From NCBI GenBank assembly GCA_028876395.1, contig JAGWRX010000164.1:1-45553 (forward strand): DNA of 45,553 bases. The letters run 5' to 3'. Shown in pieces: positions 1-45,553 of the stretch (position 1 is its first letter; each line of letters starts with the position of its first letter). Below the pieces are notes generated by a model. That model was not told the origin of the DNA. It saw only the letters and a program-made list of their open reading frames with translations, and made no database searches. The position numbers and the translations under genes are program-made. The DNA comes from Acidobacteriota bacterium. GTDB lineage: Bacteria > Acidobacteriota > Terriglobia > Terriglobales > Acidobacteriaceae.

Positions 1-2
1 AG

Positions 3-317
3 CGCGCCACGGGCTCGCTGGACGACGGCTGGGACGAGACCGACGAGTTGCGGCCTGTGGACCGGCTGATGTCGAGCGGCCCCTCGCCGCACGAGTCTGC
101 CGCGCAGAAGGAACTGGCAAAAATGGTGCAGGGGGCGCTGGCGTGCGTGTCGGTTGAGCTGCGCGAGGCGGTGATACTGAGAGACCTGCAAGACCTGGAT
201 TACAAGGAGATTGCCCAGGTGCTGGGCATTCCCGAAGGGACCGTGAAATCCCGCATCAGCAGGGGCCGCGCGGAACTGGCGCGCCTGCTGGAACGTAATA
301 AACGAGAGGTGATGTAA
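3..317 (+). CDS. ECF-type RNA polymerase sigma factor, C-terminal part
   Basis: The reading frame is open from the first base of the window, so the start lies outside and about 104 residues are seen. The visible part is the sigma-70 region 4 helix-turn-helix that recognises the -35 element. A run ending in LREAVILRDLQDL is followed by DYKEIAQVLGIPEGTVKSRI, the classic ECF sigma-4 signature. The stop codon lies 2 bases before the start of a zinc-finger anti-sigma factor, the usual pairing for ECF sigma factors. It probably directs transcription of this operon and other envelope-stress genes, but the target promoters cannot be seen. Family assignment is firm; the ECF subgroup is not determined. 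Confidence 0.93.
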   Translation, partial: RATGSLDDGWDETDELRPVDRLMSSGPSPHESAAQKELAKMVQGALACVSVELREAVILRDLQDLDYKEIAQVLGIPEGTVKSRISRGRAELARLLERNKREVM

Positions 318-319
318 TC

Positions 320-1153
320 ATGGCAGACCGCGCGCACATTCCGAATTCCCCGGCATGCGGCCAGTGGGAGACGCTGCTGGCTGACGCGCTGGACGGGTTG
401 TTGCGGCCCGAGGACGAGGCGACGTTTACGGCGCACATGGCTACCTGCCCGGCTTGCACAGCCTTGTTTGAGGAAGCGCGGCGCGGGCGTGAGTGGCTGG
501 AGTTTCTCTCGCCCGAGCCGGAGGTTCCCGAGGGGCTTCTGGACAGGATTCTTGCCAGCACCGGCCCGGGGCATGAGGCAAGCCGCAGCCTGGCGACGGC
601 GGGCAGCAACGTGCTGCCGATGCCTCCGGCGTGGCAGCGGCCGGGCGTGATAGGACGAATTCGCCGCTTTGCCGAGCCGCGGCTGCTGATGACGGCGGCG
701 ATGGCGTTCTTCTCCATCGCGTTGACGCTGAATCTGACGGGGGTGCGGGTGACCGACCTGCGGATGTCGAACCTGCGGCCGAGCGCAATGCGCTCTTACA
801 TGGAGCGGCAGCTGACGGTGGCCTCGACGCCGATTATCCGGTATTACGATCACCTGCGGCTTGTGTACGAAGTGGAATCGAGGATGAGGGATCTGCGCCG
901 CACCTCGCAGGGTGAAGGCACGGACTACCAGCAGCAAGATGACGCCCAGCCGGTTCAGCCGGGGGAGTCAAAGAAGAATCCAACAGGCAAGGACGGGGGA
1001 TCCCGTGTGGCTCCTCCGCAACAGTCGGGGGCGCCATTGACGGTTGATTCCCTCGACTATCTGGAAGCGTCCCTTACGGTGAAGGCCCAGCCCGCGCATT
1101 CCGGCGGCTCCGCTGCAGCAATATGGGAAAGGAGCACAGAATGGACTGCGTAA
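320..1153 (+). CDS. Zinc-finger anti-sigma factor, single-pass membrane protein
   Basis: 277 residues. The N-terminus carries the zinc anti-sigma motif with Cys13, His39, Cys43 and Cys46 (H-x3-C-x2-C), which in this family folds against the partner sigma factor. One membrane helix lies at about residues 121-140, followed by an outside part of about 135 residues rich in Gln, Ser and Pro. By family knowledge it holds the ECF sigma factor inactive at the membrane until a signal arrives. It starts 2 bases after the sigma stop codon, and its last 13 bases overlap the next gene, so translation is probably coupled. The C-terminal region resembles no domain I can name and may be the sensor. Confidence 0.88.
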   Translation: MADRAHIPNSPACGQWETLLADALDGLLRPEDEATFTAHMATCPACTALFEEARRGREWLEFLSPEPEVPEGLLDRILASTGPGHEASRSLATAGSNVLPMPPAWQRPGVIGRIRRFAEPRLLMTAAMAFFSIALTLNLTGVRVTDLRMSNLRPSAMRSYMERQLTVASTPIIRYYDHLRLVYEVESRMRDLRRTSQGEGTDYQQQDDAQPVQPGESKKNPTGKDGGSRVAPPQQSGAPLTVDSLDYLEASLTVKAQPAHSGGSAAAIWERSTEWTA

Positions 1154-1980
1154 ATCACAGTGGTGTGACTGCAACGGCATTTTGCCAGAACTGCGGCAAG
1201 GCGCTGTGCGAAACCTGCGTCCGCAGGGCGGAAGGCGGGCAGGTGATGTGCGAACCCTGCCTTGTGGCATGGAAGAACATGCAACAGGTGTTTGTCCCAC
1301 CCCCTCCGGGCGGACCGAATCCTGTGGCCGCGGCCGTGCTTGGGCTGATTCCCGGCGTGGGCGCGATGTACAACGGCCAGTTCTTCAAGGGGCTGATTCA
1401 CGTGGTGATCTTTGCTCTGCTTGTGAACATGACTGAACACTTCGGGCTGTTCGGCATCTTCATTGGCGCGTGGGTACTCTACCAGTCGTTTGAGGCGTAC
1501 CACACGGCGGTTGCACGGCGCGATGGATTGCCGCTGCCTGATCCGCTGGGCCTGAACGAGGTGGGCAACTGGCTGAATCTGAGCGGGCGCTCGCATCATC
1601 CGGGTCAGCCACCGGCGGGGCCGGCGAGTCCGGCGCAGCCGGGACCGGCAGCAGGAGGTTACCAGGCGCCCTATGCGGGACCGTATCAGGCGCCTTATCC
1701 GGGACCGGAGCAATCGTATACGCAAGCGGGATATGGCGAACCGGGAGCACCTCCTGTACCGCCGGCTCCGCCGGTGCCACCGGTTCCGCCCATGTCCTGG
1801 CGGCGCAAGGAGCCGATTGGGGCGATGATCCTTATCGGCTTCGGAGTGCTTCTCCTGCTGAACCAGATGGGCTTCATGGTGGACCGGTTCTTCCACTTTC
1901 TGTGGCCGCTGGTGCTTATCGCGATTGGCGTCTGGCTGATTCTGCGCCGCATGGGCGATGCAAAAAAAGGAGGCGCATAA
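1141..1980 (+). CDS. B-box-type zinc-ribbon membrane protein with LiaF-like C-terminus
   Basis: 279 residues from the chosen ATG, which has GGAAAGGAG seven bases upstream; an in-frame ATG at 1123 lies before that ribosome site and is less likely. The N-terminus has paired metal-binding residues Cys3/His6, Cys15/Cys18, Cys23/Cys26 and Cys37/Cys40, like a B-box zinc finger. Hydrophobic segments follow at about residues 60-125, then a Pro/Tyr-rich linker with repeated YQAPY and PPVPP units. The last 45 residues form two helices of the LiaI/LiaF-like transmembrane type (DUF5668-like). The position behind a sigma/anti-sigma pair suggests a membrane stress role, perhaps scaffolding. The biochemical function is unknown. 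Confidence 0.78.
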   Translation: MDCVNHSGVTATAFCQNCGKALCETCVRRAEGGQVMCEPCLVAWKNMQQVFVPPPPGGPNPVAAAVLGLIPGVGAMYNGQFFKGLIHVVIFALLVNMTEHFGLFGIFIGAWVLYQSFEAYHTAVARRDGLPLPDPLGLNEVGNWLNLSGRSHHPGQPPAGPASPAQPGPAAGGYQAPYAGPYQAPYPGPEQSYTQAGYGEPGAPPVPPAPPVPPVPPMSWRRKEPIGAMILIGFGVLLLLNQMGFMVDRFFHFLWPLVLIAIGVWLILRRMGDAKKGGA

Positions 1981-2342
1981 TGAACCGCTATATTCTGATT
2001 CGCCGTCTGATGGGCCCGGCCGTACTTCTTCTGCTGGGCACCGTGGCCCTGCTGCACGAGGCGCACCTGGTGAGCTGGCACATCTTCGTACCGCTCTTGC
2101 TGATCCTGATTGGCGTGCTGAAGCTGGCGGAGCGGGCTGCGCTGGCGGCGGCGGACGACGAGCCGCTGCTGAAGGGCTCGTATCCAGGCTCGTATCCGGG
2201 TTCCTATCCGGGTTCGTACGGGGGTGGTGCATCCCAGTATGCCGGAACTGGCGCGCCGCAGACTCCGCCGCAAGCGGGCGCGACGAATGTTTCTGTTCCG
2301 CCGCAGGAACCCGGCACAGGCCCGGAGGGAGGGCAGTCATGA
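1980..2342 (+). CDS. Small LiaF-like membrane protein with SYPG tandem repeats
   Basis: 120 residues; the ATG overlaps the previous stop codon (TAATG) and has a strong AAAAGGAGG site upstream. Two hydrophobic helices span about residues 10-45, arranged like the LiaF-type transmembrane pair in the neighbouring gene. The tail holds four consecutive Ser-Tyr-Pro-Gly units (bases about 2176-2220) and a Gly/Pro/Gln-rich end, so it is probably disordered. The stop codon overlaps the ATG of the next gene (ATGA). The gene is almost certainly translated with its neighbours and may form a complex with them. No enzymatic motif is visible. Confidence 0.75.
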   Translation: MNRYILIRRLMGPAVLLLLGTVALLHEAHLVSWHIFVPLLLILIGVLKLAERAALAAADDEPLLKGSYPGSYPGSYPGSYGGGASQYAGTGAPQTPPQAGATNVSVPPQEPGTGPEGGQS

Positions 2343-3937
2343 GCAGTGTGCCTCCATTTACACCGCCGGGCGGCGCGCCGCCCCCTTACGACCCGCGCAT
2401 GCAATGGCGGATTTACCGCGAGCAGCAAAAGGCTGCCTGGCGCGCCCAGCGCGACGCGTGGAAGGCGCAGCAGCAGGCGCTGAAGGCGAGCTACGCGGGA
2501 GCCTACGGTCCGCGAGTTCCCTCGATTGTCGGCCCGATCATTCTTGTGGCGGTGGGTGTTGTCGGCCTGCTGCTGTACAGCGGGCGCATTGCTCCCGCCA
2601 GCTTCTGGTCATGGTACGGCCAGTGGTGGCCGCTTTTGATGATCGGCGCCGGCCTTGCTTTGCTGGGCGAGTGGGCGCTGGATCTGCGCCGCCCGACTCC
2701 CGTGCGCCGGAGCGGCGGTTTTATCGGCGTACTTATTCTGTTGGCGATCCTGGGATTTGCGGCTTCAAGCTGGCACAAATGGGGCGCGATGCGCGCCGAG
2801 TGGGGCGATCAGGACGACAACTTCTTCAACATGCTCGGGCTGCCTCAGCGGGACTTTGACCAGCCGGCGCAGAGCGTGGCGGCACCGGCGAATGCCATTG
2901 TCGATATCCAGAATCCGCGCGGGGACATCAGCGTTACCGCGGGCGAAGGAACCAATGTGGAAGTGCAGGCACATGCCGTGGCCTTTGCGACGTCCGATGC
3001 CGACGCCAAGAAGATTTTCGATGCGGAAGCGGCGAAGGTGACAGTCAGCGGCAACACGGTGCTGGTGAAGTCGGAGGGCAATGACAGCGGCCGGGTGAAC
3101 CTGGCGATCACGGTTCCCCGGAGCGTGCAGGTTACGGTGAACTCCAGCCGCGGCGATGTGACGGTGGCGGGCCTGGGCGGAGGCGCCAATATCACCTCGC
3201 GCCATGGAGATGTGCACCTGAGCGCAATTCAGGGTTCCGTGCAGGCGCATTTCGCCAGCGACCGGGGCGACTTTTCCGCGCACCAACTGGATGGCGACCT
3301 GATCGTCGATGGCAAGTTTAACGATGTGACCTGCTCGGAGATCAAGGGCAAGGTTACGGTGAATGGCGAGATCTTTGGCGATGTGCATCTGGAGAATATT
3401 TCTTCGGCGGTGCATCTGCACACCTCAGTGACGGAGCTGGACCTGGCGCAACTGCCGGGGGACATGACGCTGAACTCCGACAGCCTGCGCGTAACGCAGG
3501 CCAAGGGGCAGGTGCGCGTGGTGACGCACGCCAAGGACGTTGACCTGAACCAGATTTCCGGCGACACGTATGTGAGCAACAACCGGGGCCAGATCTCGAT
3601 TGAGCCGGCGGGCATCTTCAACGTGGAGGCGCAGAACGGCAAGGGCGATGTGGAGGTGACCTTGCCTCCCAACGCATCGGCCACCGTGGACGGGCGCACC
3701 CATAACGGCGACATCGTGACCGACTTCGAGCTGGCCGTGAGCGGCGACGAGGGCAAGACCGTCACGGGGCGCATCGGATCAGGACAGGCGAAGATCGTCC
3801 TGAGCGCTGACATTGGCGATCTGCGCATCCGGAAAGGCACAGAGAGCACAATGATGCCTCCTGTTCCGCCTCCGCCACCCAACGCACCTCACCTGAAGGC
3901 ACCGCGGGGCGCTCCGGAGCAGCCAGTGACGCAGTGA
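2339..3937 (+). CDS. Membrane-anchored DUF4097-type beta-repeat protein
   Basis: 532 residues from the ATG that overlaps the upstream stop. A charged, Gln/Ala-rich helix at about residues 22-50 is followed by three hydrophobic helices (about 62-80, 95-113 and 126-144), the first two like a LiaF-type pair. The rest (about 180-500) is a repetitive beta-strand domain of the DUF4097 'adhesin' type, with recurring GDV/GDI turns. The end is Pro-rich. DUF4097 proteins often sit beside sigma/anti-sigma pairs or LiaF/PspC proteins and are thought to act at the cell envelope. It is the last gene of the operon; a strong terminator follows 28 bases later. Exact role unknown. Confidence 0.85.
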   Translation: MSSVPPFTPPGGAPPPYDPRMQWRIYREQQKAAWRAQRDAWKAQQQALKASYAGAYGPRVPSIVGPIILVAVGVVGLLLYSGRIAPASFWSWYGQWWPLLMIGAGLALLGEWALDLRRPTPVRRSGGFIGVLILLAILGFAASSWHKWGAMRAEWGDQDDNFFNMLGLPQRDFDQPAQSVAAPANAIVDIQNPRGDISVTAGEGTNVEVQAHAVAFATSDADAKKIFDAEAAKVTVSGNTVLVKSEGNDSGRVNLAITVPRSVQVTVNSSRGDVTVAGLGGGANITSRHGDVHLSAIQGSVQAHFASDRGDFSAHQLDGDLIVDGKFNDVTCSEIKGKVTVNGEIFGDVHLENISSAVHLHTSVTELDLAQLPGDMTLNSDSLRVTQAKGQVRVVTHAKDVDLNQISGDTYVSNNRGQISIEPAGIFNVEAQNGKGDVEVTLPPNASATVDGRTHNGDIVTDFELAVSGDEGKTVTGRIGSGQAKIVLSADIGDLRIRKGTESTMMPPVPPPPPNAPHLKAPRGAPEQPVTQ

Positions 3938-3964
3938 GACTCCATCTGAGAAGCAGCGGAAAGA

Positions 3965-4005
3965 CCGGCGCGGAATGTTCCACTTCCGCGCCGGGTTTGT
4001 TTTCT
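3965..4005 (+). terminator. Rho-independent terminator of the sigma/anti-sigma operon
   Basis: A perfect 11-base-pair stem (CCGGCGCGGAA at 3965-3975 with TTCCGCGCCGG at 3984-3994) encloses an 8-base loop and is followed by GTTTGTTTTCT. It lies just after the stop codon of the DUF4097 gene and before an independently transcribed kinase gene. Confidence 0.9.
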
Positions 4006-4085
4006 ACGCCTGGCGGCTTGAGATTCCTGCTGCCGATGAGTGGCCTGCCGTTGTATGCTCCAGTCGCGGAGGACCGTGCTGAGGG

Positions 4086-4763
4086 ATGCATTCGCCAATC
4101 AGAGTGATTACGGTGGAACGGGAGTACGGATCGCGGGGCGGCGAGTTTGCCCACGATCTGGCGGCGCGGCTGGGCTGGAAGCTGCTGGACTCAGAGCTGG
4201 TGATCGCCGCGGCGCGCACGGCGGGAGTGACGCCGGAGCTGGCAGCCAAGTTCGACGAGCGGCTTGACCCGTGGTACTACCGCTATGGCAAGGTCTTCTG
4301 GCAGGACTCGGGCTATCCGATTCCCAGCCTCGGCGAGGACGTGATCTTCGACTCGGAGCGCATGTTGTCGCTCATCCGGCAGGAGATTGTGGATGCGGCG
4401 CAGGAAGGGAATTGCGTGCTGGTGGGCCGGGGCGCGGCCTGCGCACTGGCCTGCCAGCCGGGTTGCTTTCACGTGTTTGTGTACGCCACGGCCAAGGCCA
4501 AGCGTGCGTGGTTTGCCGGCGCGTTTCCCAGCCAGGCGCAGCAGGCAGACCAACTGCTGGCCGCCTTCGACAAGCGGCGCGCGGCGGTGATTCGCAAGTT
4601 CTATCAGCAGGACTGGTGCGCCCGCGGACTTTACCACATGCTGCTGAACTCGGCGATGGGGATTGAGGCGATGATTGCTGCGACGGCCGGAGCGGCCGGA
4701 CTGAAAATTGCAGGGCAGGAGACTGCCGGGAGCGAGATCGCAACCGCAGGCGGCGCCTGTTAG
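4086..4763 (+). CDS. Cytidylate kinase-like family protein
   Basis: 225 residues. The N-terminus IRVITVEREYGSRGGEFA matches the P-loop region of the cytidylate-kinase-like family (Cytidylate_kin2 type), in which the nucleotide loop is rich in Gly/Ser/Arg. A later VGRGAACAL segment is also typical. These proteins resemble CMP kinase, but their true phosphate acceptor is not established; I do not claim they make CDP. GGAGG stands about 12 bases before the ATG. The 3' end overlaps the convergent alanine racemase by 4 bases. The gene seems to stand alone behind the terminator at 3965-4005. Confidence 0.8.
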   Translation: MHSPIRVITVEREYGSRGGEFAHDLAARLGWKLLDSELVIAAARTAGVTPELAAKFDERLDPWYYRYGKVFWQDSGYPIPSLGEDVIFDSERMLSLIRQEIVDAAQEGNCVLVGRGAACALACQPGCFHVFVYATAKAKRAWFAGAFPSQAQQADQLLAAFDKRRAAVIRKFYQQDWCARGLYHMLLNSAMGIEAMIAATAGAAGLKIAGQETAGSEIATAGGAC

Positions 4764-5941
4764 ACGGCGATGCGCGGGACGCGGGGGGCGATGCGCGTGA
4801 AGATCTCCCACGGGATGGTCTCCGCGGCTTCTGCGTGGTCGAATGCGGAGATGGTTTCACTGCCCTGGCTGCCGAGGATGACCACTTCATCGCCGGTTTC
4901 GACGCCGGGAATTTCGGTTACGTCGAGCACTGCCTGATCCATGCTGATACGCCCCACGAGCGGCGCGCGCCGGCCGCGGACGAGCAGGCTGAAGCGGTTA
5001 CCAAGCCGGCGGTCGAGCCCGTCCGCGTAGCCGAGGGGCAGCAGCGCGAGGCGCAAGGGCTCAGTGGCGACGAATGTACCGCCATATCCCACAACGGCGC
5101 CGACGGGAACCGAGCGGACGCCCACGACCCTGCATTTCCAGGCGAGGACGGGTTGCAGGCGAAGGCGCGCCTCGGCCAGGGACGGGGGCTCCTCGGGATC
5201 GAATGCGGGGTTGTATTGCGGCGCGAGGCCGTAGAGCGCGAGACCGGGGCGCATGAGGGTCTTCATTTCATAACGGGCGGCAATGGCTGCGATGGCGCTC
5301 GCCTGCCCGGCGAGCAGAGCGGCGGTGTTGCCCACGCTGAGCCACTCGGGATGATGGCCTGCTGCCTTGATGCGGCTCAAGGCACCGTCCGTGCGGGCAA
5401 GCTGGCTTGCGGTCTGGCGGCCGTCGGCCTCGTCGGCGGCGAAGAGGTGGGTCATTACGGCCTGAAGCAGGAGCGGCGATCCCGGCGCGAACCGTGGCAG
5501 AAGATGGGCAAGGGTATCGGCGTCTGCGCCCTGGCGGCTCATGCCGGTGTCGAGCTCCAGGTGGACGGGTACCGAGCGAACGCCTGCGGCATGTGCGGCG
5601 GCTTCCAACTCGTCGAGTTGCCACGGCTCCCAGGCGACGGGGATGAGTCCGTGGCGGATGATGTCGGCGCCCTGGCCGGGGAATGCGCCGCCAATCACAA
5701 GGATATGTGCATGGGGACAGACTGCGCGCGCGGCCACGCCCTCTTCGACGCTGGTGACGCCGAGCCAACGGGCTCCGGCACGGACGGCTGCCGGAGCGCA
5801 CAGCGCGAGCGAGTGACCGTAGGCATTGGCTTTGACGATGGCGAGCAGCTCCGCGTGGGGAGCTGCAAGGCTGGCCAGGAAGCGGAGGTTTTCCTCAAGA
5901 GCGCGGGCGCGAATTTCAACCCAGCAGGGGCGCGTTGGCAT
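4760..5941 (-). CDS. alr: Alanine racemase
   Basis: 393 residues, normal for the family. It interconverts L- and D-alanine using pyridoxal phosphate, supplying D-Ala for peptidoglycan in the cytoplasm. The cofactor lysine is Lys37 in AIVKANAYGHS. The opposite catalytic tyrosine lies in VVGYGGTF, and the LELDTGMSRQG and SVGNTAALL segments are also conserved. I prefer the ATG at 5941 (MPTRPCWVEI) over an upstream TTG at 5953, because family members begin at that point. No clear Shine-Dalgarno site is visible. It converges on the kinase-like gene with a 4-base overlap, and 56 bases separate it from the symporter gene on the same strand, so the two may be cotranscribed. Confidence 0.96.
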   Translation of the reverse strand: MPTRPCWVEIRARALEENLRFLASLAAPHAELLAIVKANAYGHSLALCAPAAVRAGARWLGVTSVEEGVAARAVCPHAHILVIGGAFPGQGADIIRHGLIPVAWEPWQLDELEAAAHAAGVRSVPVHLELDTGMSRQGADADTLAHLLPRFAPGSPLLLQAVMTHLFAADEADGRQTASQLARTDGALSRIKAAGHHPEWLSVGNTAALLAGQASAIAAIAARYEMKTLMRPGLALYGLAPQYNPAFDPEEPPSLAEARLRLQPVLAWKCRVVGVRSVPVGAVVGYGGTFVATEPLRLALLPLGYADGLDRRLGNRFSLLVRGRRAPLVGRISMDQAVLDVTEIPGVETGDEVVILGSQGSETISAFDHAEAAETIPWEIFTRIAPRVPRIAV

Positions 5942-5997
5942 CGGGCTGTCCAAGCAACAGTTTAGGGCATTTCAACGCGGCGAGAGGCGCGTGTGCC

Positions 5998-7431
5998 TTA
6001 ATCGCCAAACTGCGCCAATTGTTCCGGCGCGGGTTTGGGCGTGAAGAGGCTGACCACGACCATGGCGGCCACGGCTGCGAAGAGGGCAGGGAAGATGGCG
6101 TCGCGCTGGGCGAGGATGGGCGGGAAGAGGGTCTTGACTCCGGGCGCATCCCAGGCCAGGGTCACGACCGTTCCTGCGCCGATGGCGGCCACCGCGCCCC
6201 AGGCGGTGACGCGCTTTGAGTAAAAAGCAGCCAGAACCACCGGCGTGAGCGCGGCGGAGTAGATGGTGTAGGCCCAGAGCATCTTTTCAAGGATGCTTTG
6301 AGCGTAGACCGCCTGGTAGAGCGCCCAGCAGCCCAGCAAGACCACGGCCAGCCGCGAGACGATGAGCACGCGCTTGTTCGACGCGTCCGGCGCAATGTAG
6401 CGCACGAAGACGTCGTTGATGAGGTTGGTGGCCGGGGAAAACAGGTAGTTCGAGGCAGTGGAGATGACCTTGGCGAAGACGGCGCCGAGCAGCAGCGCTC
6501 CCATGAGGGCGGGCAGGCCATGGCGCGCCGTGTAGGGGATGATTTCGTATGGCTGGCGGGCTACTTCGCCGTTGGAGTAAAGCGCCGAGCCAAAGACGGC
6601 GATGGCGACGATGAGCGTTTCAAGCAGCAGAGTGCCGAGGATCCAGCCGATGACGGAGAGGCGCGCATCCCGCTCTGATTTTGCGGAGAAAAACTTCTGA
6701 TACATCACCTGGTTGCCCAGCATCAGGAGCATGGTCGGCACCAGAAATTCGAGTGCGCGGGTGAAGGTGAGATTGCCGAGCACCTGAAAGTGCGTGGGTG
6801 GCAGCGCGGCGTGGAGCCCGGCCCATCCGCCGGCGCGCAGGAAAAGCATGGGCGCAGCGATGATGCAGATGACGGTAACCAGCGAGCCGATGGCTACATC
6901 CATATAGGCCACTGACGACATGCCGGCGAGCGCCGTTGTGACAATGACGAAGAGGGCGATGATATAAGTGCCCAGTTCCGGTGTGACCGCTTCAGGGAAG
7001 ATGAGATGGAGCACGTTGCCGCCGCCCTTGAACTGGTAGCTGGTGATTCCGATATAGGCGAAGAGAATGGCGAAGGTGCCCAGCACGCGCGCGGTCTGGT
7101 TATAGCGAGCTTCAAGGAGATCGGGCAGCGTGAACTGGGCGAATTTGCGGGCGCGCGGCGCGATGAAGTAAATGAGCAGCAGTCCCAGCCAGCCGCCGGC
7201 AGGCTGCCAGAGCGCGGCAAACCCGTTGCGGTAGGCGTTTTCAGCTCCGGCGAAGAGCGAGCCGGCTCCTATCCACGAGGTGAGGAGCGTAAGCACGAGT
7301 ACCACGGCAGGCAGCGAACGGCCCGCCACGAGGTAGTCGGCCTTGGTTTTGACGCGGGATGTGCGGTAGAGCGAGACGGCCAGCAAGGCGACGACAATCA
7401 CAGCCAGAACAACAACATAAAGTTGGGACAT
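5998..7431 (-). CDS. Sodium:solute symporter (SSS family)
   Basis: 477 residues with about 13 hydrophobic helices spread over the whole length. The first helices plus TKADYLVAGRSLP and the SWIGAGSLFAGAENAYRNG stretch are typical of SSS-family Na+-coupled importers (relatives of PutP, PanF and SglT). The substrate cannot be told from sequence; sugars, amino acids or organic acids are possible. The start at 7431 has GAGGAAG about 9 bases upstream. The frame stays open for 60 more codons, but that extension reads antisense through the initiator tRNA and is not coding. Downstream on the same strand lies alanine racemase. Confidence 0.92.
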   Translation of the reverse strand: MSQLYVVVLAVIVVALLAVSLYRTSRVKTKADYLVAGRSLPAVVLVLTLLTSWIGAGSLFAGAENAYRNGFAALWQPAGGWLGLLLIYFIAPRARKFAQFTLPDLLEARYNQTARVLGTFAILFAYIGITSYQFKGGGNVLHLIFPEAVTPELGTYIIALFVIVTTALAGMSSVAYMDVAIGSLVTVICIIAAPMLFLRAGGWAGLHAALPPTHFQVLGNLTFTRALEFLVPTMLLMLGNQVMYQKFFSAKSERDARLSVIGWILGTLLLETLIVAIAVFGSALYSNGEVARQPYEIIPYTARHGLPALMGALLLGAVFAKVISTASNYLFSPATNLINDVFVRYIAPDASNKRVLIVSRLAVVLLGCWALYQAVYAQSILEKMLWAYTIYSAALTPVVLAAFYSKRVTAWGAVAAIGAGTVVTLAWDAPGVKTLFPPILAQRDAIFPALFAAVAAMVVVSLFTPKPAPEQLAQFGD

Positions 7432-7537
7432 CCGCGGGCTTCCTCGCTGGCAAAACGGCTTCCCAGAAGTGTACCTGATAGTGGAGCGAGCCTGCGTACG
7501 CCATTGACCGGGCACAGGGCAGTTGCTAGACTGTGAA

Positions 7538-7614
<77 letters not shown>

Positions 7615-7619
7615 ATCAG

Positions 7620-8357
7620 TTATGTATTATCAGCGACTTCCAGGTTCCGGGCCTGGAAGTCATTCTCTTTGTGAGCAGTTAATGGACCAGAATCGACATT
7701 GCTCTCGGCTTCTGTGACGGCTCTGGCAATCTCATCTCCTAATCCCTTTGCTGCCTCTTCGTTCGATTTCCAATCGAGAGTGTGACCGTACACGTCCAGG
7801 GTGAACGACCCTGTGAGAGCGTGGCCGATACGCTCCTGAATCGTCTTGAGCGGAACTCGCAACGAATCCATCAGGGAAACATTGAAGTGACGGAAGGCAT
7901 GGTATCCGGCCGTATCGATCTCCAATGCATTCAGAATGGGCGCAAGGCGTCTGCTTCGCTCGATGTTGATGTCAAGCGGGCTGCCCGTGCTCACGGTGAA
8001 CACAAACGAATGCCCTATTGCCTTCTGCCAGCCGATCTGCTTCCATAACAGTTCTGCAAGCTGTGAGGATATAGCAATCTTCCTGACAGAGTTCTGAGTC
8101 TTTGGTGCCTGCTCTTTCCCGCCGCAGACTGACTGTTCAATAGTGATTGTGTCGAGAGCAACGCCTTGGATGCGGGGCCCTGACAATTCCCCGGCTCGGA
8201 TGCCCGTCTCGGCCATGAGCCAATAAAGACACCGCTGTGTTGTCTGTACCGATGCAATGATTCTTCCTACATCAGCCAGCTTGAAGAAGCGCGGCCTCTT
8301 CTTCACTGCTCTGGGCAGCTTCGGCTTAGCGAGTGTTGAGTCTACGAACTTTTGAGC
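7620..8357 (-). pseudogene. Tyrosine recombinase (phage-type integrase), catalytic domain remnant
   Basis: The open stretch encodes about 245 residues and holds essentially only the C-terminal catalytic domain. The catalytic set is visible: Arg in TGIRAGEL, Lys in the TQNSVRKI strand, HAFRH, a second His in IGHAL, and the nucleophile Tyr in LDVYGH. Family members are usually 350-420 residues with a SAM-like core-binding domain in front. Here a TAG (8358-8360) cuts the frame and nothing like that domain is seen upstream. A GTG at 8306 could start a shorter 228-residue product. It sits 6 bases from the 3' end of tRNA-fMet, the usual arrangement for an integrated element. No second copy of the tRNA end was found by eye. 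Confidence 0.82.
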
Positions 8358-8446
8358 CTAAGCAGCTTGCCAAATGAGGCTGATGGTCCCTCAAAGGTTG
8401 GGTATCGTCTTCGGCTCCCTGCCTTCACGGGTCAATCTTGAGATGA

Positions 8447-8682
8447 GGCGTTGCACATCGCCGCGAATACCTGACGACGCGTGCCCTGGTTCGTGCCGCG
8501 CTGTCCAATGATCATCCTCTCTCGCCCGCGGCCTGGCGCTTTCAATTGAACACCGATGGCAAGCCAACCTTTTATCCAGACTGCGGCCTGCGCTTCAATT
8601 TGACCTGTTCTGCAGGACTGGTCGTGTGCGTGACGGCGCAAGGGGCCGAGGTGGGCGTGGCAGCGGAGCCCTATGAGCGGGC
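8447..8682 (+). pseudogene. 4'-phosphopantetheinyl transferase (Sfp-like) fragment
   Basis: This frame, open from a TGA at 8444-8446, reads YLTTRALVRAALS..., then LRFNLTCSAGLVVC and AEVGVAAE. Sfp-type transferases have the same layout, with FNLSHT followed later by VGVDVE. Here the SHT motif has become TCS and the Mg2+-binding Asp of VGVD is Ala, so even the surviving piece looks dead. The N-terminal and C-terminal parts are missing. The match is from my reading of the motif order, without a database search. It lies in a decayed region between an integrase remnant and a carbamoyltransferase fragment. Confidence 0.6.
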
Positions 8683-8889
8683 GCGGCTTAATTTGAGAAT
8701 CGGAATACGAATGGAGCCGTCGTCGCGAAGCTCCACGGCTTCCTCGAAGAACAGCCGGAAGCGGCTTCGGTCTCCATAGGGCGCCAGGCCCACGATCCTG
8801 GACTGATCCGAATTAAAGTCGAAGCCACGGTGCAGTGTCATCAGAGAATCGAAAATGCCGAGCCGCAGGGAGAAGGTCCAGGCAGCGAT
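8671..8889 (-). pseudogene. Carbamoyltransferase (NodU/CmcH type) fragment
   Basis: The minus-strand frame encodes about 72 residues, including GFDFNSDQSRIVGLAPYGD, then FFEEAVEL and DDGSIRIPIL, before a TAG at 8671-8673. NodU/CmcH/HypF-type carbamoyltransferases have the segment GxxxNxxExKVMGLAPYG in the same context. The known proteins are about 550-600 residues, so this is an internal scrap. A TGA bounds it upstream at 8890-8892. Its 3' end abuts the phosphopantetheinyl transferase scrap on the other strand, so rearranged pieces of a former natural-product locus may have been joined here. That origin is an inference. Confidence 0.6.
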
Positions 8890-9056
8890 TCAGGTGGTGT
8901 ACCATTTCTGGCGAGTCCACCTGGCGCGTTGCCTTGTGGCTTCTGCCAAGCCGGTGCGATTTGCGGGCTGCCTGGGCAAGTGGCGCAGCAAGGGCAGCGA
9001 GCGAGATGCGCGTTTCGGCCAGTGACATCGGAGTGCTTGTGACGTCGTACAGAAGA

Positions 9057-9788
9057 ATGGGCAGCCGGTCCAAGATGTTGAAATGGGCAGTGATCGTGAC
9101 GGTTATGTGCTGTCCGGCACTGAGGGCGCAGAGGCTGTCAGACCTGCAAACGCCTACTCCGATCCCGCCTGGATCGACACTGGTCATCGGTTTCCTTGGT
9201 GGATTTGATCGCTGGAATGATGAGCACAAGAGCGTCCGCCGGCTGGTGCTCAAGCTGCGCGAGACGCCCGGTGTTTACGCCGAGTCCATCGGAAACCGGA
9301 ACCGCAAGCTTGCACTCGATCTGATTCGCAAAGCGCTCGACACCAATCGAAACGGGCATCTTGATGTTGAGGAACGGGCGCACGCCCGCATCATTTTGTT
9401 TGGGCAGAGTTGGGGTGGCGCCGCAGCGGTGGCCACGGCACGCGATCTCAATCAGCTTGGCATCCCCGTGCTGCTGACCGTGCAGGTGGACAGTGTGGGT
9501 TTCCACGATCAGGTGATTCCAGCCAACGTGCTGGCGGCTGCAAATTTCTACCAGCACGACCCGCTGACCGTGCAGGGTGAAAGAAAGATTCGCGCCGCCG
9601 ACCCCGCGAAGACGCGCATACTGTGCAACGTCGGCGTATCGTACAAGCATCGCTGGGTGGACACATCCAATGCCTCCTGGTTCCGACGTACGTTCGGCGG
9701 AAGTCACGTGAAGATGGAACAGGACCCAGCCATCTGGAGCCGGGTGGAGCAATACATTGCCGACGCGATAGGGAGGAAATCAAGGTGA
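9057..9788 (+). CDS. Exported alpha/beta-hydrolase-like protein with an EF-hand loop
   Basis: 243 residues from the ATG at 9057; an ATG at 9075 is an alternative giving a shorter signal peptide. The N-terminus (KMLKWAVIVTVMCCPALRAQ) looks like a Sec signal cleaved after ALRA. LVIGFLGGFDRW resembles the first strand and oxyanion region of alpha/beta hydrolases, and GQSWG (Ser118) is the nucleophile elbow. Just before it, residues 95-106 (DTNRNGHLDVEE) fit the 12-residue EF-hand calcium loop at positions 1, 3, 5, 9 and 12. The protein therefore may be a calcium-dependent or calcium-stabilised periplasmic hydrolase; substrate unknown. Its stop overlaps the GTG of the next gene (GTGA), so the two are coupled. 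Confidence 0.75.
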   Translation: MGSRSKMLKWAVIVTVMCCPALRAQRLSDLQTPTPIPPGSTLVIGFLGGFDRWNDEHKSVRRLVLKLRETPGVYAESIGNRNRKLALDLIRKALDTNRNGHLDVEERAHARIILFGQSWGGAAAVATARDLNQLGIPVLLTVQVDSVGFHDQVIPANVLAAANFYQHDPLTVQGERKIRAADPAKTRILCNVGVSYKHRWVDTSNASWFRRTFGGSHVKMEQDPAIWSRVEQYIADAIGRKSR

Positions 9789-11776
9789 TCCGGAAAATCC
9801 TCCTCTGCTTCATGTTCGTGGCGCCGCTCTGGGCGCAAACCCGAGCGCTGGACCTGCAGCCGGCGGATGGTTGGGTGGATACCGGCCTCGATCTCAGGGC
9901 TGGAGATACGGTGCAGATCAGCGCCGCCGGGGAATTGCAGTACTCTGACGCGCGCCAGTCCAACGGGCCGGAAGGCCTGCCACGCGGCTTTGCAGACCTG
10001 TTGCGGATCATGCAGCTTAATCAGGCCGGACGCGGCGCGTTGATTGGGCGGATTGGCTCCAGTGATGCAGACCGGCCATTCCTCATCGGGGCACAGTATC
10101 AGAGCCCGGCGCGCATCGCGGGGCGTCTTTTCGTCGCCATCAATCAGTCGTCGATGGACCGCGCCACGGGCTCTTACCAGGTGACCATCAAGCGCACCGC
10201 TGCCTCAGCGGCTCCGAAAGCGGCACCGTCGGTGGCAAAGGCAGAGATCGGCGTGCCGGCGTTTCCGCAAAGCCTGATTGATTCGATTCCCCGGCGGGTC
10301 AGCGATCCGGCAGGCGCGCCGGGCGATCGGGTGAATTTCATCCTGACTGGATCGCAGGATCAGGTGCAGGCAGCGCTCAAGGCGGCAGGGTGGGTGGTGG
10401 TGGATCGCACGGACAAGGATGCGATTCTGCGCGGGATATTGGCTTCTCTTTCGAAAGAAGCCTATGTGACCATGACCATGAGCGAGCTTCGTCTGTTCGG
10501 GCGGCCGCAGGACTTCGGATACGCACAGGCGGACCCTGTGCGGGTGGTCGCCTCGCGCAATCATTTTCGGTTGTGGAAAGCTCCGTTCGACCTGGATGGG
10601 CAGACTGTCTGGGCGGGAGCGGGCACACACGATATCGGGTTTGAACGCGACCAGCGCAACAATGGCATCACGCACAAAATCGACCCCAACACCGATGAGG
10701 AGCGCGACTTCATCCGCGACAGTCTGGTGCAGACCGGCATGGTGATCAAGACGGCATATATCACTCCAACGGATCCTGTGCTGCAAGCGCGCACGGCGAC
10801 TGGAGGAGAATTCCATTCCGACGGACGCACCCTGCTGGTCTACCTGTCAGAGGGAACACACGATGTTTCGACAGCATTTGGCGATATGTTCTGCTCGGTT
10901 CTCAAGCAGAACAATCCCGGCGGAGGCGATTGGGGGCCATGCGCGCGCTATATCGATCCGGCAGGGAAGGATGACTTGAATCTTGGGCCGCTGTCCACCC
11001 AGTATCGCGTGCTCATCGTGCCGGGCATCATGAGTTCATGCGTGCCAGACACGCCGGCCTTTCAGGAAGGGCAGGAGGCGCTGAAGAAGCAGTACGGGTT
11101 GGATGTCGCTCTGCTGACGGTGCCCAACGACTCCAGTGAGTCCAATGCGAAAGTCATCGCGCAGTATTTGCGCGATCACAGGGCGAGCGGCGGGAAGAAG
11201 TACATTCTGATCGGTTACAGCAAAGGAGGGCCCGACATTCAGGTCGCTCTGGCAGACGAGGCGGATGTCGCCGGACAGGTGGCCGCGTTCATCACGGTTG
11301 CCGGCGCCTCGGGCGGATCGCCGGTGGCAGACATGCTGCCCGCGGTTGCAGACAAGTACATGAGGATGAATCCAATCAAGAGCTGCCAGGGCGATCTTTC
11401 CACGGGATTCAAGAGCCTGAAGCGCGAGACCCGCCAGGCATTTCTTGCGGCCCATCCCAATCCTGTTGTGCCCACCTACTCCCTGATTGCGAAGGCGGAC
11501 CAGGCCACAACATCGAAAGCACTTCTGCAATCATGGCGCGCTCTTCAAGTGTATGGAGCGGACGAGGATGGCCAGCTGTTGAGGGATGATGCCATCGTGC
11601 CGGGCGCGAGGTATCTGGGTGCGGCGCTTGCGGACCACTTCGCAGTCGCATTGCCCTTCGACAAGTCGACGGATGCAACCATCCGGTCGGGAATGGATAA
11701 GACCACCTACCCGCGAGCCGCGCTGCTGGAATCCCTGATCCGCTTTGTTACGGCGGATCTGGAAAAGCGAAGGTGA
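9785..11776 (+). CDS. Exported lectin-like / LssY C-terminal / alpha-beta hydrolase fusion protein
   Basis: 663 residues starting at a GTG with GGGAGGAAAT upstream. The signal peptide ends near residue 18 (LWAQ). Residues about 20-135 read like the PA-IL (LecA) galactose-binding fold: DTGLDLRAGDTVQISAAGEL, then ALIGRIG and RLFVAIN. Residues about 170-410 match the LssY C-terminal domain: DRVNFILTGSQDQVQAALKAAGW, ASRNHFRLW and DEERDFIRDSL. The C-terminal 250 residues are hydrolase-like with GYSKGG (Ser479) as nucleophile elbow. The upstream partner is another GxSxG protein. A role on extracellular glycolipids or glycans is possible, but no substrate can be assigned. Confidence 0.78.
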   Translation: MIRKILLCFMFVAPLWAQTRALDLQPADGWVDTGLDLRAGDTVQISAAGELQYSDARQSNGPEGLPRGFADLLRIMQLNQAGRGALIGRIGSSDADRPFLIGAQYQSPARIAGRLFVAINQSSMDRATGSYQVTIKRTAASAAPKAAPSVAKAEIGVPAFPQSLIDSIPRRVSDPAGAPGDRVNFILTGSQDQVQAALKAAGWVVVDRTDKDAILRGILASLSKEAYVTMTMSELRLFGRPQDFGYAQADPVRVVASRNHFRLWKAPFDLDGQTVWAGAGTHDIGFERDQRNNGITHKIDPNTDEERDFIRDSLVQTGMVIKTAYITPTDPVLQARTATGGEFHSDGRTLLVYLSEGTHDVSTAFGDMFCSVLKQNNPGGGDWGPCARYIDPAGKDDLNLGPLSTQYRVLIVPGIMSSCVPDTPAFQEGQEALKKQYGLDVALLTVPNDSSESNAKVIAQYLRDHRASGGKKYILIGYSKGGPDIQVALADEADVAGQVAAFITVAGASGGSPVADMLPAVADKYMRMNPIKSCQGDLSTGFKSLKRETRQAFLAAHPNPVVPTYSLIAKADQATTSKALLQSWRALQVYGADEDGQLLRDDAIVPGARYLGAALADHFAVALPFDKSTDATIRSGMDKTTYPRAALLESLIRFVTADLEKRR

Positions 11777-11909
11777 GGCCGAAGTTCCCCGGCGGCTTAC
11801 GTCAGCCTGTCTCACCCCAACTGACACCAGACGCGCTTGACGCCCGATGATTTCCCATCACGGGTTCCTCGCCTGCAGGGCATAATGGAAGATTGGATTC
11901 GCGCCCGAG

Positions 11910-14138
11910 TTACTTACTTAGTTCCATCAAGACGACATCGGCGTTATCCCGCAAGCGGTCGAAGATAATCTGCTTGCCATCCGGCGAGACATCGAAACTC
12001 TGCACTCGAAAGCCAGGCTTCAAATCAGTGAGAGCACGCTGCTTTCCCGTGCTTAGATCGACCCGGAAGAAGTCTTGCTTGCTAGGGCTTCCTTCCAAAA
12101 CAATCAGCGCATTCTCGCCGGGAAGAAAGCGGTAGGGATTCCCCTTGTTATAAACGACGGTAATAGCTGGAAGCGGTACAGGTGACTTATCCGGCGTGAC
12201 GGCTTTTACGGCGAACTCGCCGCCAGCGGGCGCTCCCGAATAGACAATCAACTTTCCGTCCGGTGACCAAACGGGAGAGTATGCCAGGGAGTCCAAGAGC
12301 TGAACGGGCTCGCCGCCATCTACTGGCACCTTGAACAATTTCGTTCCGTCGCCGCGGTCAGCCGCAACAGCAATCCATTTCCCATCCGGGGACCAGGAGG
12401 CCCCGCCCCGCACATCGAGCGATGGGGCCAATGCCTTTACGCTGGTGCCATTGGCGCTCATGATGTGGAGGCTGGCGCGGCCTCCCTTCCGATATGCGAA
12501 ACAAATCTGTTCACCGCCTGGAGCGATCGCAGGCGGCCCGACTAATCCTCCGTCTCTGCCGTTCCAGAGAACGCGAACGGAGCCATTCTCAAGTTTCCAG
12601 AGCCCGTCGCCTCCTCCGCGGCCTGAAAGAAAGAGCAGATAGCCGGATCCGAAGCGGGGCCCGAGGGTTCGTGCGTTGGGGACTGGGAAGCGGACGGCAG
12701 ATGCGTCTGTTTCAATTCGATCCGATATGGGAACTGTCCATAGGCTTGCGCTCGGGCGCGCGACACTGGCAACGAGCCGACGCGGGCGGGTGTCGCTGAC
12801 CGACACTGTTAGATATTGGTCCTCCAGCCCGGAGCTGACCCGGTGGGGGACGCGACGCTCCACATCCAGCGAGTAGAGCCACTGTCCAGTACCGTCATCG
12901 GCCGTGGCGGAGTAGATCAAGGTTCGGTAGTCCAGCCAGCTTAGATAAGCCACGCGGGCATTGTGATGCGTAATCCGCTCCGGCACAAGAACCTGATTCT
13001 CTCTGTCGGCCGGAATCCGCCAGATATCCATTTCTTCGGTTGTCGGAGTGCCCTTGGCGAAATAGATATAGTGACCATCGGGCGACCAGGTGAGAGAGTG
13101 GCAGTGGATCCCGGGTTTCTCCACAAAAATGCGAGTGGAGTTGTTCCCATTTCGGTCGGCGATATAGATTGGGTCACCCGCTTCCGTTGTGTGATAGGCG
13201 ATCCGGCTTCCGTCGGGCGACCAAGCAGGCTCGAGCCCTGCCTCAAGGAAGGGACGGACGACACCGCCAATCGCCGGCCCGATCCACGTCAGCGTTTCCT
13301 GGTAGCTTGAGAACCACACTTGCGAACCGTCCCTGGAAAATCCCAGCGCGGGAATGGTTCCGTTGTTGTGCATGAGTTTGGGAACACTGCCCTTCGTAAT
13401 GTTCGAAAATTGGCCGCTGCCGATTTCTGTGAGCCACAAATCGGGCTGCCCCGCGCGGTCTGAGGAAAATACCACGAGTTTCCCTTCCGGCGAAATTGCC
13501 GCGTCAAACTCGTCACCATCAAAGTCCGTGAGGCGCTCGACCCTGGCACCGTCCAGGGGATTCTTCCAGAAATAGTCCTTTTGCCACAGTTGCCACGCGG
13601 TTCCCAGTCCTGCAAGAAGCGCCAATCCGATGACGGCGCCGGCGGCCCACCACAGGCGATTCTTTGAGAGCCGGTTCCGCAAGGGCGGAGGCGAAGGCTG
13701 ATCCGCGTCAGGCGAGGGCAAGACTGTGTCCTGCAATCCTTGCGGGTCGGGAAGAGGCGCGCTGGTCGCAGTCGGAGCGGAAACCGGGGCCTCCACAGGC
13801 ACAGCTTCAACCGGAGCGATAAAGCGGTAGCCCAGCCGGGGAAGCGTCTCGATAAACTGTGGCGATTCAGCTTTATCGCCCAGGACCTCGCGCACTCTGT
13901 TGATGCTGCTGTTCAGGCCGTGTTCGAAATCCACGAAGGTGTTTTCCGGCCAAAGCCTTTTCTGTAGCGTCTCGCGGGTGACCAACTCGCCCGGCTGCTC
14001 CAGCAAAATCTCCAGCACGTCAATCGGGTGGCCATGGAGCCTGAGTCTCAAGCCATCTCTGCGCAACTCACGTGTCCGGAGGTTCAGCTCGAAGGTCTTG
14101 AAGCGGACGAGATGTCCAGTGCGAGCAGCGGTTTCCAT
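11910..14138 (-). CDS. Membrane-bound winged-helix regulator with TolB-like beta-propeller
   Basis: 742 residues. Residues about 10-108 form an OmpR/CadC-type winged-helix DNA-binding domain (ELVTRETLQKRLWP, then INRVREVLGD and the LPRLGYRFIAPV wing). A Pro-rich linker leads to one membrane helix at about residues 162-184. The remaining 550 residues are a TolB/WD40-like propeller with repeated SPDGK/WSPDG motifs. By analogy to CadC, DNA binding happens from the membrane while the propeller senses a signal outside. This architecture is common in Acidobacteriota. The ATG at 14138 begins just before the domain; an upstream in-frame extension (to 14303) lacks any domain. It is divergent from the sigma-54 regulator gene. 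Confidence 0.87.
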   Translation of the reverse strand: METAARTGHLVRFKTFELNLRTRELRRDGLRLRLHGHPIDVLEILLEQPGELVTRETLQKRLWPENTFVDFEHGLNSSINRVREVLGDKAESPQFIETLPRLGYRFIAPVEAVPVEAPVSAPTATSAPLPDPQGLQDTVLPSPDADQPSPPPLRNRLSKNRLWWAAGAVIGLALLAGLGTAWQLWQKDYFWKNPLDGARVERLTDFDGDEFDAAISPEGKLVVFSSDRAGQPDLWLTEIGSGQFSNITKGSVPKLMHNNGTIPALGFSRDGSQVWFSSYQETLTWIGPAIGGVVRPFLEAGLEPAWSPDGSRIAYHTTEAGDPIYIADRNGNNSTRIFVEKPGIHCHSLTWSPDGHYIYFAKGTPTTEEMDIWRIPADRENQVLVPERITHHNARVAYLSWLDYRTLIYSATADDGTGQWLYSLDVERRVPHRVSSGLEDQYLTVSVSDTRPRRLVASVARPSASLWTVPISDRIETDASAVRFPVPNARTLGPRFGSGYLLFLSGRGGGDGLWKLENGSVRVLWNGRDGGLVGPPAIAPGGEQICFAYRKGGRASLHIMSANGTSVKALAPSLDVRGGASWSPDGKWIAVAADRGDGTKLFKVPVDGGEPVQLLDSLAYSPVWSPDGKLIVYSGAPAGGEFAVKAVTPDKSPVPLPAITVVYNKGNPYRFLPGENALIVLEGSPSKQDFFRVDLSTGKQRALTDLKPGFRVQSFDVSPDGKQIIFDRLRDNADVVLMELSK

Positions 14139-14473
14139 GGCGAGAGACCTTGAACACGGCCAAGCACCGAGCCGAGAGGGGTCCCGAGTGCACTTGCCGT
14201 GAACTCGCTTTATCGGGTGGAAGTGTACCACTCCTTTCTGTGGAGGGAGCGGCATTTTTACTAAGTTACCTATTGGCAATGTTTTATGGATGTACCTCCG
14301 CATGACGCAAAAGTTATCTTTGCCGAGGATACCGAGTGAAACAGAAGTTATCTGCGCTATTTGCTTTCTGCTTCAAGTCATGAAGGGTCAAAACAGCAAA
14401 CTCGTGCAATTGATTCCACTTGGCAGCCCAAATCTGTTGCGGACTTCCTGCTGTTTCGCAGGTAGAATTCGGT
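14139..14473 (+). promoter_or_regulatory. Divergent intergenic region between two regulator genes
   Basis: 335 bases between the start codons of the winged-helix/propeller gene (minus) and the sigma-54 activator gene (plus). It must hold both promoters. A short dyad with GTGG/CCAC arms lies near 14219-14233. I looked for -24/-12 elements on both strands and found none with GG-N10-GC spacing. No coding sequence is evident. Confidence 0.45.
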
Positions 14474-15898
14474 ATGCTCTCAGGACATGGGTCGGGAGGA
14501 GCCGGGTCACCTTTGGCGTCGCAGACGGAACTGCCGTCTGTTTGCATTGTCACGGTGGACGATGAGTTCCTTGACGTGCTGACTACCGAGCTGTCGCCCT
14601 GGTTCCACGTGGTTGTTCGAGACAGCTATGACGGCCTTGCGCGCTGGACGCGCGAAGCCCACGTCGTGGCAGTTCTGCTCGACATCGATACGCAAGGTGA
14701 AGACCCCTACGGCGGGCTGCCCGTGCTCGACGAGTTGCGCCGGCTGAATGAGGACCTCGTACTGATTTCCATGAGCCGGGCAAGGACGCGTTCTGTTGAG
14801 AAGCAGGCGCTCAGCGCCGGCGCCGATGGACACTTCCGCAACCCTGTCGATGTGACGGAACTGCGCATGACGCTGGTGGACACGCTGCGCCGCCGCGCTG
14901 AAGATGCAGAGCGCAAGCGGATGCGCCAGCAAGCATTCGAATTCAGCCGTTTCCAGGACTTTGTGGGCGCCAGCGAGCCGATGCGGCTTGTCTACGACGC
15001 CATCCAGCAGGTGGCCAGCAGCAGCATCAACGTGCTCATCCGAGGCGAAAGCGGCACGGGTAAGGAGCTGGCTGCGCGCGCTATTGTCGCGCTGAGTCGC
15101 CGGGCAAACAAGCCCTATATTCGCCTGAATTGCGCCGCTCTGCCGGAAAGCCTCATCGAGTCAGAACTCTTTGGCAGCGAGCGCGGCGCGTTTACGGGGG
15201 CACCTGAGTCGCGTCCCGGTCAGATCGAACTGGCCGACGGCGGCACGCTTTTCCTGGACGAGATCGCGACCCTCACGCTGCCATTGCAGACCAAGCTGCT
15301 GCGCGTGCTTGAAGATCACCAGGTGCAGCGGCTGGGTGGGCGCACGCAGCGCAAGATCGACTTCCGGCTCATCTGCGCCACGAACGAGCCGCTGGAGGAG
15401 ATGGCGCGCACCGGCCGGTTCCGCGAAGATCTCTACTACCGCATCCATGTTATTCCCATCCAACTTCCTTCGCTGCGGGAACGCACCGGAGATATCCCAG
15501 TGCTTTGCGAGCATTTCCTTCAAGTCCACTGCATGGCGAATGGCCTGCCGGTGAAGCGGCTCACTGCCGATGCGCTGTCTGTACTTGAGGAACATACCTG
15601 GCCGGGCAATGTGCGCGAGCTTGAGAACCTCATGCAGCGCTTGATCGTCACAACGCGCCGGGATGAAATCGACGCGAGCGATTTGCCGCCCAAGATGCTG
15701 GCTCACAGCGTAGCCGCACAGGAGGGCATTCTGCTGCCTGAAGAAGGCACAGACTTTGATGGGGAGGTTCGGCAGCTTGAGATCGCTTTGCTGGCTACCG
15801 CGCTGGGACGCACGAAGGGAAGCAAGTCCGCCGCCGCGAACTTGCTGAAGATCGACGTGCAGCGGATGAAATATCTTTGCCGCAAATACTCGCTATAG
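14474..15898 (+). CDS. Sigma-54-dependent response regulator (enhancer-binding protein)
   Basis: 474 residues. A receiver domain (about 20-140) with acidic Asp29/Asp30 and likely phospho-acceptor Asp70 is followed by an AAA+ domain and a Fis-type helix-turn-helix at the end (SAAANLLKIDVQRMKYL). The AAA+ domain has Walker A GESGTGKE (191-198), the sigma-54-contacting GAFTGA loop (238-243) and Walker B GGTLFLDE. It remodels sigma-54 polymerase at -24/-12 promoters. The conserved receiver lysine (normally K-P) is Asn in FRNP, so phosphorylation signalling may be unusual. No histidine kinase lies in the window. The ATG at 14474 is preferred to a TTG at 14420. A palindrome and a matching promoter lie directly downstream. 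Confidence 0.95.
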   Translation: MLSGHGSGGAGSPLASQTELPSVCIVTVDDEFLDVLTTELSPWFHVVVRDSYDGLARWTREAHVVAVLLDIDTQGEDPYGGLPVLDELRRLNEDLVLISMSRARTRSVEKQALSAGADGHFRNPVDVTELRMTLVDTLRRRAEDAERKRMRQQAFEFSRFQDFVGASEPMRLVYDAIQQVASSSINVLIRGESGTGKELAARAIVALSRRANKPYIRLNCAALPESLIESELFGSERGAFTGAPESRPGQIELADGGTLFLDEIATLTLPLQTKLLRVLEDHQVQRLGGRTQRKIDFRLICATNEPLEEMARTGRFREDLYYRIHVIPIQLPSLRERTGDIPVLCEHFLQVHCMANGLPVKRLTADALSVLEEHTWPGNVRELENLMQRLIVTTRRDEIDASDLPPKMLAHSVAAQEGILLPEEGTDFDGEVRQLEIALLATALGRTKGSKSAAANLLKIDVQRMKYLCRKYSL

Positions 15899-15907
15899 GC
15901 ATCGGTT

Positions 15908-15924
15908 TGGTGAATTATTCACCA
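15908..15924. promoter_or_regulatory. Perfect 17-base palindrome, candidate activator binding site
   Basis: TGGTGAATTATTCACCA has 8-base arms around a single central T. It starts 10 bases after the activator stop codon and about 120 bases before the -24/-12 promoter, the usual distance for an upstream activator site of a sigma-54 enhancer-binding protein. The single-base centre and absence of a T-tract argue against a terminator hairpin. Confidence 0.65.
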
Positions 15925-16044
15925 TCGATAGATTAATTTTTAACCTTCACGCCCAAAGATGAGCTCGCGAATGAAAATAGTCCATTGCCAATAAGTGCTA
16001 TTTATTCAACTATTTAATAGAGATATTGGCTATCGGTTGGAGTT

Positions 16045-16060
16045 TGGCATACGGCATGCA
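16045..16060 (+). promoter_or_regulatory. Sigma-54 (-24/-12) promoter of the small basic peptide gene
   Basis: TGGCATACGGCATGCA matches the consensus TGGCAC-N5-TTGCA at 9 of 11 positions. It has the invariant GG (16046-16047) and GC (16058-16059) exactly 10 bases apart. Transcription would begin near 16071, giving a leader of about 38 bases before the ATG at 16109. The gene for a sigma-54 activator lies immediately upstream. The surrounding DNA (15925-16044) is clearly AT-richer than the rest of the window, which would suit DNA bending. Confidence 0.72.
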
Positions 16061-16108
16061 CTAGATAAAGGCGTAACCGAAGTTCAACTTCTCCTGGAGG
16101 ATAAGACA

Positions 16109-16285
16109 ATGGCAATCACAAAGAAGTCACTGATCGGCAAGAGCGCATCTGCGAAGTCCTCAACCGCGAAGCCCTCCGACGCCAAGGGCCGTGCAGCTGC
16201 CAGCAAGCTGGTCAGCACCAAGCAGACCGCCAGCAAAGTGGTGGCGGCCATGACTGTCAACACCACCATGCTGGTCAACCAGTAG
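16109..16285 (+). CDS. Small basic Lys/Ala/Ser-rich peptide, candidate substrate of the adjacent export operon
   Basis: 58 residues starting at an ATG with CTCCTGGAGG upstream, among the strongest ribosome sites in the window. I recognise no family. Lysines stand at 6, 11, 16, 21 and 26, then 33, 38 and 43: a five-residue ladder with one two-residue slip. The spacers are mostly Ala, Ser and Thr. The last 15 residues (VVAAMTVNTTMLVNQ) are uncharged and mildly hydrophobic. There is no Cys and no standard signal peptide. It sits behind a -24/-12 promoter, ends before a strong bidirectional terminator and converges on a PqqD/M50/HlyD operon. It could be a leader-plus-core precursor peptide or a small nucleic-acid-binding protein. 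Confidence 0.78.
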   Translation: MAITKKSLIGKSASAKSSTAKPSDAKGRAAASKLVSTKQTASKVVAAMTVNTTMLVNQ

Positions 16286-16390
16286 AGAGCCCGTAGGCGC
16301 CAAGGTGCCTCAGGGATTGAGGAGTGCCTGCTGGCAGACAGACGGCAGCTTTCGCTGTTGGAGCACGCCAAGATTATAGAAAGACTGGGT

Positions 16391-16438
16391 GTAAAGTTAA
16401 CGGAGCGGCCGCTTAGACGGCCGCTCCGTTATCTTTAC
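16391..16438. terminator. Bidirectional terminator between peptide gene and export operon
   Basis: A perfect 13-base-pair stem (16399-16411 with 16418-16430, arms AACGGAGCGGCCG/CGGCCGCTCCGTT, loop CTTAGA) extends outward through one more A-T pair and, past a single T-T mismatch, through GTAAAG/CTTTAC to 16391-16438. It overlaps the stop codon of the minus-strand M50 gene and serves both convergent transcription units. Confidence 0.88.
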
Positions 16439-18579
16439 CAGGCATGAGCTTTGATCAGGTCCCAAAATAAAATCAGCGTCCGCTCTGCCAAACTACGCCG
16501 CACCCCGAAAATCTTAGCCTGGCCTGAGACACCGAACATCGGATTACCATCCCTGACGGACAGCGTCACGCGAGCACTGTAAAAAACTGCCAACTGAATC
16601 CCTTTATAGTCCTGCCGGGCGATCAAACCCGGGGGGAGAGCGACGGCGTCGCCTCCGGGGGGCGGCAGCGTCATGCGAAGAACAGAGAACTGGCCTGGCA
16701 GAGTCAGAGCGACTTCGGCGCCCGTGGGAATACGATCGAGTTGAGATGCAGGAATAAATATCCTGGCAACGCGCGGCCCGGCGTCTGCCAGATCAAGCAG
16801 TGACTGACCGGAGGCGACATCCTGATCGAGTAGCAAGCCGGGATTCTGCGTGAGAACTGTCCCGTCGGCTGGCGCGGCAATCACAAGAGAGGCTTGAGCT
16901 TCGTGGGCAAGTTCCTCGAAGTGCGCGGCTCCGCTCTGCCTGGCAGCCGCAGTTCCGATGCTTCGGCCTTGAAGCTGGGCGTTGAATGTCTGGAATCTGG
17001 CGCTGCTTACCTGAGCGGCAGACGAGGATTCCATTGACGCGGCCGTGAGGCTGCTCATGCGGAACAACGGCTGACCCGCACGGACCCTTTCCCCTTGCTG
17101 GACCAGCACTTCATTCACCCGACCTGCCACCGCCGCATGCAGCGTGTGCGAATGCATGGGCTCGATTACATAAAAGGCGCCCACTCGATCGCGCCAGATC
17201 GGCAGGAACAGAATTGCAGCCAGTGTTGCGGTCACGAGAGTGTGGACGGAACCCCAGCGAAGGTCTGAGCCGAGTTTGCGTTCCCAGAACTCCCGGGCCA
17301 CTTTACGCAACGAGCGCAGGCGCGACCGGAAGATGACAAACGCCAGGGCCCCGGCGGGGACGAGAGCGAACTCGGCAAGCCAGTGCGAAGCAATGTTGTA
17401 AGAGAAGCGGATCGCAAAAAAGAGCAGGAGATAGCTGTACGCTCCGGAAGCAAGAGCGTAAACGATAAAGAACGGCGCCCGCCGTCGCGGCACAACCGGA
17501 GTCTCAACCGGCAGGCGGAGGATGCGGTTCTGGAACCATCCGGAGAGGAAGGCTGTGGATCGCTCCTTGAGATCGGGAATTTCGATAAGCTCAGTAAAAA
17601 AATAGTAGCCGTCAAGTTTGATGAGCGGATTGAGATTAATGAGCGCGACCGCGAAGCCGGTAAGCAGAATGATCTGGTAGGCAAAATCATGCAGCCACTC
17701 GCCCGTGCGAGTGTTTGACCAGACAATCATTGCAAGGCCGCAGAGTATCATTTCCACCCAGATGCCGGCGATGATAGTAGCCAGCCGTTGTATCTTTGTG
17801 GTGGAGATCCATATCTCAGTCACATCAACGAAAAAGGCAGGCGCGAGATAGATGAACATGAATCCCATTCTGTGGACCTGTCCACCGTAGTGCTTGCAGG
17901 TCAAGCCGTGTGCTGATTCATGGAAAAATCCGAGAATGAGAAAGAGCAGCCAAAATTGCGTGAGGTCGAGCAAGCTCTTGTGGGCAAAGTTGAAATAGAG
18001 CACAGTGTCAGGGCCAAGGATGCTCCACTTGGAGATGAAGACTGTGGCTTCGAAGAAAAAAAGCAGGACGACGGCAAGAACGCACCAGCGGCTATACACA
18101 TAACTGCCGATGGCTCCATCGAGCCAACCAAGGTAGCGATCAGGATCCCATGCGGAGAAGCCGATGTGCGCCAGGTCGATTTTTGATCTGCCCCTGCGTC
18201 CCCGCTGGGCGAGAAGCTTCTCGCTCAGCGCGAGATTCTTCTCCTGCGGTGTTTTATACCAAAAATCGGATCCATCCATGTTCTCCGCGAAAGTCCGCAC
18301 TTCCTCGGAATCTATTGGCAGGCCTGTCTGGCTCGTATAGAGGTGGGCAATCTCCTCGTAGGAATGAACACCGTCGAAAAGTTTCGCAAGCTCCCATTGG
18401 CTGAGCGGAAAGCGATAGTAGTTAGCTTTGCCGCGCTGGAAGACTCCGACGACCGGCTCACCGTCGAGTACATCCTCACGCACGATAAGGTTGGGGTCGA
18501 GACGCGGAGGACGGCCGCGCGCTATTCGCGCCTGGGGCATTTCCGGAAGAGCGGCATCGAGGGCTTCACTTAGATTCAT
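16435..18579 (-). CDS. PqqD-like / M50 site-2 protease / HlyD fusion protein
   Basis: 714 residues. Residues about 30-110 resemble a PqqD/winged-helix peptide-binding module. A membrane metalloprotease core follows, with HESAH at 220-224 and LNPLIKLDGYYF, in which Asp323 would be the third zinc ligand. Six or more hydrophobic helices lie between about 165 and 430. The end (about 475-700) is a HlyD-like barrel-sandwich adaptor (AAVAGRVNEVLVQQGERVRAGQPLF). It resembles the 'putative peptide zinc metalloprotease' group that includes YydH. A role in cleaving, binding or exporting a small peptide is inferred. Its ATG overlaps the upstream stop (ATGA). It is the last gene of a three-gene operon. 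Confidence 0.88.
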   Translation of the reverse strand: MNLSEALDAALPEMPQARIARGRPPRLDPNLIVREDVLDGEPVVGVFQRGKANYYRFPLSQWELAKLFDGVHSYEEIAHLYTSQTGLPIDSEEVRTFAENMDGSDFWYKTPQEKNLALSEKLLAQRGRRGRSKIDLAHIGFSAWDPDRYLGWLDGAIGSYVYSRWCVLAVVLLFFFEATVFISKWSILGPDTVLYFNFAHKSLLDLTQFWLLFLILGFFHESAHGLTCKHYGGQVHRMGFMFIYLAPAFFVDVTEIWISTTKIQRLATIIAGIWVEMILCGLAMIVWSNTRTGEWLHDFAYQIILLTGFAVALINLNPLIKLDGYYFFTELIEIPDLKERSTAFLSGWFQNRILRLPVETPVVPRRRAPFFIVYALASGAYSYLLLFFAIRFSYNIASHWLAEFALVPAGALAFVIFRSRLRSLRKVAREFWERKLGSDLRWGSVHTLVTATLAAILFLPIWRDRVGAFYVIEPMHSHTLHAAVAGRVNEVLVQQGERVRAGQPLFRMSSLTAASMESSSAAQVSSARFQTFNAQLQGRSIGTAAARQSGAAHFEELAHEAQASLVIAAPADGTVLTQNPGLLLDQDVASGQSLLDLADAGPRVARIFIPASQLDRIPTGAEVALTLPGQFSVLRMTLPPPGGDAVALPPGLIARQDYKGIQLAVFYSARVTLSVRDGNPMFGVSGQAKIFGVRRSLAERTLILFWDLIKAHAW

Positions 18580-19535
18580 GGCGCGAGACGAACCTGCATG
18601 GACATTCCCGGCTTGAGCAGCGGCGATGGACGGACGACCGCGCCGATTACCTGCACACTGCCGCTGGCCGGATCGACCACAGGACTGACGCGGAGGATGC
18701 GGCCAGACTGGCGCAGGCCGGGGTAGTCCGCAGTCGTGAGTTCAAGGGTCTTGCCGACGGAGAAGGCAGCCATGGCGGTTTCCGATACAGTGAAAAGAAC
18801 ACGCAGAGGTGCTTCCGCTGTAATCCAGAAGAGGATGTCGCCTGCTTTGACCTCCTGGGCGGGACGCACGGAGCTGCGACCGACGACCCCAGTGAACGGC
18901 GCGACGATACGCGACTGCTCAAGTTGCAGGCTGGCAGTGCTGAGGTCAGCTTCCGCGGCTGCCTCCTCGTCGCGGTAATGGGCGACCTCGGCGATGGTCT
19001 CGTCGAGTTTGTATTTCACATGTTCCCAGTTCTCCTCGCTAATGATCTTGTCGGCGCGCATCACATCTGCGCGGCGCAGATCGGCCTCCGCGCTTTTTTC
19101 CTCTGCCTCCCACTCCCTTACCTGCGCATGGGCCGAGGCTATGCGTGCTTTATGTAAATCGCAGGCCGAGCGCAGAGCGCGGTCATCCAACTGCGCCAAA
19201 AGCTGGCCGCGCTGTACATGATCACCGATCAGGACCGCAATGTTCACAACGCGGCCGTCTCGTTCAGCAGCGATGTCGGCCTGCTGCTCGGCTACGAGGG
19301 GTCCTGTCGTCGTGAAAGATTTTGGATCCGATCTGTCTGACGGCGGCCCAGGCATGGAGGCTGGATCAGCTACGGAAGAGCTCACTGGAGTCTTGGATGC
19401 AGCGGCACTGGCAGCCTGGGCTCGGGGATGGCTGTCGCAGCCGGTACTGAACAGCACACTTGCGGCAGCTGCGCAAAGAGCAGCGGCGGCAGGATGCATT
19501 CGGCAGAAAGAGTGCGGGCCCATGCGTATCACCAT
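18576..19535 (-). CDS. HlyD/RND-type membrane fusion lipoprotein
   Basis: 319 residues from the ATG at 19535, which overlaps the upstream stop codon; ATGs at 19562, 19523 and 19499 are alternatives. A hydrophobic stretch ends in FSTGC, a lipobox, so the mature protein is probably a lipid-anchored periplasmic adaptor. The barrel-sandwich halves (DGRVVNIAVLIGDHVQRGQLLAQLD and RIVAPFTGVVGRSSVRPAQEVKAGDIL) flank a coiled-coil hairpin of about 90 residues, then a beta-barrel domain. Such proteins link inner- and outer-membrane parts of efflux machines, but no RND or ABC pump and no TolC homologue is encoded in the window. It lies between, and is coupled to, two other HlyD-containing proteins. Confidence 0.88.
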   Translation of the reverse strand: MVIRMGPHSFCRMHPAAAALCAAAASVLFSTGCDSHPRAQAASAAASKTPVSSSVADPASMPGPPSDRSDPKSFTTTGPLVAEQQADIAAERDGRVVNIAVLIGDHVQRGQLLAQLDDRALRSACDLHKARIASAHAQVREWEAEEKSAEADLRRADVMRADKIISEENWEHVKYKLDETIAEVAHYRDEEAAAEADLSTASLQLEQSRIVAPFTGVVGRSSVRPAQEVKAGDILFWITAEAPLRVLFTVSETAMAAFSVGKTLELTTADYPGLRQSGRILRVSPVVDPASGSVQVIGAVVRPSPLLKPGMSMQVRLAP

Positions 19536-21934
19536 CCAATCCAGTCCCATAGAGTCTGCCATATCCAGAGGGCGGGCCGGCGCAGCAGAACATACCCAGC
19601 CGGGCGCCAGCCAATAAAGATCTTTCCGCGGCCTGCCATACCAGCGCGGAGACTGGCGTCGAGATTCGGCAGCGGAACCTCGGCGGTGAAGGTGCGCTCG
19701 CCATCGCCCGGATGCGCCTGTGGGCTCACGACGGCAACGCGACCATGCCAGGTGCGCTGCGGATAGCTATCCAGCTTGATGGCTGCAGTCTGGCCGGGGC
19801 TCAGCAGGGCGACGTCTCGCTCGGGAACGGAAACCTGGAGGACCGCGGTTGAGAGATCAAGCACTTGTGCGAAGGGAGCACCTGCGTCAAGATGCTGGCC
19901 GGCGACATTCTGAAGGTTGGGAGTGACCACGATGCCGGCAATGGGCGAGCGCAATTTTGCGCTATCGAGGCGAGAGCGGGCACGCGCCACCTCAGACCGA
20001 AGAAACTCGGCCTGGGCGCGGTCGGCTCCGGCCTGAGCAGAGCCGTGAGCCAGATCATTCTGCATGACCAGCATCGCTTCTTGATATTTTGCTTCGGATG
20101 CATTCAAATCCGTGCGCCACTGCCAATCGTTGATGGCTCCCAACACGTCTCCGGCGGCTACGCGCTGGCCTTCATGCGCAAAGACCGAAGTGACATTCCC
20201 GTCGACGGGGGCGGCGATCGTGACCAGATGCTGTGGCGCCACGACCGAATCACCCACCACGCGCATCGGCAGCGGACAGAACGCAAGAAACAGCGCGCAT
20301 TCGAATACCAGGCCAAAGGTCATCCAGCGGCTGCGGCGACTGCTTAACACGGCTTGCTTTTTTTTCAGCAAGGGTTCAATCAGGCTGATGAGCGGCACTT
20401 CGCGGTAGAGCAATGCGTTCCGGATGGCCACAGTCGCCTGCCCGGCCAGCACTTTAATCATCTCGGTGTGGGGCAGGTCAAGAAAATCAGGTTCGCTGCT
20501 TTCATAGAGCAGCAATCCAACACGACCCTGGTCGTCAGTGAGCGGCAGGGCGTAGAGCCCGCGGTAGCCTGTTTCGCTAAAGTGGCGCGCGACGGCCGAC
20601 GGCAGATCGCCGTTCGGATCTTCGCTGGATTCTTCATGCTGAAAAAGGTGCAGCGGTTCTGATTGCGAAGAGAGCCAGCGCATCAGTTCGTGTAGCCGCT
20701 CAACCTGCGCATCCCCGAGCGGCAGGCTCGACATGCCAGAGACGGCCTTCAATTGCAGACGCCCGTGGTGGTCCAGCGCGATGGCGCAGAGTTCGTAGGG
20801 CAGCACGTTCTGCGGACTGTTGACGATAATCTGAAGCAGACGGTCCAGGCGCAGCGTGGAGGTGATTTCCGAACTGACGCGCACCAGTGTTTTCAGGATC
20901 TCGAGCTTGCGCTCAGCCAGCAGCAGGTTCGCGTTCTTGAGCGCGCTGCTGACCGTCTCCGCCATGGAGACCAGGAAAAACAGGTCGTCCTCATCAAAGG
21001 GATGGTCTTCTCTGTTGATGGCCTCGAGAACGCCAACCTCGGCCTCATCCTGCAGCAGCGGGACCAGTAAAGCGTTGGTGATCGGCGGAATGCCGCTGTC
21101 GCCGCCGGCAGCAGCGTTGCGCAGGCTCAAGCGCTCATCCTCGGCGTCGGCAATCAGCAGAGGCTCGCCTTCCTCAGCCATATCCGCTACATACCCCTCG
21201 CCGGGAGCCTGCGTCATGCCGACCTCTACGGAAGCGTCCTCGCCGCTGCTGGAAACCAGGCGCAGCACGTCCCCGTCGAAGAGCCAGAGATGAATGGCCT
21301 GGCAGGCCAGCATAGCCGAAGCCTTCACCGGAATTAACGCAATGACTGCATCGAGTTCGAGGGTTGAGTTCAGCGATTTCTCGAGATCGTAGAGCTGCGA
21401 CATCCGGTGTACGGAATCAAGGAGAGTCTGGCGCTGCTGCTCGAATGCCTCGGCTGCCAGGATTGCGGGCGAAGCAAGCTGGGCAATGGGCGCAATCTCT
21501 TCCAGGTCCTTGGGCTGCAGTCCCGCGGAAAAGGTGAGAATCTCGAGGGCGCCCGTCAACTGGCCTTCCTGCAGCAGCGGGATATACGCGAGCGACGCGA
21601 TGGAGCGCGAGACGTGCAGATGGGCGTAGTCTTCGCGCCGGATCCGGGCGGCAGGATAGATCACAGTCTGGGGAAAGTCGGTGAGCAGCGGAGCGATCAG
21701 CCGGCTCCCCGGGGGGATCGAAGACTGCTCGATAGACAAATCTCCCGCCACACCGAGGGCAGTCCAGGTTGCAGGGCCATCTTCATCGGAAAGCCGGTGC
21801 ACGGCGCAGGCGCTGTCTGGAATCTGCTCAACGATTGCGGCGGCGACGAGCGCGGCGCGCGCGGCTGAATCGGACGCGGCCAAGAGCAATGCGGTGATAT
21901 CAACAACAGCAGCGTTCAGCGGAGGCATTGTCAT
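19529..21934 (-). CDS. Triple-GAF sensor fused to a HlyD-type membrane adaptor
   Basis: 801 residues. Three GAF-like domains lie at about 15-170, 190-340 and 355-515; the second contains LVSSSGEDASVEVGMTQAPGEGYVADM and ALLVPLLQDEAEVGVLEAINR. Then come one membrane helix (about 540-562), a barrel-sandwich (APVDGNVTSVFAHEGQRVAAGDVL), a coiled coil and a second sandwich half with LRSPIAGIVVTPNL. The cytoplasmic GAF part would sense a small molecule or redox state while the outer part works as an adaptor. Such GAF-HlyD fusions are seldom described. The gene heads the operon; ATG at 21934 follows CTGGAGAAA. Ligand and export partner are unknown. Confidence 0.87.
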   Translation of the reverse strand: MTMPPLNAAVVDITALLLAASDSAARAALVAAAIVEQIPDSACAVHRLSDEDGPATWTALGVAGDLSIEQSSIPPGSRLIAPLLTDFPQTVIYPAARIRREDYAHLHVSRSIASLAYIPLLQEGQLTGALEILTFSAGLQPKDLEEIAPIAQLASPAILAAEAFEQQRQTLLDSVHRMSQLYDLEKSLNSTLELDAVIALIPVKASAMLACQAIHLWLFDGDVLRLVSSSGEDASVEVGMTQAPGEGYVADMAEEGEPLLIADAEDERLSLRNAAAGGDSGIPPITNALLVPLLQDEAEVGVLEAINREDHPFDEDDLFFLVSMAETVSSALKNANLLLAERKLEILKTLVRVSSEITSTLRLDRLLQIIVNSPQNVLPYELCAIALDHHGRLQLKAVSGMSSLPLGDAQVERLHELMRWLSSQSEPLHLFQHEESSEDPNGDLPSAVARHFSETGYRGLYALPLTDDQGRVGLLLYESSEPDFLDLPHTEMIKVLAGQATVAIRNALLYREVPLISLIEPLLKKKQAVLSSRRSRWMTFGLVFECALFLAFCPLPMRVVGDSVVAPQHLVTIAAPVDGNVTSVFAHEGQRVAAGDVLGAINDWQWRTDLNASEAKYQEAMLVMQNDLAHGSAQAGADRAQAEFLRSEVARARSRLDSAKLRSPIAGIVVTPNLQNVAGQHLDAGAPFAQVLDLSTAVLQVSVPERDVALLSPGQTAAIKLDSYPQRTWHGRVAVVSPQAHPGDGERTFTAEVPLPNLDASLRAGMAGRGKIFIGWRPAGYVLLRRPALWIWQTLWDWIGW

Positions 21935-22060
21935 GAATCAGGTTTCTCCAGTAACACTCTGCTTGACAGGCGGACTCTCAATGTGGTCTCTGGAGTAGTT
22001 GGAGGCTAACAAGCCTCGCGCCGGGTGTAAAGCAAATTCTTGCAGGAGACTGGGAAACAC

Positions 22061-22405
22061 GTGGATCTGGACATCAAGCAGAGCGGCAATATATGCACAC
22101 TGAAACTGAAAGGCCGCCTGGTAAGTGGAGAGCCTGTCAAACAATTTGAGGAGGTCTACCAGGCAGCTCTTTCCAGCGGGCATATTTTTCTGATTCTCGA
22201 CCTTGAAGCTTTGCCCTATATTGACTCATCTGGCATTGGCTCAGTCGTCAATGCATTGAGGCTTTCAACAAAGCTGGGCGGAAGCACGAAGCTGGTGAAT
22301 CCAGCCTCTTTTGTTGCCAAGACCTTCAAGATGGTCGGCATCTTAACCCTCTTTGGAGTCTATCCATCGGAAGCAGATGCCGTGGCCGCGTGCGGCGGCT
22401 CATGA
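22061..22405 (+). CDS. STAS-domain anti-sigma-factor antagonist (SpoIIAA-like)
   Basis: 114 residues covering one STAS domain. LILDLEALPYIDSSGIGSVV contains the Asp-Ser-Ser-Gly motif (residues 55-58) whose serine is phosphorylated in SpoIIAA-type antagonists. I chose GTG 22061, with AGGAG about 12 bases upstream, over a TTG at 22040 with no site. It diverges from the GAF/HlyD operon across about 126 bases, so a functional link is plausible: partner switching could feed into this system. No cognate HATPase/anti-sigma kinase gene is present in the window. A small hairpin (GAGGCT/AGCCTC, 22002-22017) sits in the shared promoter region. Confidence 0.85.
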   Translation: MDLDIKQSGNICTLKLKGRLVSGEPVKQFEEVYQAALSSGHIFLILDLEALPYIDSSGIGSVVNALRLSTKLGGSTKLVNPASFVAKTFKMVGILTLFGVYPSEADAVAACGGS

Positions 22406-22438
22406 GAACCTCCGGGCAAGGGCCCGACATTCCAGAAA

Positions 22439-22759
22439 TCGCCATCCCTTCGTTCCGTTCAGGAAGCCAGGGCCCTGCTGCGGCAGCGTCATCACCTGGC
22501 GCCATCGGAGGAGGATGACTTCTCCGTCCGCAACATGCAGGAAATGATTGCCGCGCAGGCTGAGTCGTCACGCATCACGTCCATCATGCTTGCCGCGGCG
22601 GCATCGGTTTCTCTGGTCGCTGGTGGCATCGGCATCATGGACATCATGCTGGTTTCGGTGCGCGAGCGGACTCGCGAGGTCGGACTTCGCCACCCGGTGG
22701 GCGTGAAAACCCGCGACATCCTCACGCAATTTCTTATTGAAGCCTTAGGCTGCGAATAG
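22439..22759 (+). pseudogene. MacB/FtsX-type ABC permease fragment
   Basis: About 106 codons include [21 protein letters not shown], then [28 protein letters not shown] and [10 protein letters not shown]. This is the first transmembrane helix and following conserved loop of the MacB C-terminal permease domain. The normal protein would continue with three helices, but a stop comes directly after ...EALGCE. There is no start of the gene and no ATPase part nearby. The usual RMAVGA after GLR is changed to HPVGV. It is a dead internal scrap between the STAS gene and the carbohydrate region. Confidence 0.78.
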
Positions 22760-22936
22760 GGACATGGCGCCGACCATCGCATCGCCGGGGAGGAAGATCT
22801 CTGTCCGATGCAGAGGCGAGACGCCGGCGATTGTCGATGGCTGCAGTTTCAGAGGGAACGAGCCGCCGAGATTGGAAACGAGATGTTCGTTGGCGTCGAT
22901 TGCCTTCCGTGTCGTCGTGGTTGCCGGATTGTCCGG
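22745..22936 (-). pseudogene. Unidentified coding fragment
   Basis: A 63-codon open stretch on the minus strand ends at a TAA (22745-22747) and is bounded upstream by a TAA at 22937-22939. It has no plausible start and a protein-like composition (ANEHLVSNLGGSFPLKL, then SPLHRTEIFLPGDAMVGAM). I do not recognise the family. It overlaps the tail of the MacB scrap by a few bases, so this is probably a junction between two decayed genes. It may also be chance. Confidence 0.3.
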
Positions 22937-23096
22937 TTAAAGTGTCTGCGTTTCTGACAAGCCAAATAGCTCAGATTTGATTGGGGAAATAGATATCAAT
23001 ATCATTGTGTCCGTTCATGATGGGCGGGACGGGAATGGCAATTTCGAGCCGAGCACGCGGGGCATCGGATTAGTCTTGTAGAAGTCCGGCTTGCGA

Positions 23097-24341
23097 ATGC
23101 ATTATTTGCGCTGCATGATCGAGGTGATCGAATTGATAGAGAGAATCAAGGCCAGCCTGTCCTTTGATTCGCTTGCGTCCGCAGGGGCCGGCCGAGTTGT
23201 TTGCACATCCGTTGCCTGCCTGCTGTGCATGAATTCGGCAAACCCTGCCCGTCTGGCCCAGGCGCAAGTGCAAGCAAACGAGAGCGCAGCCGTGATAGGA
23301 GATGCGCCTGATCATCCGGGCCCGCTTGCTTCTGACCTTGCGGGCAACATACGGCCGGCAAGCGTCAAGGCAGCGATGCGCAAGGTGGCGGACTGGCAAT
23401 TGGCCCGCGTTGATCATTCGTACAGCCAGGACTGGACCTTCGCCACTCTTTACCTGGGGATGCTGGCCGCTTCCGACACGCTGCACGACAATCGCTATCG
23501 CGATTTTGTGCAAGGGATCGCAGAGCACTACAACTGGACACTTGGTCCTCGGAAGACCCATGCCGATGACCAGGCCATTGGGCAGTCGTATCTCTGGCTT
23601 TATAGCAAGCACCCGAATCCGGGATTCATTGCGCCGCTCCGCCAGCAGTTCGATGAGATTATGCAGTTGCCGGACGACCCGCAAAAGCCGGTCTGGTGGT
23701 GGTGCGATGCGCTGTTCATGGCTCCTCCGGTGTGGGCTCAACTGGTTGAAGTCACGCGGCAGAGCAAGTATCTCGACTACATGGATAAGGAGTGGCGCAT
23801 CACGTCCAGGCTGCTTTGGGACCCGGACGCGCATCTGTTCTTTCGAGACAGCAGCTACTTCGACAAGCGCGAAAAGAATGGCAGCAAGATTTTCTGGTCG
23901 CGCGGAAACGGCTGGGTCATGGGCGGGCTGGTTCGTGTTCTCACCTTTCTTCCGGAGAATGATCCGCGCCGACCTTTTTACGTTGAGAAATTCCGGGAGA
24001 TGTCAGAGACGATTCGCACGCTTCAGGGAAGCGATGGGCTGTGGCGTCCAGGCCTGCTCGATGCGGCGGATTATCCTTATCCGGAAGTTTCAGGGTCGGC
24101 GTTTTTTGTTTATGCCATGGCCTGGGGAATCGATCATGGCCTGCTTGATCGCGCGCGGTACCGGCCCGTGGTGGCGCGTGGATGGAAGGGCCTTGTCGCG
24201 CACATCTATCAGGATGGACGGTTGGGCTGCATCCAGCCTGTGGGTGCTGCTCCCGGCGCTTATACTGCCGGATCCAGCTACGTCTTCGGAACGGGAGCCT
24301 TCCTGCTGGCGGGCTCTGAAGTTGTTGCGATGGGCGATTGA
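23097..24341 (+). CDS. GH105/GH88-type unsaturated (rhamno)galacturonyl hydrolase
   Basis: 414 residues. It removes unsaturated uronate from oligosaccharides made by polysaccharide lyases. The (alpha/alpha)6-barrel signature is seen as WTFATLYLGMLAA, HADDQAIGQSYLWLY (the catalytic Asp region), WWWCDALFMAPP and FWSRGNGWVMGGLVRVL. A hydrophobic stretch (VVCTSVACLLC) ending near ARLAQAQ may be a signal peptide, but about 33 residues precede it, which is unusual. No better start exists, and ATGs at 23097 and 23115 are both possible. A GATAT-CA-ATATC dyad lies at 22992-23003. The next two genes encode KduI and KduD, which handle the released product, so the set forms one pathway. Confidence 0.88.
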   Translation: MHYLRCMIEVIELIERIKASLSFDSLASAGAGRVVCTSVACLLCMNSANPARLAQAQVQANESAAVIGDAPDHPGPLASDLAGNIRPASVKAAMRKVADWQLARVDHSYSQDWTFATLYLGMLAASDTLHDNRYRDFVQGIAEHYNWTLGPRKTHADDQAIGQSYLWLYSKHPNPGFIAPLRQQFDEIMQLPDDPQKPVWWWCDALFMAPPVWAQLVEVTRQSKYLDYMDKEWRITSRLLWDPDAHLFFRDSSYFDKREKNGSKIFWSRGNGWVMGGLVRVLTFLPENDPRRPFYVEKFREMSETIRTLQGSDGLWRPGLLDAADYPYPEVSGSAFFVYAMAWGIDHGLLDRARYRPVVARGWKGLVAHIYQDGRLGCIQPVGAAPGAYTAGSSYVFGTGAFLLAGSEVVAMGD

Positions 24342-24423
24342 CATGAGCACGCCGTTACACCCAACACGAATGACGGGATAAGCATCTGCCACGCTCGCGG
24401 TCGCATTTGAAAGGAAGTCGAAA

Positions 24424-25254
24424 ATGAGAATACTGCAACTGGCGGATTCAATCCGCTTCAAAACCATGACCACCGAGGAATTGCGGGAGACGTTCCTCAT
24501 CAGCGATCTCTTCCGTCCAGACAAGCTTTCCTTCGTTTATATCGACCAGGACCGCACGGTTGTTGGCTCGGCCGTTCCCACCACGACGCCGATTCAATTG
24601 CCAACCTATGATGCGCTGAAAGCCAGGTTCTTTACAGAGCGGCGAGAGCTGGGGATTCTCAACATCGGTGGTGCCGGCAAAGTAAGCGTCGGCGCGCAGG
24701 AGTTTGCATTGAATCGGCTCGACGGACTTTATGTTGGGCGGGGCAATGAAGACGTGCATTTCTCGAGCGTTGATCCAAATCGGCCAGCAGAATTTTATCT
24801 CCTCAGCTATCCCGCGCATGCCGACTATCCGACGCAGTTGGTTCGCAGCACGGAGTTGGAAAGGACCGGGCTCGGCGCGCCGGAAAGCGCCAATGCGCGG
24901 GAGATTACGAAGCTGATCCATCTGGAGGGCGTCCGCAGTTGTCAGCTGGTGATGGGCTTTACGCAGCTTGCTTCAGGAAGTGTCTGGAACACGATGCCGC
25001 CGCATACGCACATGCGCAGATCCGAAGTGTATTTGTACTTCGACATCGCCGAGGGAGAGCGCGTCTTCCACCTTATGGGGCCCGCCAGGGAGACGAGACA
25101 GGTCGTCGTTGCGAACAAACAGGTGGCGGTTTCACCGGGCTGGTCGATTCACGCCGGCGTGGGAACCAGGAACTATGCCTTCTGCTGGGGAATGGGTGGA
25201 GAGAACCAGGTTTACAGCGACATGGATGCGCTGGCGATAGCGGACCTGCTTTAG
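24424..25254 (+). CDS. kduI: 5-keto-4-deoxyuronate isomerase (5-dehydro-4-deoxy-D-glucuronate isomerase)
   Basis: 276 residues, the size of the E. coli enzyme (278). It converts 5-keto-4-deoxyuronate to 2,5-diketo-3-deoxygluconate in the cytoplasm. The cupin metal site is seen as His194, His196, Glu201 (PPHTHMRRSEVYLYFD) and His243 (GWSIHAG), each two residues from the E. coli zinc ligands. GAAAGGAAG precedes the ATG. It lies between the uronyl hydrolase and kduD in one direction, with gaps of 82 and 25 bases, consistent with an operon for lyase-derived uronates from pectin or a related polymer. Confidence 0.96.
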   Translation: MRILQLADSIRFKTMTTEELRETFLISDLFRPDKLSFVYIDQDRTVVGSAVPTTTPIQLPTYDALKARFFTERRELGILNIGGAGKVSVGAQEFALNRLDGLYVGRGNEDVHFSSVDPNRPAEFYLLSYPAHADYPTQLVRSTELERTGLGAPESANAREITKLIHLEGVRSCQLVMGFTQLASGSVWNTMPPHTHMRRSEVYLYFDIAEGERVFHLMGPARETRQVVVANKQVAVSPGWSIHAGVGTRNYAFCWGMGGENQVYSDMDALAIADLL

Positions 25255-25279
25255 CGCTCAGGAAAGGATCACGGTTGCA

Positions 25280-26041
25280 ATGATACTGGAACAGTTCAGC
25301 CTGCAGGGTAAAGTAGCTCTGGTTACGGGCTCGTCGCGGGGGTTGGGCGCGGGCATCGCGCTCGCGTTTGCCCAGGCAGGCGCACATGTTGCGCTGCATG
25401 GCTCCCACTCGGTTCCCAGCTCCACAGTGGCGCGCATCGCCGAGACAGGCGCGCATCACATCGAGTTGACGGGAGACGTCAGCAATGCCGCTGCGTGCTC
25501 GACGCTGGTCGAGCAGGTCATCCAGCACTTCGGAGCCATCGATATTCTCGTCAACAACGCAGGCATCATCCGGCGGGCGCCTGCTGTTGAACATTCCGAG
25601 GAAGACTGGCAGGCAGTGATTGAGACCAACCTGTCCAGCGTCTTTCGCCTGACGAAGGCCGCCGGCAGGCATATGCTGGCGCGGGGGTCTGGAAAGGTAA
25701 TCAACATCGCCTCGCTGCTCACATTTCAAGGTGGAGTCACGGTTTCCTCCTATGCGGCGGCGAAAGGTGGCGTGGGACAACTTACCAAAGCCTTTGCCAA
25801 CGAGTGGGCATCAAAGGGCGTGAATGTGAATGCGATTGCGCCGGGCTATATGGAGACCGATAACACACAAGCTCTTCGAGCAAACCCCGAGCGAGCGCGC
25901 CAGATTCTTGAGCGCATACCCGCTGGGAGATGGGGCTGCCCAGAAGATCTGGCGGGCGCGGCGGTATTTTTGGCCTCTCATGCCAGCGACTACGTGCATG
26001 GTCATGTGCTCGTTGTTGACGGCGGCTGGCTGGGGCGCTGA
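25280..26041 (+). CDS. kduD: 2-deoxy-D-gluconate 3-dehydrogenase / 2,5-diketo-3-deoxygluconate reductase (SDR)
   Basis: 253 residues of a classical short-chain dehydrogenase. The NAD(P)-binding motif is TGSSRGLG (16-23), NNAG is at 92-95, and the catalytic set is Ser145, Tyr158 and Lys162 (SSYAAAKGG). It turns the KduI product into 2-keto-3-deoxygluconate, which enters the KDG pathway. The KduD assignment rests on the sequence style and on the place directly after kduI. The downstream kinase and aldolase genes are not in this window. It ends convergently with a GH2 gene; a GC-rich hairpin lies between. Confidence 0.94.
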   Translation: MILEQFSLQGKVALVTGSSRGLGAGIALAFAQAGAHVALHGSHSVPSSTVARIAETGAHHIELTGDVSNAAACSTLVEQVIQHFGAIDILVNNAGIIRRAPAVEHSEEDWQAVIETNLSSVFRLTKAAGRHMLARGSGKVINIASLLTFQGGVTVSSYAAAKGGVGQLTKAFANEWASKGVNVNAIAPGYMETDNTQALRANPERARQILERIPAGRWGCPEDLAGAAVFLASHASDYVHGHVLVVDGGWLGR

Positions 26042-26101
26042 CTCAATGTTGCGCGGCAAATGAAAATATGGACGGCCCTCTAGAAGCATGGAAAGAGAAT
26101 G

Positions 26102-26124
26102 CGCGGCGAAACGATTTCGCCGCG
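26102..26124. terminator. Candidate terminator hairpin between kduD and the GH2 gene
   Basis: A perfect 10-base-pair stem (CGCGGCGAAA/TTTCGCCGCG) with a 3-base loop lies in the 132-base convergent gap. Neither side has a clean T-run, so it may act weakly or with other factors. Confidence 0.5.
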
Positions 26125-26173
26125 AAGTCTCGGCATTTGGCCGTGCTATGACGGTGGATGAAGAGAACATATC

Positions 26174-28870
26174 TCACCGCAGATTCATCGTCTGAAATGG
26201 AAGTCCCGTTACAGGCCAGCGGCCGGGCTGTGCTTCAACATTGGGCTCTACGGCGACACCGGGGAAGGTTGCCGGCGAGACCGTCACGTTCCAGCCATCC
26301 AGCACCACCAACGCATCTTCGCCGTTGAAGGCGGATTCATCGGCTTCAATGGTGATGGTTCTGCTCTCATCCGGCGCAAACGAGACATAATTGTCACTGT
26401 AATAGACCGGCAGAACTCGATCGCCGGAGTGTTTCCGGCGCAGTTGCAGGTGGGCCATCACGGCGATATGGGTGGTTGAATTATGCAGCGTAACCGTGAG
26501 CAGGCGCTTGCCTTCGGTGTCCTTTTGTTCTGCTTTTGCTTCGAGCATAACCGCAGGTAGCTTTTCAAGATCAGTCAGATCGTCAGGATGTTCGGGCTGC
26601 GCGCGCCAGTAAAAATTTGTTGAGATCAGTTGGCCTGCCGCATCATGCAGTTCCAACTTGAGAAAGTGGACCGATGAGAGCGTCGCGGGGAATTCGATTT
26701 TCCCAAGGTTTGTGGCTCTGTCTGCCTGAGCATTAACGGGAAAGTCGTGCTGCACAGCGAGAGAGCCATCGAGATTGTAGACGGAGACGTGCGCTACCGC
26801 ATCTGCGACCGGACGGGGAAGATTGTTGATGACCTGCAGTTCGCCGTTGGCTTCATTGAACTGAATGTGCACGAGCTCCGAGGCGTGCATGACGGCGAAG
26901 AGCGATGCGTTGGGTTCGAGATCGTAATGGTAGAGCTGCCAGACGAAGCTGGGCTGCGCCGGGTTGCTCATCCAGGTGAGGATCGCGGTTGTGGGATGAA
27001 AGAGCTGCGCATTGCGTCCTTCGTACATCGCGCGAAAGGCCTCGTAATTTGCCAACTGAGCCTTGCGCACGAAGTCTGCCAGGTTGGCGATCTTGCCGTA
27101 GCGGCCGGCGATGACTCCGGGGTACGCATCTCCGCGCTGCGCGCCTTTAGCCAGATCGTGCTCGGCCCAATCGTCGCTAATCGTCTCCCAATCCTTTTCG
27201 GGCATCATGCCGTGGATGGATTCGAGAGTGGGCACTGAGACGCTGCCGGTCTCAGTCTTGAAGAAGTCGTCGTGGATGGCATAAAACTCACGCGGAGTTC
27301 GCCAGTAATATGGGCCGTGAGAACGAACTCCGTGGCCATCGGTAGAGCTGGGCTGGTAAAGACGTGTGGGCTCCAGTGCCTTCATCAATGTTCGTAGAGC
27401 GGCATCAATCTCCGGGGGCGGGAAGCCCTCGTTGCGGCCGCACCAGAGGGCGATCGACGGGTGGTTGCGAAAGCGCAGAATCTTTTCCCGGGCATTGTCA
27501 ATGTAGGTGGAGATATCGGTTGGATTGGGTCCGTCAGCCGGATTCGGCTGGAAGAACTCGTCCCACACCAGAATGCCGTACTGATCGCATAGTTCGTAGA
27601 AATCCTCGCCGGTACTTTGCCCGACCCAGTTGCGAATCATGTTCAGATTGGCAAGCTGATGCATGCGGATTTCGGATTCGAGTCGCGCACGTGGAATACG
27701 CTTCATGGCTGCGTCGAGTCCCCAGTCGCCTCCGCGGATAAATACCGGGACACCGTTGACGGAGATGGTCAGGTTGTCGGTTCCGGGAACGCTATACGTG
27801 ATCTTGCGGACCCCAAAGCTGACGTCCCGCTCATCGGAGATTTTGCGCCCCAGTTGGAAACTGAGATGCAGATTGTAAAGACTATGCGGCCCGTATCCGT
27901 TGGGCCACCAGAGCCGCGGGTTCTGCATGTGGAGCGCTGGAGTCGTCGTGGAATCGAATGCGACCAGTTGCGAGCTGTGAGGAGCAAGCTCAACTTTTTT
28001 ACGAAAGGAAATATTTTCGATTGTTCCCTGAACCACGCCCTTCATCGGCTTGTCGCTGATGTTTTCAACGGTGGCCTGCACAGCAATATCGGTGGAATCG
28101 GTTCTGGGCAAAGGCAAATCAGTCGTGACGAGCGGATCTTTCAGCAGGACCGGCCCGGTCGCAGAAAGGGAAACCTTCTGCCAGATTCCGGTGTTGCGAT
28201 CGCGAATCGCAGGAATCCAGTCCCAGCCAATCGTTGACAGAAACGTCGGGCCATCGATGGCCGCTTCGCCTCCATTTTGTCCCATGCCGGTGCGCAGCGT
28301 GTGCTCGTGTGGAACGCCAGGATGCGGCTGTGGCGAGACAAGCACTGCCACAACGGCCTGTTCGCCTGCCTTGACGTTGTGCGTGATATCGAAGATGCCG
28401 CGACGGAAGGCTCCACGGATGGTTCCGACCTGGGTACCATTTACCCAGACTTCCGCGGAGTAATTGATGCCGTCGAAGTTGAGCCACACGTGATGGCCTT
28501 TGTAGGACTTCGGCACTTCGATGAGCGTCCTGTACCAGTAAGAAGCGCGCGCCAGGCTTTCTGGAATCACCTCCGGGCGATTGTTCTCCCCGTAGAGCGG
28601 CTCTGGGTACACATGGTTGTTTACGAGTGTGGTGAGCACGGTTCCAGGGACAGTCGCGCGATACCATCCCGTGGTGTCGAGTCCCGGTCTTGAAATCTCG
28701 GCTCCAGTCTGCACAACCTTCGAAGCTTCCCGCAACTGCCATCCGCTATCGAGAGCTGCGGTTGGAGGAGGGGCTGACCTGGCTGCTGCTGTGAAAGTCG
28801 CCAATGCGAGAAAGATGGATGCCCAGGACTTGAATAGTATGCGCGGAGAAACGATCTGCAACGGAGTCAC
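26174..28870 (-). CDS. GH2 exo-beta-glycosidase (exo-beta-D-glucosaminidase/mannosidase-like)
   Basis: 898 residues with an N-terminal signal peptide (FLALATFTAAARSAPP). The order is sugar-binding jelly roll, immunoglobulin-like domain, TIM barrel, then two more beta domains. RNEG in LWCGRNEGFPPPE holds the likely acid/base Glu, and Glu in FKTETGSVSVPT is the likely nucleophile, as in CsxA-type exo-beta-D-glucosaminidases. Beta-mannosidase activity is an alternative. The GTG at 28870 touches its AGGAAGG site; a TTG at 28861 is better spaced and may be the true start. It stands alone on this strand next to other glycosidase genes. Confidence 0.88.
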   Translation of the reverse strand: MTPLQIVSPRILFKSWASIFLALATFTAAARSAPPPTAALDSGWQLREASKVVQTGAEISRPGLDTTGWYRATVPGTVLTTLVNNHVYPEPLYGENNRPEVIPESLARASYWYRTLIEVPKSYKGHHVWLNFDGINYSAEVWVNGTQVGTIRGAFRRGIFDITHNVKAGEQAVVAVLVSPQPHPGVPHEHTLRTGMGQNGGEAAIDGPTFLSTIGWDWIPAIRDRNTGIWQKVSLSATGPVLLKDPLVTTDLPLPRTDSTDIAVQATVENISDKPMKGVVQGTIENISFRKKVELAPHSSQLVAFDSTTTPALHMQNPRLWWPNGYGPHSLYNLHLSFQLGRKISDERDVSFGVRKITYSVPGTDNLTISVNGVPVFIRGGDWGLDAAMKRIPRARLESEIRMHQLANLNMIRNWVGQSTGEDFYELCDQYGILVWDEFFQPNPADGPNPTDISTYIDNAREKILRFRNHPSIALWCGRNEGFPPPEIDAALRTLMKALEPTRLYQPSSTDGHGVRSHGPYYWRTPREFYAIHDDFFKTETGSVSVPTLESIHGMMPEKDWETISDDWAEHDLAKGAQRGDAYPGVIAGRYGKIANLADFVRKAQLANYEAFRAMYEGRNAQLFHPTTAILTWMSNPAQPSFVWQLYHYDLEPNASLFAVMHASELVHIQFNEANGELQVINNLPRPVADAVAHVSVYNLDGSLAVQHDFPVNAQADRATNLGKIEFPATLSSVHFLKLELHDAAGQLISTNFYWRAQPEHPDDLTDLEKLPAVMLEAKAEQKDTEGKRLLTVTLHNSTTHIAVMAHLQLRRKHSGDRVLPVYYSDNYVSFAPDESRTITIEADESAFNGEDALVVLDGWNVTVSPATFPGVAVEPNVEAQPGRWPVTGLPFQTMNLR

Positions 28871-29194
28871 CCTTCCTGAATGGGATATGCGAGTTGAAAG
28901 TTTTATTGCGATGGACTGCTGTTGTTTGCATTACGGCGAAGCGCGTTTGCCAGGCCCATTAGATGCCCGAATCAGAATGGCGGTTGATATTGAAGCATCA
29001 CGCGCGGGTGGTCAAGGTTACGGACCAGGCTAGGCAGCACCGACTCATATCTTGTGACAGAGAAGGTGTTGATGGTTGCGGCATCCATCCGCCCCGTGTC
29101 TGGAGGATTATTACTTGCGGGAATGCCTGTGTCAAACCTCATTGCCCGGACTCGCGAAGTTTCCAACCTCGCAGATTTGGAGTAATCTCGCCCC
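28871..29194 (+). promoter_or_regulatory. Divergent intergenic region between GH2 and radical SAM genes
   Basis: 324 bases that must hold promoters for both divergent genes. An open frame on the minus strand ends in VMLQYQPPF, faintly like the tail of a TonB-dependent receptor, but the evidence is too thin to call. No clear dyad or promoter is seen. Confidence 0.3.
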
Positions 29195-30496
29195 ATGGGA
29201 AACAGCAATTTTCACGTGATGGCGAAGCCCATTGGCCCCATCTGCAATCTCGATTGCAAGTACTGCTTCTATCTGGAGAAGGAGGTGCTCTATCCGCAGG
29301 CCTCCAAATGGGCAATGCGCGACGAAGTGCTGGAGTCTTACATAAGGCAATACATAGAAGCGCATGCGTCACCGAGCGTGCATTTTGCCTGGCAGGGCGG
29401 TGAGCCCACGCTGCTTGGCGTCGAGTATTTTCAAAAGATCGCTGCCCTTCAGGCAAAGTATTCCAACGGCAAGCGCATTGAGAATGCCTTCCAGACAAAC
29501 GGAGTTCTGCTCAACGACGATTGGGCCCGATTTCTCAAGGAGGCGGGCTTCCTGGTCGGAATCTCCATCGATGGGCTGAGGGAACTGCACGATGCCTATC
29601 GCGTAGACAAAGGCGGTCAGCCGACTTTCGATCGCGTGATGCGCGGCATGGATGCGCTGAAGCGCAACGGGACCGAATTCAATACGCTGACCACCGTGAA
29701 CCGCGCCAACGCGAAGTTTCCGCAGGAGGTTTACCGGTTCCTCAAGGCCAACGGCAGCGGCTACATGCAGTTCATCCCCATCGTGGAACGCATCTCCTCG
29801 CAAGCCACGGCGGACGGGCTGGTCCTGGTTTCTCCAGAGTTTCATGGTGCGGCCAGGGTGGCGCCATGGTCAGTTGAGCCGGATCAGTTCGGGCAATTCC
29901 TGTGCACCATCTTTGATGACTGGGTGCGGCATGATGTGGGGAAGTGCTTCGTGCAACTCTTCGATGTCTGCCTCGAGATATGGTCGGGCCTTGACGCCAG
30001 CCTTTGTGTATTCCGGCGTACCTGCGGCGCGGCTCTCGCCATCGAGCATTCCGGCGATCTGTATTCATGCGACCATTTTGTCTATCCGGAAAACAGGCTC
30101 GGGAATATCATGGATTCGCCGCTGGAGTCGCTGGTCGAATCAGAGCAGCAGCGCCGCTTTGGCAGGGATAAGGAATCTACCCTGCCGAAGTATTGCCGCG
30201 AATGCGATGTGCGATTTGCCTGCAATGGGGAATGCCCGAAACACAGGTTTCTGACCACCCCGGATGGAGAACCGGGGTTGAATTACCTGTGCGCGGCATA
30301 CAAGAAGTTTTTTCATCATATCGATCCTTGTATGCGCTTTATGGCGGCGGAACTGGTTTCGGCAAGACCCCCTGCCAATGTGATGAAGTGGATATCCGCG
30401 CAAGGTGGCGGCGTGACGCATAAGGCTCGCCGCAACGATCCATGCGCTTGCGGCAGCGGCAGAAAGTTCAAGCATTGCTGCGGGGCTTCTGCATAG
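29195..30496 (+). CDS. Radical SAM/SPASM anaerobic sulfatase maturase-like enzyme with SEC-C tail
   Basis: 433 residues. The radical SAM cluster is Cys17-x3-Cys21-x2-Cys24 in PICNLDCKYCFY, followed by the AWQGGEPTLLG motif. The SPASM auxiliary cluster cysteines are seen in RTCGAALAI, LYSCDHFVYP, YCRECDVRFACNGECPKHRF and LCAAY. The C-terminus (RNDPCACGSGRKFKHCCG) is a SEC-C metal-binding motif. anSME enzymes oxidise a Cys or Ser in arylsulfatases to formylglycine. No sulfatase gene is in the window, so the client is either elsewhere or not a sulfatase. Neighbours are glycosidases, which fits sulfated-glycan breakdown. An alternative is a peptide-modifying SPASM enzyme. Confidence 0.9.
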   Translation: MGNSNFHVMAKPIGPICNLDCKYCFYLEKEVLYPQASKWAMRDEVLESYIRQYIEAHASPSVHFAWQGGEPTLLGVEYFQKIAALQAKYSNGKRIENAFQTNGVLLNDDWARFLKEAGFLVGISIDGLRELHDAYRVDKGGQPTFDRVMRGMDALKRNGTEFNTLTTVNRANAKFPQEVYRFLKANGSGYMQFIPIVERISSQATADGLVLVSPEFHGAARVAPWSVEPDQFGQFLCTIFDDWVRHDVGKCFVQLFDVCLEIWSGLDASLCVFRRTCGAALAIEHSGDLYSCDHFVYPENRLGNIMDSPLESLVESEQQRRFGRDKESTLPKYCRECDVRFACNGECPKHRFLTTPDGEPGLNYLCAAYKKFFHHIDPCMRFMAAELVSARPPANVMKWISAQGGGVTHKARRNDPCACGSGRKFKHCCGASA

Positions 30497-30560
30497 CAGG
30501 CATGTCCCGCCGGGCAACATCGCCGGGCCAGCGCAAGTTCACATCTGTTATTTTGTTGCG

Positions 30561-32165
30561 ATGAGCCGATTTCCATTTCGTCGCAGTGCGCTCCTTGCTG
30601 TCTCCGCGGCTGTTCTTTTTTGTCTGCATGCAGCGCCTGCGCACGCGCAGCAGGCCGTTCAGCGGCAACTGGAGCGCGTGGCGAAGGGCGACGAAAGTGG
30701 GCCATTTGCGCCCAGTTGGGACTCGCTGGGCGCATATCGAGTCCCGGAATGGTTTCGCGATGCCAAGTTCGGCATCTTCATCCATTGGGGCGTGTATTCG
30801 GTTCCGGCATTCGGGAGCGAGTGGTATTCGCGGAACATGTATCAGCGGGATAATCCTGCCTTCAAGCACCACGTCGAGACCTACGGCCCGCAAGCCAAGT
30901 TCGGCTACAAGGACTTCATTCCCATGTTTCGCGGCGAGCATTTCGATGCCGATGCATGGGTGGATCTGTTTGCGCGCGCCGGAGCACGTTACATCGTGCC
31001 GGTGGCGGAGCACTGCGACGGGTTTGCGATGTACGACTCCGGGATTACGGAATGGAATGCCGCGCGCATGGGTCCGCGGCGCGATATCGTGGGCGCGCTG
31101 GAAGCGGCCACGCGCAAGCGCGGCCTGCACTTTGGCGCGTCATCACACAGGGCCGAGCATTGGTGGTGGTATGACGGCGGCATGAAGTTTGACTCCGACG
31201 TGCAGGATCCGCGCAACGCCGGTCTTTACGGGCCTGCGCGCCACACCACGCTGCCTGGCGCAAGCGAAGCCAAGGAGCCCGATCCGAACCACCTGGAACA
31301 ATGGCTTGCGCCCAATCAGGCCTTTATGGACGACTGGCTGGCGCGCAGCTCAGAGATTGTCGATAAGTACCATCCCGACTTGATTTACTTTGACTGGTGG
31401 ATCGGGCAGCCCGCATTTCAGCCCTATCTCAAGCGATTTGCTGCCTACTACTACAACGGTGCTGTGCAGCGGCGACAGGGCGTGGTGCTGACCTATAAGG
31501 ATTATGACTTTCCTGAGAATGCAGCTGTACTGGATATTGAACGCGGCAAGCTGGATGCAACGCGCCTGCTGCCCTGGCAGACAGATACGTCAGTCAGTAT
31601 TCATTCGTGGGGATACGTGGCCAACGACGAATACCGCGACGCCAAATCGCTGATCGACGAACTTGTAGATGTCGTGAGCAAGAACGGCAACCTGCTGCTG
31701 AATGTTGGACCGAAGGCCGATGGGACGATTCCTGTGCAGGCGCGAGCCGTGCTGCTGCAGATGGGCACGTGGCTCCAAACGAATGGCGAGGCGATTTACG
31801 GCTCGCGCCCGTGGCTGCTTTTTGGCGAAGGGCCCACACGTGTCACAAGTTCCGCGCTCAATACAGACCAGCAGCAGTTCACCGCCGAGGACATTCGCTA
31901 TACCACGCACAATGGGGCCCTCTACGCTATTGCGCTGGGCTGGCCCGCGAGCGGCGAGCTGCAACTGCATACGCTTTGGCAAGGGACGCCGTATCTGCCC
32001 GGGCCTGTGTGCTCCGTGCAATTGCTCGGATCGAACAGCCAGCTCTCATTCGAGCAGCGCAAGGACGGGCTCCATATACACCTGCCGCAGGCCCGGCCTG
32101 ATGAGCCGGCCTTCACATTCCGCATTCTGTCAGCGGGCGGCAGTGCAGGCGCTTGCGAGAACTAG
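30561..32165 (+). CDS. Alpha-L-fucosidase (GH29)
   Basis: 534 residues with a Sec signal peptide ending PAHAQ near residue 30. GH29 hallmarks are WFRDAKFGIFIHWGVYSVP near the front, GARYIVPVAEHCDGFAMYD, and LIYFDWW, whose Asp is the nucleophile. GNLLLNVGPKADGTIP closes the barrel, and a C-terminal beta domain follows. It releases L-fucose from glycans in the periplasm or outside. The acid/base residue is not obvious, as it varies in this family. It follows the maturase-like gene by 64 bases and precedes the GH78 gene by 72, all in one direction, so cotranscription is likely. Confidence 0.95.
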   Translation: MSRFPFRRSALLAVSAAVLFCLHAAPAHAQQAVQRQLERVAKGDESGPFAPSWDSLGAYRVPEWFRDAKFGIFIHWGVYSVPAFGSEWYSRNMYQRDNPAFKHHVETYGPQAKFGYKDFIPMFRGEHFDADAWVDLFARAGARYIVPVAEHCDGFAMYDSGITEWNAARMGPRRDIVGALEAATRKRGLHFGASSHRAEHWWWYDGGMKFDSDVQDPRNAGLYGPARHTTLPGASEAKEPDPNHLEQWLAPNQAFMDDWLARSSEIVDKYHPDLIYFDWWIGQPAFQPYLKRFAAYYYNGAVQRRQGVVLTYKDYDFPENAAVLDIERGKLDATRLLPWQTDTSVSIHSWGYVANDEYRDAKSLIDELVDVVSKNGNLLLNVGPKADGTIPVQARAVLLQMGTWLQTNGEAIYGSRPWLLFGEGPTRVTSSALNTDQQQFTAEDIRYTTHNGALYAIALGWPASGELQLHTLWQGTPYLPGPVCSVQLLGSNSQLSFEQRKDGLHIHLPQARPDEPAFTFRILSAGGSAGACEN

Positions 32166-32237
32166 AGTCTACGCCGCGCTTGCATTTTGCTTCAGCGGCG
32201 ATTCCTGCTGGCCGGTGACTCCCGGCGTTGAGTCGAT

Positions 32238-35096
32238 ATGGTAGCTTTTTTCATTATGTTCGAATCGACCGGCATTCCTGTTTTCAAGCCTACACTGCGG
32301 GATTACGCTGCATTGTCAATCCGCTATCTGCAATGGATTGCTCTTTCCATGGCCTTACTTGCTCTTGCGGGTGGGGCTGTGTCGGCTGGTGCGGAATCGC
32401 ATGGCGCTGCGCAGGCATCCGGAACCATTCAGCCTTCGGCTCTGCGCTGCGATTGGCGGGAAAATCCGCTTGGCGTGCAGACGGCGAGCCCGGTGCTGAG
32501 CTGGATTCCATCCGCGGCTCATTTGGGACTGCGCGGTTTGCATCAGACTGCCTATCGAGTGATTGTCGCCTCGTCCCTGGCCAGTCTTGCTCGAGAGCGG
32601 GGGAATGTGTGGGATAGCGGCAAGGTGGATGCCGCAGATGTTGTGCGCGTGCGCTATGCCGGGCCAGCGCTGCGGTCCCACGCGGTCTACTGGTGGAAGG
32701 TTCAGTTGTGGGATGCGCAGGGCAGGCCCTCGCGCTGGAGCGATGCTGCCACCTTCACCATGGGATTGCTGCATGCGCAGGACTGGACCGCGCACTGGAT
32801 CACCGCGGGCGCGGATGTGCTTGGCGCCGATCCGCAGCATTCGGCGGTGGCGCTGCCTGTTTTCCGGCACGCGTTCAGGTTGCGGGGACGCGTGACGCGC
32901 GCACTTCTGTTTGTCTCCGGGCTGGGGCAGTATGAGGTGTCTCTCAACGGGTGGCCGGTTACGCCGAGCGTATTGAATCCCGGCTGGACGGATTACCGCA
33001 AGACTGTGCTCTACAACAGCTACGATGTCACCGGCGCTGTGCGCTCAGGAGAGAACGCAATCGGAGTGCTGATGGGCAATGGGATGTACAACGTGCCTGA
33101 GACGCCGGGGCGGTATCTGAAGCTCACGGGCAGCTTCGGTCCGCCGAAGCTGATTCTGCAGATGCAGGTGAGCTATGCGGATGGCCGCGAAGAAACGGTG
33201 GCCAGCGATGGCTCGTGGAAAGCGGCAAAGAGCCCGGTCGTGTTTTCGTCAACATACGGCGGCGAGGACTACGATGCCCGCATCGATGCCGGCTGGGACC
33301 GCGTCGGGTTTGCGGACAGCACATGGGCGAACGCGACCGTTACGGACGGCCCTGGAGGAACGCTGGAAGCGCAGCGGATTCCACCCATCTCCGAGATGCG
33401 GACGTTCCATCCGGTCAAGATGACCAAGCCGAAGCCGGGCATCACGGTGTACGACCTCGGGCAGAATTTTTCGGGATGGCCGCGGATTGCGGTTGAAGGG
33501 CCGGCGGGCAGCAGCGTGAAGCTGATTCCCGGCGAACTGCTCGACGACGAGGGCCGGGTGAGCCAGCGTACCTTCCATGGCCCGGTGTGGTTCACGTACA
33601 CGCTGGACGGGAAGGGAATCGAGCGCTGGCATCCGCGTTTCACGTACTCCGGGTTTCGCTATGTGCAGGTGGAGACTGCGCCGGCGGAGGGCTCGCAGGA
33701 AAAGCCGCGTGTTGTGGAGCTGACGGGCGCGTTCGTGCATTCCTCAGCGCGAGTGACGGGAACTTTCTCGGCGGACAATGAACTGTTCAGCAAAATCCAT
33801 ACGCTAATCGATAGGGCAATCGAGAGCAACATGCAGAGCGTGCTCACCGATTGCCCGCATCGCGAGAAGCTTGGATGGCTGGAGCAGACGCATTTGATGG
33901 GCGACGGGTTGTTTTACGGCTTCAATGTCCATACGCTGTACGAAAAGATGGCCGGCGATATGGCCGACTCGCAGTTGCCCAATGGTCTGGTTCCTGAGAT
34001 TGCGCCGGAGTATACGGTTTTCTCTGACGGGTTCCGTGATTCGCCGGAGTGGGGCAGCGCGGTGATTCTCAGCCCATGGACGGACTACCGGTTCACAGGC
34101 GACGTGAACCTGCTGGCCGATCACTACATCCAGATGCAGCGGTACGTTGACTACCTGGGCAGCAAGGCGACGAACCACATCCTCAGCCATGGTCTCGGCG
34201 ACTGGTACGACATGGGGCCCAAGCCGCCGGGATACGCGCAGCTCACAGGGATGAAGGTGACGGCGACGGCCGTTTACTTCCAGGACCTTACGGTACTGAC
34301 GAAGATTGCCGGGCTGCTGGGGCACGCGGACGATGCAGCGCGTTACACCGCTCTGGCCGAAGAGGTGAAGGCCAGCTACAACCGCGAGCTGTTTCATCCC
34401 ACGAGCAACACCTACGACACCGGCAGCCAGACTGCCGACGCGATTTCGCTGGCGGTGGGACTGGTTCCCGATGACCGGCGGCAGGCAGTGATGGACAGCC
34501 TGGTGGCCGATGTGCGCGCACACAACAATCATCTGACCGCCGGCGATGTCGGCTTTCACTATGTCATCGAGGCGCTGCTTGCAGGGGGACGCTCCGATGT
34601 CATCAACGACATTGTGTCGCGCACCGACCCGCCGAGCTACGGATACCAGCTCAGGATGGGAGCGACGTCACTGACCGAGGCGTGGAATGCAAATCCAACA
34701 AGCTCGCAGAACCACTTCATGCTGGGACACGCGGAAGAGTGGTTCTATCGCGGGCTGGCAGGGCTGGACTTTGATCTGTCACGGCCGGCCGGAGAACAGA
34801 TCATTTTGCGGCCGCAGATGGTGAGCGGCACGGGATCAGCCAGCGCAGCCTACGATTCGGCTGTCGGGCGCATCTCTGTGGCGTGGAAGAAGACGCAGGG
34901 CCGCGCGGAGATCGATGCGACCATTCCTGTGGGCCGGAGCGCGCTGGTCTATGTGCCGGGCGCTAGTCCCGACGGGATTACCGAGTCGGGCAGGCCGGCG
35001 AAAGAAGTGACGGGAGTTGCCTGGGTGCGCAGCGAAGCGGGCGAACAGGTATTCCGCGTGGAGTCGGGTGAGTATCACTTTGCAACGGGGCAGTGA
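32238..35096 (+). CDS. Alpha-L-rhamnosidase (GH78)
   Basis: 952 residues. A hydrophobic segment (about 32-50) near AGGAVSAGA is a likely signal peptide with a long leader; starts at 32256 or later are possible. The order fits GH78: fibronectin-like domain, two beta-sandwich carbohydrate-binding domains with LFVSGLGQYEVSLNG and YDLGQNFSGW, then the (alpha/alpha)6 catalytic domain with DCPHREKLGWLEQTHLMGD, where the acidic residues act. A C-terminal beta domain has AWKKTQGRAEID. It removes terminal alpha-L-rhamnose from pectin side chains, ulvan or flavonoid glycosides. It is the last of three plus-strand genes in this cluster. Confidence 0.94.
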   Translation: MVAFFIMFESTGIPVFKPTLRDYAALSIRYLQWIALSMALLALAGGAVSAGAESHGAAQASGTIQPSALRCDWRENPLGVQTASPVLSWIPSAAHLGLRGLHQTAYRVIVASSLASLARERGNVWDSGKVDAADVVRVRYAGPALRSHAVYWWKVQLWDAQGRPSRWSDAATFTMGLLHAQDWTAHWITAGADVLGADPQHSAVALPVFRHAFRLRGRVTRALLFVSGLGQYEVSLNGWPVTPSVLNPGWTDYRKTVLYNSYDVTGAVRSGENAIGVLMGNGMYNVPETPGRYLKLTGSFGPPKLILQMQVSYADGREETVASDGSWKAAKSPVVFSSTYGGEDYDARIDAGWDRVGFADSTWANATVTDGPGGTLEAQRIPPISEMRTFHPVKMTKPKPGITVYDLGQNFSGWPRIAVEGPAGSSVKLIPGELLDDEGRVSQRTFHGPVWFTYTLDGKGIERWHPRFTYSGFRYVQVETAPAEGSQEKPRVVELTGAFVHSSARVTGTFSADNELFSKIHTLIDRAIESNMQSVLTDCPHREKLGWLEQTHLMGDGLFYGFNVHTLYEKMAGDMADSQLPNGLVPEIAPEYTVFSDGFRDSPEWGSAVILSPWTDYRFTGDVNLLADHYIQMQRYVDYLGSKATNHILSHGLGDWYDMGPKPPGYAQLTGMKVTATAVYFQDLTVLTKIAGLLGHADDAARYTALAEEVKASYNRELFHPTSNTYDTGSQTADAISLAVGLVPDDRRQAVMDSLVADVRAHNNHLTAGDVGFHYVIEALLAGGRSDVINDIVSRTDPPSYGYQLRMGATSLTEAWNANPTSSQNHFMLGHAEEWFYRGLAGLDFDLSRPAGEQIILRPQMVSGTGSASAAYDSAVGRISVAWKKTQGRAEIDATIPVGRSALVYVPGASPDGITESGRPAKEVTGVAWVRSEAGEQVFRVESGEYHFATGQ

Positions 35097-35134
35097 GATG
35101 CATCCTTCTTCAACGCAGGATGAAGTTGAGTGCC

Positions 35135-36166
35135 TCAGGAGCCGGATGCAAACTCGACCATGATCTTGCGCATCGATGCGGGGTTGGCGCTCCATCGCTG
35201 AAGAGCCTCGCCTGCTTCTTCAATGGGGATGATGAGGCTGATGGCATCTTCGACGGGGAAGCGCCCGCTCTGGAGCATGGCGATGACCTCGTCGAAGTCC
35301 GCGGCTGTGGCGTTACGCGAGCCAAGGATGTCGAGCTCCTTCTGCACAAAGAGTTTCGTCTCGTAGGACACGGGCTCTTTTGCATAGCCGATGTAGACGA
35401 CGCGGCCCGCGAAGGCGACAGCCTCAACGGCCATGCGGAACGTTGCCGGAGTGCCAACGGCTTCAATGACGACATCGGGACCGTCTCCCGCGGTGAGTTC
35501 ACGCAGGGTATCGGCTGCGGATTCGCTGCGCGCGTCGAGCAGATGCTGCGCTCCGGTGCGTCGTGCCAGCTCCAGCTTGGCGTTGTCCATATCCATGGCG
35601 ATCACGCGCGCTCCGCGAAAAGCTGCGCCGGCAACTGCTCCCAGGCCGACCATGCCGCATCCGACGACTAATACCGTGTCGCCTGCAGTGATGCGACCGC
35701 GCATGACGGCATGATTGCCGACGGTGAGCGGTTCAACCATCGCGAGCGTTCGCAGGGGTAGGCCGGGGGCTTTCTTCAGTTTGGTCCACGGCGCAACAAG
35801 AAATTCGGTGAGCGCGCCGTCGCGCTGCACGCCGAGGGTCTGGTTGTTTTTGCATGCGTTGTGGCGACCGTGCCGGCATGCCGCGCATGCGCCGCAACTG
35901 AAGTAGGGCAGCATGGTGACCGCCGTGCCGGGCTGGAACTCCTCTGGCACATCGCGGCCTGCTTCAGCCACGACTGCGGCAATCTCGTGACCGGGAATGC
36001 GAGGGTAGGTTACCAGCGGATTTCGCCCGCTGAACGTGCTCAGGTCCGATCCGCACATGCCAACGACCCGGATTTTCAGCAGCACCTCGTCCGGGTCGGG
36101 GCTGGGAGGCATGGGCACATCGGTGACTCTGAATTTTCCCGGAGCATCCAGTACAAAAGCCTTCAT
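35135..36166 (-). CDS. Zinc-dependent medium-chain dehydrogenase (LgoD/sugar-acid dehydrogenase-like)
   Basis: 343 residues. The catalytic zinc ligands are Cys38 (VGMCGSD) and His60-Glu61; the structural zinc cysteines are 91, 94, 97 and 105 (CGACAACRHGRHNAC). The NAD-binding Gly-rich turn is VVGCGMVGLG. The end (ELDILGSRNATAADFDEVIAML) resembles E. coli L-galactonate 5-dehydrogenase (LgoD/YjjN), though threonine and sorbitol dehydrogenases are related. The catabolic neighbours suggest a sugar or sugar acid such as one from fucose, rhamnose or uronates. The ATG at 36166 is preceded by GGGGGAC. It follows the propeller glycosidase by 40 bases. Confidence 0.88.
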   Translation of the reverse strand: MKAFVLDAPGKFRVTDVPMPPSPDPDEVLLKIRVVGMCGSDLSTFSGRNPLVTYPRIPGHEIAAVVAEAGRDVPEEFQPGTAVTMLPYFSCGACAACRHGRHNACKNNQTLGVQRDGALTEFLVAPWTKLKKAPGLPLRTLAMVEPLTVGNHAVMRGRITAGDTVLVVGCGMVGLGAVAGAAFRGARVIAMDMDNAKLELARRTGAQHLLDARSESAADTLRELTAGDGPDVVIEAVGTPATFRMAVEAVAFAGRVVYIGYAKEPVSYETKLFVQKELDILGSRNATAADFDEVIAMLQSGRFPVEDAISLIIPIEEAGEALQRWSANPASMRKIMVEFASGS

Positions 36167-36206
36167 CGATCGTCCCCCAGATCCGCTGTTGTCATTGTCG
36201 CCGATT

Positions 36207-37298
36207 TCAAGACCAGGGCTGTGACCGCGCAACGGAGATGCCGCGGATGTCATTCGGATATTTGCCCGAGACGGCGCAATAGAAGTGGTAGAGGACGCCG
36301 TCAGCAGTGACCACGGAGGGCTTGTGCGCGTAGTCATCGTCCACTGTTCCCGGGGCCCCGGCGTCAACCAGGATGCGATTCACCTTTTGCGGATGAAAGG
36401 GGTCGCGCCCGATTGCCAGCAGGTCACGTGCCTTGCCGTCTGAGCTAAGTCCGTAATAGAAAATTGCCCATTCATGGCCGTGACGCAGGACGCAGGGGTC
36501 ACTGGCGAAGCGGTCGTCCCAGGAGCCATCGGGTCCGTTGGGCAGGATTGGATTGCCCTTGTAGCGGGTCCAGTGACGCAGGTCTTTTGAGGTAGCGATG
36601 CCCGTCTGTTCCCGCCATGCTCCGCCGCGGGCCTGCGGATTGGGCCGGGTCTTGGCGTTGTAGAAGAGATAGTAAAGGCCGTCGGCATGGACCAGGCAGG
36701 GCTTATACAGCCCGCCCTGCTCCCATGGGGCCGCGTCGTGGTCGTCGGAGCGGAGAATGGGCGGGCCGAGTTCCCAGTGCATCAGGTCGCGGCTGCGGCA
36801 CAGACCAATCACGGCGGGGCCTGATTCGTAACCAGCTTCAGGATATGCGTGCCATGCGCCCAGAAATTCTCCATCCACGCGGCGAAGATTGCCGGGCGCA
36901 GAGAGATCGTTTCCCCGCAGTATCCAGTTCATCGCGATGTTATAGCGGGTGATTGCCGAGGCGGGGTCGCGGCGGAGGATGCATCCGAGGCGCTTCCAGT
37001 GGATGAGGTCGGTGGAAGAGGCCAACCCGGTCTGATAGCCGATGCCGTCATATCCGACGTAGGTCATGTAGAACGTGCCGTCATGATGGAAGACGAAGGG
37101 ACAATCGACGGATTTGGAATCGAATGCAGTCGGGTCGTCGGACTTTGCGAGCACCAGCTTGCCGTATTTGTAGGGCGTAAGATACGGTCCCGGATCGGGA
37201 GCGCTCGCTTCTGCGAACTGAGCGCCGCCGCGGAGCGCGCCGCAGGCCGCAAGCATGGAGAAGGCTGACTTGCGAATGAAGGTTCTACGTGTGGGCAT
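36207..37298 (-). CDS. Exported five-bladed beta-propeller glycosidase (GH43/GH32/GH130-like)
   Basis: 363 residues. The N-terminus has a Tat-type twin-arginine signal (RRTFIRKS, then FSMLAACG). The rest repeats the propeller pattern: VDCPFVFHHDGTFYMTYVGYD, LASSTDLIHWKRLG, SRDLMHWELG, KPCLVHADGLYYLFYNA, ATSKDLRHWTRYKGNP and DPCVLRHGHEWAIFYYG. These 'aspartate plus D-L-x-H-W' units are typical of the GH43/32/117/130 fold. The exact family and sugar are not clear. AGGAGACCCC precedes the ATG. It forms a small operon with the dehydrogenase. Confidence 0.82.
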   Translation of the reverse strand: MPTRRTFIRKSAFSMLAACGALRGGAQFAEASAPDPGPYLTPYKYGKLVLAKSDDPTAFDSKSVDCPFVFHHDGTFYMTYVGYDGIGYQTGLASSTDLIHWKRLGCILRRDPASAITRYNIAMNWILRGNDLSAPGNLRRVDGEFLGAWHAYPEAGYESGPAVIGLCRSRDLMHWELGPPILRSDDHDAAPWEQGGLYKPCLVHADGLYYLFYNAKTRPNPQARGGAWREQTGIATSKDLRHWTRYKGNPILPNGPDGSWDDRFASDPCVLRHGHEWAIFYYGLSSDGKARDLLAIGRDPFHPQKVNRILVDAGAPGTVDDDYAHKPSVVTADGVLYHFYCAVSGKYPNDIRGISVARSQPWS

Positions 37299-37456
37299 GG
37301 GGTCTCCTGGGCCTGTGCGACGCAACCATGATTCCGTGATGGTTGCGATGATACATGGGCACACGGACGGTGTGGAGTGCCGCTCGCTTGCTCTCGGATG
37401 AGCGAGCCGCCTCGTGCGTCTGCGGGCGTTGCCGGAGCGGTGAGGCTCTGCATGCA

Positions 37457-37488
37457 GCAGGGGCGCAGCCAATTGGCCGCGCCCCTGC
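37457..37488. terminator. Candidate terminator hairpin after ppdK
   Basis: A perfect 10-base-pair stem (GCAGGGGCGC/GCGCCCCTGC) encloses a loop that is itself largely palindromic (GCCAATTGGC). It lies 22 bases beyond the ppdK stop. The T-run (TTTT at 37491) is on the plus side, so in the ppdK direction it may act as a plain hairpin. Confidence 0.5.
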
Positions 37489-37509
37489 CGTTTTGCCGGT
37501 TGTGTTGGA

Positions 37510-40257
37510 CTAGCTGGTGCCCTGGTGCAGGTCTGGCCCCGTTTGTTTTTCCTGGAGTGCCGCCTGCGCTGCTGCCAGCCTGGCCGTCAACAACCGGAAG
37601 GGCGAGCAGGAGACATAGTTGAGCCCGATCTTGTGGCAGAACTTGACGGACTCCGGGTCGCCGCCATGTTCGCCGCAGATGCCCACCTTGAGGTTGGGCC
37701 GGGTGTTGCGTCCCTTGGCCGTAGCCATCTTCACCAGCAAGCCCACGCCCGCCTGGTCGAGAGTGGCGAAGGGGTCCTGCTTGAAGATGTTGGCCTTGAG
37801 ATACGCGGGCAGGAAGTGGTTGATGTCGTCGCGCGAGATGCCATAGGTGGTCTGGGTCAGATCGTTGGTGCCGAAGCTGAAGAACTCGGCTTCTTCGGCG
37901 ATCTGCTCGGCGGTGAGGGCCGCGCGCGGAAGTTCGATCATGGTGCCCACCATGTAGTCGACCGTCGTGCCCTTTTCCTTGAAGACCTGTTCCGCGACGC
38001 GGCGGATGATGGCTGACTGGTTGCGCATCTCCTCGATGGAGCCGATGAGCGGCACCATGATTTCAAGGTGCGGATCGCCGCCGTGATTCTTGACGTTGAC
38101 CGCGGCCTCGAGAATGGCGCGCACCTGCATCTCGGTAATCTCGGGGAAGGCGATGCCGAGGCGGCAGCCGCGCAGGCCGAGCATGGGGTTGATCTCGTGC
38201 AGCTCCTGGACCCGCGCCAGCAGAATGCGCAGTTCCTTGAGCTTGGGCGAGCGAGGCTTTGTGTCCTCAAGATGGGAGATTTCAACCAGCAGATCCTCGC
38301 GCTGGGGCAGGAACTCATGCAGCGGAGGATCGAGCAGGCGGATGGTCACCGGCAGCGACTCCATGGCCTTGAAGAGGCCCACAAAGTCGGCGCGCTGCAT
38401 GGGCAGCAGCTTTTTGAGGGATTCGCGGCGCTGCTGTTCTGTCTCGGCCAGGATCATGGCGCGGACGTGCTCGATGCGGCCCTCGGCAAAGAACATGTGC
38501 TCGGTGCGGCACAGACCAATGCCCTCCGCGCCGAAAGCCCGTGCCTGCTTGGCGTCGCGGGGGACGTCGGCATTGGCGCGAACGCGCAGCTTGCGGACGG
38601 GGTCAACCCAGCTCATGAACTTGACCAGGTCAGGATCGTTGGGCTGGGCAGGAATCGTCTTGAGTTTGCCGTCGATGACGCGGCCCGTTGTGCCGTCGAG
38701 CGAGATCCAGTCTCCGTGGCGGAAGGTCTTGCCTTTGACGCGCAGTTCCTTGCGGGTTTCGTCGACGGTGCAGTCGCCAGCGCCGGCCACGCAGCACTTG
38801 CCCATGCCGCGGGTGACGACGGCCGCATGCGAAGTCATGCCGCCGCGCGAGGTGAGAATGCCGCTGGCTACTTCCATGCCGCCGATATCCTCAGGCGTGG
38901 TTTCGCCGCGGACCAGGATGATGCTGTGGAAGTGGCCGTGGGTGTGCGCTTTTACGGCGTCCTCGGCGGTGAAGACGATCTGGCCCACGGCGGCGCCGGG
39001 CGAGGCCGGCAGGCCTGTGGCGAGCACTTCAACCTTGGCGCCCTTCTCATCGAGGCGCGGCACCAGGAAGTCGTACAACTGGTTGGGCTCGACGCGGAAG
39101 ATGGCTTCTTCCTGCGTGATGAGGCCTTCGCGCACCATGTCGATGGCGATGCGCACGGCGGCCAGTCCGGTCCGCTTGCCGTTGCGCGTCTGCAGCATGT
39201 AGAGCTTGCCATCCTGGATGGTGAACTCGAAGTCCTGCAGGTCGCGGTAGTGCTTTTCCATCTTCCATGTGATGGTGCGCAACTGCTCGTAGACCTTGGG
39301 CATGGTGCGCTCCAGCTCGCTGATGTGGAGCGGAGTGCGGATGCCGGAGACCACGTCTTCGCCCTGCGCATTCATCAGGTACTCGCCGAAGAACATGCGC
39401 TCGCCGGTGGCAGGATTGCGCGTGAAGCCAACGCCGGTGCCGGAGTTCTCGCCCAGGTTGCCGAAGACCATGGCCTGCACGTTGACGGCGGTGCCCAGCC
39501 AGTCATCGATGTGATTGATGCGCCGATACGTCTTGGCGCGCTCATTCTCCCAGCTGCGGAAAACGGCGTCGCGGGCCTGCACCAGCTGATCCAGCGGCTT
39601 CTGAGGGAAGTCCTTGCCGGTCTCCTTCTTCACCAGCTTCTTGTATTCGGCAATGATGTCTTTGAGCGCCTGCGGTAGAAGCTCGTAGTCGAATTTGACC
39701 TTCTCGCGGTGCTTGATGGTGTCGAAGATGTGTTCGAATTTCTTCTTCGGGATATCGAGAACGACGTCGCCGAACATCTGGATGAGGCGGCGATAGGAAT
39801 CATAGGCGAAGCGGGGATTGTTGCTGCGCTTGGCCAGCGCTTCGACGGCTTTGTCGTTCAGGCCCAGGTTGAGGATTGTGTCCATCATGCCGGGCATGGA
39901 AAACTTGGCGCCGGAGCGAACCGAGACGAGCAGCGGGTTTTCACCCTCGCCCAGTTTCTGCCCCTGCAGACGCTCCAGCCGCTCCAGAGCGGCGTGCATC
40001 TCGACATCGATCTGCGGGCTCAGCTTGCCGCGCATGTATTCGCGACAGGCCTCGGTCTGGATTGTGAATCCCGGAGGCACGGGCAGGCCGGCATTCGTCA
40101 TTTCTGCCAGGCCGGCTCCTTTGCCGCCCAGCACTTCTTTCATGCGGCCGTTGCCATCGGCTGAGCCGCCACCAAAGAAATAAACATACTTGGTTGATGA
40201 AGTTGAGGTTGAGCTTGCTTTGCCGGCAAGCTGCTGATCCACTACGCCCAGCGTCAT
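37510..40257 (-). CDS. ppdK: Pyruvate, phosphate dikinase
   Basis: 915 residues, slightly over the usual ~880. It interconverts pyruvate, ATP and phosphate with phosphoenolpyruvate, AMP and pyrophosphate in the cytoplasm. The N-terminal ATP-grasp domain shows KYVYFFGGGSADGN, GGKGAGLAEM and FSMPGMMDTILNLGLND. The phospho-carrier His477 lies in GGMTSHAAVV. The C-terminal PEP domain has the GICGEHGGDPESVKF catalytic Cys. The start at 40257 has GGAGG nine bases upstream; the in-frame extension to 40302 lies before that site. Three GCAAGT half-sites lie about 160-190 bases upstream. It stands alone on the minus strand. Confidence 0.97.
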   Translation of the reverse strand: MTLGVVDQQLAGKASSTSTSSTKYVYFFGGGSADGNGRMKEVLGGKGAGLAEMTNAGLPVPPGFTIQTEACREYMRGKLSPQIDVEMHAALERLERLQGQKLGEGENPLLVSVRSGAKFSMPGMMDTILNLGLNDKAVEALAKRSNNPRFAYDSYRRLIQMFGDVVLDIPKKKFEHIFDTIKHREKVKFDYELLPQALKDIIAEYKKLVKKETGKDFPQKPLDQLVQARDAVFRSWENERAKTYRRINHIDDWLGTAVNVQAMVFGNLGENSGTGVGFTRNPATGERMFFGEYLMNAQGEDVVSGIRTPLHISELERTMPKVYEQLRTITWKMEKHYRDLQDFEFTIQDGKLYMLQTRNGKRTGLAAVRIAIDMVREGLITQEEAIFRVEPNQLYDFLVPRLDEKGAKVEVLATGLPASPGAAVGQIVFTAEDAVKAHTHGHFHSIILVRGETTPEDIGGMEVASGILTSRGGMTSHAAVVTRGMGKCCVAGAGDCTVDETRKELRVKGKTFRHGDWISLDGTTGRVIDGKLKTIPAQPNDPDLVKFMSWVDPVRKLRVRANADVPRDAKQARAFGAEGIGLCRTEHMFFAEGRIEHVRAMILAETEQQRRESLKKLLPMQRADFVGLFKAMESLPVTIRLLDPPLHEFLPQREDLLVEISHLEDTKPRSPKLKELRILLARVQELHEINPMLGLRGCRLGIAFPEITEMQVRAILEAAVNVKNHGGDPHLEIMVPLIGSIEEMRNQSAIIRRVAEQVFKEKGTTVDYMVGTMIELPRAALTAEQIAEEAEFFSFGTNDLTQTTYGISRDDINHFLPAYLKANIFKQDPFATLDQAGVGLLVKMATAKGRNTRPNLKVGICGEHGGDPESVKFCHKIGLNYVSCSPFRLLTARLAAAQAALQEKQTGPDLHQGTS

Positions 40258-40573
40258 GGAATAAAGCCTCCGCATGTAAAGTTCCGCAATGGCGGCGGCC
40301 ATGCGAGAGGGTGGCAGTACGTTGGCTCAGCCTTGCAGCGGGAAGAACGTCAACAGGCCAAGCGCGTGCAGTCATCCAGACACTTCGACTGCGCCTTGCG
40401 GCGGTTCATGATTTGCAAGTACAAATAGCGCCGCAAGTATACACTTGCCTGTGCCCCTCGTCACAGGCCCTTGAATTGCAGAAAGCGGTCCGTCAAATTT
40501 CCGGGCGGGAAGTTGCGCAAATTGAGTCGCAGAGCTTTGTCAAAATTGCGCCGGCTGGCCGGTCAGCGCGCCC
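40258..40573 (-). promoter_or_regulatory. Intergenic region upstream of ppdK with GCAAGT half-sites
   Basis: 316 bases between ppdK and the STAS gene. The hexamer GCAAGT occurs at 40415-40420 and 40433-40438 and, inverted as ACTTGC, at 40443-40448. The last two form a 16-base dyad (GCAAGTATACACTTGC) with a 4-base centre. This looks like an operator for ppdK. No gene is seen in the rest. Confidence 0.5.
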
Positions 40574-40927
40574 TCACGCGGCCGGCCTGCCGAAACGCGG
40601 TTCAGACGGTGAATTCGGAACCGCATTATGGGACAAAAGAATGTGGTCAAGACCCACCAGCGCAAGAATCTCCTCAATCCTCGGCGATGCATGCGAGACC
40701 GTGAAGTCGCGGCCCGCGTTCAGGGCGCACGCGTAGAGCGAGATCAGCGCCGCAATGCCCGCGGCGTCAATGCGTTCCACGTGCCGCAGATCGAGGATCA
40801 CGTTCTGCTGGCGCACCAGGGGCATCAGCCGCTCCAGCAGAATCTGTTCCTGGCCGCGCACCAGTTCGTGCACGTCGCCGGGAGCCAGCATCAGCGTATC
40901 TTCTGTGGTGCAAAGTATGCCGTTCAT
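40574..40927 (-). CDS. STAS-domain protein lacking the phosphorylatable serine
   Basis: 117 residues; the ATG has AAGGAGG seven bases upstream, a near-ideal site, which rules out the longer frame to 41062. It is a single STAS domain (LMPLVRQQNVILDLRHVERIDAAGIAALISLY). The usual Asp-Ser-Ser-Gly motif is Asp54-Ala-Ala-Gly, so it cannot be switched by serine phosphorylation as SpoIIAA is. It may act as a constitutive antagonist or in a lipid-transport (MlaB-like) or other complex. No partner gene is nearby: ppdK lies downstream and queG is divergent. Confidence 0.83.
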   Translation of the reverse strand: MNGILCTTEDTLMLAPGDVHELVRGQEQILLERLMPLVRQQNVILDLRHVERIDAAGIAALISLYACALNAGRDFTVSHASPRIEEILALVGLDHILLSHNAVPNSPSEPRFGRPAA

Positions 40928-41180
40928 GATGAAACCTCCTTGGGACGCCTTTCGCCTTCGGCGGCGGCGCATGAGCGCTGCCGCTTCCGGCTGCTGCTCC
41001 CCGCCTGTATGTCCAGCACCTGAACCGCCAAAGCCGCCCTGGGCGCAATATGCTGAAATCACTGGAGCAGCAGTCCATTCATCCAGGACTGGTTCCGGCT
41101 CCAGATGTCCGGATTCGATTTTGGCGTCCGCAATCGAACACGTTGCAGCTATCTACGCAAAAGGCAGGTGCACAAGTTCC

Positions 41181-42326
41181 ATGTCGGTTGGCGAAGAAAG
41201 TCGGGCGCACGGCTTGAGCGCGGAGCGAGTGCGTCAACTTGCGCTGGAGCAGGGATTTGCCGAGGCGGGCCTGGTGGCCCTGCCCCATGCCGGCGAAGCG
41301 CGGGATGCGGCACGCTATGAGCAGTGGGTGCGAGCGGGACACGCCGGGACAATGCACTACCTGGCGCGCGCCGGTGAAGATGGGCACCTTGTGCGAGCCC
41401 GCATGCGGAATCCATTCCCATGGGCGCGCTCGGCGATTGCCTGCTTTGCCGTGTACCACTCCGCACAACCGCGTTCCACCGAGCCTTCCGCGGAAGGAGC
41501 GGGCTGGATCGCGCGCTATGCGTGGTCCAGCCGCGCAGATGCCGCCGGCGTGCGCCGGCCCAGCGACTATCACAAGGTACTGCTGAAGCGGATGCGCAAG
41601 CTTGAAGAACGGCTGCACGGCGAGCTGGGCGATTTCGAGTCACGGTCGTACGTGGATACCGGGCCGGTAGTGGAGCGCTCGCTGGCCACGGCGGCCGGTC
41701 TCGGCTGGACAGGGAAGAATACCTGCCTGATTCATCCCAGACTCGGTTCGTACGGGTTTCTCGCGGTGCTGCTTACCTCACTCGAAGCAGAGGCTGTTCC
41801 GGCGCCGTTGACTGTGCCGGACCGCTGCGGAAGCTGCCGGCGCTGTCTGGACGCCTGCCCCACCGGCGCGCTCTTTGCGCCCTACCAGATGGATGCGACG
41901 CGATGCATCTCGTACCTGACCATCGAACACAAAGGGCCGATCGCAGAGGAGCTGATGGAGGGCATGGGGCGGCAGGTCTTTGGCTGCGATATCTGCCAGG
42001 ATGTGTGCCCCTGGAACCGCAAGGCGCCTGTGAGCGCAGATGCGGAACTGGAGGCGCGCGCGGAACTGGTGAATCCTGCGCTGGAATGGCTTGCCCGGAT
42101 GGACGAAGCGGAGTTCGAGCGAACTTTCAATGGGTCCCCGGTGCGGCGGGCGGGATTCATGGGATTGCGCCGCAATGTGGCCGCCGCCATGGGCAACAGC
42201 GGGGCAAAGCGATTTGCCCCGCTGTTGCAGGAATGGGCAGACGCTGCGGACGACGGCCTCCGTACAGCTTCCAAATGGGCACTTGAGAAGCTTGCGCCGT
42301 CAGCCGGACCGGCGGAGAAAAGCTGA
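41181..42326 (+). CDS. queG: Epoxyqueuosine reductase
   Basis: 381 residues. It reduces epoxyqueuosine to queuosine in tRNA, using cobalamin and two 4Fe-4S clusters. The ferredoxin-like cysteines are seen in CGSCRRCLDACPTGAL and CDICQDVCPWN, with the catalytic region YVDTGPVVERSLATAAGLGWTGKNTCLI. A HEAT-like C-terminus follows. The ATG at 41181 gives the family start; the frame is open far upstream but without homology. No strong ribosome site is visible. The gene stands alone, divergent from the STAS gene and convergent with the cold-shock gene. Confidence 0.96.
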   Translation: MSVGEESRAHGLSAERVRQLALEQGFAEAGLVALPHAGEARDAARYEQWVRAGHAGTMHYLARAGEDGHLVRARMRNPFPWARSAIACFAVYHSAQPRSTEPSAEGAGWIARYAWSSRADAAGVRRPSDYHKVLLKRMRKLEERLHGELGDFESRSYVDTGPVVERSLATAAGLGWTGKNTCLIHPRLGSYGFLAVLLTSLEAEAVPAPLTVPDRCGSCRRCLDACPTGALFAPYQMDATRCISYLTIEHKGPIAEELMEGMGRQVFGCDICQDVCPWNRKAPVSADAELEARAELVNPALEWLARMDEAEFERTFNGSPVRRAGFMGLRRNVAAAMGNSGAKRFAPLLQEWADAADDGLRTASKWALEKLAPSAGPAEKS

Positions 42327-42342
42327 TGGGTATTTTGTGCAC

Positions 42343-42370
42343 GCGAGACCTTTCCGGAGAAAGGCCTCGC
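42343..42370. terminator. Candidate bidirectional hairpin between queG and the cold-shock gene
   Basis: GCGAG/CTCGC (42343-42347 with 42366-42370) and CCTTT/AAAGG (42349-42353 with 42360-42364) pair around one A-C mismatch, with a 6-base loop. It lies in the 54-base convergent gap. No T-run follows on either side. Confidence 0.5.
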
Positions 42371-42380
42371 AATGACCGCG

Positions 42381-42587
42381 CTAGGATACCCGCGCTACGT
42401 TGACCGCGCTCAGGCCCTTGGGGCCTTGCTGGCACTCAAACTCGACAGATTCGCCCTCGTTGAGGGTTCTGTATCCGCTCTCCTGAATGGCGGAGAAATG
42501 CACAAACACATCTTCACCGCTGGACCGCTGAATGAATCCATACCCCTTGGCTCCGTTGAACCACTTCACCACGCCCTGTTCCTTCAT
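42381..42587 (-). CDS. Cold-shock-domain protein (CspA family)
   Basis: 68 residues, a complete cold-shock domain that binds single-stranded nucleic acid. RNP1 is KGYGFI, RNP2 is VFVHF, and [20 protein letters not shown] opens the protein in standard form. AAGGAG precedes the ATG. It likely works as an RNA chaperone in the cytoplasm. A long palindrome lies about 230 bases upstream, and long structured leaders are common for csp genes, so post-transcriptional control is possible. Confidence 0.97.
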
Positions 42588-43168
42588 CTACAGTCTCCTT
42601 GTTCTGTGGCGAGCGCAACGCCCAGGCCCATCGCGCCGGACTGTTCTGCCGCATCGGGCAGAGCAGAACTCGACAAGAAGAACCAAACCGGCCCAGATAT
42701 GCCGCGAGCCGCCTGAGCGCGCGTCGTGCGTGCGCCTTGGCAGCTCGATAACTTACCTAAGTTGTGCTCCCCAATAACCAATACATCCAAAGCTAACGGC
42801 CTTCCATTGATCCCGAACACAGTGCACCCCGGGTGTACTGTGTTCTCTTTTATGGCAGGAAAACAAGGAGTATGCAAGGAGAAAATGAGCTGGAAGTCGC
42901 AGATGAAACAGCACCTTGCGGGCAGATGTTGATAAAAGTGTAAAATCCCGGCGCTGGACTTTAATACATTACAAATAACCCAGGAACGGCCAAAAACAAA
43001 TGCTCCTGCAGGGTGTCTGGACGGATGAACCGCGCCCCCGGAGCCAATCGCTCCGCCTTTCGCATCACGGCGCAAGGTGCCTCGGAGCAGCTATCCTTGG
43101 AAGCAAGGGCTTGCCTGAGGCCGCGCTGGGCGGCAAGTCCCTAGAATCCATTACGCAAAGAGATATTC
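42588..43168 (+). promoter_or_regulatory. Intergenic region between cold-shock gene and yihY-like gene
   Basis: 581 bases between divergent genes. Apart from the palindrome at 42815-42845, I see no gene I can defend. Two tiny frames (42852-42932, 26 codons, and 42872-42943, 23 codons) follow AG-rich stretches but lack well-placed ribosome sites. The DNA near 42930-42980 is AT-rich (GATAAAAGTGTAAAAT) and may hold the promoter of the downstream gene. Confidence 0.35.
42815..42845. promoter_or_regulatory. 31-base near-perfect palindrome upstream of the cold-shock gene
   Basis: Two 15-base arms surround one central base; only one arm position differs (GAACACAGTGCACCC against GAACACAGTACACCC read from the other strand). 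On the minus strand it lies just after TTGCAT-N18-ATAAAA, a weak -35/-10-like pair, so it would fall at or near the start of the cold-shock transcript. A repressor site or a leader hairpin are the main readings. On the plus strand it is followed by TCTTTTA, so a terminator is also possible. Confidence 0.6.
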
Positions 43169-44083
43169 GTGACAGACGTCCCAAATGAAGGTACTCATAC
43201 TGGCCCGCTGATCGAAGCTGCCGAAGTGGTCGACGTGTCTGACGCGGCCGAAAGCTCCAAATGGTATCGCCTGCGCAAGGACGGCACTGCGCTGGTGAAC
43301 TATCTTCTGGACAGCGAAGTACATACGTATGCTTTCAGCGTGGCCGCCAACGCGATTCTTTCCTTCATTCCCCTCATCGTCCTGCTCTATACGCTGGCCA
43401 TCTCAGTGTTTCGCTCGCGCACCATGGCTGATGTGGTCAGCGATTTTGTGCGTTACTTTCTGCCTTCCAATCAGGACTGGGTAGCGACCAATCTGGCGCT
43501 GGCGGCGGCGCACCAGGGTGTGCAGGTTCTGTCGCTGGTCATGATTCTCATCGCCTGCACGGGAGTCTTCCTGCCCCTTGAGGTGGCTTTGAATCAGGCC
43601 TGGGGCGTGGCCAGGAGCCGGAATTACCTGATGAATCAGGCCGTGGCCTTTGGACTGGCGCTGCTCATGCTGATTCTGGCCATGATCTGCGTCCTGCTCA
43701 GCGCATGGCAGCGCGATTTACTCACCTTCGTCTTCTTTCATCACACGGATAACTTCCTGTTTCGGGGGTTGAGTTACCTGTGGATGTCATTGACAACAGG
43801 TGTGGCGTCGATCCTCTTCTTTTTTTCCATCTACTGGCTCTTGCCCAACCGCAGAGTCGCCCCGCGCCAGGTGCTGCGGCCCGCCATCGTGACCGGCGTG
43901 ATCTGGCTGCTGAGCAAGAATCTCTATGTTATCGTGCTGCCGCACCTGGATCTGAAGGCCCTCTACGGACCGTTCTATGTGTCGGTTGGATTGCTGTTCT
44001 GGGCGTACGTTTCCGGCCTGATTCTCTTTGCTGGAGCACAATTCAGCGTGGCGCGCACCCGGGGCGAGCAGAACGCAGGGTAG
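43169..44083 (+). CDS. YihY/BrkB-family inner-membrane protein
   Basis: 304 residues starting at a GTG with AAAGAGAT upstream. After a polar N-terminus of about 50 residues come six hydrophobic helices. YAFSVAANAILSFIPLIVLLYTLAI, GVFLPLEVALNQAWGVAR and LYGPFYVSVGLLFWAYVSGLILFAGAQFS are typical of the YihY/BrkB (formerly 'RNase BN') family. Its molecular function is not established; despite the old name it is not an RNase. It stands alone, convergent with the propeller lipoprotein gene across 117 bases with no strong terminator. Confidence 0.88.
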   Translation: MTDVPNEGTHTGPLIEAAEVVDVSDAAESSKWYRLRKDGTALVNYLLDSEVHTYAFSVAANAILSFIPLIVLLYTLAISVFRSRTMADVVSDFVRYFLPSNQDWVATNLALAAAHQGVQVLSLVMILIACTGVFLPLEVALNQAWGVARSRNYLMNQAVAFGLALLMLILAMICVLLSAWQRDLLTFVFFHHTDNFLFRGLSYLWMSLTTGVASILFFFSIYWLLPNRRVAPRQVLRPAIVTGVIWLLSKNLYVIVLPHLDLKALYGPFYVSVGLLFWAYVSGLILFAGAQFSVARTRGEQNAG

Positions 44084-44200
44084 GTTCCTGCTTCGCTCGA
44101 CCTGGATGGGTGATTGCGTGTGGACTTTGCGGCCCGCCATGGGCCGGAATGCATGCGCTTCCCGCGCGGGTCCCATGCAACTTCGTTCAATCTCCGCGTG

Positions 44201-45397
44201 TTATTTCGGCACCTTGAATGCCTTGATCGCAATGGCATTCGGCCCGCGCCCCGCAGGAAGCATGGTGAAGAGCGAACGCGACGAGGTGCGCACCACGGCC
44301 ACGTCGTCCGAGCGGGCATCCACCACAAACAGCAGATGGCCGGCCGCGGAAAACGCCAGCGCCGAGGGTCCGTCGCCCACGTGAATGGAGCCCTCGCGCT
44401 TGCCGTCGTCGATGGCGTAGACCGTCACCTCCTGCGAGTGCAGGTTGCCCACGTAGAGCAGCGAGTTATCGGCGGAGACCAGGCCGCGCACCGGCCCGTC
44501 GCCCATCAGATAGGCTCCGCCCACATCGTTGGTGCCGGTGACCACCTCTGAGATGGTGTTCGAGAGGGAGTTCAGGACGAACAGTTCGCCGCCATCAGGC
44601 TTCAGGGCCAGTTGCACCGGCGCGCGGCCCACGTCGAGCAGGGATTCAACGCGGGCAGGCTGGGCCGGGTGAGCATCGGGCCGCGCCAGGGCGATGGACA
44701 TGACCTGGCGGCCGCCCGAGCAGGCGGCAAACGCCTTGGATGAGTCGGGCAGAATCACCACGTCGCTCGCGCCGGGACAGCCTTCGAACACGGCGCTCAC
44801 CGTCCGTGCGGCCGGGTCAATCAAACTGACCGAATTGCCTCTCCGATTGGCAACCACCAGCGTCTTGCCGTCAGGAGAGACGCGCAGCGCCGCCGGTTCC
44901 TCGCCGGCCCCGATGACCGCGATTTCGCGCCGCGCCTTGAGGTCGAGGACGGAGATGCTGTTTGAGCCCGAGTTGGCAACATAACCCAGGTCCCCCGCCG
45001 GTGGCAGAGCGAGCGCCACGGGCCGCCTGCGCACCGGAATGGCGGCAACCACGGAGTTGTTCTCTGCATTGATAACGGAAACCGAGCCCTGCCCGCCCGG
45101 CGCACCCGAGTTCACCGCATAGACCTCATTCCGGCTGGCGCTGGCCACCACGTCCACCGGATTCTGTCCCACAGGCAATTCACGGTCCAGGCGTAGGTTG
45201 ACAACGTCGTACACCGAGACGGTGCCGCTGCCGCCGTTGGATACGTACGCATATTCGCGATAGTTGGGCGGGTATTGGGGAAAGTCATGGGGGCGGCAGC
45301 CCGCGAGGGGCAAGCCGAGCAGGCAGGTGACAGAAAGGCGGCCCCAATAGCCGCCTCTCAAGCCTGCGAATCTGCGCTTAGCTGACTTTGCCGTCAT
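44201..45397 (-). CDS. YncE-like beta-propeller lipoprotein
   Basis: 398 residues. A hydrophobic segment ends in LPLAGC, a lipobox, so it is probably anchored in the outer or inner membrane on the periplasmic side. The body repeats a 40-45-residue blade pattern of the YncE/cytochrome d1 'YVTN' type: YAYVSNGGSGTVSVYDVVN, AVNSG, LGYVANSGSNSISVLDLK, LVVANRRGNSVSLIDPA and LYVGNLHSQEVTVYAID. Function is likely protein or ligand binding; no catalytic residues are seen. The ATG at 45397 overlaps the end of the upstream gene by 20 bases, so the two are coupled. Confidence 0.85.
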   Translation of the reverse strand: MTAKSAKRRFAGLRGGYWGRLSVTCLLGLPLAGCRPHDFPQYPPNYREYAYVSNGGSGTVSVYDVVNLRLDRELPVGQNPVDVVASASRNEVYAVNSGAPGGQGSVSVINAENNSVVAAIPVRRRPVALALPPAGDLGYVANSGSNSISVLDLKARREIAVIGAGEEPAALRVSPDGKTLVVANRRGNSVSLIDPAARTVSAVFEGCPGASDVVILPDSSKAFAACSGGRQVMSIALARPDAHPAQPARVESLLDVGRAPVQLALKPDGGELFVLNSLSNTISEVVTGTNDVGGAYLMGDGPVRGLVSADNSLLYVGNLHSQEVTVYAIDDGKREGSIHVGDGPSALAFSAAGHLLFVVDARSDDVAVVRTSSRSLFTMLPAGRGPNAIAIKAFKVPK

Positions 45398-45553
45398 GCG
45401 TATCCGCCACTGCGGTTTCAACGTGGATGCCGCGGGGCAGAGTGCGATGCACGACCGGGGCGATCTGCTCGATCTCATCCATCATCTCGGCAAACTGACT
45501 GGGGTAGATGGACTGCGGGCCATCGGAAAGCGCCTTCTCCGGCTGATGATGAA
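45378..45553 (-). CDS. C-terminal end of an unidentified gene running off the window
   Basis: The minus-strand frame gives 57 residues (QPEKALSDGPQSIYPSQF, AEMMDEIEQIAPVVHRTLP, then RGIHVETAVADTHDGKVS) to a TAA at 45378-45380. The composition is protein-like and the stop overlaps the propeller lipoprotein start, as for a gene in the same operon. I do not recognise the family from this tail. The start lies outside the window. Confidence 0.65.
   Translation of the reverse strand, partial: HHQPEKALSDGPQSIYPSQFAEMMDEIEQIAPVVHRTLPRGIHVETAVADTHDGKVS

Follow-up and report, generated by a model that had tools for sequence, protein, structure and literature searches.

The window, a stretch of 45,553 nucleotides of acidobacterial DNA, carries between positions 14474 and 22405 a sigma-54 activator gene, a small gene for a basic peptide and three genes for proteins with periplasmic adaptor domains, which form one minus-strand operon facing the peptide gene. 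The features are:

14474-15898, plus strand: sigma-54-dependent activator of the response-regulator type (Pfam Sigma54_activat E 4.9e-67, AAA lid)
15908-15924, no strand: palindrome TGGTGAATTATTCACCA, 17 bases, putative activator site (sequence, comparison)
15931-15945, no strand: second, related activator-like site GATTAATTTTTAACC, with 1 mismatch to the consensus
16045-16060, plus strand: -24/-12 (sigma-54) promoter TGGCATACGGCATGC, found by pattern, 64 nt before the peptide start codon
16095-16100, plus strand: ribosome-binding site TGGAGG, with GGAGG 8 nt before the ATG
16109-16285, plus strand: basic peptide ORF of 58 aa, with leader MAITKKSLIG... and then a short tail
16391-16438, no strand: long GC inverted repeat between convergent genes, probable bidirectional terminator (RNA fold)
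16435-18579, minus strand: RRE-like (PqqD-like)-M50 protease-periplasmic adaptor (HlyD) fusion (Pfam M50 and HlyD)
18576-19562, minus strand: periplasmic adaptor of RND_mfp type, probably a lipoprotein (RND_mfp E 4.7e-47)
19529-21934, minus strand: three-GAF periplasmic adaptor fusion, GAF(x3)-HlyD (GAF_2 in three stretches, HlyD_D23)
22040-22405, plus strand: STAS-domain protein, divergent from the operon (STAS E 5e-15)

The activator contains the GAFTGA motif, which is present in exact form in 28 of 44 homologues including that of the window, and its REC domain scores E 5.3e-6 and 27.0 bits in a Pfam scan, under the cut-off of 30.2. The second activator-like site lies 22 bp from the first palindrome and 114 nt upstream of the -24 element. 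Within the operon, the genes of the HlyD lipoprotein and the M50-HlyD protein share 4 bases, and a lipobox-like motif is found in 53 of 72 homologues of the lipoprotein, that of the window among them. An earlier, sequence-only reading of this DNA had named the sigma-54 activator gene, the 17-base palindrome, a correctly spaced -24/-12 promoter, the 58-residue basic peptide with its strong ribosome site, the coupled operon of three HlyD-containing proteins facing the peptide and the divergent STAS gene, all of which are present as described; the bidirectional terminator that it proposed fits the GC inverted repeat, whereas a terminator scan listed none at that place. The second activator-like site was absent from its list, and it mentions neither the wider family nor the tandem repeats, nor the SecA/M50/HlyD/GAF module that has been published (PMC4452313). 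Directly after the STAS gene, a stretch at 22412-22757 on the plus strand resembles the C-terminus of an FtsX/MacB permease (FtsX E 5.6e-6) and is apparently a remnant.

Of 200 family genomes, 41 have a relative of the M50 protein, and the same gene order is seen in the wider surroundings of 40 of the matches. A scan of a species-genome collection with the M50 alignment gave 405 relatives, from which the best 80 were kept; these 80 loci were picked by M50 similarity, independently of the peptide, and overlap partly with the loci around the family-genome matches. They span Granulicella, Edaphobacter, Candidatus Sulfotelmatobacter, Korobacter, Acidiferrales and others. In the 80 loci the M50 gene is flanked by adaptor genes and the activator, fewer of which are seen where contig ends cut the locus. 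In both sets of loci the activator, where a locus contains it, is convergent with the M50 gene, with the exception of L047. The STAS gene lies near the operon in many loci, not all, and in two positions; in six of 62 loci (L132, L145, L147, L152, L156 and L158) an ORF that by eye resembles an RsbW-type anti-sigma kinase is found beside it. One locus, L074, is a decayed copy: its M50 and activator genes are fragmented, its gap is collapsed and no peptide was found, which would fit a joint loss of the parts.

The gap between the M50 and activator genes is complete in 65 of the 80 loci, and a short basic peptide is encoded in all 65, so that operons consistently lacking a peptide, which the sequence-only reading had held would speak against it, were not found among these best 80 of 405 relatives. 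The gap peptides comprise 50 of a KKS type and 15 of a KKGKKLG-like type, the latter in a more distant M50 clade. A pattern scan placed 49 KKS peptides within gaps and none outside (922,431 bases), and the remaining 16 of the 65 were assigned by eye. The KKGKK-type set was likewise gathered by eye and checked afterwards by a lysine-content control: ORFs that are 25-90 aa long, contain 20% lysine or more and have a ribosome site are present in 13 of the 15 distant gaps versus 0 of 778 stretches of the same size elsewhere in those loci; the two remaining gaps, those of L181 and L183, encode peptides in which a KKGKK leader precedes a repeat tail. Where the gap is incomplete (15 loci), a peptide was found in three, and the other 12 loci end at most 320 bases from the M50 gene. 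Some loci hold several peptide genes (three in L100, two in L117, four in L186 and three in L188). For sequence comparison, 70 distinct peptides were collected by requiring a KK[SN]-type motif near the start and a ribosome-site match; this pattern was drawn up with the first peptides already known, and the peptides of L067 and L072 fail it, so that the 70 are an incomplete set. The peptide of L131 (E 0.02) was added by eye. A Pfam and NCBIfam scan of the window's peptide in the correct frame gave no match, and by title and start of abstract the open-access literature held nothing on this peptide among the matches listed. A further type of short lysine-rich ORF (MAKKTLKKAKKLEATKPL-like) is found beside the KKGKKLG type in the gaps of L170, L172, L174, L178 and L184. 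A small ORF adjoining a Burkholderia M50-HlyD gene was also considered and looks unrelated to the peptide.

The KKS peptides share a conserved leader, M-x-IQKKSLI...KKAI. A leader profile was built from 33 peptides located beside the M50 genes of the same family genomes together with that of the window, and the window's own match (E 2.8e-6) is to be read with its inclusion in the profile. Among the 200 family genomes, 39 match at E 5.2e-6 or better and the next match is at 0.004. Leader and M50 are present together in 38, M50 only in three and the leader only in one; the Fisher p of 3e-36 for this co-occurrence is too good because the profile derives from M50-adjacent peptides of these genomes, and leader matches in M50-positive genomes are in part built in. 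In five of the 38 (G024, G060, G120, G136 and G146) leader and M50 are on different contigs, which illustrates co-presence and not linkage. In two of the M50-only genomes (G112, G116) the contig ends at the M50 gene, or in or just past it, and in the third (G137) the locus is broken and the gap collapsed; in the leader-only genome, G051, the leader lies near a contig edge. A peptide occurring mainly without the operon, which the sequence-only reading had also named as a refutation, was not found: the leader without M50 is seen in this one genome of 200. At the phylum level the leader HMM matches eight of 297 genomes, all in the same family, and at the class level 24 of 399, seven of them in another family. 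At E<=0.05 the HMM missed the peptides of L113, L114, L116 and L117, which were recovered by an ORF scan.

Following the leader, the tail is a tandem repeat beyond that of shuffled sequences (p<=0.01) in 62 of the 70 distinct peptides. The repeat unit varies by lineage (RLDSAK, NKLAP, LSGGKG, VRPT, KVVGHSP, ADAGSMA and others), with best periods of 3 to 14 residues. In each M50 identity band, divergence is on average quicker in the tail than in the leader, isolated pairs such as L110/L118 excepted. When tails were chosen by DNA periodicity, all 50 had a period divisible by three, and mismatches between repeat copies at codon positions 1, 2 and 3 numbered 725, 586 and 1501, respectively. Choosing by protein periodicity gave 43 tails, in which 955 single-base differences were synonymous and 150 were not, versus ~301 and 804 expected; this way of choosing itself favours synonymous changes, and the choice by DNA periodicity was made separately. 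These codon comparisons show that the repeats are selected at the protein level. The tails contain almost no C, W or Y and have a median net charge of +0.17 per residue. The description of the peptide as basic has its limits, as four of the 70 tails are neutral or acidic. To our knowledge, a conserved leader joined to a fast-changing, protein-selected tandem-repeat tail is rare in bacteria.

The peptide genes have the features of sigma-54 control, i.e. a promoter with upstream activator sites. For 63 of 70 KKS peptides a site of the -24/-12 type is found no more than 150 nt from the start (median 70 nt), as against 2.6% of 20,000 random windows, and such sites are also present at 16 of 20 KKGKK peptides. 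With such a frequency of promoter sites and a recurring layout, the arrangement seen in the window exceeds chance. Upstream of 48 of the 63 peptide promoters is a GGTTAA-N3-TTAACC palindrome (up to 2 mismatches; 0.6% in shuffles), whose distance to the -24 element is 110-150 nt in most cases. Together, the promoter and palindrome counts indicate that the activator probably drives the peptide gene. An exact-site scan of ten genomes gave 11 sites in five of them, seven at peptide loci and four elsewhere, and none in the other five genomes, versus five sites in a backwards control; in the window's genome exact GGTKAANNNTTMACC has one match, the window's own, and the backwards control also has one. 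Three of the 20 distant-clade peptides (L175, L180 and L184) have another palindrome, of GTTGA-N5-TCAAC type, in a similar place upstream, as if activator and site evolved together.

In the M50 protein, residues H220, E221, H224, N317, P318 and D323 are invariant in 70 rows of the alignment. The protein was examined with AF2 and fold searches; as the search with the whole protein was filled by the adaptor domain, the N-terminus was folded alone, and it resembles RiPP leader-binding (RRE) folds. The label 'PqqD-like' given to this region in the sequence-only reading agrees with the profile and fold evidence, although Pfam PqqD has no match in 31 members of the M50 family. In a survey of ORFs of at least 130 aa within ~8 kb, with core genes masked and clusters judged by eye, no neighbour family occurred in more than eight of 62 loci, so that no transporter or tailoring gene is constant within this distance. 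By eye, ABC-like ORFs were found in six of the 62 loci and RND-like ORFs in three. The sequence-only reading had stated that ABC, RND and TolC genes are lacking; neither an ABC nor an RND partner is conserved at the loci, a transporter may be encoded elsewhere, and 24 OEP domain matches indicate outer-membrane factors elsewhere in the window's genome. A second SecA is not a common feature: 35 of 41 M50-positive genomes have one SecA_DEAD match and three have none, two matches are found in G091, G146 and G192, and M50-negative genomes sometimes also have two. Most of the SecA_DEAD matches, among the matches listed, are in frames of ~1000 aa, as in canonical SecA.

The closest known system is a module described by Kamneva, Poudel and Ward in 2015 (PMC4452313), which, according to passages of that paper, comprises a secondary SecA_DEAD protein with M50-HlyD, HlyD and GAF-HlyD proteins. 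Both have adaptor-domain proteins, of which one carries M50 and another GAF domains, and their genes stand together here as they do there; passages of PMC4452313 give the module no ABC transporter; the module differs in its second SecA, none being found for the acidobacterial system. Its authors call the broader role of the module 'completely unknown', no substrate is named in the abstract, section 17 or the passages considered, and the word 'Acidobacteria' has no occurrence in the main text (PMC4452313). The acidobacterial locus has, in addition, a sigma-54 activator with its sites and promoter, a peptide of leader and repeats, and a STAS protein; the system is a variant of this module without a second SecA, with its own switch and a small peptide as the cargo candidate. 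The comparison supplies a relative of the 2015 module with a possible cargo, its leader, a switch of its own and a pathway that can be tested.

Likeness to RiPP systems is evident in a precursor with a conserved leader and a variable core. In daptide RiPPs, as described in passages of PMC10036551, an RRE lies N-terminal to a site-2 protease (MpaP, an RRE-dependent intramembrane peptidase) and the precursor leader is conserved. The M50 protein of the window matches NCBIfam daptide_HExxH at E 5.9e-46, but its 157 bits are under the family cut-off of 300, and the acidobacterial side differs by a C-terminal adaptor fusion, repeat tails, another leader and the lack of a conserved tailoring set in the 62-locus survey. 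The YydH/LiaK epipeptide protease is likewise an M50 protein encoded next to a small peptide (NCBIfam E 1.6e-8, under the cut-off), but a radical SAM enzyme or other such gene is not a common neighbour in the 62 loci, and we know of no adaptor fusion in the YydH/LiaK family. Unlike type I secretion or MacAB-TolC tripartite export, the loci have no conserved ABC or RND partner that would combine with adaptor and outer-membrane factor. Among RiPP modifying enzymes, none is common to the 62 loci. The system would appear to work like a RiPP leader and core with an RRE-dependent protease, but it fails the features tested for membership in a named RiPP class. In three of the 15 complete distant-clade gaps a SET-domain gene is found on the minus strand beside the lysine-rich peptide (L172:10217-10672, L174:10146-10601 and L178:7536-7991; Pfam SET E 1e-19 to 7e-19), and its product is possibly a lysine methyltransferase acting on the peptide.

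Sequence comparison establishes the linkage, the leader, the repeats, the promoter and its upstream sites, the assignment of domains and the conservation of the catalytic residues. A leader-directed system of peptide maturation and export is the best explanation of these data, and we consider it likely. The response-regulator-type sigma-54 activator would bind the palindromes and switch on one small gene. On the cytoplasmic side, the RRE-like domain of the RRE-M50-adaptor protein would bind the conserved lysine-rich leader, which the M50 active site would cut off at or within the membrane; a low-complexity chain of tandem repeats in most lineages, the tail would leave via a conduit of the three adaptors, gated by the GAF domains from a cytoplasmic signal and completed by an outer-membrane factor encoded elsewhere. 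The proposal in the sequence-only reading that the peptide is the substrate of the operon gains support from the gap and co-occurrence counts, cutting and export being putative steps, and the RRE-like fold and the daptide leader-peptidase match would provide a mechanism for it.

As to the fate of the tail, export whole, to serve as a coat on the surface, as a matrix, as an adhesion filament or as a polycationic antimicrobial, has a chance slightly short of even and is consistent with the low complexity, the positive median charge and the near absence of C, W and Y. The neutral or acidic tails imply that killing by charge cannot be general, and no candidate immunity family reaches more than eight of the 62 loci. 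In two (L189 and L191) of three distant plasmid M50-HlyD loci that were opened the operon follows a giant protein, in keeping with a polymer, but the third, L190, lists none. The giant protein is a DUF4347 protein in L189 and the product of a 24-kb 'calcium-binding protein' gene in L191; one of the two loci is with TolC and the other, L191, with SecA, and both operons are possible secretion systems for giant surface proteins.

Within the same maturation and export system, the exported tail may instead be cut into units that act as a lineage-specific signal, which we regard as rather unlikely. Yeast alpha-factor precursors are a model for a tail cut into signal units. Units differ sharply between lineages while the leader stays, and copies within one peptide are alike and protein-constrained, a logic shared with fungal Kex2-processed precursors, which, as passages of PMC7329392 describe, hold many tandem units in one precursor and are diverse between species. 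Unlike these, the acidobacterial peptides are bacterial and leader/RRE based, and no cleavage motif is common to all units or between them; basic residues are absent from several units (ADAGSMA, NVASG, FQGPGG), the spread of best periods is wide, no candidate receptor family is found in more than eight of the 62 loci, and eight of 70 tails, including that of the window (p=0.19), show no repeat at p<=0.01.

It is improbable that the peptide stays inside and regulates the M50/GAF-adaptor machine as its ligand or decoy, with some other molecule as the true cargo. Only one of 63 export operons has a -24/-12-like site, versus 63 of 70 peptide genes, so the operon is probably under separate control, as a regulatory peptide would allow; a pure ligand, however, would not need long, lineage-specific, protein-selected repeats, and up to four peptide genes per locus (L186) look like cargo variants. 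That the peptide is an unrelated small gene placed there by chance has a negligible probability given its presence in every complete gap and the zero counts of the controls outside gaps.

Returning to leader-directed maturation and export, the repeat-tailed leader peptide suggests an undescribed kind of secreted bacterial peptide. We tentatively propose, with somewhat less than even confidence, a new secreted-peptide class in which a leader-guided precursor with a fast-changing, lineage-specific repeat tail would be processed and exported by an RRE-M50-adaptor machine that has neither an ABC or RND partner of its own nor a second SecA, the product being a multi-copy signal or a self-assembling coat that in some lineages may be lysine-methylated by the adjacent SET enzyme. 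Such a system might offer a natural, leader-guided way of secreting repeat polypeptides, and it is testable as named Granulicella and Edaphobacter strains carry it. The hosts are soil Acidobacteria.
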